32,447 bases of DNA from a virus, in the IMG/VR virus record IMGVR_UViG_3300027977_001345, positions 1 to 32,447 of that record. The stretch is one strand, 5' to 3'. Under the pieces are notes generated by a model. That model did no database searches and had not been told where the DNA came from. It saw nothing but the letters and a program-made list of their open reading frames with translations. Numbering within the stretch: the first letter of the stretch is position 1; every line of letters begins with the position of its first letter. A program made the translations under genes and the position numbers. This document shows positions 1 through 32,447 of this stretch, in pieces.

Positions 1-224
1 ACACCTTCAAATTGTTTGATGTATTCTCTGGCAGCTTTGATTGATGCTAGTTTTTTTTCTTCAAGATAATCACCTTCCAGATTTGTGAAGTTGGTGATTC
101 GTTTAGATGGGAAAAATAAAGACGGAGCATATTCAACTCTCGTCTTTATTTTCTTACCGTTTTGAATGCCACGATAGAGTATGTTACCACCGATACTCTG
201 AACATTAGTATAAAAAGAACTCAT
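1..224 (-). CDS. 43: DNA polymerase gp43, N-terminal fragment (cut by window edge)
   Basis: Family B replicative DNA polymerase of T4-like phages; only the first 74 codons lie in the window. The reading frame starts at the ATG on 222-224 with MSSFYTNVQSIGGN and continues with RVEYAPSLFFPSKR and AAREYIKQFEG. This parallels the T4 gp43 N-terminus (short beta strand, then a REVEYLP-like motif and an MKDARDW-like helix). The upstream LSm gene ends TAA inside a TAATG overlap, so the two are translationally coupled and transcribed together from the promoter at 578-606. No exonuclease or polymerase motifs can be checked because the rest is outside the window. The call rests on N-terminal resemblance and on position in the replication cluster. 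Confidence 0.85.
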   Translation of the reverse strand, partial: MSSFYTNVQSIGGNILYRGIQNGKKIKTRVEYAPSLFFPSKRITNFTNLEGDYLEEKKLASIKAAREYIKQFEG

Positions 225-535
225 TAACCTGTAATTAGTGATTTGGTTGGAGGAACAACAATTCCAGAACCAAAGATTTGATTGTAATTATTAATAAAAT
301 CTTGTGCCGGAACATAGGAGTATACTACACTTTTCTTATTCAAGGCAACCACGGCACCAGATTTTTGTTCGGCATGAATGGGAAATGGCGCAAAACCTAC
401 GTTTGGTTGACCATCTTTACCACGCACAACAGCGATACCAACAGCATTAACCAGCACAAATTCAGTTTCGGATTCCGATTCAATCTCACCCAAAACCTCT
501 TCACCGGTCACTAATTTTAATGTCAAAATTCTCAT
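224..535 (-). CDS. LSm/Sm-like phage protein (first of two)
   Basis: 103-residue protein starting MRILTLKLVTGEEVLGEIE: a short strand, then a 'G-E-x-V-x-G-x-I' turn as in the Sm1 motif of Sm-like beta barrels, followed by more strands and ending with a Pro-rich tail. A Sm-like protein of putative cyanophage origin has a published crystal structure, and this looks like that family. LSm proteins usually form RNA-binding rings (Hfq type), but RNA binding here is inference. It lies directly upstream of gp43 (stop overlaps the gp43 start) and is the first gene behind a consensus early promoter, so it should be made early. The RBS is TTGGAGATAATAA before the ATG at 535. A second, divergent LSm-like gene sits at 18827-19207. 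Confidence 0.6.
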   Translation of the reverse strand: MRILTLKLVTGEEVLGEIESESETEFVLVNAVGIAVVRGKDGQPNVGFAPFPIHAEQKSGAVVALNKKSVVYSYVPAQDFINNYNQIFGSGIVVPPTKSLITG

Positions 536-577
536 TTATTATCTCCAAGGACTAAATAACTATGTAGTTGAATTGAA

Positions 578-606
578 ATTATATCTGATTTATCTCTCCA
601 TGTCAA
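578..606 (-). promoter_or_regulatory. Early sigma70-type promoter for LSm-gp43
   Basis: On the minus strand, TTGACA (606-601), a 17-bp spacer and TATAAT (583-578): both hexamers match consensus exactly. The expected start is about 571, giving a leader of roughly 35 nt to the ATG at 535. The -35 sits in a small inverted repeat, TGTCA-N3-TGACA, at 601-613. Confidence 0.8.
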
Positions 607-659
607 CCTGACATTCGGTATTCTTTATTATCCCCATCAACACAACCAAAAGAAATCAA

Positions 660-1103
660 ATGTCCGATCCATTTGTTGCCGGCGCTCAAGGTGCCGCTAA
701 TACCCTCAAAGCTGCTCAAGGAGCAAGCAAACAATTAAGCGCTGTGGTTACCGACCAACAAGCGGATATGGAAAAGGCTGTTCAACAACAGCACGTTCAA
801 AGATTGAAGGCTAAAGCAGAACAAGAATACTTAGCCACAATGGCTGAATTTAAGGCTTACGAAAAATATCAAAAAGAAAAAGCTCATCAACGAAAAATTG
901 ACGAATTGAAACTAGAAGCTATTAAAAAATATGGTAAAACTGCTTGGGCTGAGATTGAAGCAACCAAAGCAAAAATGGAAAAAGATAGAGCTGATGAATT
1001 AAAATACATGGATAAAGACAGAAATAAACAGGCTCAATTATTTTGGTGGTGTATGACGGCTGCAGCTCTGGTAACATATTTTTTTAAATTATATAAAATA
1101 TAA
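660..1103 (+). CDS. Coiled-coil protein with C-terminal membrane anchor
   Basis: 147-residue plus-strand protein; function not recognised. Residues 1-30 are small and Ala/Gly-rich (VAGAQGAANTLKAAQGA). Residues about 30-125 are a long charged helix rich in Lys, Glu, Gln and Ala, likely coiled coil. Residues about 127-143 (FWWCMTAAALVTYFF) are one hydrophobic segment, followed by a short Lys-containing tail, so it is probably tail-anchored in the inner membrane. The start at 660 lacks a good Shine-Dalgarno (AAAAGAAATCAA). It opens a three-gene plus-strand island (660-1297) of predicted membrane proteins facing the minus-strand ErpA gene. The upstream 54 bp hold no promoter I can defend. Confidence 0.75.
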   Translation: MSDPFVAGAQGAANTLKAAQGASKQLSAVVTDQQADMEKAVQQQHVQRLKAKAEQEYLATMAEFKAYEKYQKEKAHQRKIDELKLEAIKKYGKTAWAEIEATKAKMEKDRADELKYMDKDRNKQAQLFWWCMTAAALVTYFFKLYKI

Positions 1104-1187
1104 ATGAATATGCAACCAATCGTTTTCATGCTCGTTCTTATATTCTGTTTATGTTCAATGGTAATTGAATCAGGAGTGGTTAAATAA
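1104..1187 (+). CDS. 27-residue predicted membrane peptide
   Basis: Short reading frame starting directly after the stop of the preceding gene (TAA then ATG, with an alternative in-frame ATG at 1110). It begins MNMQPIVFMLVLIFCLC, continues with SMVIESG and ends VVK. About 17 hydrophobic residues in a row form one membrane-spanning helix. There is no clear RBS, so translation would be coupled to the upstream gene. Reality is supported by tight packing and by a second peptide of the same kind just downstream. Holin, spanin or regulatory membrane peptide roles are possible, but none can be assigned. Confidence 0.45.
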   Translation: MNMQPIVFMLVLIFCLCSMVIESGVVK

Positions 1188-1207
1188 ATAACTGAAATGG
1201 AGGTATT

Positions 1208-1297
1208 ATGAATAAATTGCCGCAAGTAATATTTGCAATTGTATTGATTGGTAGTTTGACTCTTATGGCACTAGAAGCTATATCTAAAATATCCTAA
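1208..1297 (+). CDS. 29-residue predicted membrane peptide
   Basis: Reading frame with a strong RBS (GGAGG at 1199-1203, 4 nt before the ATG). It begins MNKLPQVIFAIVLIGSLT and ends in MALEAISKIS. A short polar N-terminus precedes a single hydrophobic helix of about 17 residues. The sequence TTAAATAA at about 1180-1187 resembles a degenerate T4 late box and lies at a suitable distance for a short leader. The good RBS makes this the more credible of the two tiny membrane genes. Function unknown. It ends 11 bp before the convergent ErpA stop. Confidence 0.55.
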   Translation: MNKLPQVIFAIVLIGSLTLMALEAISKIS

Positions 1298-1308
1298 ATA
1301 AGTAACAC

Positions 1309-1638
1309 TTAAGCGTTAAAAGAAGAACCACAACCACAAGTTGATTTAGCATTTGGATTACTAATTACGAATTGTGAATTAAATTTTTCTTCTTTGTAAT
1401 CCAATGTTGCACCTTGAAGATATTGGGATGATATCATATCAACAATTACTTTGACACCTTCATTTTCAAATACAAAATCATCTTCTGCAATTTCTTCTTC
1501 AAAAGTAAAACCATATTGATAACCAGAACAACCGCCACCTTTTACAAACATTCTTAAAGCTCCAACTCCATCAGGTAATTTTTCTTCAATCATCAAATCA
1601 CGAACTTTATTAATTGCACTTGCAGTTATCGTTAACAT
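1309..1638 (-). CDS. erpA: ErpA-type A-type Fe-S carrier protein
   Basis: 109-residue HesB/IscA/ErpA-family protein that would take Fe-S clusters from a scaffold and hand them to apo-proteins in the cytoplasm. The three cluster-binding cysteines are present: C37 in GGGCSGYQYGFTF, and C101 and C103 in NPNAKSTCGCGSSF. The GGGCSGxQYGFTF and SSQYL signatures and the CGCGSSF ending are closer to ErpA than to IscA. Length is normal for the family. The start at 1638 has an AAGGAAAAA RBS lying inside the 3' end of the iscU frame, giving a 29-nt overlap and tight coupling with the scaffold gene. Membership of the family is clear; ErpA rather than IscA is my reading of the motifs. Confidence 0.93.
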   Translation of the reverse strand: MLTITASAINKVRDLMIEEKLPDGVGALRMFVKGGGCSGYQYGFTFEEEIAEDDFVFENEGVKVIVDMISSQYLQGATLDYKEEKFNSQFVISNPNAKSTCGCGSSFNA

Positions 1639-2014
1639 TTTTTCCTTTGTAATTGTTTATTGCTGCCTTAATAGCGTCTTCCGCAAGGATTGAACAATGA
1701 ATCTTAACTGGCGGAAGGGCTAGCTCTTCGGCAATTTCGGAGTTTTTGATTGCTCCTGCTTGGTCGAGAGTTTTTCCTTTGACCCATTCCGTGACGAGCG
1801 AACTACTTGCAATAGCCGATCCGCAGCCATACGTTTTAAATTTTGCATCTGTAATAATACCTGTATCATGGTCAACCTTTATTTGTAATTTCATTACATC
1901 ACCACAAGCTGGTGCACCAACCATACCAGTACCAACATTAATGTCGGCCGAGTCCAGTTTACCCACATTGCGTGGGTTTTCATAGTGGTCTATAACTTTA
2001 TCTGAGTATGCCAT
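1610..2014 (-). CDS. iscU: IscU Fe-S cluster scaffold protein
   Basis: 134-residue scaffold on which Fe-S clusters are built from cysteine sulfur and iron. The core is almost identical to proteobacterial IscU as I remember it: MAYSDKVIDHYENPRNVG at the N-terminus. Cluster ligands C37 (APACGDV, with D39), C64 (TYGCGSAIASSS) and C107 (KIHCSILAEDAI, with H106) are all present. The HscA chaperone recognition motif LPPVK is intact at 100-104. So it should work with the host IscS and HscA/HscB. Unusual is the C-terminal tail KNVNDNCKCN, which adds two cysteines (C-K-C) in the stretch overlapping the erpA start. The high conservation points to recent capture from a host. It lies 3 nt downstream of a small gene and follows tRNA-Met in the same transcript. 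Confidence 0.96.
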   Translation of the reverse strand: MAYSDKVIDHYENPRNVGKLDSADINVGTGMVGAPACGDVMKLQIKVDHDTGIITDAKFKTYGCGSAIASSSLVTEWVKGKTLDQAGAIKNSEIAEELALPPVKIHCSILAEDAIKAAINNYKGKNVNDNCKCN

Positions 2015-2017
2015 TTA

Positions 2018-2176
2018 TTATTTATGTTGTTTTTCTATACGTTTAAATTCTTCATCTTCAGCAATTGCATCATCAATATCTTTTGGTTCAGGAGGTTGTG
2101 CACCAGTGCATGAACCTCCCTTGGTAAACCACAACTCTAAAGCTTGTTGACGATACTTCTCTAAATCGGATGTCAT
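2018..2176 (-). CDS. 52-residue hypothetical protein
   Basis: Small acidic protein, beginning MTSDLEKYRQQALELWFTKG, then SCTGAQPPEPKDIDDAIAED and a Lys-rich end (KRIEKQHK). The start ATG overlaps the stop of the preceding gene (ATGA) and an AGAGGTAG sequence serves as RBS. It ends 3 nt before iscU. It has one cysteine and no recognisable domain. Operon position between tRNA-Met and iscU suggests co-expression with the Fe-S cassette, but any link in function is unproven. Confidence 0.6.
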   Translation of the reverse strand: MTSDLEKYRQQALELWFTKGGSCTGAQPPEPKDIDDAIAEDEEFKRIEKQHK

Positions 2177-2295
2177 CTACCTCTACCTGCCTTTCGCATT
2201 ACAGTCATCTTAGGAACAAATGTTTGTTTTGGTTTTGGTGCTGCTGGAACTTTTACTTTAGGTAATGTTACTGCTGGCTTTTTTGGTTCAGTCAT
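2173..2295 (-). CDS. 40-residue Pro/Lys-rich hypothetical protein
   Basis: Small basic protein, MTEPKKPAVTLPKVKVPAAP at the N-terminus and KMTVMRKAGRGR at the C-terminus. The N-terminal half is a low-complexity Pro/Lys/Val stretch and therefore probably disordered. AAGGAG sits 6 nt before the ATG, immediately downstream of the tRNA-Met CCA end, and the gene overlaps the next one by ATGA. No function recognised; nucleic-acid or virion association is only a guess from its charge. Confidence 0.6.
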   Translation of the reverse strand: MTEPKKPAVTLPKVKVPAAPKPKQTFVPKMTVMRKAGRGR

Positions 2296-2308
2296 AATAT
2301 CTCCTTGT

Positions 2309-2383
2309 TGGTTGCGGGGGAAGGAATCGAACCTACGGCCCCTGGATTATGAGTCCAATGCTCTACCTCTGAGCTACCCCGCT
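2309..2383 (-). tRNA. tRNA-Met (CAT)
   Basis: 75-nt cloverleaf including an encoded CCA. D arm GCTC/GAGC; anticodon loop CTCATAA with the anticodon at 2349-2351; T loop TTCGATT. Two irregularities: position 1:72 is A:A (the other six acceptor pairs are good) and one T-stem pair is T:T. The anticodon stem lacks the three G:C pairs of initiators, so elongator Met is the best call. A TATAAT-like hexamer lies just upstream (about 2389-2394), but no good -35 was found. Confidence 0.85.
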
Positions 2384-2431
2384 ATAATTATATATGTCAT
2401 TTGAAACTGGTTTAAGCTACATAAATAAATC

Positions 2432-3058
2432 ATGGACATAAATTTATATGATATATTAGGCCTCTCTAAGAATGCATCTTTTGACGAGATAAAAGCCAAA
2501 TACAAATCTCTTGCTCAACAACATCATCCAGATAAAGAAGGTGGTGATCCAGATTTGTTTAAAAAAATCAAACACGCTTATGAAGTGCTTAGTGATCCTA
2601 TAAACAGAAAAAAATACGATACTACAGGATATTATAATCAAGGACCAAATATTCAAACCGAAGCACTTGATCAACTCAGCCGTTTATTTTTCAATCTAAT
2701 ACCAAATATTAATGCCGATATTGATGATTTGGTTTTAATTATGAAAAATGAAAGTAGGCGTGAGAAAGATAATGTAAACAACAACATTAATACTTGTAAT
2801 GGTTACATTGAAAAATTAAATAAAATAATAAACAAAATAAAAAAGAAAAAAGATGGTGGTGAAAACTTTTTAAAAATGTTTGCCGAAAGTCAATTAAAAA
2901 TGCGAATAAATGAATTACAAAATTTTAAAAGGCAAATTGAAGTTCTTGATATTGTAATTGAAATACTTGAAGATTACCAATATGGTGATGTATCAATTTT
3001 ACTCGAAGCGTTTTTAAATGCTCAATCTAATCCTGAACCAACTCCTCAAAACAATTAG
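2432..3058 (+). CDS. J-domain (DnaJ-like) co-chaperone
   Basis: 208-residue protein with an N-terminal J domain (residues about 4-65). It has helix II ending LAQQH, the catalytic loop HPD at 32-34, then FKKIKHAYEVLSDPINRKKYD. There is no Gly/Phe region, zinc-finger or classical substrate domain, so it is a type III J protein. The remaining 140 residues are Lys/Asn/Ile-rich and largely helical (NKIINKIKKKKDGGENF), with no recognised family. It would stimulate the ATPase of a host Hsp70 (DnaK, or HscA given the adjacent IscU). The J domain looks like generic DnaJ rather than HscB. It is on the plus strand; the ATG has no Shine-Dalgarno and follows ACATAAATAAATC. Its TAG abuts the 3' CCA of tRNA-Thr. 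Confidence 0.88.
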   Translation: MDINLYDILGLSKNASFDEIKAKYKSLAQQHHPDKEGGDPDLFKKIKHAYEVLSDPINRKKYDTTGYYNQGPNIQTEALDQLSRLFFNLIPNINADIDDLVLIMKNESRREKDNVNNNINTCNGYIEKLNKIINKIKKKKDGGENFLKMFAESQLKMRINELQNFKRQIEVLDIVIEILEDYQYGDVSILLEAFLNAQSNPEPTPQNN

Positions 3059-3134
3059 TGGTGCCCCAACCATGACTCGAACACGGGACCTACTGATTAC
3101 AAATCAGTTGCTCTACCAACTGAGCTATTAGGGC
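3059..3134 (-). tRNA. tRNA-Thr (TGT)
   Basis: 76-nt cloverleaf with encoded CCA. Acceptor GCCCTAA/TTGGGGC (one G:T), D arm GCTC/GAGC, anticodon stem ACTGA/TCAGT with loop TTTGTAA, T arm CCGTG/CATGG around TTCGAGT. All stems pair. Its 5' part overlaps the 3' end of the small gene at 3097-3291. Confidence 0.95.
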
Positions 3135-3291
3135 TCTTTTTTGCAATAGCATTTCTAATTTTTGCTTTGATTTTTGGCTTGCTCGTTTTCTCCAACATAT
3201 CGTTGAGCTGAGCAATGTTTAAAGGACCCAATCTTGGTTTGCCGTTTTTGGTTAACATGGGATTTTTCTTTTTAGATTTCGCAACTGCCAT
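3097..3291 (-). CDS. 64-residue basic hypothetical protein running into tRNA-Thr
   Basis: Small Lys-rich protein, MAVAKSKKKNPMLTKNGKPR at the N-terminus, then LGPLNIAQLNDMLEKTSKPK and KAKIRNAIAKKS. The style (basic tail, then 'NGKPRLGPLN' and a short helix) resembles small proteins I have seen in aquatic T4-like phages; function unknown. An AAGGAC RBS lies upstream. The frame has no stop before the tRNA: the last dozen codons, ending SSVGRATDL, are the tRNA-Thr sequence itself. Either the protein really carries this tail, or tRNA processing trims the message first. Expression is likely from the promoter at 3391-3419. Confidence 0.65.
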   Translation of the reverse strand: MAVAKSKKKNPMLTKNGKPRLGPLNIAQLNDMLEKTSKPKIKAKIRNAIAKKSPNSSVGRATDL

Positions 3292-3311
3292 AATATAGTC
3301 CTTTAAGAATT

Positions 3312-3381
3312 TGGAGCGGTGGTCTAGATTCGCACTAGATGAGTAGGTTGGACACCTACTCTGGTTCTATACCCCGACCGC
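3312..3381 (-). tRNA. Degenerate tRNA-Gly (TCC)-like gene
   Basis: 70-nt tRNA-like sequence with a tRNA-Gly style acceptor (GCGGT.. with ..ACCGC), discriminator T and encoded CCA. The anticodon stem GTAGG/CCTAC carries loop TGTCCAA (anticodon TCC at 3350-3352), and the T stem TCTAG/CTAGA is perfect. Departures from the norm: the D arm is shrunken (GGT/ACC), one acceptor pair is C:C, the residue before the anticodon is G rather than the universal T33, and the T loop is TGCGAAT with G in place of T55. A promoter places its start a few bases upstream. It may be a decaying tRNA or a tRNA-like RNA. Confidence 0.5.
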
Positions 3382-3390
3382 ATATGTAAT

Positions 3391-3419
3391 ACTATAACAT
3401 TATATAGGTTGATTGTCAA
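3391..3419 (-). promoter_or_regulatory. Early sigma70-type promoter for the tRNA-Gly-like/tRNA-Thr unit
   Basis: Minus strand TTGACA (3419-3414), 17-bp spacer, TATAGT (3396-3391), within the shared context TATATAATGTTATRRT that also occurs at 12631-12660. The expected start is about 3384, next to the tRNA-like 5' end at 3381. The -35 lies inside the 3' end of the SprT-like gene. Confidence 0.7.
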
Positions 3420-3936
3420 TGGTTATTTGTGGTATATTTTTCCAAGCAATAGGTTCTGGACTTAAAGGTGCATCCGGATTACGAACATCAGCAAAAACTT
3501 CCCACAACTTTTCTTTGATTGCAAATTTGGTAAACAATCCTGTTGATAACCCGTGTGCTTCTATTTCCCACGGTTCATCATAATAATCCATATTTTCGGT
3601 AATCCTTTGGCCTCTCCATCGAGTGCCGAACTCATTCATTTCAATGTAGGCATATTGTTTGATGTGTACCATCTCATGAGCCAATGTTTCCAATATATCA
3701 TGTGAACCTATAATTGGATTTAATTCTATTTGAAATTCTCTAGGTTTATTACTTTCATTATAATTTAAAACATCTGCGTAACCTAGAGCATCAAGTTTAG
3801 GATCAAACTTAATTTGAACATAGATATTTTCCAACATTTTTGGTGTCATTAGTTGTTCAGCATAAAAAATAGCCGCACGTTTTACAAACGGCCGAAAACG
3901 TTTCTTATCGGGACATCCGATTATACTGAGTTGCAT
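3400..3936 (-). CDS. SprT-like zinc metallopeptidase
   Basis: 178-residue protein with the zincin motif HEMVH at residues 87-91 in ILETLAHEMVHIKQY. A possible third ligand is the histidine of the later WEIEAHGLS segment. The arrangement resembles SprT-like/Spartan metallopeptidases of phages; substrate unknown. I start it at the ATG on 3936 rather than an in-frame ATG 39 nt upstream, because AGGAG precedes this one at the right distance. The stop lies next to the -10 of the tRNA promoter. Peptidase family is well supported, biological role is not. Confidence 0.7.
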   Translation of the reverse strand: MQLSIIGCPDKKRFRPFVKRAAIFYAEQLMTPKMLENIYVQIKFDPKLDALGYADVLNYNESNKPREFQIELNPIIGSHDILETLAHEMVHIKQYAYIEMNEFGTRWRGQRITENMDYYDEPWEIEAHGLSTGLFTKFAIKEKLWEVFADVRNPDAPLSPEPIAWKNIPQITIDNQPI

Positions 3937-3990
3937 CTGAAGTTTCTCCTGTGAAAACCAAATAATACTTCTCAAATATTTAGGTACTAT

Positions 3991-4437
3991 CTACTTTTCA
4001 CCAGGTGAAATTTGTTCTACTGATATACCACAATGATTTAAGAAGTCTATGCCGATGGTATCTCGATACGAATTACGGTAATATACCTTTTTAATACCAG
4101 CGGTATAGACTTGTTTTGCACAATGAATACATGGAGCATGGGTCAGGAACATGGTGGAACCATCTCCAGATTCACTACTCTTGGCTAGTTTGGCGATGGC
4201 ATTAGCCTCTGCATGGATGACTTCATCCTTGGTTTTGGTGATAGTTCCACCATCTTCTAGGTATTCTACCACTTCTTCACATTCATTGGTCCATCCAGCC
4301 GGCATGCCATTGTATCCTATTGATATAATTCTATCATCTTTGACAATAATGGCACCAACCTGTAGGCGTTTTGCGGATGATAATTTGGCAAATCTTTCTG
4401 CCACATCCATGTAAGCATCAATAAATTTTTGTTTCAC
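3991..4437 (-). CDS. cd: Deoxycytidylate (dCMP) deaminase
   Basis: 148-residue zinc deaminase that turns dCMP into dUMP, feeding dTTP synthesis for phage DNA. Motifs: HAE at 75-77 (zinc ligand and proton-shuttle Glu) and PCIHC at 102-106 with zinc cysteines C103 and C106. The NGMPAGW segment at 43-49 fits the dCMP deaminase family. Slightly shorter than T4 Cd. It is 2 nt downstream of a 2OG oxygenase gene in the same operon. The first five residues, MKQKF, are identical to those of the gene at 5207-5767, probably by chance. Confidence 0.93.
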   Translation of the reverse strand: MKQKFIDAYMDVAERFAKLSSAKRLQVGAIIVKDDRIISIGYNGMPAGWTNECEEVVEYLEDGGTITKTKDEVIHAEANAIAKLAKSSESGDGSTMFLTHAPCIHCAKQVYTAGIKKVYYRNSYRDTIGIDFLNHCGISVEQISPGEK

Positions 4438-4439
4438 AA

Positions 4440-5210
4440 TTATTTAAATCTTGGTCCTAAAATCCATGCAACTAAACTATAACGGAGTCCTTTTGTAACC
4501 GGCGTAACTTCATGTAAAGAATAACTAGGAAAAAACAATCCGGTACCACGAGTTTTTGGTAACGTTAATGGTTCTTCACCTGTATGTAACAGTAAGCTTC
4601 CGCCTTCATAATCTTCTGAATTTGATAATTGCACAGAAAGGCTTAATTTTCTGGTACCATTTGATTTATACATCATATCAATATGTTTGCCATAAAAACC
4701 TTTTTCTTCAGCATCATAAGCTGTAAACTGTAAACTTTGAATTTCCCTTAAATCATAATTAAAAAATTGATTGTTTATGTTGTTGACGGCACCTGCAATT
4801 TTTTCCCAAATCCACCGATTCTCATCAACATCAGAACGAATCCATGATACAGGACTAATACGAACTTTTGCCGTATCTTGAAACGATGCTGGATCTTCTA
4901 CTGGTCGATCACCGGTATATCCATAATTTAATGGTGAAGATCCTGAACCGGATTTTACCATTGCGATGATTGCATCACATTCTTCAGGAGTAAAAAGTTC
5001 ATTTACATATGCCCAATTTTCATCAACGACATCACCTAAATGCCAATTAAAAGAGTGTGCATAATCTTTTACTGGATCTTTTGAATAACGCTGTAGAGGT
5101 TTAGGTTGTTCTTTTTGAACCACTTCACCGGAAATTGATGTAATATCAACTGTAGTTTTTTGTTCTGCACGGGCTGCAGATGCTTTTGATTTTGTAGTCA
5201 CTTTACTCAT
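4440..5210 (-). CDS. 2OG-Fe(II) oxygenase (paralog A)
   Basis: 256-residue protein of the 2-oxoglutarate/Fe(II)-dependent dioxygenase fold (prolyl-4-hydroxylase-like). Metal ligands are H176 and D178 (FYGKHIDMM) and H233 (SLHEVTPV); R243 (GLRYSLVAW) is placed to bind 2-oxoglutarate. Residues 1-50 are a low-complexity Lys/Thr/Glu-rich leader, then a segment LFTPEECDAII typical of this family. The C-terminal 150 residues are strikingly similar to the gene at 5785-6582, so they are recent duplicates. The start overlaps the previous stop by ATGA. Such enzymes in aquatic phages are common; substrate (protein side chain, nucleotide or small molecule) cannot be told. Confidence 0.88.
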   Translation of the reverse strand: MSKVTTKSKASAARAEQKTTVDITSISGEVVQKEQPKPLQRYSKDPVKDYAHSFNWHLGDVVDENWAYVNELFTPEECDAIIAMVKSGSGSSPLNYGYTGDRPVEDPASFQDTAKVRISPVSWIRSDVDENRWIWEKIAGAVNNINNQFFNYDLREIQSLQFTAYDAEEKGFYGKHIDMMYKSNGTRKLSLSVQLSNSEDYEGGSLLLHTGEEPLTLPKTRGTGLFFPSYSLHEVTPVTKGLRYSLVAWILGPRFK

Positions 5211-5767
5211 TTTTTTATCCCCAAAAAAGGCCTCTTATCAAACTTCCAATCTTTGTGAACACCATTGGCATCCACATAATGTAAAAATACTTGAATTTGC
5301 TGGTTGCCTTCATAAGGATCCCGCCAATGTTCAACATCACATCCTTTATATATCGCCATATCTCCTGGCTCTAATAAAACTTTTGTGCCTTCCATGTAAA
5401 TTGGCCATGGTTCAGGATCGTTGTAAATACAAAGCGTTGTGCTATATTGGCAACTTGGTCTATCTGTGTGTTTAGCTAACGTTGATCCTTTCCAATATAT
5501 TCTACCATATGTGTATGTGGGAAATAATTCAAGGCCTGTTTCTTGTTGCATCAAAGGCAACAATGAAACGGATAAAGCATCACAGATAATTTCACCATAA
5601 AACGGAAATCCAATTGGACTTTGTTCATCACCAAAAGCTTTAAGATTATCTTGTGATACATTTTGGGAATAATGTTTAACTGTTTTGGTTAATAATATAG
5701 TATTTTTTAATAAATCAATCGTATCATCACTTATAGCATTACGAACTATTTTAAATTTTTGTTTCAT
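5207..5767 (-). CDS. 2OG-Fe(II) oxygenase-like protein (third member)
   Basis: 186-residue protein with the same core layout but little sequence in common with its two neighbours. HTD at 100-102 (LAKHTDRPSC) and H147 (DVEHWRDP) form the iron triad; the downstream basic residue expected to bind 2-oxoglutarate is not obvious (QIQVFLHYVD at the equivalent strand). The segment LLEPGDMAIYKG before H147 is typical of the double-stranded beta-helix fold. It sits between two paralogous oxygenases, overlapping one by ATGA and 17 nt from the other, so all three are co-transcribed. Activity is likely; 2OG dependence is less certain than for the others. Confidence 0.8.
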   Translation of the reverse strand: MKQKFKIVRNAISDDTIDLLKNTILLTKTVKHYSQNVSQDNLKAFGDEQSPIGFPFYGEIICDALSVSLLPLMQQETGLELFPTYTYGRIYWKGSTLAKHTDRPSCQYSTTLCIYNDPEPWPIYMEGTKVLLEPGDMAIYKGCDVEHWRDPYEGNQQIQVFLHYVDANGVHKDWKFDKRPFLGIKK

Positions 5768-5784
5768 ATTATTTTTTCTTTAAA

Positions 5785-6582
5785 TTATTTAAACTTAGGT
5801 CCTGTAATCCAAGCAACTAAACTATATCGAATTCCTTTAGTCACCGGAGTAACCTCGTGTAATGTGTAACTAGGAAAAAATATAGCTGTACCACGGTTTT
5901 TTGGAACTTCCATTGGATCTCCACCCACATGCAACAATACTTTTCCGCCTTCATAATCTTCCGGTTCGGATAATTGTATTGAAATACTTAATTTCCTAAT
6001 AACACCATCAATTAATGTTGGTTCCGTATCAATATGTTTGCCATAAAAACCTTTTTCTTCAGAATCATAAACAGTAAATTGTAAACTTTGAATTTCTTTC
6101 AAATCATAATTAAAATATTTGTTGTTTGTTTCTTCAATACATTGAACAATTTTTTCAAAAATCCATGTGTTTTCTTCTTTATCGGAACGAATCCATGATA
6201 CGGGACTGATACGAATTTTTGCTGTTGTTATGTGTTCACTTGAACCATCACCAGTAGAACTATAATTTAATGGAGTAGTCGAATCTCCCGATTTTGGCAA
6301 GTTAATAATTGTTTCACATTCTTCGGGACTAAACAGATTGGTGTGCGCATGAAATGAAGGATTTACAAATCGTTTTAATGGCCAATTTGATTTTCGTTCT
6401 TGATTGTTTTCTGTGACATTAATATATTTCTCTAAAGGTTTTGGTATGTCCAAAAGTGTGTATTCATCAGGAGCCACAGGTTTAAAACCACGAACATCTT
6501 GAATTACAGGTTTATTTAACTCTTTAATTTTATTAAGATCACTTTGTTTAAATAATTCATCCATAAGATTTTTTTGTTCCAT
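5785..6582 (-). CDS. 2OG-Fe(II) oxygenase (paralog B)
   Basis: 265-residue dioxygenase homologous to the gene at 4440-5210 over its last 150 residues (shared SWIRSD, NYDLxEIQSLQFT, EEKGFYGKHID, HEVTPVTKG). Iron ligands H183, D185 and H242, and R252 for 2-oxoglutarate, are all present. The N-terminal 75 residues differ from paralog A and are charged. A longer reading (from 6633) exists, but its first residues VVGSSPTRPT are the translated tRNA sequence, so I use the ATG at 6582 just after the tRNA. The RBS there is weak (AGAAGAAT). Substrate unknown. Confidence 0.87.
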   Translation of the reverse strand: MEQKNLMDELFKQSDLNKIKELNKPVIQDVRGFKPVAPDEYTLLDIPKPLEKYINVTENNQERKSNWPLKRFVNPSFHAHTNLFSPEECETIINLPKSGDSTTPLNYSSTGDGSSEHITTAKIRISPVSWIRSDKEENTWIFEKIVQCIEETNNKYFNYDLKEIQSLQFTVYDSEEKGFYGKHIDTEPTLIDGVIRKLSISIQLSEPEDYEGGKVLLHVGGDPMEVPKNRGTAIFFPSYTLHEVTPVTKGIRYSLVAWITGPKFK

Positions 6583-6599
6583 ATTCTTCTTTATAAATT

Positions 6600-6676
6600 T
6601 GGTGGGCCTTGTAGGACTCGAACCTACGACCAAAGGATTATGAGTCCTCTGCTCTAACCAACTGAGCTAAAGGCCC
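6600..6676 (-). tRNA. tRNA with CAT anticodon, probably tRNA-Ile2 (else Met)
   Basis: 77-nt perfect cloverleaf with encoded CCA. Acceptor GGGCCTT/AAGGCCC, D arm GCTC/GAGC, anticodon stem GAGGA/TCCTT with loop CTCATAA, T arm GTAGG/CCTAC around TTCGAGT. C4:G69 and C5:G68 in the acceptor and the TTGGTC variable region resemble E. coli tRNA-Ile2, whose C34 is changed to lysidine by TilS. A CAT tRNA with these features would read AUA. Met elongator cannot be excluded. Confidence 0.85.
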
Positions 6677-6682
6677 TTTGGT

Positions 6683-6856
6683 TTACCAGCTCCCGTCATC
6701 AAACCATATTCGTATGGTGATTGGCAGCAATTCAATGATATAGGAGGTAGTTACTTCCCAAGCATCATTCTCACTACCTCTACTAAAATCGATTCTCCAA
6801 TGAAATGGATTCAATTTCAATGTAATATTACATCCTGAATATCGTAACCAATTCAT
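6683..6856 (-). CDS. 57-residue conserved-looking phage protein
   Basis: Small aromatic-rich protein: MNWLRYSGCNITLKLNPFHW at the start and a terminal segment IRIWFDDGSW. Its start overlaps the previous stop (ATGA) and its stop lies 7 nt before the tRNA. It resembles, from memory, a small protein of T4-like cyanophages with the same MNW..YSGCN..LNPFHW frame and DDGSW end. Function unknown; no membrane segment or known motif. Confidence 0.65.
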   Translation of the reverse strand: MNWLRYSGCNITLKLNPFHWRIDFSRGSENDAWEVTTSYIIELLPITIRIWFDDGSW

Positions 6857-7083
6857 TTTAAAATTTCCGCCATAGGTTCAGCAATGTTAAATTGGCTACG
6901 GATATATTTGTCTTTTAACATTTCTGGAATAATTGTGTGCGGTTCTTCCAACATAAACGGACAAGGACCGCCCCACGTATTATTGGCCAAAAACGATTTG
7001 AATATTTCTAAATCTTTTTTATTCTTTGGATCAAAAGTTCTTTTTTGATTTTGTACTAATTGGTAGTTTGTAAGAATTGTCAT
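6853..7083 (-). CDS. 76-residue hypothetical protein
   Basis: Begins MTILTNYQLVQNQKRTFDPK and contains NNTWGGPCPFMLEEPHTIIPEML, a Trp/Pro-rich core, with a short helical end (IAEPMAEILK). No domain recognised. Both ends overlap neighbours by 4 nt (ATGA), so it is part of the operon started by the promoter at 7285-7313. Confidence 0.65.
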   Translation of the reverse strand: MTILTNYQLVQNQKRTFDPKNKKDLEIFKSFLANNTWGGPCPFMLEEPHTIIPEMLKDKYIRSQFNIAEPMAEILK

Positions 7084-7274
7084 TTTAAATACTCCATACT
7101 ATCTTTTTTCATATAATGAACCACCTGATTTTTCTTCGAATCAGGTACTTCTCTAACAACAGGAATAAATTTCTCGCCATCGATTTCTTCGAGAGGCCAA
7201 TGGGAGTAAGTATAGAAGATATCCGTACCATTTCTAGCACGAACTTTTTTGAGAATTGATTTCACTTTTTTCAT
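7080..7274 (-). CDS. 64-residue hypothetical protein
   Basis: Basic small protein, MKKVKSILKKVRARNGTDIF at the N-terminus and HYMKKDSMEYLK at the end. I place the start at 7274: the promoter's -10 (7285-7290) lies inside a longer in-frame reading, so upstream ATGs would be at or before the transcription start. The leader would be very short and has no strong RBS. First gene of the early unit running through the small genes, tRNA and 2OG oxygenases. Function unknown. Confidence 0.6.
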   Translation of the reverse strand: MKKVKSILKKVRARNGTDIFYTYSHWPLEEIDGEKFIPVVREVPDSKKNQVVHYMKKDSMEYLK

Positions 7275-7284
7275 AATATGTACC

Positions 7285-7313
7285 ATTATAACACAGAATA
7301 GGGGGTCTGTCAA
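7285..7313 (-). promoter_or_regulatory. Early sigma70-type promoter, perfect consensus
   Basis: Minus strand TTGACA (7313-7308), exactly 17-bp spacer, TATAAT (7290-7285), with extended GTTATAAT. Transcription should begin near 7278, giving an almost leaderless message for the gene at 7274. The -35 lies in the loop of the hairpin at 7298-7324. Confidence 0.85.
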
Positions 7314-7324
7314 GATCCCCCTAT
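7298..7324 (-). terminator. Hairpin after the hsp20 unit, fused to the next promoter
   Basis: Perfect 8-bp stem ATAGGGGG/CCCCCTAT with an 11-nt loop, just downstream of the 20-codon gene. There is no long T run on the 3' side in the minus direction (TTCTGTGTT), so termination strength is uncertain. The loop holds the -35 TTGACA of the next promoter. Confidence 0.5.
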
Positions 7325-7328
7325 ATGT

Positions 7329-7391
7329 TTACCGACTTTTTGGATAATTCAACTGTTCCCATTCCTCATCGGTTACGGGCCACCAGTTCAT
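7329..7391 (-). CDS. 20-residue peptide after hsp20
   Basis: Reading frame MNWWPVTDEEWEQLNYPKSR, starting in a TAATG overlap with the hsp20 stop and ending 5 nt before the hairpin. The compact fit between hsp20 and the hairpin and the Trp-rich, non-random composition argue for a real coupled microprotein. It is too short to be sure. Confidence 0.45.
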   Translation of the reverse strand: MNWWPVTDEEWEQLNYPKSR

Positions 7392-7852
7392 TATTCGCTC
7401 TTTTCTTTAATGGCAATCTTTTTAATGGTATCTTGAGCCTGCACAAGATTTTCTAACCATACACGCAACATACCATTCATCATTTCGGCTTGACCAATTT
7501 CAATCTTGTCAGCCAATGTAAATGAACGTGTAAAGTTACGGTTAGCGATTCCTTTAAAGAGGAAATTTTCTTCTTCTTTAAGTTCATCTTCTTTTGCAGA
7601 GCCTTTGATGACCAATTTATTACCTTCAAGAGTTACTTCAATATCAGATTTGGCGAAACCAGCAACTGCCATTTCAATGACATACTTGTTTTTGCTTACT
7701 TGTTTGATATTGTATGGAGGATACGATGGTACATTCTTAGTTACATTTTTGGTAACTTCTTCGATGTCTTTGAAGAATTTGTCGTAACCAACTGTGAATG
7801 GATCCAGCGTTTTGTGAAAGTCGAATAGACTTGGTAATAGACTTGTAGTCAT
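7391..7852 (-). CDS. hsp20: Hsp20 small heat shock protein
   Basis: 153-residue IbpA-like small heat shock protein that holds unfolding proteins in a refoldable state. The N-terminal region MTTSLLPSLFDFHKTLDPF and GYDKFFKDIEEV matches IbpA style. The alpha-crystallin domain spans about 45-145, with YVIEMAVAGFAKSDIEV, a GIANRNFTRSFTL segment and MNGMLRVWL (the family's GxLxxxxP-type strand, here without the usual IxI end). Hsp20 is widespread in T4-like cyanophages and relatives. RBS AAGGAG. A perfect T4 late box lies about 65 nt upstream, implying late expression and a possible role in virion assembly. Confidence 0.92.
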   Translation of the reverse strand: MTTSLLPSLFDFHKTLDPFTVGYDKFFKDIEEVTKNVTKNVPSYPPYNIKQVSKNKYVIEMAVAGFAKSDIEVTLEGNKLVIKGSAKEDELKEEENFLFKGIANRNFTRSFTLADKIEIGQAEMMNGMLRVWLENLVQAQDTIKKIAIKEKSE

Positions 7853-7917
7853 GTTTATATGCTCCTTAATTTAAGCGAGTTAATCAAAATTATAGGCCCC
7901 AAAGGCACCTACATCCA

Positions 7918-7925
7918 TATTTATA
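7918..7925 (-). promoter_or_regulatory. T4-type late promoter (TATAAATA) for hsp20
   Basis: Exact TATAAATA on the minus strand in the 107-bp gap between regA and hsp20. No -35 is needed for gp55-type promoters. The rest of the leader contains an imperfect hairpin (TAGG..CCTA, about 7892-7910). Confidence 0.7.
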
Positions 7926-7959
7926 ACACATTTCACTTCAAATGGCAATACTTTTGGTA

Positions 7960-8373
7960 TTAAAAATTATCTTTTTTAACTTTATTACCAATGTTATATT
8001 TTGGTATTAATTGCCACTCATTCTTTTCTTTGTGTGAAAGAATTTTAATTTGTGATAGGAATATTGGTTCTGGTGTTTGTGTGGATTTTTTATCTACTAA
8101 AGTTATTAGTCCCCAATCTTCCAATAAATTAGCAATTGCGTTTCTACGAGAAAGGTCATTCTCACTAATATCGGTTGGTTTGCCATCTAAAGCAAACAAT
8201 TCTTTAAAATGCACAATGTAATATCTACCTTGCTTGTGTAAAATGTGGCAAGATTGGTATAGTATTTTTTCTTTTTTGGAAGCGACCCCAATACGGGTAA
8301 GTGTTTCTCTGACTTTTAGGAAATCATCTTGTTGATTCAAAGTCACTTCAACTAAATCAGTAATGTTAATCAT
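7960..8373 (-). CDS. regA: RegA translational repressor
   Basis: 137-residue homolog of T4 RegA, which binds start regions of many early mRNAs and blocks translation. The N-terminus (MINITDLVEVTLNQQDDFLK), the central ILYQSCHILHKQGRYYIVHFKE-type segment and LSRRNAIANLLEDWGLI match the family. The C-terminal extension is basic (GNKVKKDNF). The position directly after gp62 with a 4-nt overlap is the T4 order (44-62-regA). Confidence 0.92.
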   Translation of the reverse strand: MINITDLVEVTLNQQDDFLKVRETLTRIGVASKKEKILYQSCHILHKQGRYYIVHFKELFALDGKPTDISENDLSRRNAIANLLEDWGLITLVDKKSTQTPEPIFLSQIKILSHKEKNEWQLIPKYNIGNKVKKDNF

Positions 8374-8753
8374 ATTCCGCCTTTGTCTGTTTTTCTTTTT
8401 ATTTCAGCGATTTGTTCATTAGTAAGAAGTCGTAAAGCCTCTTTGGCTTTCTCATTAGAATAACCAAAATATATCTTTACACATTCTATATTCTTGTCGA
8501 CCTCTGATTTCTGCCACGGTTGGAATTTCCGTTTCATAGGTCTTATGGTATTTAGAAGATATTGATATTGAAGGTCTTTTTCTAGACTTGGGTGCTTGTT
8601 GAGTTCGTTGACATATAAAACACAGTCCATGTGATAGGACAAGGCTCGGTTGATGATGTATGGGTTATAATCTTTATAATCCAACTCATCACGAAATACG
8701 CTTTTTTTCTTCTCCAGTATAGATGGTATGATTTCTTTAAATAAATCTGGCAT
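8370..8753 (-). CDS. 62: Clamp loader small subunit gp62
   Basis: 127-residue partner of gp44 in the sliding-clamp loader. Recognisable segments: YNPYIINRALSYHMDCVLYV, then NTIRPMKRKFQPW, and the C-terminal LTNEQIAEIKRK. It is shorter than T4 gp62 (about 187) but similar in size to those of aquatic T4-like phages. It lies between the PD-(D/E)XK-like gene (1 nt gap) and regA (4-nt overlap). Confidence 0.9.
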   Translation of the reverse strand: MPDLFKEIIPSILEKKKSVFRDELDYKDYNPYIINRALSYHMDCVLYVNELNKHPSLEKDLQYQYLLNTIRPMKRKFQPWQKSEVDKNIECVKIYFGYSNEKAKEALRLLTNEQIAEIKRKTDKGGI

Positions 8754-8754
8754 C

Positions 8755-9207
8755 TTAATACTCCGATACCGTATACTTCATCATTTCTGTTAATGTAACA
8801 TCATCAACTTTTTGAATGGGTGTAACTGCCTCTTGTTCAATATCAATTAAAACCATATCACGACCATCTTTGGTGTAATAGTTTCTTGTTTTAAATGTTT
8901 TTGGATCAACTTTAAATAACCAACCAGCATACTTATAATTATGGCGAGCAGCCGGCACGGTGACAAAATATAATTCATCTACACCACGGCATTTGCGCAA
9001 TTGATTAGGTTTGATTGTGATTGCTTTTTCTTTGATAAAAGGCACTTGTGTTTTCACTTCAATTGTTTTACCATCACCGACCAAATCTTTTTTACTATCG
9101 AAATGATTGAGTGCTTGCTCAACAACAACACCTTTTTTGGACAAATAGTTACTGACATATTTTTCACCCATACGGCCAAGAATATCCATCATCTGTGAAC
9201 GATCCAT
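8755..9207 (-). CDS. PD-(D/E)XK nuclease-like protein within the clamp-loader operon
   Basis: 150-residue protein whose first 60 residues carry the pattern of small PD-(D/E)XK nucleases. There is a helix with E15 (GRMGEKYVSNYLSKKG), then D41 (SKKDLVGDGK), then E50-V-K52 (TIEVKTQVP). The rest (LRKCRGVDELYFVTVPAARH, then a WLFKVDP strand) fits the beta-alpha extension of such folds. Possible roles are endonuclease or Holliday-junction-type DNA binding during replication, but none is shown. RBS TAGGAG. Its place between gp44 and gp62 would normally be empty in T4. Fold call is moderately sure, function is inference. Confidence 0.6.
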   Translation of the reverse strand: MDRSQMMDILGRMGEKYVSNYLSKKGVVVEQALNHFDSKKDLVGDGKTIEVKTQVPFIKEKAITIKPNQLRKCRGVDELYFVTVPAARHNYKYAGWLFKVDPKTFKTRNYYTKDGRDMVLIDIEQEAVTPIQKVDDVTLTEMMKYTVSEY

Positions 9208-9215
9208 GATTTCTC

Positions 9216-10148
9216 CTATTTAAAAGAACAATCAACCATGATTTCTGTTAAACAAGCTATCATATTGATTTCGTGGTCAGCCACAAAGGCGGATTGATAT
9301 TGGTACTTGGCGAGAATGAGAACTAGTTGTGGTACCGAATCTGGTGTTAATTCTTCATACAAAGAATCATACAATTTTCGATACACTTTGATTGGATCAT
9401 TATCCAAATTATTGGTGACCCATTTACGAGCAGCCGAGAAATCTTTTTCTTTGAGAGCTTTGATTAAAGCTTCGAGTTGAATATCAGCAACATTAGAAAG
9501 GATACCAGAATCAATGGCGCCAGAAACCGAGTATCGCTGCAATTCATTAAGAATTCTTCGATTGTCAGGAAAGTGTTTTGTGATGACGGCGGCAACAACG
9601 TCTTTTGAGTATTTAATTCCTTCTTGTGAAAGGATGTTTTCAACCCGTTTAAAAAATTGTGACGCCAGTTTTGGTTTAGAACCGTTGATTTTAAAATCGA
9701 TAACAGAACAACGGGAATGGATTGGATCAATGATACGATTTTTGAAATTGCATGTGAAGATGAATGAGCAGTTTGATGCAAATTCTTCAATGGCTCCCCG
9801 TAGAGCAGGTTGAGTTGAATTAGGATTGAGATAATCAGCCTCATCAATGATGACAACTTTTCTGCCACCCATGAGCGACATTGAAGAAGCATAGTTTTTG
9901 ATTTTGTTACGTAGGACATCAATGCCAGACTCATCAGAACCATTGATGATAATGTAATCGCAACCAATCTCATTACACAATGCTTTAGCAACTGTTGTTT
10001 TTCCGACACCTGCCGTACCAGATAAAAGAAGATTTGGTATTTCTTTTCTCTTAACGTACTCCTGAAAAGTTTCCTTGATCGCATCCGGAAGAATACATTC
10101 TTCAATTGTTTTTGGTCGATACTTCTCGACCCATAATAAATGTTCCAT
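9216..10148 (-). CDS. 44: Clamp loader large subunit gp44 (AAA+ ATPase)
   Basis: 310-residue AAA+ protein that, with gp62, loads the gp45 clamp on primer-template. N-terminal WVEKYRPKTIEECILP box; Walker A GTAGVGKT at 44-51; Walker B VVIIDEAD at 98-105; sensor/arginine-finger motif SRC at 145-147 in PIHSRCSVIDF. The length matches T4 gp44 (319). GGGAG-type RBS before the ATG at 10148. Confidence 0.97.
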   Translation of the reverse strand: MEHLLWVEKYRPKTIEECILPDAIKETFQEYVKRKEIPNLLLSGTAGVGKTTVAKALCNEIGCDYIIINGSDESGIDVLRNKIKNYASSMSLMGGRKVVIIDEADYLNPNSTQPALRGAIEEFASNCSFIFTCNFKNRIIDPIHSRCSVIDFKINGSKPKLASQFFKRVENILSQEGIKYSKDVVAAVITKHFPDNRRILNELQRYSVSGAIDSGILSNVADIQLEALIKALKEKDFSAARKWVTNNLDNDPIKVYRKLYDSLYEELTPDSVPQLVLILAKYQYQSAFVADHEINMIACLTEIMVDCSFK

Positions 10149-10184
10149 TCAAAACTCCCATAATATAATATACAACAACTACAA

Positions 10185-10373
10185 TTATTTTAATTCACCT
10201 TGAAGCATACCAACAACTTCAATAAAGCTCATATCAACCACTACATTTCCTGTGGTGGTGTTAATAACAGTAAATTCACCTTCTTCAGTTTTTGAAACAA
10301 ACACCACCACAACAAAATTGGGATTGACGGCGATTGATTCTTTCGTGTTTGCATCTGTAAAGTTTAATAACAT
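10185..10373 (-). CDS. 62-residue FlbD-like small protein
   Basis: Begins MLLNFTDANTKESIAVNPNF with later segments VVVVFVSKT, FTVINTTTGNVVV and IEVVGML. A strand - 'VNP..V' - strand - 'T..G..V' layout recalls FlbD-type proteins, which I offer only as resemblance. A longer in-frame reading reaches 10481, but GGAG precedes the ATG at 10373, which lies directly after the gp45 stop, so I use that start. Function unknown; inserted between gp45 and gp44. Confidence 0.6.
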   Translation of the reverse strand: MLLNFTDANTKESIAVNPNFVVVVFVSKTEEGEFTVINTTTGNVVVDMSFIEVVGMLQGELK

Positions 10374-10374
10374 T

Positions 10375-11046
10375 TTATTCTCCAAATTTAGAATACTTGG
10401 CTTCAGTTGCAACAAAATACTGAATGTCTTGATTCTTATTTTTAAACAAAGAAAGTCCTTTGGATGAAATTTCCACATCATAAGAACCGGGGATCATTTT
10501 TAGATTTTCAGTTAAGAAAACCATTTTAAATTTTTGACCATTGCCAGCCGCAACTTGAATTGTATTGGTATCGGCTGATGAATCTTTCACATCACAACTG
10601 GTTAAATTAATATCACCACCATCAGATTCTACGACCAGGTTAGGTGACTGTAACACATTCGTGATTTTAATGATAGAATCAAAATCATCTTTGGTGAGAG
10701 TGAAAGTAATATCAACTGAAGGTAGTGTCAATTCCTTATCAGGTGGAATCAAAATACTTTCTTTTTCTGTTTTGCGATACTTGGTTTTGTTACGGCCAAA
10801 GTTAAAGATAATATTGATATCATCAAAATCAATATCCGTATCTTTGCCAATTGAATGAATCGTCAAAAACTTATTCAAATCATACACACAAAAATCTTGT
10901 GGGAAAGAATCTTTTAATGTGGCTTCAGCCAAAACATTTTTTCCTGTAGAAATTGTTTTGATTTTATTGCCAGTTTTGAATTGAATGCCAGAATTTAATT
11001 TGGCAAAGTTTTGTAATACTGTTAGTGTTTCACTCGATAACTTCAT
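10375..11046 (-). CDS. 45: Sliding clamp gp45
   Basis: 223-residue processivity clamp, a homolog of T4 gp45 (228). It starts MKLSSETLTVLQNFAKLNSG and continues with GIQFKTGNKIKTIS, a typical gp45 first strand-helix unit. Later DLNKFLTIHS and the KDDFDSIIKI helix fit the second clamp domain, and it ends QDIQYFVATEAK. I prefer the ATG at 11046 over one 12 nt upstream because ATGGAGAAAACAATG puts GGAG correctly before the second ATG. In T4 the clamp is also the coactivator of gp55-dependent late transcription; gp55 is encoded at 18208-18747. Confidence 0.93.
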   Translation of the reverse strand: MKLSSETLTVLQNFAKLNSGIQFKTGNKIKTISTGKNVLAEATLKDSFPQDFCVYDLNKFLTIHSIGKDTDIDFDDINIIFNFGRNKTKYRKTEKESILIPPDKELTLPSVDITFTLTKDDFDSIIKITNVLQSPNLVVESDGGDINLTSCDVKDSSADTNTIQVAAGNGQKFKMVFLTENLKMIPGSYDVEISSKGLSLFKNKNQDIQYFVATEAKYSKFGE

Positions 11047-11066
11047 TGTTTTCTCCATTATAAAAA

Positions 11067-11426
11067 TTACTGCTTCGAATATATTGTATCATGTTCATAC
11101 AGAAACATCAAGCAGCACATTGCGTGTGCCAAGTGATGTTTACCAGATTCAGGATCATTAATTTCTCCTTCTTTCCAAGCCCACAGATGCCGTTGCATTG
11201 CATCAAAATACCTACGCTTAGAATCTGGTACATACTTCCAATTGTCTGGTTCATACTTCTCTGCACCAAAGGTAAGTATTTCAACTGTTGCCTTTAATGC
11301 TGCTGGCGGTAATAATCCATATTGTAATTTACCGCCATCAAATTTTCGGCCACCTGTGGTTGCATTTTGTGAGGCTTTTACTTCATCAGCAATCTTGTAA
11401 CCAAAAGGACCATTCACATCACTCAT
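11067..11426 (-). CDS. DUF5664-like (dATP/dGTP diphosphohydrolase-type) protein
   Basis: 119-residue protein with GGRKFDGGKLQYGLLPP near the N-terminus, then EILTFGAEKYEPDNWKYV, RRYFDAMQRHLWAWKEG, and E-x(3)-H-x(2)-HA (DPESGKHHLAHAMCC). This is the pattern of a small all-alpha phage family related to MazG-like nucleotide pyrophosphohydrolases. It might cleanse or bias the nucleotide pool. TAATG overlap with the previous gene and a GGAG RBS. Family resemblance is good; the reaction is inferred. Confidence 0.65.
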   Translation of the reverse strand: MSDVNGPFGYKIADEVKASQNATTGGRKFDGGKLQYGLLPPAALKATVEILTFGAEKYEPDNWKYVPDSKRRYFDAMQRHLWAWKEGEINDPESGKHHLAHAMCCLMFLYEHDTIYSKQ

Positions 11427-12244
11427 TACATTTCTCCAACAAAATTAGCCACAGCAGGCATATCTCCTTGGAAATGATACGTGCCAATGTGTGAGGTTTT
11501 CATCCAAGGACATAAATGAATCGTACCGCCAATCTTACGCCACATTTGGCAGAACATATAATCTTCTGACAAGTAACGATCAGAACCACCACCAACGATA
11601 CTATCTTTGGTATCAATAACTGTATCAAAGAAAGCATGAATGTATCGTGTGCCATCAAAGTGTGCTTGGCCAACATGGTCTGGTTTGTAACGAATCATTG
11701 GATATGCTTCTTCCATTTTCTTAAACACATCACGTTTAATCATCATAAAACCTGTGCCAATTTCTAACACTTCTAATGGTTCTGTAACGCTAAATTGTGC
11801 TGTGCCTTTTACTGGATTAAAAACATAATCACCAGTAACCTTTTCTAATGTTTGTGCATCAATATCTGGATTCTTTGCTACAGCAGTTTTGACTGATTTC
11901 CATTTGATTGCTTTTTTGGGATAAGGACCACCAGAAACATCTTTGTCCATGGCCAATAAGGCAATTACATCTTGTGGATTAAAGTGTATATCAGAATCAA
12001 TAAACAACATATGTGTACAATCTGAACGATGGATATATTCATCCACCAAATAATTTCGTGCACGAGTGATTAGTGATTCATTGAAAAGAAATGAAAATTT
12101 CACTTGCACTCCGTATTGCATGCAAAGACCTTGCAAATCTAAACAAGCTTTCATGTATAGGCCGTGATTCATACCACCATACATTGGCGTGGCCACGAAC
12201 AGGCTTTTCTTTTGTAATTCTTCTTTTTTAATTGAAATTTCCAT
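11426..12244 (-). CDS. GT-A-like glycosyltransferase
   Basis: 272-residue protein. SLFVATPMYGGMNHGLYM opens a Rossmann-like domain; ESLITRARNYLVDEY and HMLFIDSDIHFNP contain a D-x-D (83-85) typical of metal-binding GT-A enzymes; VSGGPYPKK, LEIGTGFMMIKRDVF and YLSEDYMFCQMWRKIGG resemble acceptor-side motifs of family 2 type transferases. Likely adds a sugar to DNA, a virion protein or host envelope. It sits between the winged-helix gene's terminator and the DUF5664-like gene. RBS CGGAGAAC. The substrate is not readable. Confidence 0.65.
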   Translation of the reverse strand: MEISIKKEELQKKSLFVATPMYGGMNHGLYMKACLDLQGLCMQYGVQVKFSFLFNESLITRARNYLVDEYIHRSDCTHMLFIDSDIHFNPQDVIALLAMDKDVSGGPYPKKAIKWKSVKTAVAKNPDIDAQTLEKVTGDYVFNPVKGTAQFSVTEPLEVLEIGTGFMMIKRDVFKKMEEAYPMIRYKPDHVGQAHFDGTRYIHAFFDTVIDTKDSIVGGGSDRYLSEDYMFCQMWRKIGGTIHLCPWMKTSHIGTYHFQGDMPAVANFVGEM

Positions 12245-12253
12245 TTGTTCTCC

Positions 12254-12292
12254 GAAAATAAAAAAAGGGAGTATCGTTACTAACGAACTCCC
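12254..12292 (-). terminator. Rho-independent terminator after the winged-helix gene
   Basis: Stem GGGAGT / ACTCCC (12267-12272 with 12287-12292), extended by TCGTT/AACGA after a one-base bulge, loop ACT. In the minus direction it is followed by TTTTTTTATTTT. Canonical structure, 14 nt from the stop. No promoter was found just downstream, so the glycosyltransferase-gp45-gp44 unit may depend on partial readthrough. Confidence 0.88.
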
Positions 12293-12306
12293 CCATAAGC
12301 GATAGC

Positions 12307-12576
12307 TTAGTTAAAACTATAACCAGCTGATAGCGCTGCACGAACCAAAGATTTAGTTGGTTTACCCATACGATACGCACGAACTGCGGTACCATCGGAA
12401 CGGCGAACTGTGTTGGTGTAAATGCAGTGACCTTCTTGACGTAACTCATCGATACGAGCCGATACGTTTTGAATACCAAAACGAGCACGAGCTTGTGCTG
12501 TGGTCAAAGTGTTGTAGCCTTCAGATTTACTCAAGTAATTGAGAATCTTTTGCTTAGCGGATAATTGCTTTTTCAT
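12307..12576 (-). CDS. Winged-helix DNA-binding protein
   Basis: 89-residue protein MKKQLSAKQKILNYLSKSEG with a turn and recognition helix TTAQARARFGIQNVSARIDE, then a wing-like hairpin (HCIYTNTVRRSDGTAVRAYR). This is the layout of small HTH proteins common in T4-like aquatic phages. A GGAG RBS sits before the ATG at 12576; a longer in-frame reading to 12630 has no RBS. It is a one-gene transcription unit with its own early promoter (12631-12660) and a strong terminator, so it is probably an early regulator. Targets unknown. A 5-bp hairpin (CTTGC/GCAAG, 12610-12624) lies in the leader. Confidence 0.8.
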   Translation of the reverse strand: MKKQLSAKQKILNYLSKSEGYNTLTTAQARARFGIQNVSARIDELRQEGHCIYTNTVRRSDGTAVRAYRMGKPTKSLVRAALSAGYSFN

Positions 12577-12630
12577 AATAAAACTCCATAGTAAGTTAAT
12601 AAAATAACCTTGCGTATTGCAAGTTCTCAC

Positions 12631-12660
12631 ATCATAACATTATATATGTGTGTCTGTCAA
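12631..12660 (-). promoter_or_regulatory. Early sigma70-type promoter for the winged-helix gene
   Basis: Minus strand TTGACA (12660-12655), 18-bp spacer, TATGAT (12636-12631), in the context TATATAATGTTATRRT shared with the promoter at 3391-3419. The TTG of the -35 is part of the hairpin at 12658-12680. Confidence 0.75.
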
Positions 12661-12680
12661 GTATAATGGTGGTATACTTG
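12658..12680 (-). terminator. Hairpin after the DUF4338 gene, overlapping a promoter
   Basis: Perfect 8-bp stem CAAGTATA/TATACTTG with a 7-nt loop, directly after the stop at 12682. No T run follows in the minus direction because the -35 TTGACA begins in its last bases. It may be a terminator or a transcript 3'-end stabiliser. Confidence 0.5.
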
Positions 12681-12681
12681 T

Positions 12682-13947
12682 TTATCTGCCAACTTGTGGC
12701 AAATACTTGGCCTTGGTTTCTTCCCAAGATAAATCAATTAAATCGTCATAGAAAAGTGTTTCATATGAAACATTGTTTTTCTTTTGTAGTTGCCGAATAC
12801 GACCTTTGGCATACTTTGTTTTCCAAATATCACTCAATGCCTTTTCACTGGTATCAAATGACTTTACCAGTTTATCTTCTATAATCTCTTTGCGAAGAAA
12901 TTCATTGGTGTTATTATAAAGAGGACTAAAATAGATGCCTCTCTGATGTTCGGTACGAATCAGTTCTTTTGGTATTTGTAACTTAGAATAAGCAAAATTT
13001 AATGAACGATTTTTGTGGTCACGCTTGAGTGGTAATCCTTGTGTGTTCTTGGCTTCCCACCATTCAAAATATTTACGAGTATGATTTTCTTTAATCCAAT
13101 CAAATACAATTCTTTTGGTTGCTCTTGATGGTTCAAAGGCAACTGAACCTGATGAGAACCCCATTGGATTCCAATGTTCAAGTCCATCATACTGTGATAA
13201 TCCACCGGCTTTTGTTTTACCATACAATGATGTTGTGGTAACTCCAGCAAGAACATCACCATACTGTCGCTTCCAATCTTTCTGAACTGTATCAGATAAA
13301 CACATCAATGCCAATAGTTTACCACCCATGTAATTAAAACCAAGTGGTTGTAACGGAACAATGGTGGATCCAATCGCAGTATGGTTAATCATGTGTTGTT
13401 GTGTTTTAACATCTCTCGACCATCCGATTGCATTATCTCTCGGAGTCAAGTCCAGGAAGTCTGAGGAGATACAGATAACACCAAGGTATTTCTTGGTGAC
13501 TTCATCGGTCAAAACATAAAATAGGTTACGACCAATATTAGAATTGTTTTTCATTGTAGAGGAGAATGTACGAATGGCATTCCATCGTTCCGCTTCAGGT
13601 CCGTTTGATAGAACCATAATTGGTTGTAACTTCTCATAATCATCCGGATCTTTTGGTGTCCAGAAATTGGCTTTAACTTCGTTGATCATATCTCTTTGGC
13701 TAGGATCAACCATTTGCATTTCTTGACCCCACAAAGTGGAAACTTCGTGTTGTGGATATCGTTCTTTTACTTCACACCATTTTTGATATAAAGTATACTC
13801 ACGCACATCCATTTGAGAGGCATATGTTAAGTCCTCAATTAGGACTTTTTTCATTACATCTTCATCAATGTGTTCAAATTTTTCAGCAGGATTTTTTTCT
13901 TGCCAAGCTTGCCATTGCTCTTCTACATATTCAATAGGAGTTGCCAT
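12682..13947 (-). CDS. DUF4338 / DruA-like protein
   Basis: 421-residue protein. The central part, about 139-270, matches as I recall it the DUF4338 family, whose best known member is DruA of the Druantia anti-phage system. NLFYVLTDEVTKKYLGVICI, then LTPRDNAIGWSRD, then VPLQPLGFNYMGGKLLALM, then RQYGDVLAGVTTTSLYG follow in the family's order. The N-terminal 135 residues are helical and charged; the C-terminal 150 contain RNRSLNFAYSKL-type and YFSPLYNNTNEFL segments. It is encoded in a phage between deformylase (1-nt overlap) and the winged-helix unit, with no other Druantia genes nearby. Biochemical activity is unknown; domestication, counter-defence or superinfection exclusion are possible. 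Confidence 0.65.
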   Translation of the reverse strand: MATPIEYVEEQWQAWQEKNPAEKFEHIDEDVMKKVLIEDLTYASQMDVREYTLYQKWCEVKERYPQHEVSTLWGQEMQMVDPSQRDMINEVKANFWTPKDPDDYEKLQPIMVLSNGPEAERWNAIRTFSSTMKNNSNIGRNLFYVLTDEVTKKYLGVICISSDFLDLTPRDNAIGWSRDVKTQQHMINHTAIGSTIVPLQPLGFNYMGGKLLALMCLSDTVQKDWKRQYGDVLAGVTTTSLYGKTKAGGLSQYDGLEHWNPMGFSSGSVAFEPSRATKRIVFDWIKENHTRKYFEWWEAKNTQGLPLKRDHKNRSLNFAYSKLQIPKELIRTEHQRGIYFSPLYNNTNEFLRKEIIEDKLVKSFDTSEKALSDIWKTKYAKGRIRQLQKKNNVSYETLFYDDLIDLSWEETKAKYLPQVGR

Positions 13948-14519
13948 TATTTCATTTTCATCTTTTTCATTAGTTTACTTCTTTTTTGTAAACCAGATTG
14001 CAATGCCATTGGTTTAGTTTTACTAGTATACACTATTCCATTCATGTGGTCAAGCTCATGTTGGAAACAACGAGCAGATATGCCAGAAAAAGTGGCACCT
14101 TTCCATTCTCCATTAAAATCTTGGTAACGAACTCCTATTTCTGCCGGTCGAGTAATCCTTAAACCTAATAAAGGAAAAGAAAGGCAACCTTCAATCATAT
14201 GGTTTTCTTCTTTTGATATATTGATGATTTCGGGATTAAAGAATGCCACATAATCATCATTGGTACCCATTACAAACACTCTGTACCTAAATCCACATTG
14301 GTTTGCTGATAATCCATATCCACGATAGTATTTGCAAGTTTCAACGAGAGTGGATGCAAACAAACTAGGATTAACCGGTGGATTATTGAAATCAAATTCG
14401 GGCATAACTTCAGTTAAAATTGAATCGGTTTCAGGCACCAACTTAAAAATATTAATTTGTTTTTTTGGTTCGGAAACTTTTACCGCATCTTCAGTATTAA
14501 ACGTAATTATATCACTCAT
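13947..14519 (-). CDS. def: Peptide deformylase
   Basis: 190-residue metalloenzyme that removes the formyl group from N-terminal Met of new proteins. All three PDF motifs are there: GLSANQCG at 69-76, EGCLS at 110-114 (metal ligand C112), and HELDH at 154-158 (metal ligands H154, H158, catalytic E155). Residues 1-30 are an extra N-terminal stretch, and the C-terminus is Lys/Met-rich (KRSKLMKKMKMK). Phage deformylases are common in T4-like aquatic phages. Start overlaps the heme oxygenase end by 8 nt. Confidence 0.95.
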   Translation of the reverse strand: MSDIITFNTEDAVKVSEPKKQINIFKLVPETDSILTEVMPEFDFNNPPVNPSLFASTLVETCKYYRGYGLSANQCGFRYRVFVMGTNDDYVAFFNPEIINISKEENHMIEGCLSFPLLGLRITRPAEIGVRYQDFNGEWKGATFSGISARCFQHELDHMNGIVYTSKTKPMALQSGLQKRSKLMKKMKMK

Positions 14520-15060
14520 TTATTTTCTCCTGTAATTCATCAAATATTCCCATAGACAATTCAAATCCAAATAAGGCTTCTTCAACTAACTCTGTGGATA
14601 ATTTAGCATCTAGTAATTTGATTAGTGCCGGCCTATCTTCGAACTGATATGATTTGCCGGAACCAGGTACTCTTTTTGCAATAATTTTTCCACCATATAA
14701 ATCGCCCATATGTCGAACATAGATGTGTGCCAACAGAAGGTGTCTTTTTTCTGGTGCGTAAAATAATTCTTCCATGTGCTTACGGTACTTTTGTGTACTT
14801 TCATATTTGTTGGTTGGATAACCAGAATTCAATTCAGCCAAATCTTGTAGAATATAATTAGAACGCTTTATGTCCGGTAAATCTTGAATTAATCCAGCCA
14901 ACTCTGCATAATATTCCAAGATAGCATAAACAGGAAACATCTGTTGTAGATACATTACATAATGTTCTTTCGTAATCGTTCCACCTAGAAGGTATTGAAC
15001 AAATGGTTTTGCTTCGGCTTCTCTGTGTTTGGCGTTTGTGTGTTCTCTTAAAATACTCAT
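14512..15060 (-). CDS. ho1: Heme oxygenase
   Basis: 182-residue all-helical heme oxygenase (HO-1/HemO fold) that opens heme to biliverdin, releasing iron and CO and consuming reductant and oxygen. The proximal heme ligand is H12 in SILREHTNAKHREAE, and the distal-helix motif GDLYGGK is at 119-125. LGGTITKEHYVMYLQQM and LLLAHIYVRHMG match the family. It is somewhat shorter than cyanobacterial Ho1. Cyanophage homologs serve bilin synthesis, but no bilin reductase is present here, so release of iron from heme is the more likely role. Overlaps gp46 by ATGA. Confidence 0.87.
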   Translation of the reverse strand: MSILREHTNAKHREAEAKPFVQYLLGGTITKEHYVMYLQQMFPVYAILEYYAELAGLIQDLPDIKRSNYILQDLAELNSGYPTNKYESTQKYRKHMEELFYAPEKRHLLLAHIYVRHMGDLYGGKIIAKRVPGSGKSYQFEDRPALIKLLDAKLSTELVEEALFGFELSMGIFDELQEKINE

Positions 15061-16772
15061 TTTGCCACCTGACTAAAATTATTTTTCTTTTCAAATTTAA
15101 TAATTGACCTGAACTTATCAAACAACTGGTCACCTTTATGGGAGATAACAAATATATTTGTGTCGTTGCCCATTTCATGAATCAACTTTAAAAACTCCTC
15201 TGTACCAACTCCATCCAAAGAAGAATCAAATACTTCATCGAGTATCAATAGATTGGTATTTGTACTATTCTTTAATTTGGCAATCTGTCGCCATGTAAAC
15301 AATAGTGCCAAATCAATACGCATTTTTTCACCTTCGGAGAAATTAGCATAACCAAATTCATCACGGTGCCTTGATTTAATTGTTTCTTCAAATGATTCAT
15401 TGATATTGAAATTTACAAAGAAGTCCATGGCTGTCAAATATTTATTAATCAGTTTATTCATGATGGGCAAATATTGACGTATAATTTTGGTTTTAATACC
15501 AGTATCTTTTAACAAATTACTTGCAAACTCATAATATTGTTTTTCGGTTGCAAGGCCTTCTTGTTTGGTAACCAATGCAGTGAGTTCTGATTTGAGTTCT
15601 TTTAATTTGGCATTTTCTTCTTCTAGGTTATCTTTACGATTAGATAAATCATTAATTTCATTTTGTAATTTACCAATAAAACTATTTACTGCTGTAATAG
15701 TAGAATTGTGTTTTACAACTTCATTATTATGTGCTTGTATGTGTTGTAGTGTCTTTTGTATGGTATTAATTCTATCACTTGTTTCCGTAATTTGTTTTGC
15801 AATATCTGTTAATGCACCATTGACTTCAACCTTAGTTTCATTTAGTATAGTAATTTGTTGTTCTCTAAACTCTTGGTCGATGCCTTGTTTGCAAGTAGGA
15901 CAATCACTATTGTCATGGTAAAAACCAACTTCTTTTTCAATCTTCTTTAAACGAGATTCCAGTTTAGATTCCAAATGAACCAGTTTGCCACTTTTTTTCT
16001 GCACGGCCATTTGATCCGATATCTTACTATTCAACACATCAATGTGTTTCTGAATTAATACAATATCTTTGTTTAACTTTTTAACCTGTTCTTCTGAATC
16101 AGTAATATCTTTTTGTTTCTTTTCAATCTCGGCATCATTGTGTTTACGGTGTTCTTCAATACTTTGTTTTTGAAAGTTAATCTTTTCAGATGTCAAATCC
16201 ATTTCATATTTGTTTTTGGTAGAGGTATCTTTAATGACAGCCATCTTCTCTTTGACCACACCATTCATGGATGAAAAGATTTGAATATCTAACAAGTCCT
16301 CAATAATTGCTCTGCGGTCTGCTGGCGACAATTGCATAAATGGAACAAATGAAGCCGAACCAAGAATCACCACTTGAGTGAACGATTTATAATTTAATTT
16401 GAGAATAAATTTTTCTAAGTGTTCTTGATAATCTTTGGCTTTAGCATCTTGGTCAACCAGTATGCCATTACAATATACTTCAAATGTATTTGGTTTAATA
16501 CCACGAATTACTTTGTATTGTTTTTTGCCAATAGAAAACTCGACCTCAACTATACAATCAGATTGGTTGATGGAGTTTGGTAGTTGTGGTTTATTGATTT
16601 TACGAAATGGTTTACCAAAAAGACCAAAACATAAGGCGTCCAGTATCGTAGATTTGCCTGCACCATTGTTACCAATGATAAGTGTATTTGGTGATTTTGT
16701 TAGTTGAATTTCGGTAAAATATGATCCAGTTGAAAGAAAATTCTTCCAACGGACTTTTTCAAATATAATCAT
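15057..16772 (-). CDS. 46: Recombination exonuclease subunit gp46 (Rad50/SbcC-like)
   Basis: 571-residue SMC-type ATPase that with gp47 resects DNA ends for recombination-dependent replication. Walker A GNNGAGKS at 34-41; long coiled coil about 170-420 with the zinc hook CPTC (C291, C294) at its apex; ABC signature FSEGEKMRIDLALLF; Walker B LLILDEVFDSSLDGVG. Length is close to T4 gp46 (560). Overlaps gp47 by ATGA. Confidence 0.96.
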   Translation of the reverse strand: MIIFEKVRWKNFLSTGSYFTEIQLTKSPNTLIIGNNGAGKSTILDALCFGLFGKPFRKINKPQLPNSINQSDCIVEVEFSIGKKQYKVIRGIKPNTFEVYCNGILVDQDAKAKDYQEHLEKFILKLNYKSFTQVVILGSASFVPFMQLSPADRRAIIEDLLDIQIFSSMNGVVKEKMAVIKDTSTKNKYEMDLTSEKINFQKQSIEEHRKHNDAEIEKKQKDITDSEEQVKKLNKDIVLIQKHIDVLNSKISDQMAVQKKSGKLVHLESKLESRLKKIEKEVGFYHDNSDCPTCKQGIDQEFREQQITILNETKVEVNGALTDIAKQITETSDRINTIQKTLQHIQAHNNEVVKHNSTITAVNSFIGKLQNEINDLSNRKDNLEEENAKLKELKSELTALVTKQEGLATEKQYYEFASNLLKDTGIKTKIIRQYLPIMNKLINKYLTAMDFFVNFNINESFEETIKSRHRDEFGYANFSEGEKMRIDLALLFTWRQIAKLKNSTNTNLLILDEVFDSSLDGVGTEEFLKLIHEMGNDTNIFVISHKGDQLFDKFRSIIKFEKKNNFSQVAK

Positions 16773-17884
16773 GCCTGCTCTTGATTTAGTGCCTCAACAT
16801 ATAACTCACGCATTACTGTTTTTAGCTTTTCATTATTAATATGTTCTTCTTGAATACCATCTACAAACTTATTAATAATTGTGATAGTATCTTCTGCTTG
16901 GTCAACCATATCATCTTCTACACCTTCTGTCAAGTCCGTAAAGTCCTCGGCAATGGTAATATCAACAGGATTTACATTGTATAAACTATTCATAAACTTG
17001 TCAAACAGATAAGGAATAGTTTTGTTGACTACCACTACTTTAACATAGGTATTGGTATACTTGCTTAAATCTTTATTGGTAATGTCCGTAATTGATTCCA
17101 CTTTATCATCATAAACAATTCTATGAAACATTACATTTGGATTTTTTATAAAATCAAGATTGCGTGTAGTAAGATCAAAAAGGTGAAAACCTCTAGTGTC
17201 ATTATAATCTTGCCAAGTAAGTTCATACGGGTTTCCAAGATAGTGAATACCATCAGCTGAACTCCTATGATGATAGTGACCACTAAAAGTAAAATCGAAG
17301 CGTCTAAATAACTCACGACTTAATCCTTCCTGGCTTGGCATGCCACGATACATGGCAAAACCGGCAATCTCAAAATGTCCCATACAAATGGTTGCCGATG
17401 TGTTTTGTATTTCTGCCAAACTGTTATCATAATTCTCTGGACATATCCAGGGAATCATACAAATATCATAATCAACATTACTATATTTTAAATGAATAGT
17501 TTGGGGAGATGAAATGACATTAATGTTACTATATTCTTGTAATAATAAATCAACTGAATTGACTTCATTGGTATTTTTAAAATAAGTATCATGGTTACCT
17601 GCCAACATATGCACTTGAATGCCTTTGTCATACAACTTATCAAAGAACATTTCCCTTGCACGTTTAAGTGTAAAAAAGTTTACATATTTCCTACGGTCAA
17701 AAGTATCTCCCAAAATAAGAACAGTATCTATACCATGTTCTTCAAGAGTTGGAAAAAAGGTATCACGATAAAATTTTTCATAATAATCTAAGAAATGGAT
17801 TGAATCATTACGAGCACCAAAATGTTGGTCGGTAATGATGGCAACTTTAGTTTCGGTCTGGTTTTCTTTGGTCAATATTGTCAT
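16769..17884 (-). CDS. 47: Recombination nuclease subunit gp47 (Mre11/SbcD-like)
   Basis: 371-residue metallophosphoesterase paired with gp46. Metal motifs: DQHFG in the first strand, LILGDTFDRRKY, LAGNHDTY, then CMGHFEIAG and SGHYHHRSS. I start at the ATG on 17884 (MTILTKENQ); the longer reading would need a TTG codon at 17899. This start lies inside the 3' end of the small gene at 17847-18014 (38-nt overlap). Length fits T4 gp47 (339) with a modest C-terminal extension. Confidence 0.95.
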   Translation of the reverse strand: MTILTKENQTETKVAIITDQHFGARNDSIHFLDYYEKFYRDTFFPTLEEHGIDTVLILGDTFDRRKYVNFFTLKRAREMFFDKLYDKGIQVHMLAGNHDTYFKNTNEVNSVDLLLQEYSNINVISSPQTIHLKYSNVDYDICMIPWICPENYDNSLAEIQNTSATICMGHFEIAGFAMYRGMPSQEGLSRELFRRFDFTFSGHYHHRSSADGIHYLGNPYELTWQDYNDTRGFHLFDLTTRNLDFIKNPNVMFHRIVYDDKVESITDITNKDLSKYTNTYVKVVVVNKTIPYLFDKFMNSLYNVNPVDITIAEDFTDLTEGVEDDMVDQAEDTITIINKFVDGIQEEHINNEKLKTVMRELYVEALNQEQA

Positions 17885-18014
17885 AATATTTAATTTCAAT
17901 CACGGATTCATTTGGTCTGTTGCCAGCAAAAAATGTGGCTTCTTGTAGTGTTTTAAAGTATTTAAAAAACACAGTCGATTCGGCAGACATTGGATAATAA
18001 CTCACTTTATACAC
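17847..18014 (-). CDS. 55-residue protein, tandem paralog 1 (GTG start)
   Basis: Reading frame with a GTG start and an AGGAG RBS 6 nt before it. Beginning YKVSYYPMSAESTVFFKYF, then KTLQEATFFAG and VIEIKYYDNID. It aligns along its length with the next upstream gene (YKVxYYP, then FK-[YW]-FKT, then EIKxYD), which confirms the frame and the GTG start. A beta-alpha-beta miniature fold is likely. Function unknown; the end overlaps the gp47 start. Confidence 0.75.
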   Translation of the reverse strand: MYKVSYYPMSAESTVFFKYFKTLQEATFFAGNRPNESVIEIKYYDNIDQRKPDRN

Positions 18015-18029
18015 TATATTCTCCTAAAA

Positions 18030-18203
18030 TTATATGTTCACCGTTGGAGTATTAGGATCATTCTCATCATAAAATTTAATTTCAAATAAACAATCTTTGT
18101 TTATTTTTTTGGCAAAGTCCAATGACTCTCTATGAGTTTTAAACCATTTAAACAGTAAAACATCTTTTTTATCCAAAGATGGATAATATGTAACTTTGTA
18201 CAT
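18030..18203 (-). CDS. 57-residue protein, tandem paralog 2
   Basis: MYKVTYYPSLDKKDVLLFKW, then FKTHRESLDFAKK and LFEIKFYDEND, then a Pro/Thr tail. Homologous to the gene immediately downstream, separated from it by 15 nt. Its RBS GGAGAG overlaps the gp55 stop region, so it is coupled with gp55. No known domain. A duplicated gene between gp55 and gp47 may interact with either. Confidence 0.75.
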   Translation of the reverse strand: MYKVTYYPSLDKKDVLLFKWFKTHRESLDFAKKINKDCLFEIKFYDENDPNTPTVNI

Positions 18204-18207
18204 TATA

Positions 18208-18747
18208 CTACTCTCCTAAAAATTTTTCAATACCTTTTGATTTCTTTACCACTTGTTTTTTGGCTTTCTTTGTTTTTTCATAAGTGTCTATAAATTCGGC
18301 TATGTTGTTATATAATTCAAATTGTTTGGTAGTACCGTCATCAAACTCCATCATTTCCATTTCATCTAAGATACCCATTTGTTCTGTGGCTTTATACTTC
18401 ACATACGTTTGTTTCTTTTCTTTGCCTATTCTTCGTAAAAAAGCAAAATAGATAATTTGTGTGAAGTATGCAAAAGGGTTCTTTGATTTGGCTGGATCAA
18501 AGTTGTCAAAATACTGTAAACAATTTTCTATACCATCCGACATCATCTCATCACGGTACGTATAGTTAATGAAATTAGGTTTATGTGATAGACCTTCCGC
18601 TATTTTCATGAAACACTCGCCAATATAGTTTGGTATGGCGGGTTTAGGTTTCTTTTCCTTTTTTGCCTGTTTACATTCCTCTTTGTAATCTACTAATGCT
18701 TTTAAAAAATCTGCATTGTTTATATAATGTTTTTGTTTAGTTGTCAT
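18208..18747 (-). CDS. 55: Late transcription sigma factor gp55
   Basis: 179-residue T4 gp55 homolog that directs RNA polymerase to TATAAATA late promoters together with the gp45 clamp. Characteristic region: RDEMMSDGIENCLQYFDNFD, then NPFAYFTQIIYFAFLRRIGK, equivalent to sigma region 2. The Lys-rich C-terminus (KKAKKQVVKKSKGIEKFLGE) ends in a helix like the clamp-binding tail of gp55. I take the ATG at 18747; a GTG 9 nt upstream is possible. Perfect late boxes elsewhere in the window support function. Confidence 0.93.
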   Translation of the reverse strand: MTTKQKHYINNADFLKALVDYKEECKQAKKEKKPKPAIPNYIGECFMKIAEGLSHKPNFINYTYRDEMMSDGIENCLQYFDNFDPAKSKNPFAYFTQIIYFAFLRRIGKEKKQTYVKYKATEQMGILDEMEMMEFDDGTTKQFELYNNIAEFIDTYEKTKKAKKQVVKKSKGIEKFLGE

Positions 18748-18765
18748 ATTTACCACATAATGTTA

Positions 18766-18794
18766 TTGACATCCGCTTGACAGATGTGTATAGT
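18766..18794 (+). promoter_or_regulatory. Plus-strand sigma70-type promoter facing into the LSm gene
   Basis: TTGACA (18766-18771), exactly 17-bp spacer, TATAGT (18789-18794), in the 79-bp gap between gp55 and the LSm gene. A second TTGACA overlaps the spacer (18777-18782). Downstream on the plus strand there is only an 11-codon frame, so a transcript would be antisense to the LSm gene and UvsW. Confidence 0.5.
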
Positions 18795-18826
18795 CGAGTA
18801 TGTCCTTGGTTGAAAGTATAAAAGGT

Positions 18827-19207
18827 TTAATGTAATAGATTACCATCATGGTTTAAATCTTGAAAATGTTCTAAAGCTTCATCTATTTCTTCGTCAGTCA
18901 TTTCTTGAACCATTTTTTTAGCTTTTAGTAAATCTTGTATTTTCTTTATTGTGTTAACGTAATACTCACAGAAATCATCAGCAGGATCAATTACACAAAG
19001 TATATCTTGTTTCTCCAACACAGTTTCGTTTTTTTTAATTAATTGAATAGGCAACCAATGTTTCATCACGAGGCCAAGTTCTCGACCTTGGAATTCTAAA
19101 CCAACATACATTGGTTCACTAATGTCATAAGCACTAATGCCATTGGCAGTTAATTGACCAACAATATCTTCACCATTCTTCAACCTGACTATTTTTATAT
19201 TGTTCAT
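18827..19207 (-). CDS. LSm/Sm-like phage protein (second of two)
   Basis: 126-residue protein: MNNIKIVRLKNGEDIVGQLT matches the Sm1-type start (strand, 'L-x-N-G-E-D-I-V-G'), followed by strands ISEPMYVGLEF and LGLVMKHWLP. A C-terminal helical acidic extension (VQEMTDEEIDEALEHFQDL) is absent from the first copy. Same fold as the gene at 224-535 but clearly diverged. Cyanophage-type Sm proteins have this length. Overlaps UvsW by 4 nt. RNA binding is inferred from the fold. A plus-strand promoter points at its 3' end. Confidence 0.65.
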   Translation of the reverse strand: MNNIKIVRLKNGEDIVGQLTANGISAYDISEPMYVGLEFQGRELGLVMKHWLPIQLIKKNETVLEKQDILCVIDPADDFCEYYVNTIKKIQDLLKAKKMVQEMTDEEIDEALEHFQDLNHDGNLLH

Positions 19208-20691
19208 TTTTTTAGTCCTATTTTGTATATTTTGAATGGGAACCTCTCCTCATTATATATCTTAGTTCTTTCCAAGAAATGTTTTAATGTATAATTCATA
19301 TGTTTTTTATATCTAAGGTCATCTGCTATGTCGTATAATGTGGCTATTTCTTTGCCATCACTCTGTCGTAAGCCTCGTCCAATGCTTTGCAAAGTGCGTA
19401 TACTCGATTTTGTTGGCATCGCAAATATAATGTTATGCAAATTCCTAATATTAATACCAGTGCTAAAAGTCCCAAAAGAAGCCACAATAATAGCATCGTT
19501 TTCTATCTCCATAATTTTTCGTATTTCTTCACGGTCAGTAGTTTCAGTACCACCATAAATGAAGAACACTTTTCTATTACTAATGTTTTTGGTGTTCTTT
19601 ATCATATCATACAGGATACGACCATGTTTGTCAACCATTTGGAAAAGTATAAGAGTATTTTTGCCTAAGCTAACTGCAAGATTCTTAATAAATTTATTTC
19701 TTGCTTCATGTGAAATGAGATATTCAATTTCTTCTTGGTATGTTTTATCTTTTGCCTTTAAGCATTCATCATCGGTATGTTTTAAAACTAAACATTTAAT
19801 TTCAAAATTTGAGAGTTGTTGTTTATCAATTAATTCTTTTGTACTAATAACTTTTTTGACCGTACCAAATAAACCCTCTAATACCAGTTTGTGTGTTTTG
19901 GTACCATCTAAAGTTCCTGTAAGTCCAATACGGTATTTGGCATTAACACAAGATGTCAATATAGTTGTTAATGATTGTGCTTTAAACAGATGTGCCTCAT
20001 CACCAATGATATAATCAAACTGATGAAAGTATTCTTTTGGAAGTTTATACAAAGATTGCCATGTAGAAATGGCAAGTGGTTTGTCGGTGTTTTTTTCTTT
20101 ACCTTGGTAAATACGATGCACCTCGGTCATTTCACCATTGTTATAATCACCAAAGTCGGAGTATAATTGTTCAACCAAAGATGTGGTAGGAACAATAATA
20201 AGACCTTTGAGATTTTGATATTGGCGTAATTGACGGAAGATTAGATAGATGATAAGAGATTTGCCAGATGCCGTTGGAGAAACCAACAACGCTCGGCGTT
20301 TTTGCATGGCATGAATATAAGCATCTAATTGATGTTCTCGTATTTCAATTGGTTCACCTCGAGCGTGGATATTCAAATCTCCTATGAATTTCTTCGCATG
20401 ATATACCGAGCATTCATCTTCAATATCAGGCCTTGGATTACCATAATCAAATGTATAACTTCTTTCATTACAAAATGCTTCAATGTAAGGTAATAAACCA
20501 AGATAGATTTGATTCGTTTGTAAATTAAACATACGAATTTTTCCATCCCAAATTCTATTACGATAAGCTGGAACAAATTGGTAACCAGGAACAAAAAAAG
20601 TAAAGTATTCGGATAACTCTTTTGTAATGTGTTTCTCACAAGTTACCTTGGCATATACCTCATCTTTTTTTATTATGGTTATATCACTCAT
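19204..20691 (-). CDS. uvsW: UvsW helicase
   Basis: 495-residue SF2 helicase, homolog of T4 UvsW (503), which unwinds R-loops and branched DNA and helps switch from origin- to recombination-dependent replication. The N-terminal part ends at IREHQLDAYIHAMQK (Q-like motif). Then Walker A SPTASGKS about 138-145, DEAH at 231-234, GLTGTLDGT about 257, and motif VI QSIGRGLRQ. ATGA overlaps at both ends tie it to the LSm gene and the gene at 20688. Confidence 0.95.
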   Translation of the reverse strand: MSDITIIKKDEVYAKVTCEKHITKELSEYFTFFVPGYQFVPAYRNRIWDGKIRMFNLQTNQIYLGLLPYIEAFCNERSYTFDYGNPRPDIEDECSVYHAKKFIGDLNIHARGEPIEIREHQLDAYIHAMQKRRALLVSPTASGKSLIIYLIFRQLRQYQNLKGLIIVPTTSLVEQLYSDFGDYNNGEMTEVHRIYQGKEKNTDKPLAISTWQSLYKLPKEYFHQFDYIIGDEAHLFKAQSLTTILTSCVNAKYRIGLTGTLDGTKTHKLVLEGLFGTVKKVISTKELIDKQQLSNFEIKCLVLKHTDDECLKAKDKTYQEEIEYLISHEARNKFIKNLAVSLGKNTLILFQMVDKHGRILYDMIKNTKNISNRKVFFIYGGTETTDREEIRKIMEIENDAIIVASFGTFSTGINIRNLHNIIFAMPTKSSIRTLQSIGRGLRQSDGKEIATLYDIADDLRYKKHMNYTLKHFLERTKIYNEERFPFKIYKIGLKK

Positions 20692-21326
20692 TCTTTTTCA
20701 TCAAACTTATAGAACCACAAATCAGGTGTACCAGCACTCCACTTAGAAATGTTTTCTACTGAATACACTTCTGTTGGTATTTTAAAATCGGGAGTTTTAA
20801 CTACAGGGGGTACCAGTGACACATCATACCACAGGCAACGATTGTTTGGTTGACAAGCAAATTGGCCATTGTCTAGTTGAATAAAGTTGTATGACTTGTG
20901 TTCTTGCACACCTTCCGAGAAACTGGTGTCGATACGATTAAAATCTGGTGCAGCAAAATCGATTGTAAAAAGGTATTTACCAAAGTGAAACTCTCGGTCT
21001 TTACCAAAGTATTTTACTTTGAGGCCTCGTAGATTTGATTTCTCAATTACCGCCATGTCATATGATAAACAATCCCATATCTGTAGATTGTCTAGCGGCA
21101 GATATTCTTCTACAGGTTTCCAAACATATGCAGAGATAGGCAGTTTATCAAACAATGCACCATAATCGGTTAACATACACTCAATACGGAATGCCTGACC
21201 TTTGATGGCCTTGGCAGTAATCCATACACAAGGTTCCAATTCACCATGACCTTTTTCATGGTTATAAAGAAACTCTTTACGAACAAAACATTTAATAGGA
21301 GGTATGTTTGCAACCAAAAAGGACAT
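20688..21326 (-). CDS. Unknown protein between UvsY and UvsW
   Basis: 212-residue protein beginning MSFLVANIPPIKCFVRKEFL, with YNHEKGHGELEPCVWITAKA, then YVWKPVEEYLPLDNLQIWDC and YFGKDREFHFGKYLFTIDF. Strand-rich, with many Trp/Tyr; no catalytic motif recognised. A similar gene occupies this place in T4-like cyanophages as far as I recall, which suggests a conserved role with UvsY/UvsW. The start is the ATG in a TAATG overlap with UvsY; the longer reading lies inside uvsY. Confidence 0.8.
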   Translation of the reverse strand: MSFLVANIPPIKCFVRKEFLYNHEKGHGELEPCVWITAKAIKGQAFRIECMLTDYGALFDKLPISAYVWKPVEEYLPLDNLQIWDCLSYDMAVIEKSNLRGLKVKYFGKDREFHFGKYLFTIDFAAPDFNRIDTSFSEGVQEHKSYNFIQLDNGQFACQPNNRCLWYDVSLVPPVVKTPDFKIPTEVYSVENISKWSAGTPDLWFYKFDEKE

Positions 21327-21760
21327 TATTGACCACCTATGAATTTTTCCCAAGAGATGAAATCTCTTAGTTGCCAAGTTCTTTGTTTCAATTCATTCAT
21401 AATCGATTCGATAACCGATACACATTCTTCATGGTATACTTTCTTTTCTAACATTTTAATTAAATCCATGTCACCCTCTAAGTAAGCATTGATATCAGAT
21501 TTTAAAACAAACGCAAAGGGTGACCATCCATGCGCATCCAATTCTTCTTGGTCCATACGACCAGAGTAGTAATCAATCTTTATTTTACGCATACGGAGAT
21601 AATCAAAATGTGCCTTCTTAGAGGCAATCTTGTGTTTGGTAAGTATGGAGAGATATTGATTGTGTAATTTTGGAATCTTTAACAGTTCTTTACCAGGTTC
21701 CGTTTGGTCAATTTCTGTATCTTTTTCCCACAACTTTAATATTTGTTCTAGATTTTCCAT
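21326..21760 (-). CDS. uvsY: UvsY recombination mediator
   Basis: 144-residue homolog of T4 UvsY (137), which loads UvsX recombinase onto single strands covered by gp32. MENLEQILKLWEKDTEIDQT, then IPKLHNQYLSILTKHK and KIDYYSGRMDQEELDAHGW match the family closely. First gene behind the early promoter at 21792-21821. The ATG has no clear Shine-Dalgarno. Confidence 0.95.
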   Translation of the reverse strand: MENLEQILKLWEKDTEIDQTEPGKELLKIPKLHNQYLSILTKHKIASKKAHFDYLRMRKIKIDYYSGRMDQEELDAHGWSPFAFVLKSDINAYLEGDMDLIKMLEKKVYHEECVSVIESIMNELKQRTWQLRDFISWEKFIGGQ

Positions 21761-21791
21761 AATATATTCAATGATATAACAACAATTCTAC

Positions 21792-21821
21792 ACCATAACA
21801 CAAACTATGTTATCGTGTCAA
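21792..21821 (-). promoter_or_regulatory. Early sigma70-type promoter for uvsY-uvsW-gp55
   Basis: Minus strand TTGACA (21821-21816), 18-bp spacer, TATGGT (21797-21792) with GTTATGGT. The TGA stop of the tail-tube paralog is inside the -35. The spacer and -10 form an inverted repeat ATAACA-N7-TGTTAT (21795-21813). Confidence 0.7.
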
Positions 21822-22354
21822 GCCGTAATTGGTACAAATTTAAAACTTTCATATACAAAGGTGACATCGGCGGTTACTATATCATCCGCAGACAATTTGG
21901 TATCAAATATAACATCTGATAGAGAAACAGGAAACATATTGGTAAACTCTACACGCAAAATAGGGTTATTTAAAGCGGAAAGTATGGTCAATGTAGCATC
22001 AGAATATTCTTTCTTCTGTTGCCTTTTATAGTTGTTTTGTATCTCGGTTTTTAAATTTCTATCATCCGTACCTTCAGGAGAAGCAAAAGAAAGAAACCAG
22101 TTATACATTTGTTGCCATGTTTTTAGTTCTTCATCAACAATAAATTCAATATTGAAATTGTTGTAGGCAATCTTATTGCCAGGTGCATATACATCTAACG
22201 ATGGAAAGTTGATTGGGGCCTGTCCTACACTCACCCCTGGTAAATTTACAGATTGGCAAAAGTATTGTGTCGAACCTATTCGATCAAAGGTTATTAGATA
22301 CTTTGATGGTTGTAATAGATTGGTGTTTTGAGGAGTTCTAGTTAGTACGTTCAT
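21818..22354 (-). CDS. gp19-family tail tube paralog
   Basis: 178-residue protein with the gp19 layout: PSKYLITFDRIGS..FCQSVNLPGVSVGQ, INFPSLDVYAPGNKIAYNNF, then FNIEFIVDEELKTWQQMYNW. Compare gp19 at 28824-29366 (KTAQLPGSTI, FGRELKFAGNRTF, TLQIINDEDF...LESWM). It could be a minor tube-like protein at the tail or neck. It sits after two gp23 terminators and its ATG has no Shine-Dalgarno; CCTAAATAAACGT precedes it, a degenerate late-box-like sequence. Confidence 0.75.
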   Translation of the reverse strand: MNVLTRTPQNTNLLQPSKYLITFDRIGSTQYFCQSVNLPGVSVGQAPINFPSLDVYAPGNKIAYNNFNIEFIVDEELKTWQQMYNWFLSFASPEGTDDRNLKTEIQNNYKRQQKKEYSDATLTILSALNNPILRVEFTNMFPVSLSDVIFDTKLSADDIVTADVTFVYESFKFVPITA

Positions 22355-22371
22355 ACGTTTATTTAGGTCAT

Positions 22372-22402
22372 AAAAAAAGAGACCTCCGTGTAGGAGGTCT
22401 CT
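22372..22402 (-). terminator. Strong terminator after gp23 (second of two hairpins)
   Basis: Perfect 10-bp stem AGAGACCTCC/GGAGGTCTCT with loop GTGTA, followed in the minus direction by TTTTTTT. Canonical rho-independent terminator. Confidence 0.93.
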
Positions 22403-22404
22403 CT

Positions 22405-22429
22405 AAAGGTCACTCTTGTTGGTGACTTT
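22405..22429 (-). terminator. First hairpin after gp23
   Basis: AAAG-GTCAC / GTGACTTT stem with a one-base bulge and an 8-nt loop, right after the gp23 stop and just before the main terminator. Short T run only (CCTTTAG), so probably an auxiliary terminator or mRNA 3'-end protection for the abundant capsid message. Confidence 0.6.
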
Positions 22430-22432
22430 ATA

Positions 22433-23782
22433 TTACATCAAGTTTGCAACCTTGAATATACGATAGTATACGTTTGTTCTTGGTGTAATCTGGTTTGTGC
22501 CAGCACCACTTGCCAAAGCGCCTTTAGCAAATGGGTTAGCTACCATGCCGTAACGAGTTTTGAAACCAATCTTAGGTTGGAATGTAAACTGGTCAACTGC
22601 ACGAACCATTTGGAGAGGAACGTATGGGCAATAGAACAAACCTGCGTCATAAGGCGATGTACCTTTGTAACCAATTGTAACCAACTCTTGGTTGCTTGTG
22701 TAGCCACCAAAATATGGGTCAATGTATACTTTGATACGGCCGTGTAACAAACCAGCAAATGTATTGCCTGTGTCATCCACTTGCAAATCAGCAGACAAAG
22801 CAGGAGTATATTGCAATACACCAGCCATTGCCATAGCAGAAGCAACGTCAGAAGAAACGATCAACACATTACCTTTACCACGGCGAGTCTGCTTAGCAAT
22901 AACGTTTGCATCACGCTCGATTTGGAAAATCAAGCCTTTGAAACGCTCAACAGACCAACGACCGTTGGAATCTGTATCTAAGTCAAATGTACCAGCAGTT
23001 GTTGTACCGTATTGTGCACCTGTTACAGCGGACAAATAAATGGTACGGATAACTTCACGGTTGATCTCAGCAAGAATTTCTGTGGACAGAATGTTAGACA
23101 ATTCTGTTTCAGCATCAAGACCATGGATTGCTTTCAAGTCTTGTGCAAGTTCTAAAGAGTACTCGGCTTTCAAAGCACGGCTTTGAGCAGTTACAGTAAC
23201 TTTCTCAATGCTAAATGCCATTTGGCCAAATACGCTGTCAGAGTCAGCGCCAAGATTTTCAGCTGTTGCTGTAGGCATGCCAATACCAGTTGTGAAGGCG
23301 TTAGCTGTAAAGCTTGCTACAGGGTTTGTTGCGATATCATTATCAGGTGTTGTTGTACCACGGAAACCGTAGGGGTTGGCACCAGATGAAGCACCAGAGA
23401 ATACTGTGTTGGCTTCGTTGAAGAATGCTTCAGTCTGAGTTTGGTTTGTGTAACGAGCACGCATTGCGAAAATCAAACCTGTAGGACCTGTCATTGGCTG
23501 AACGCCAGCAACGTCATAAGCGATAAGATTTGGCAAAGAACGGCGAACCAAGCTAATCAAGATAGGATCAAAATTGCTGATACCAGAACCGGTAACGTTG
23601 GTAGGACCACCTGTACCGTATGCTGTTTCATTCAATACTTGAGCATCTTGTGACATAGCTTGTTGTTGGTTTTCCAAAACAAGAGCTGTAACAGCACGCT
23701 TGTATGGGTCTTTAATGGCTTCAAGTTCTGGATGCTCCAAAACAGGATTCCATTTCTTTTGTAGTTCTTCAGTCATATACAT
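22433..23782 (-). CDS. 23: Major capsid protein gp23
   Basis: 449-residue major head subunit of T4-like phages. The scaffold-interacting N-terminus (MYMTEELQKKWNPVLEHPEL) is followed by a likely gp21 cleavage site L50-N51-E52, after which TAYGTGGPTNVTGSG and the conserved DPILISLVRRSLPNLIAYDV begin. Further gp23 signatures are PMTGPTGLIFAMRARY and VKVTAQSRALKAEYS-like (EKVTVTAQSRALKAEY). Shorter than T4 gp23 (521), as in many aquatic relatives. AAGGAAAA RBS before the ATG at 23782; a second ATG is at 23776. Followed by two terminators. Confidence 0.97.
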   Translation of the reverse strand: MYMTEELQKKWNPVLEHPELEAIKDPYKRAVTALVLENQQQAMSQDAQVLNETAYGTGGPTNVTGSGISNFDPILISLVRRSLPNLIAYDVAGVQPMTGPTGLIFAMRARYTNQTQTEAFFNEANTVFSGASSGANPYGFRGTTTPDNDIATNPVASFTANAFTTGIGMPTATAENLGADSDSVFGQMAFSIEKVTVTAQSRALKAEYSLELAQDLKAIHGLDAETELSNILSTEILAEINREVIRTIYLSAVTGAQYGTTTAGTFDLDTDSNGRWSVERFKGLIFQIERDANVIAKQTRRGKGNVLIVSSDVASAMAMAGVLQYTPALSADLQVDDTGNTFAGLLHGRIKVYIDPYFGGYTSNQELVTIGYKGTSPYDAGLFYCPYVPLQMVRAVDQFTFQPKIGFKTRYGMVANPFAKGALASGAGTNQITPRTNVYYRIFKVANLM

Positions 23783-23813
23783 TTTTTATTTTCCTTTTTT
23801 TGTATATTAGTTA

Positions 23814-25001
23814 TTATTTGTTTACAGTTTGTGAAATTGCTTTCGAGTAAACTTCCATTAAAGGATCGGAAGATTTTACAACCTTCTTTTCTTCTTCAAT
23901 TTGGACTTCATCATCCAAAGCAGAACTATCAGCAGAAACTACTGGATTTTTGAAATAAGATTCTTTCAATGTTTCCATTTTTTCTGTAAATTCGTCCTCA
24001 GTAGTAAACTCAATACTCTCTGCGAGTGATTTCATTTTCTCTACTTGGGTCTGCGTTAGGCCTTCACACGCTGCGTAAATAGCCTCAAACTTTTTGTGCT
24101 CATTGAGTTCTTTTTTCAACTCAACAGCAGATTTAATTTGCTCATTGTAAGCTTCTTCGAGTTCTTCAACTTTAGCAGTAAGCTCTTCAACAACATCCAC
24201 TTTTTCTTCTGGAATGTCAATGTAATGATCTTCAAACAAATCTTTTAAACCAGAAATAAAATCTTCAACGATTTCGGCACGGAGACCTTTTTCAATGGCG
24301 ATTTCATTATCTTTAACCCATTCTTCAACCATGTAGTTGAGGTAATCATCAACTTTGGTGGCCATTTCTTCTTTGATTTCTTCAATGGCGGCTTCGAATT
24401 GTTCTGTTAAAGCTTCTTCAGCTTCAGCAATAACTTCTTCAGCACGAGCAATAACTGCGGCTTCAAAAATTGTTGCTGCTTTAGCAATGAATTCTTCAGA
24501 AAGATTTTCGCCAGAAATTAAGGCATCAATATCTTCCTTCATCTTTTCTTTTTTGATCATTTTTTTAATCATGGCTTTATCTTCTTTCTCATCTTCGTGG
24601 CCTTCTTTTTCTGCTTCAGCGATAACTTCGTCATCAGCTTCAGTTTCTTCGTATTGCTGAACACCAACAGAACCTTTATTTAAAGGCATTTGATTTTTGC
24701 CAGTTTTGCCTTCTGGATGCTCAACAGAACCTTGCTCAGCAGGTTGACCTTTGAGTTTCTTGGCTGGCTCAGAACCTACAGGAGGTGTTGCACCAGGAGG
24801 AGTTGCTGTGGGCGCTCCTTTGTATGCATCTGGACCAGAATCCGTTGTTTTGGTAACTTGTGTACCTATGTCACCAACTTCTTTGGTACCATAAGCTACA
24901 TCACCAGCTAGTTTTTGTGGTTTATCTTGGCCAGATTTTTTGCTTGATACAGTACCAGCAAGAATCTCTTTAGCGGCTTCGGACAGATTAAATTTTCCCA
25001 T
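23814..25001 (-). CDS. 22: Prohead core scaffold gp22
   Basis: 395-residue highly charged, Glu/Lys/Ala-rich protein. The N-terminal MGKFNLSEAAKEILAGTV box is typical of gp22 in T4-like aquatic phages. Then a low-complexity Pro/Gly/Thr region (about 40-110), then long helices about 120-330 (IAEAEEALTEQFEAAIEEIK and similar), and the end LMEVYSKAISQTVNK, which matches the gp22 C-terminus. It forms the inner core around which gp23 assembles and is degraded by gp21. AAGGAG RBS; late box at 25030-25037. Confidence 0.92.
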   Translation of the reverse strand: MGKFNLSEAAKEILAGTVSSKKSGQDKPQKLAGDVAYGTKEVGDIGTQVTKTTDSGPDAYKGAPTATPPGATPPVGSEPAKKLKGQPAEQGSVEHPEGKTGKNQMPLNKGSVGVQQYEETEADDEVIAEAEKEGHEDEKEDKAMIKKMIKKEKMKEDIDALISGENLSEEFIAKAATIFEAAVIARAEEVIAEAEEALTEQFEAAIEEIKEEMATKVDDYLNYMVEEWVKDNEIAIEKGLRAEIVEDFISGLKDLFEDHYIDIPEEKVDVVEELTAKVEELEEAYNEQIKSAVELKKELNEHKKFEAIYAACEGLTQTQVEKMKSLAESIEFTTEDEFTEKMETLKESYFKNPVVSADSSALDDEVQIEEEKKVVKSSDPLMEVYSKAISQTVNK

Positions 25002-25029
25002 TTTGAAAATCTCCTTGATTTATATTGGA

Positions 25030-25037
25030 TATTTATA
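25030..25037 (-). promoter_or_regulatory. T4-type late promoter (TATAAATA) for gp22-gp23
   Basis: Exact TATAAATA on the minus strand 29 nt before the gp22 ATG, in the 37-bp gap behind gp21. Confidence 0.8.
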
Positions 25038-25038
25038 T

Positions 25039-25683
25039 TTAAAGTTTTTTTACGAGTGATTCCCAAATGCGTAGACTCACTTCTTCAATTTCTCTTTGAG
25101 AGGCTTTTTTAATGGCCTGCTTTGCTTCAGAGAATTGTTGTTCGGTCCATACACCGTTGACTAACGCCCACTCTTTGCCTTCCATGATACCTTGAACGAA
25201 AGCATTTGGAGCAGAAGGGTCTGCTACAATATCCGCCGCTGTGGCTAGATGAAAATCATCTTGAACTATGTTTACACCATTAACATTTTTAAGAGAACCC
25301 ATACCACGGGACGATACTCCAATTTGAGCTCCTCCTTCGATCAGGCTCTTAACAATATTACCCATAGGGGTGTCAAGAATCTTTGCTTTGCCTATCCAAT
25401 CATTACCTTCTTGACGGAGACCCACAACCATGTGTGAAACTCTGTCGAGATTGATAGATGGAGTGTCTGGATGACCCAGCTCACCAAAGGCACGGTTTTT
25501 ATTAATGTAATTTTCTGTATATCTTTGTACTTCTTTGGCCATGGTCTCTTTAAGATATTTGCGGCCATTGCGGTTTACCACTTCGGCTTGGAGAAATGGA
25601 CCTTCGATAAACAAAGTTTTCTTGCCGTCTTTATCTTCAGCAAGATATTGTAATGTTTCGGTGACTTCTGTAATTAACTTCAT
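25039..25683 (-). CDS. 21: Prohead protease gp21
   Basis: 214-residue serine protease (herpes-type assemblin fold) that cuts scaffold and capsid N-termini at (L/I)-x-E. Catalytic His in GELGHPDTP and catalytic Ser in QIGVSSRGMGS are both present. Starts MKLITEVTETLQYLAEDKDG, ends RIWESLVKKL. Length is like T4 gp21 (212). The last codons overlap the gp68-like gene stop-start junction. Confidence 0.95.
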   Translation of the reverse strand: MKLITEVTETLQYLAEDKDGKKTLFIEGPFLQAEVVNRNGRKYLKETMAKEVQRYTENYINKNRAFGELGHPDTPSINLDRVSHMVVGLRQEGNDWIGKAKILDTPMGNIVKSLIEGGAQIGVSSRGMGSLKNVNGVNIVQDDFHLATAADIVADPSAPNAFVQGIMEGKEWALVNGVWTEQQFSEAKQAIKKASQREIEEVSLRIWESLVKKL

Positions 25684-26075
25684 TATAGTCCCATTGCCTT
25701 TCGTTTTCTTAAAGATATTTGTCGTTTTCTTAACGACTGCCTTAATTTACTTTTTCGTTTAAACTTAGAACGTCTGGCCGCCATTGATCTGCGCCTACGT
25801 TCTTGTGGTGACATTCTTATTAAACGACCACCACGAATTGTATAACCCGATACTGCTGACTTCTTAACCCTTCGTTGTATCTTTCCTTTACGAAATCGAA
25901 CACGAACAAGGCTTGTTCTTCCTATTTTCTGTATATTACCTTCAGCTATTTCATTAGCCAAACGTTCTTGAATCTGATTAAATTTTTCATTAACCAATTC
26001 TTCAATACGTTTATCTAATAATTCTTTCGCCTCTATTAAATTACCAGATAATAATTTGGTAACAAAATCTTTCAT
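25683..26075 (-). CDS. 68: gp68-like prohead core protein with strongly basic tail
   Basis: 130-residue protein in the position of T4 gene 68 (just before gp21). Residues 1-45 are an amphipathic acidic helix (MKDFVTKLLSGNLIEAKELL...). Residues 57-130 are extremely basic, with RVRFRKGKIQRRVKK, SPQERRRRSMAARRSKFKR and a terminal SLRKRKAMGL. I-A-E at 43-45 is a possible gp21 site exactly at the junction. Cleavage would free a basic peptide inside the head, suitable for DNA contact. Similar basic tails occur in other aquatic T4-like phages as I recall. The gp68 label rests on position and N-terminal style. Confidence 0.7.
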   Translation of the reverse strand: MKDFVTKLLSGNLIEAKELLDKRIEELVNEKFNQIQERLANEIAEGNIQKIGRTSLVRVRFRKGKIQRRVKKSAVSGYTIRGGRLIRMSPQERRRRSMAARRSKFKRKSKLRQSLRKRQISLRKRKAMGL

Positions 26076-26593
26076 TATGGATCTATAGAATAGTCGCCGT
26101 AATTGAATGCAGCAGGATCATTAAACTGACCACGCTGGTAATATTCATTCTCTTTACGCAACTCTATAACCATTGTATAACTATCATTGGCAGCCATGCC
26201 ACGAGTTACCACACCAATATCACCGTTACAACCTGCTGTGCCTTTTGCATTGTTTGGTATTGTTGTCCAATTTCCCATACCATCGTATTCTCCGTTACCA
26301 TTCATAATTATTAAAGGTATATTGGCGTTTGCTTTCCAAAATAATTGAACATCACCGTCAGATCCACAATCATACCATAAACGATTTAAAGCTAATCCAT
26401 AATACGCCAAGGCCGATCCTCCAGAACTTAATAAACCTGGAGTAGCGTTAGCATTTAAAGCACCATATAGTGAATTTGCTTGTATACGAGAAGTATTTGA
26501 TTCTTGTCCAGAACCATCAAAAGAAGCCGTAAGCTTAATAACAACGTGTTCGGTTGTATCTTTTATTACTTGATATGTAAATGAATTTGCCAT
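26075..26593 (-). CDS. Putative virion structural protein
   Basis: 172-residue protein starting MANSFTYQVIKDTTEHVVIK, with a strand-rich, Gly/Asn-rich body (LYGALNANATPGLLSSGG, then LNRLWYDCGSDGDVQLFWKA) and an end rich in Tyr and Asp (FNYGDYSIDP). No known domain. The location among the prohead genes and the composition suggest a head decoration or other structural protein. RBS AGGAAT. Stop overlaps the next start. Confidence 0.65.
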   Translation of the reverse strand: MANSFTYQVIKDTTEHVVIKLTASFDGSGQESNTSRIQANSLYGALNANATPGLLSSGGSALAYYGLALNRLWYDCGSDGDVQLFWKANANIPLIIMNGNGEYDGMGNWTTIPNNAKGTAGCNGDIGVVTRGMAANDSYTMVIELRKENEYYQRGQFNDPAAFNYGDYSIDP

Positions 26594-26596
26594 TTT

Positions 26597-26818
26597 TTAT
26601 TCCTGTTTAAATTCTTCTGGTATAGAAGCCGACCATGTCATAGATTCATATGGTATGGTCACATATTTATTAATTTTATCCACATAATATAATGCAACCT
26701 TTTGGCCATTAGGAAACAACCTAATGGATTGTCGTTTCATTATTAGAATATTCGGCGGATCTTGTTCAGCCTTTTTCTTTTTTTCACAGAGGGTATAAAA
26801 TTCTTTAAGTGTTTTCAC
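26597..26818 (-). CDS. 73-residue hypothetical protein (GTG start)
   Basis: Begins with GTG, read as MKTLKEFYTLCEKKKKAEQD, then IMKRQSIRLFPNGQKVALYYVDKIN..YVTIPY. The 'KRQSIRxFPxGxxVALYY' core resembles a small protein near the head genes of T4-like cyanophages. It overlaps the gp67-like 3' end by 14 nt, and AGGAAATAGAGA provides the RBS. Function unknown. Confidence 0.65.
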   Translation of the reverse strand: MKTLKEFYTLCEKKKKAEQDPPNILIMKRQSIRLFPNGQKVALYYVDKINKYVTIPYESMTWSASIPEEFKQE

Positions 26819-27044
26819 TCTCTATTTCCTGTTCTTCTGGTTGTTCCTCTGAAGGTTCAACCGCCATATCTTGTGCCGTGGCCAAAGGATCTTCTGCCGG
26901 CTTTAATATGTTTTGTGCAATTTGTTGCTTTTGAGCATCCAAATGTGCCATTACTCTGTTTTGTATGTCACTATAAAGTACATCACGCATATCTTTTGCA
27001 TTGTCATCAAAAGCGTAATCAATAATTGCTCTTGTATTTTCCAT
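26805..27044 (-). CDS. 67: gp67-like prohead core protein
   Basis: 79-residue protein directly after gp20, the place of T4 gene 67. A helical first half (MENTRAIIDYAFDDNAKDMR, then QNRVMAHLDAQKQQIAQNIL) is followed by an acidic tail (EPSEEQPEEQEIESENT), as in T4 gp67. The ATG at 27044 has GGAG at the right distance; the earlier ATG at 27056 would leave no leader behind the late promoter at 27063-27070. Likely an internal core protein processed by gp21. Confidence 0.72.
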   Translation of the reverse strand: MENTRAIIDYAFDDNAKDMRDVLYSDIQNRVMAHLDAQKQQIAQNILKPAEDPLATAQDMAVEPSEEQPEEQEIESENT

Positions 27045-27062
27045 TATTTTCTCCATTCAAAA

Positions 27063-27070
27063 TATTTATA
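27063..27070 (-). promoter_or_regulatory. T4-type late promoter (TATAAATA) before the gp67-like gene
   Basis: Exact TATAAATA on the minus strand overlapping the 3' end of gp20. The start would be about 27057, giving a 12-nt leader that is mostly the RBS of the gp67-like gene. Confidence 0.75.
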
Positions 27071-28760
27071 GTATTTGTTTCAATTTACCAAACGTTCCAG
27101 TAGACTCTTTAACTTTAGAAGCCGCTTTTGCTTGTTGTAATGCTTGGTCTGCTGCTTGTTGTTGCATATCCATTTGGTGTTCTTGGTCATCTGGATTTTG
27201 TGGCTGAGCAGGTACTTGTGACATCATAGTTTGTTGTGCTACGTCATTCATAACACCAACAGGCAATCCAAGACCAGCTTTTTTTTCATCATCAATTTCT
27301 TTTTGCATATTTTTAATATCATCATCATTTAAACGCAATACATTTCGTTGTATCCATGCCTGAGAGAAATACCTGCCAGTATAAGGATCAACAGAACTCA
27401 ACAACTGTAATCTGTTGGTCATTAACTCTGCTTCTTTTAATTCACTAAAGTTATTATCTTTAATAAAATCATAATGAATGTTTTCTTTAAACAAAGACCA
27501 TTCTTCATTGGTACAAATACCTTTTAATACACATTGCACACGCAAAGCTTGGTCAAAAATATCTGAAAATTTATTACGAACTCTATCAACAAATTTAGCA
27601 AACTTTAATTCATCTCGTGTAACTTCTGCAGTTCGACCAATTGAAAAACCTTGATTTGGTTCTAATCGAGAAATAGGAACACTTAACGATTGATACAATT
27701 TCTTTTGAAAATATTTAACATCTTCTAACTCACCCAAGTTTTGGCCACCAGGTAATGTTGTAATCTCTGTGCCTTTACCACCTTCACGGCGTGGTAACCA
27801 AAAGTCTTCCATCATTGATAAGAACTTACGGTCATCACGAACCTCACCTGTGTTGGCATCATACACAAGTTTGTTTTTATACTTGACCATAATATCACGG
27901 AGATATTGTTCTGCTTTTAACTTAGGTAAATTACCTACGTCAATATAAAATATACGGCGTTCTGGTGCTCGTGAGATACGATAGATAACTGTCGCATCTT
28001 CAATCATTCTTAACTGATTGAGTGGTTTAATTGCCTTGTGTAAATAAGATAACACCACAGCACGGCGAGAATCCATTAAACCAGAAACAACAGAGATAAT
28101 AGAATCAGTTGTAATTCGTACACCAACAGGACCATAATTAGTAGAACTGCCAGTAACCACTTTGTCGTTGTAAATATAATACTCATTAGCCACATTTACA
28201 ACTTCTGCACCAGTTTTATCATCTTTTTGTTTTTTTAGTTCACGAACTTTTCTCAATTTACGTGGGTCAATGTATCGTAGTTCTTTGATACCAGCAACCG
28301 GATTTTCTTTATCAATAATTACGTTATAAAATAATCTACCGTCAATATAATACCGGCGGAAAATATCATGAGCCATATTATTATAATTTAATATTCTTAA
28401 AATATTTTGAAATTCTTCTTTGATGGCCTTTTTAATTTTTTCTGGCTGGTTTAAATTATCCAAAACAATATTGGTAACTTGACCGTCATCATCTTTTACA
28501 ATAGCTTCGTTTACAATATCATCAATAGCCGATTCTATTTCTGGTTGCATGGCCATTTCCCTGTAACGAGAAATTAATTCTACTTCATTTTTTGCTGTAC
28601 CATCCAGATCAACATAAGTTCCATAGTATGCGGCTGATTGTATTGTTAATGCACCATCTTCATTAGCCGGTGACGTAAAAGATTGTTGCGCCGACTGATC
28701 GCTCTCGGCTTTATCCCGTGCGATTGTGAAACCAAAAAGAGAGAATTTATTAGCTGCCAT
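27066..28760 (-). CDS. 20: Portal vertex protein gp20
   Basis: 564-residue portal subunit forming the dodecameric DNA entry ring and head initiator. Signatures include ISRYREMAMQPEIESAIDDI, DIFRRYYIDGRLFYNVIID, ELRYIDPRKLRKVRE, and RRAVVLSYLHKAIKPLNQLR followed by EDATVIYRISRAPERRIFYI, all typical of gp20. The C-terminal 60 residues are Gln/Met-rich (DQEHQMDMQQQAADQ) and end KESTGTFGKLKQIL. Slightly longer than T4 gp20 (524). Confidence 0.97.
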   Translation of the reverse strand: MAANKFSLFGFTIARDKAESDQSAQQSFTSPANEDGALTIQSAAYYGTYVDLDGTAKNEVELISRYREMAMQPEIESAIDDIVNEAIVKDDDGQVTNIVLDNLNQPEKIKKAIKEEFQNILRILNYNNMAHDIFRRYYIDGRLFYNVIIDKENPVAGIKELRYIDPRKLRKVRELKKQKDDKTGAEVVNVANEYYIYNDKVVTGSSTNYGPVGVRITTDSIISVVSGLMDSRRAVVLSYLHKAIKPLNQLRMIEDATVIYRISRAPERRIFYIDVGNLPKLKAEQYLRDIMVKYKNKLVYDANTGEVRDDRKFLSMMEDFWLPRREGGKGTEITTLPGGQNLGELEDVKYFQKKLYQSLSVPISRLEPNQGFSIGRTAEVTRDELKFAKFVDRVRNKFSDIFDQALRVQCVLKGICTNEEWSLFKENIHYDFIKDNNFSELKEAELMTNRLQLLSSVDPYTGRYFSQAWIQRNVLRLNDDDIKNMQKEIDDEKKAGLGLPVGVMNDVAQQTMMSQVPAQPQNPDDQEHQMDMQQQAADQALQQAKAASKVKESTGTFGKLKQIL

Positions 28761-28792
28761 ATTATTTACTTTTCCAATTCAATTAAACATAA

Positions 28793-28811
28793 ATGGGGTA
28801 AAATACCCCAT
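28793..28811 (-). terminator. Hairpin after gp19
   Basis: Perfect 8-bp stem ATGGGGTA/TACCCCAT with a 3-nt loop, 13 nt past the gp19 stop and before gp20. In the minus direction it is followed by TTATGTTT, so it is a weak terminator or processing site that may lower gp20 relative to gp18/gp19. Confidence 0.65.
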
Positions 28812-28823
28812 ATAAAAAACATA

Positions 28824-29366
28824 TTAAGTAGTAGTATCTGATTCCCAATATTGAAATGCAAATGTTGTTGCATATTCTTCAATAGAATCATTTGAACCCC
28901 AATCTAAATCAATTGGAGCTATATCTACAGGAAACAAACCAACAAATTTATATTTTTTCAATTCTTGTCCGGCTTTACCATATTGAGTAACCTCAGCGTC
29001 AACAGAATAGTTTGCAGGATTTACAGCACCTGCATTTCTTACGTTTGACACATGACTGTTGATTGAGTTCATCCACGACTCTAATGTATTGCGGATTAAA
29101 AAATCTTCATCATTGATGATTTGTAATGTCCAATCTGTAAATGTTCTATTACCAGCAAACTTTAATTCACGTCCAAAATAATACAATGGAAAGCTATTAA
29201 TTGTTGAACCAGGTAACTGTGCTGTTTTGGCCATAAACGATGTTTTTTGGCCAGCAAGAACAGCATTCGACACAATTGTTGGAAATGTTAAAGAAACTCG
29301 AAATAGATTGGGACGGGCACCGTCACCAATCATATTTGCTCTAAATTCTGCTACATTGAATGCCAT
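28824..29366 (-). CDS. 19: Tail tube protein gp19
   Basis: 180-residue inner tail tube subunit, close in length to T4 gp19 (163). MAFNVAEFRANMIGDGARPN, then FRVSLTFP, KTAQLPGSTINSFPLYYFGR and the C-terminal VGLFPVDIAPIDLDWGSNDS with EYATTFAFQYWES are characteristic. RBS AGGAG. Ordered after gp18 as in T4. Confidence 0.96.
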   Translation of the reverse strand: MAFNVAEFRANMIGDGARPNLFRVSLTFPTIVSNAVLAGQKTSFMAKTAQLPGSTINSFPLYYFGRELKFAGNRTFTDWTLQIINDEDFLIRNTLESWMNSINSHVSNVRNAGAVNPANYSVDAEVTQYGKAGQELKKYKFVGLFPVDIAPIDLDWGSNDSIEEYATTFAFQYWESDTTT

Positions 29367-29389
29367 TTAATTTCTCCTATTATTCTTAG

Positions 29390-29397
29390 TATTTATT
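29390..29397 (-). promoter_or_regulatory. Candidate late promoter (AATAAATA) before gp19
   Basis: One mismatch to TATAAATA, on the minus strand, 24 nt before the gp19 ATG and overlapping the gp18 stop. Confidence 0.35.
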
Positions 29398-31081
29398 AGA
29401 CAGCACCAACAACTGTTGTGAAGTCAACACCAGTTCCAACAGCAACAAAGTTCAATTGGATGAAATTGACTGAACGAGCAGGTTTGATGTAAATGTCACC
29501 AACAAATTGATTAGAATCAATTACTTGTGGTGTATTATTTGTGGTGTCACAAACAACTTTAAAGTCTGTAATACCACGGCGACCTTGTACATCTCGTAAA
29601 AATGGAGTTACCAATGCAACAAATTGTGAACGAGTAAATTCATCATTAAATTCAAACAATGAATACTTGGCTGCTTCTGCAATTGCTTTTTCTAAAACAA
29701 TAAACAATCTACGAACATTAATACGGTCAAACGCAGATGGTTTAGATTGTAGTGTTTTGTCACCAAACAAAATAATACCTTGGCCAGGGAACGAAACGAC
29801 AGGATTTACACCAACTGAATAGATGGCATCCCTTTGAGTTTTATTTGGATTCCATGCCAGTTTTATTGCATTCTTAACTTGGCCACGGTTTAAACCTGCT
29901 GGAGAATACCAAGGATCACGAACAGTATCCGTATTAACACAAAGACCAGCCACATCACCATTTAATGGAATGTAACGATACTTGTTATTGTACTTGTCAT
30001 ACATGTATTTGTAACCGCTATCAGCAACAACATAAGAACTGGAACGGTTTAAGGCTGTTAACCAAGTTGTAATTCCATCAACTTGATCGGTACTAACAGT
30101 ATCAACAGCTGAAGTTGGAGGTGAAATAAAAGCAACACAATCTTTACGAGAGTTAACAACATTATCAATTACATATTGTTGAACTATTGTATTTGCTTCT
30201 CCTGTTATAACTAAAGAAATATTGGTATCTTCTTTATTAGCAAACAAATCATATCCAAGTTGTAAATCTCCGTTTGTTGGAACGGCATCACTACCACCAC
30301 TTAAAGAAATTTGTTGATTTGTTGTTAGATTTGCAAAAGTTGTATTTGCAGCTGTTGTACCCCAAGTTGTAAATGTTGAACTATAACTTGGTGGATCAAT
30401 AGCGTAAATATAACGTGAGTTGTTAAAAATTACATTTTTATAATAGTTGCTGGATCCATTAATCGAAGCATCAACCGCTTTTGATACAAATGGATAAGTT
30501 TCTAATACTGTTCCTTGAGTTCCAGTAAATTTACCATCAGCATCAACTACAATAATATGCACTTCATCATTCGAACCGCCAACAGATGAAGCATAATCAG
30601 AAGTTCCTGGAGCGCTTGTAAAATATGATTTATACGTCCAGCTGGTAAATAAAGATGTGTTGGCACAAACATGAACATCTAACGAATTACCTAAAGATCC
30701 TGGATAACGACCAATAAATGATCCGTAAAAATTATCATTGTTGATATTCAAATATGTAAATTGAAATGTGTTTTCGTTTGGAATTTGCCAAGCGGTGTTT
30801 GATGTAGCGTTATTTGCACCACCTTGTAGTGCTCGAACAACACTTAAATTATTTCCGTAAGATAAAAAACTAGATGCAGTAAAAAAATCTGTAGCGGTAG
30901 TGTCGGTTGGTGCACCAAATACTTGTTTTAAAGTTGCCTCATTATCGACAAGAGTAATTTCTTTTGCTGGGCCCCACATAAAGTGTCCAACAAAAGCACC
31001 GGCCGTAGTTAGAACCGAAGGAACGACTGTAGTTAAGTCTATTTCGGAAACATTTACGCCTGGAGAGATTTGAAACGCCAT
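29396..31081 (-). CDS. 18: Contractile tail sheath gp18
   Basis: 561-residue tail sheath subunit. The N-terminus MAFQISPGVNVSEIDLTTVV is the classic sheath start. C-terminal segments LAWNPNKTQRDAIYSVGVNP, FPGQGIILFGDKTL, FDRINVRRLFIVLEKAI and VQGRRGITDFKVVCD are strongly conserved in contractile sheaths. The middle third is variable. Somewhat shorter than T4 gp18 (659). AAGGAG RBS. Confidence 0.97.
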   Translation of the reverse strand: MAFQISPGVNVSEIDLTTVVPSVLTTAGAFVGHFMWGPAKEITLVDNEATLKQVFGAPTDTTATDFFTASSFLSYGNNLSVVRALQGGANNATSNTAWQIPNENTFQFTYLNINNDNFYGSFIGRYPGSLGNSLDVHVCANTSLFTSWTYKSYFTSAPGTSDYASSVGGSNDEVHIIVVDADGKFTGTQGTVLETYPFVSKAVDASINGSSNYYKNVIFNNSRYIYAIDPPSYSSTFTTWGTTAANTTFANLTTNQQISLSGGSDAVPTNGDLQLGYDLFANKEDTNISLVITGEANTIVQQYVIDNVVNSRKDCVAFISPPTSAVDTVSTDQVDGITTWLTALNRSSSYVVADSGYKYMYDKYNNKYRYIPLNGDVAGLCVNTDTVRDPWYSPAGLNRGQVKNAIKLAWNPNKTQRDAIYSVGVNPVVSFPGQGIILFGDKTLQSKPSAFDRINVRRLFIVLEKAIAEAAKYSLFEFNDEFTRSQFVALVTPFLRDVQGRRGITDFKVVCDTTNNTPQVIDSNQFVGDIYIKPARSVNFIQLNFVAVGTGVDFTTVVGAV

Positions 31082-31131
31082 TTTATTCTCCTTAATATGA
31101 TGTTAATCTGGCAGTTATGATACCATAGCAA

Positions 31132-31139
31132 TATTTATC
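31132..31139 (-). promoter_or_regulatory. Candidate late promoter (GATAAATA) before gp18
   Basis: One mismatch to TATAAATA, minus strand, in the 69-bp gap between gp17 and gp18. The leader would be about 45 nt. Confidence 0.45.
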
Positions 31140-31150
31140 AATCATAGGAT

Positions 31151-32447
31151 TTATAGATCCTTGAACCATTTGGTAGTATAATTTGCATAAGTGTCGCCTC
31201 CATTGGCAACTTCCCATAAATCTCCACCCTCAATCATAAAATCTGGTTTTGTACCATCATCAATAATAGGTTCAGGTAGAACCTCTTCATCAATCTGATT
31301 CATATTTTCCAATTGAATCTGTTTTCTTAAATCATGGTTAACTATTTCTCTGAAGTATTTTTGAGTGGCAGCCCAAGCAAAAATAACTAAAGTCATTACA
31401 TTGTCATCATTGGCACCATCGGCTGCAGCAAAAGAGGTCTTATATTGTTCAAAAGTGGTTAACTCTGAGTAGGTATCAAAGTCATTAATTAATAACTTAT
31501 CACCTTCAATCAAAGTTTTTAAGTTGGAACACCCAATTTGTTTTACCTGTGGTGACATTTTAAGTCCCATTTGTACACCTCTGGCAAAACCAGCAGATAA
31601 TTGTTGTGGTTTTTTGTTACCAGTAAACACTTTTAACAAGTTTTCATACTCAAGGTCTTGGTGTAATATGTCCGCCACCTGTGGATTGTTATTGATTTCT
31701 ACCAATACATAGGCATCATTGTACAGTTTGGCTGCATTATATATTACCGTTGGAAACAATAATGGTGATATTGAAGAACTATTGTAGGTAGCCACTTGTT
31801 TATAAGGTGTTGTTGATATATCTATCACCGAGAATGCCGAGGAGTCCAAATTCTTACCTTCAGACACATCCACGCAAATACAATACAAGTGGTCTGAGTT
31901 GTGTTCAGTACCTTCTTTGATCGGATTCTCATAGATTTTCATCTTATCGTGGTCGGCAATTGGATTGATATATCTCAATTGTTGTAGTTTGTAACCAGAA
32001 ATAAGGGTGTTGGACGAACCTAAGAATTCGGTTTCAAACTCCTGTGAGAATTGCCGTTCTGAGGTGTTACGAATTGTTTCTTCTTTCCAAATATCATCAC
32101 GACCTGGTACCATTGACCAATGAATTTGAAAGTTTTTATAATTGTTTCGACCTTCAATTGAATCCATCCATAGTTTATAGAATAGGTTCATACCATTTGG
32201 TGTGGAAACAATGATAATCTTTGAGGACTTACCAGATGAGATTACCGGATAAACGGAGTTAAAGAACTCATTGGCAATATTATTTGGTACGAAAGCAAAT
32301 TCGTCCAAGAATACAATGTTAAACGAACCACCTCGGATCGCTGAGGAACTGGTGGAGGCCGCAATAACCTTAGAGCCGTTCTCTAGTTCTACGTTACCCT
32401 TGTTCCATGTCACGACACCTTGTTGGAGCCATTGTGGTAGATTTTCA
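31151..32447 (-). CDS. 17: Terminase large subunit gp17, C-terminal part (cut by window edge)
   Basis: DNA packaging motor and headful nuclease; 432 codons including stop lie in the window and the frame is open to the right edge (upstream of the GTG at 32413 it reads ENLPQWLQQGV). ATPase half: Walker B with catalytic Glu in FNIVFLDEFAFV and coupling motif IIVSTPNGMN. Nuclease half (RNase H fold): first acidic residue in CICVDVSEGKNLDSSAFSVID, second in VLVEINNNPQ, third in DGANDDNVMTLVIFAWA. Matches T4 gp17 order. Walker A is outside the window. Confidence 0.96.
   Translation of the reverse strand, partial: ENLPQWLQQGVVTWNKGNVELENGSKVIAASTSSSAIRGGSFNIVFLDEFAFVPNNIANEFFNSVYPVISSGKSSKIIIVSTPNGMNLFYKLWMDSIEGRNNYKNFQIHWSMVPGRDDIWKEETIRNTSERQFSQEFETEFLGSSNTLISGYKLQQLRYINPIADHDKMKIYENPIKEGTEHNSDHLYCICVDVSEGKNLDSSAFSVIDISTTPYKQVATYNSSSISPLLFPTVIYNAAKLYNDAYVLVEINNNPQVADILHQDLEYENLLKVFTGNKKPQQLSAGFARGVQMGLKMSPQVKQIGCSNLKTLIEGDKLLINDFDTYSELTTFEQYKTSFAAADGANDDNVMTLVIFAWAATQKYFREIVNHDLRKQIQLENMNQIDEEVLPEPIIDDGTKPDFMIEGGDLWEVANGGDTYANYTTKWFKDL

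What the first reader, a model, noticed from the sequence alone, without database searches (positions are those of the whole stretch)
12682..13947. DruA-like (DUF4338) protein carried by a lytic-type phage
The central region follows the DUF4338 motif order known from DruA of the Druantia defence system, but there is no DruB-E or helicase partner. A phage copy could block host Druantia by mimicry, exclude competing phages, or be the ancestral free-standing form of the family. Its neighbourhood (deformylase, heme oxygenase, regulator) is an accessory locus.
Basis: partly seen in the sequence, partly recalled or inferred. Interest (0 to 1): 0.62.

Follow-up and report, generated by a model that had tools for sequence, protein, structure and literature searches.

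The report
Probable phage DNA-modifying acyltransferase (DUF4338)
A gene that nearly every close relative of this SAR11-type T4-like phage carries, and that shares a domain with a bacterial defence protein, is most likely an enzyme that chemically decorates the phage's own DNA, because in the two relatives that lack it the same slot holds DNA-modifying enzymes.

Summary
In detail: the 421-aa minus-strand ORF at 12682-13947 is a DUF4338/DruA-family protein (PF14236, 71.9 bits, cut-off 27) with no Druantia partner. The interpretation mostly does not. The gene is not accessory: it follows peptide deformylase in 62 of 64 sampled relatives, is under strong purifying selection (dN/dS 0.05-0.09), and across marine T4-like phages sits among replication genes (gp46, gp44-gp62, gp43-uvsX). 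A confident AlphaFold model (pLDDT 90) has a GNAT acyltransferase core. The nearest named viral match by fold is Mom, phage Mu's DNA-adenine-modifying GNAT; sequence profiles do not link the two. The two loci lacking the gene carry DNA-modification genes in that slot: one the CmoA-CmoX-CmoY set (48-50% identical to phage S-B43 enzymes shown to make 5-glycylcarboxymethylcytosine), the other a DNA methyltransferase plus a dioxygenase. Best reading: a GNAT that hypermodifies phage DNA, probably against host nucleases. Druantia mimicry is not supported: the phage clade is deeply separate from Druantia DruA, and no Druantia-type copy was seen in 297 SAR11-order genomes. Chemistry and substrate are inferred, not shown.

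The parts
12682..13947 (-). DUF4338/DruA-family protein, 421 aa; predicted GNAT-fold acyltransferase
   Evidence: PF14236 71.9 bits; AF2 pLDDT 89.9; Foldseek GNAT and Mom matches
12892..13557 (-). DUF4338 domain, residues 131-352
13312..13350 (-). QPLGFNYMGGKLL motif (residues 200-212): loop after the fourth core strand and start of the next helix, likely CoA-pyrophosphate site; P201, G209, K210, L211 invariant from phages to Druantia
   Evidence: alignments, secondary structure; the role is inferred
13180..13239 (-). TTTSLYG...SQYDGL region (residues 237-256); G243 and Y253 invariant from phages to Druantia; Y253 is a candidate catalytic acid
   Evidence: alignments; the role is inferred
13947..14519 (-). 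peptide deformylase with intact active-site motifs (GLSANQ, EGCLS, HELDH); conserved upstream neighbour
12307..12630 (-). winged-HTH protein (HTH_39); downstream border of the slot; GTG start as listed, the true start may be the internal ATG
14512..15060 (-). heme oxygenase; the variable gene of the locus (3 of 43 relatives)
15057..16772 (-). gp46 recombination endonuclease subunit
16769..17899 (-). gp47 recombination endonuclease subunit
10375..11058 (-). gp45 sliding clamp
9216..10148 (-). gp44 clamp loader subunit
8370..8753 (-). gp62 clamp loader subunit

Best explanation
A GNAT-fold acyltransferase, encoded with the phage replication and recombination genes, that attaches an acyl-type group to bases of the phage's own DNA, as the Mom protein of phage Mu does to adenine, and so makes that DNA resistant to host nucleases. 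Shown here by computation: family membership, GNAT-like fold, near-core status in the window's phage group, strong constraint, replication-module location, and replacement by DNA-modification genes in the same slot. Inferred: that it is catalytic, that DNA is its substrate, which base and acyl donor it uses, and that the benefit is protection.
For: (1) Slot replacement. Of 64 gp46-sampled relatives with a readable slot after deformylase, 62 carry DUF4338. L562 has there an asparagine-synthase-like ligase, a C5-cytosine methyltransferase with the SPPC motif and a CmoA-like protein, 50.0, 48.5 and 48.9% identical to the adjacent S-B43 genes, which the literature shows make 5-glycylcarboxymethylcytosine in virion DNA (PMC12783734). 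L564 has there a 2OG-Fe(II) hydroxylase-type protein and a DNA methyltransferase with an SPPY motif. In S-CRM01, CmoA-CmoX lie in the gp45-gp44-gp62-regA operon. (2) Fold: AF2 pLDDT 89.9; PDB matches mostly GNATs; the first named enzyme of the GNAT kind in BFVD is Mom, E 6e-4, probability 1.00; DUF4338 was earlier called a GNAT (PMC10853773). (3) Location: gp44 nearest upstream in 120 and gp62 nearest downstream in 137 of 168 short copies; gp43-uvsX in HTVC008M; gp44 again before long-type copies in L471-L473; polymerase next to tandem copies in L408/L409. (4) dN/dS 0.05-0.09. (5) One GenBank submitter already named a relative 'methylcarbamoylase mom'.
Against: No experiment. Only two slot replacements, and L562 and L564 are fragments that could carry DUF4338 elsewhere. 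PDB fold E-values are weak (best 0.02; no match at E <= 0.001). No sequence-profile link to Mom (probability 0.3%). The canonical GNAT Q/RxxGxG/A loop is not clearly present. Foldseek also matches protein N-terminal acetyltransferases, and deformylase next door could point to a protein substrate.
Confidence: 0.6

Rival explanations
1. A protein acyltransferase: a GNAT that acylates a replication, transcription or host protein (for example N-termini exposed by the neighbouring deformylase) to help phage takeover or replication.
For: GNATs are most often protein or small-molecule acyltransferases; Foldseek lists N-terminal acetyltransferases NatD and Naa60 and histone acetyltransferases; deformylase is adjacent in 176 of 226 long copies.
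Against: Both loci that lack the gene have DNA-modification genes in its slot. Short copies sit between clamp-loader genes without deformylase.
Confidence: 0.2
2. A non-catalytic GNAT-like protein that binds DNA or replisome proteins as an accessory factor of replication or recombination.
For: Location among gp46/gp47 and clamp or clamp-loader genes; canonical GNAT CoA loop not clearly present; possible gp45-like clamp next to island copies.
Against: Residues in the predicted active-site loops (P201, G209, K210, L211, G243, Y253) are invariant from phages to Druantia, as expected of an enzyme; slot replacement by enzymes.
Confidence: 0.12
3. Anti-defence or exclusion factor: a DruA mimic that blocks host Druantia, or a factor that excludes competing phages.
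For: Same Pfam family as DruA; published fold similarity of cyanophage proteins to DruA (PMC12774648); BLASTP to a Druantia DruA E 6e-14, 23%.
Against: Deep split from Druantia DruA (the tool warns of long branches); no Druantia-type copy among 297 SAR11-order genomes; near-core in its group rather than sporadic; no partner genes.
Confidence: 0.06

Closest known systems
DruA (DUF4338, PF14236) of Druantia
   Same: Same domain family; shared invariant residues G139, G156, R170, P201, G209, K210, L211, G243, Y253, R383
   Different: No DruE or other Druantia genes; 17-19% identity to the compact bacterial copies (Druantia and NurA/TniQ-linked) and a separate clade; different N-terminal region
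Mom, adenine-modifying GNAT of phage Mu
   Same: Predicted GNAT fold, phage-encoded; best named enzyme match in the viral fold library, E 6e-4
   Different: No detectable sequence-profile similarity; Mom is a late gene at the Mu genome end, here the gene lies among replication genes; substrate unknown
Phage DUF4338 proteins already in databases: Mosig_00022, S-PRM1 gp050, S-SCSM2R_152 (GenBank; Phold paper PMC12774648)
   Same: Members of the same phage family
   Different: Only names or fold similarity were given; no near-core, slot or function analysis found in the papers searched
CmoA-CmoX-CmoY 5-glycylcarboxymethylcytosine pathway of Synechococcus phage S-B43 (PMC12783734)
   Same: Occupies the identical slot in L562 and (CmoA, CmoX) the same replication operon in S-CRM01
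   Different: Non-homologous enzymes: SAM-type methyltransferases and an asparagine-synthase-like ligase

Membership tests
PF14236 DruA/DUF4338 domain family | Score above Pfam gathering cut-off over most of the model | tested here: met
   71.9 bits vs 27, positions 73-296 of 297; PF14236 matches 53 of 53 aligned relatives at E <= 1
Druantia defence system | DruE-type large helicase and other Dru genes beside DruA | tested here: not met
   None near the gene in the window or in Mosig, HTVC008M and six cyanophages; genuine plasmid loci do have a large helicase
Druantia defence system | Falls within the DruA clade of Druantia loci | tested here: not met
   Separate clades, branch 2.98, support 100/100 (long-branch warning)
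GNAT acyltransferase superfamily | GNAT fold | tested here: met
   AF2 pLDDT 89.9; PDB matches mostly GNATs, probability up to 0.96 but E no better than 0.02; independent published assignment
GNAT acyltransferase superfamily | Canonical Q/RxxGxG/A CoA-pyrophosphate loop | tested here: inconclusive
   Conserved QPxGxNxxGGKLL at the expected place, not the canonical spacing
GNAT acyltransferase superfamily | Binds acyl-CoA and transfers the acyl group | not testable with these tools
   Needs biochemistry
Mom family | Sequence-profile homology to Mom | tested here: not met
   hhalign against 8 Mom proteins: probability 0.3%
Mom family | Modifies bases in DNA | not testable with these tools
   Only indirect: slot replacement by DNA-modification genes

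The most novel reading that the evidence does not exclude
DUF4338 is a large, unrecognised family of DNA-base acyltransferases, used by marine T4-like phages to hypermodify their genomes during replication and, in Druantia and other bacterial operons, as a DNA-marking component. These phages would then contain an undescribed DNA base, and the role of DruA would be explained.
Probability: 0.35. Interest if true: 0.85.

Novelty: new variant of a known kind. Interest (0 to 1): 0.66.

Why it matters
T4-like phages of SAR11 and marine cyanobacteria are abundant, and their DNA chemistry has been little studied. A near-core predicted DNA-modifying acyltransferase makes a direct prediction, an undescribed base in Mosig, HTVC008M or S-PRM1 DNA, that one nucleoside LC-MS run can test. 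It would also give a biochemical hypothesis for DruA, whose role I did not find explained in the papers searched here.

Tried and rejected
Accessory or sporadic gene: rejected, 62 of 64. Druantia mimic: not supported. Sequence-level homology to Mom: tested, not found. Sequence match to solved structures: none meaningful. NCBIfam: no hit. AF2 model of the possible sliding clamp of island L411 failed (pLDDT 35), so that side claim rests on profile comparison only. Search of viral contigs with the island copy L411 found no relative. Exclusion between Cmo genes and DUF4338 in cyanophages: none of the six Synechococcus records with CmoA is in the DUF4338 list, but the gene is so patchy there (about 26 records, against some 460 cyanophage records with a related gp44) that this is uninformative. 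A transcriptome paper on pelagiphages did not cover this group. The Mom mutational paper was not held.

Full report
What is there. The window is a 32.4-kb virus record from a T4-like myovirus: terminase, sheath, portal, capsid, UvsY, UvsW, gp55, gp47, gp46, gp45, gp44, gp62 and RegA are recognisable. The closest isolates for the protein are Pelagibacter phages Mosig EXVC030M (60%) and HTVC008M (55%). The host of this phage is inferred from those relatives. The ORF at 12682-13947, minus strand, is a clear DUF4338/DruA-family protein. Relatives align along most of its length (A1, 53 sequences), and dN/dS to close relatives is 0.05-0.09.

Two phage branches. Long copies (about 420-430 aa, SAR11-phage type) and short copies (about 375 aa, cyanophage type) form separate groups. 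HTVC008M has one of each: one near gp46 and one between gp43 and uvsX. Contigs L408 and L409, binned as archaeal but phage-like, have a tandem pair close to a DNA-polymerase gene.

Position. Among 168 short copies the nearest recognised gene is gp44 upstream in 120 and gp62 downstream in 137; among 226 long copies it is deformylase upstream in 176. In L471-L473 a long-type copy follows gp44. The family thus recurs in replication operons in several different slots.

Not accessory in its own group. Loci fetched with the protein itself are biased, so I sampled contigs with the window's gp46. Of 43 with at least 5 kb downstream, 42 carry DUF4338, 43 deformylase, 43 the wHTH gene, 43 gp45, and only 3 the heme oxygenase. 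With a looser length rule, 62 of 64 carry DUF4338. The sample is the 80 best gp46 matches, so it describes close relatives of the window, not all T4-like phages. In cyanophages the short type is patchy (31 records in all, against 512 with a related gp44).

The two exceptions. In L562 the slot between deformylase and wHTH holds an asparagine-synthase-like ligase, a C5-cytosine methyltransferase and a CmoA-like methyltransferase. These are 50.0, 48.5 and 48.9% identical to three adjacent S-B43 genes. The S-B43 enzymes CmoY, CmoX and CmoA were shown biochemically, and by LC-MS of virion DNA, to make 5-glycylcarboxymethylcytosine (PMC12783734). L562 CmoX has the SPPC motif, and its 20-kb record gave no DUF4338 match, though it is a fragment. 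In L564 the same slot holds an Asp/Arg-hydroxylase-type 2OG-Fe(II) protein and a 523-aa protein with an SPPY motif that matches DNA methyltransferase families (PHROG E 1e-6; Pfam N6_N4_Mtase 22 bits, below its cut-off of 26.7). In S-CRM01, CmoA-CmoX lie in the gp45-gp44-gp62-regA operon, close to where other cyanophages have DUF4338. Two of two is a small number but a pointed one. It is inference from replacement, not proof.

Fold and mechanism. The AF2 model is confident. Most PDB matches are GNATs, with weak E-values. In the viral library the best matches are giant-virus proteins (Faunusvirus E 8e-19, Yasminevirus, Dasosvirus), and the first named GNAT-type enzyme is Mom (E 6e-4). A published analysis had annotated DUF4338 as a GNAT (PMC10853773), and Mom is described as a GNAT acting on the N6 of adenine (PMC7824862). 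GNATs commonly use a tyrosine as general acid (PMC8072286); Y253, invariant from phages to Druantia, is my candidate, by inference. Proposed steps: acyl-CoA binds near the QPxGxNxxGGKLL loop; an amino group of a DNA base attacks; the decorated DNA resists nucleases. None of these steps was observed.

Against Druantia mimicry. Genuine Druantia-type loci on plasmids give DruA proteins on a long separate branch (the tool warns about long branches). In 297 SAR11-order genomes, PF14236 hits are five 661-703-aa proteins and one island copy. In the three of the five neighbourhoods that I inspected, a GHKL-type ATPase lies next door, judged by eye from sequence, and no DruE was recognised.

What is known. 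GenBank already names DUF4338 in Mosig and Mom in S-SCSM2R, and the Phold paper reports DruA-like Synechococcus-phage proteins (PMC12774648). I found no paper proposing DNA modification as their role; the library holds only open-licence papers. New here are the near-core status, the pattern of replication slots, the replacement by known DNA-modification genes, and the hypothesis that follows.

Noticed in passing
L411:4335-8676, L410:6001-11516, L413:4082-9230: Integrase-bearing bacterial islands (Polynucleobacter beside a guaA-like gene, a Rhizobiales MAG, a Pelagibacteraceae MAG) carry phage-like DUF4338. In L410 and L411 a neighbour matches T4-type gp45 sliding clamp by profile (hhalign probability 81%, P 1e-5; gp45 proteins also rank first among about 50 phage proteins), beside a second shared protein; they could be phage satellites. 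An AF2 model of the clamp-like protein failed.
   Followed up: partly
L484:6300-10114, L485:7688-11578, L487:8147-12178: Some SAR11-order genomes carry a roughly 660-700-aa DUF4338 protein next to a GHKL-type ATPase, beside his genes; possibly a different defence pair.
   Followed up: partly
L433:200-2589, L434:118-3617: Compact bacterial DUF4338 next to a NurA-domain protein (L433, Pfam 34 bits) and next to TniQ (L434, 105 bits).
   Followed up: no
L002:7989-9131 and L457:6001-7125; L408:2280-4708; L409:969-3478: One phage, HTVC008M, holds both DUF4338 types at two loci; L408 and L409 hold tandem pairs.
   Followed up: partly
window:12682-13947 (fold matches A0A3G4ZXG3, A0A5K0UAJ3, A0A3G4ZRA1): Giant-virus proteins (Faunusvirus, Yasminevirus, Dasosvirus) are the strongest fold matches in BFVD, so the family may extend to viruses of eukaryotes.
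   Followed up: no
window:13947-14519: A peptide deformylase with intact motifs is present in 43 of 43 sampled relatives of the window, so it looks core in this group; why it is fixed is unclear.
   Followed up: partly
MZ577095-MZ577098 (Methylophilales phages Melnitz): A deformylase match overlaps features annotated as peptide deformylase and, in three of the four, 'nucleotide modification associated domain', and a CmoX-like methyltransferase lies elsewhere in the genome.
   Followed up: no
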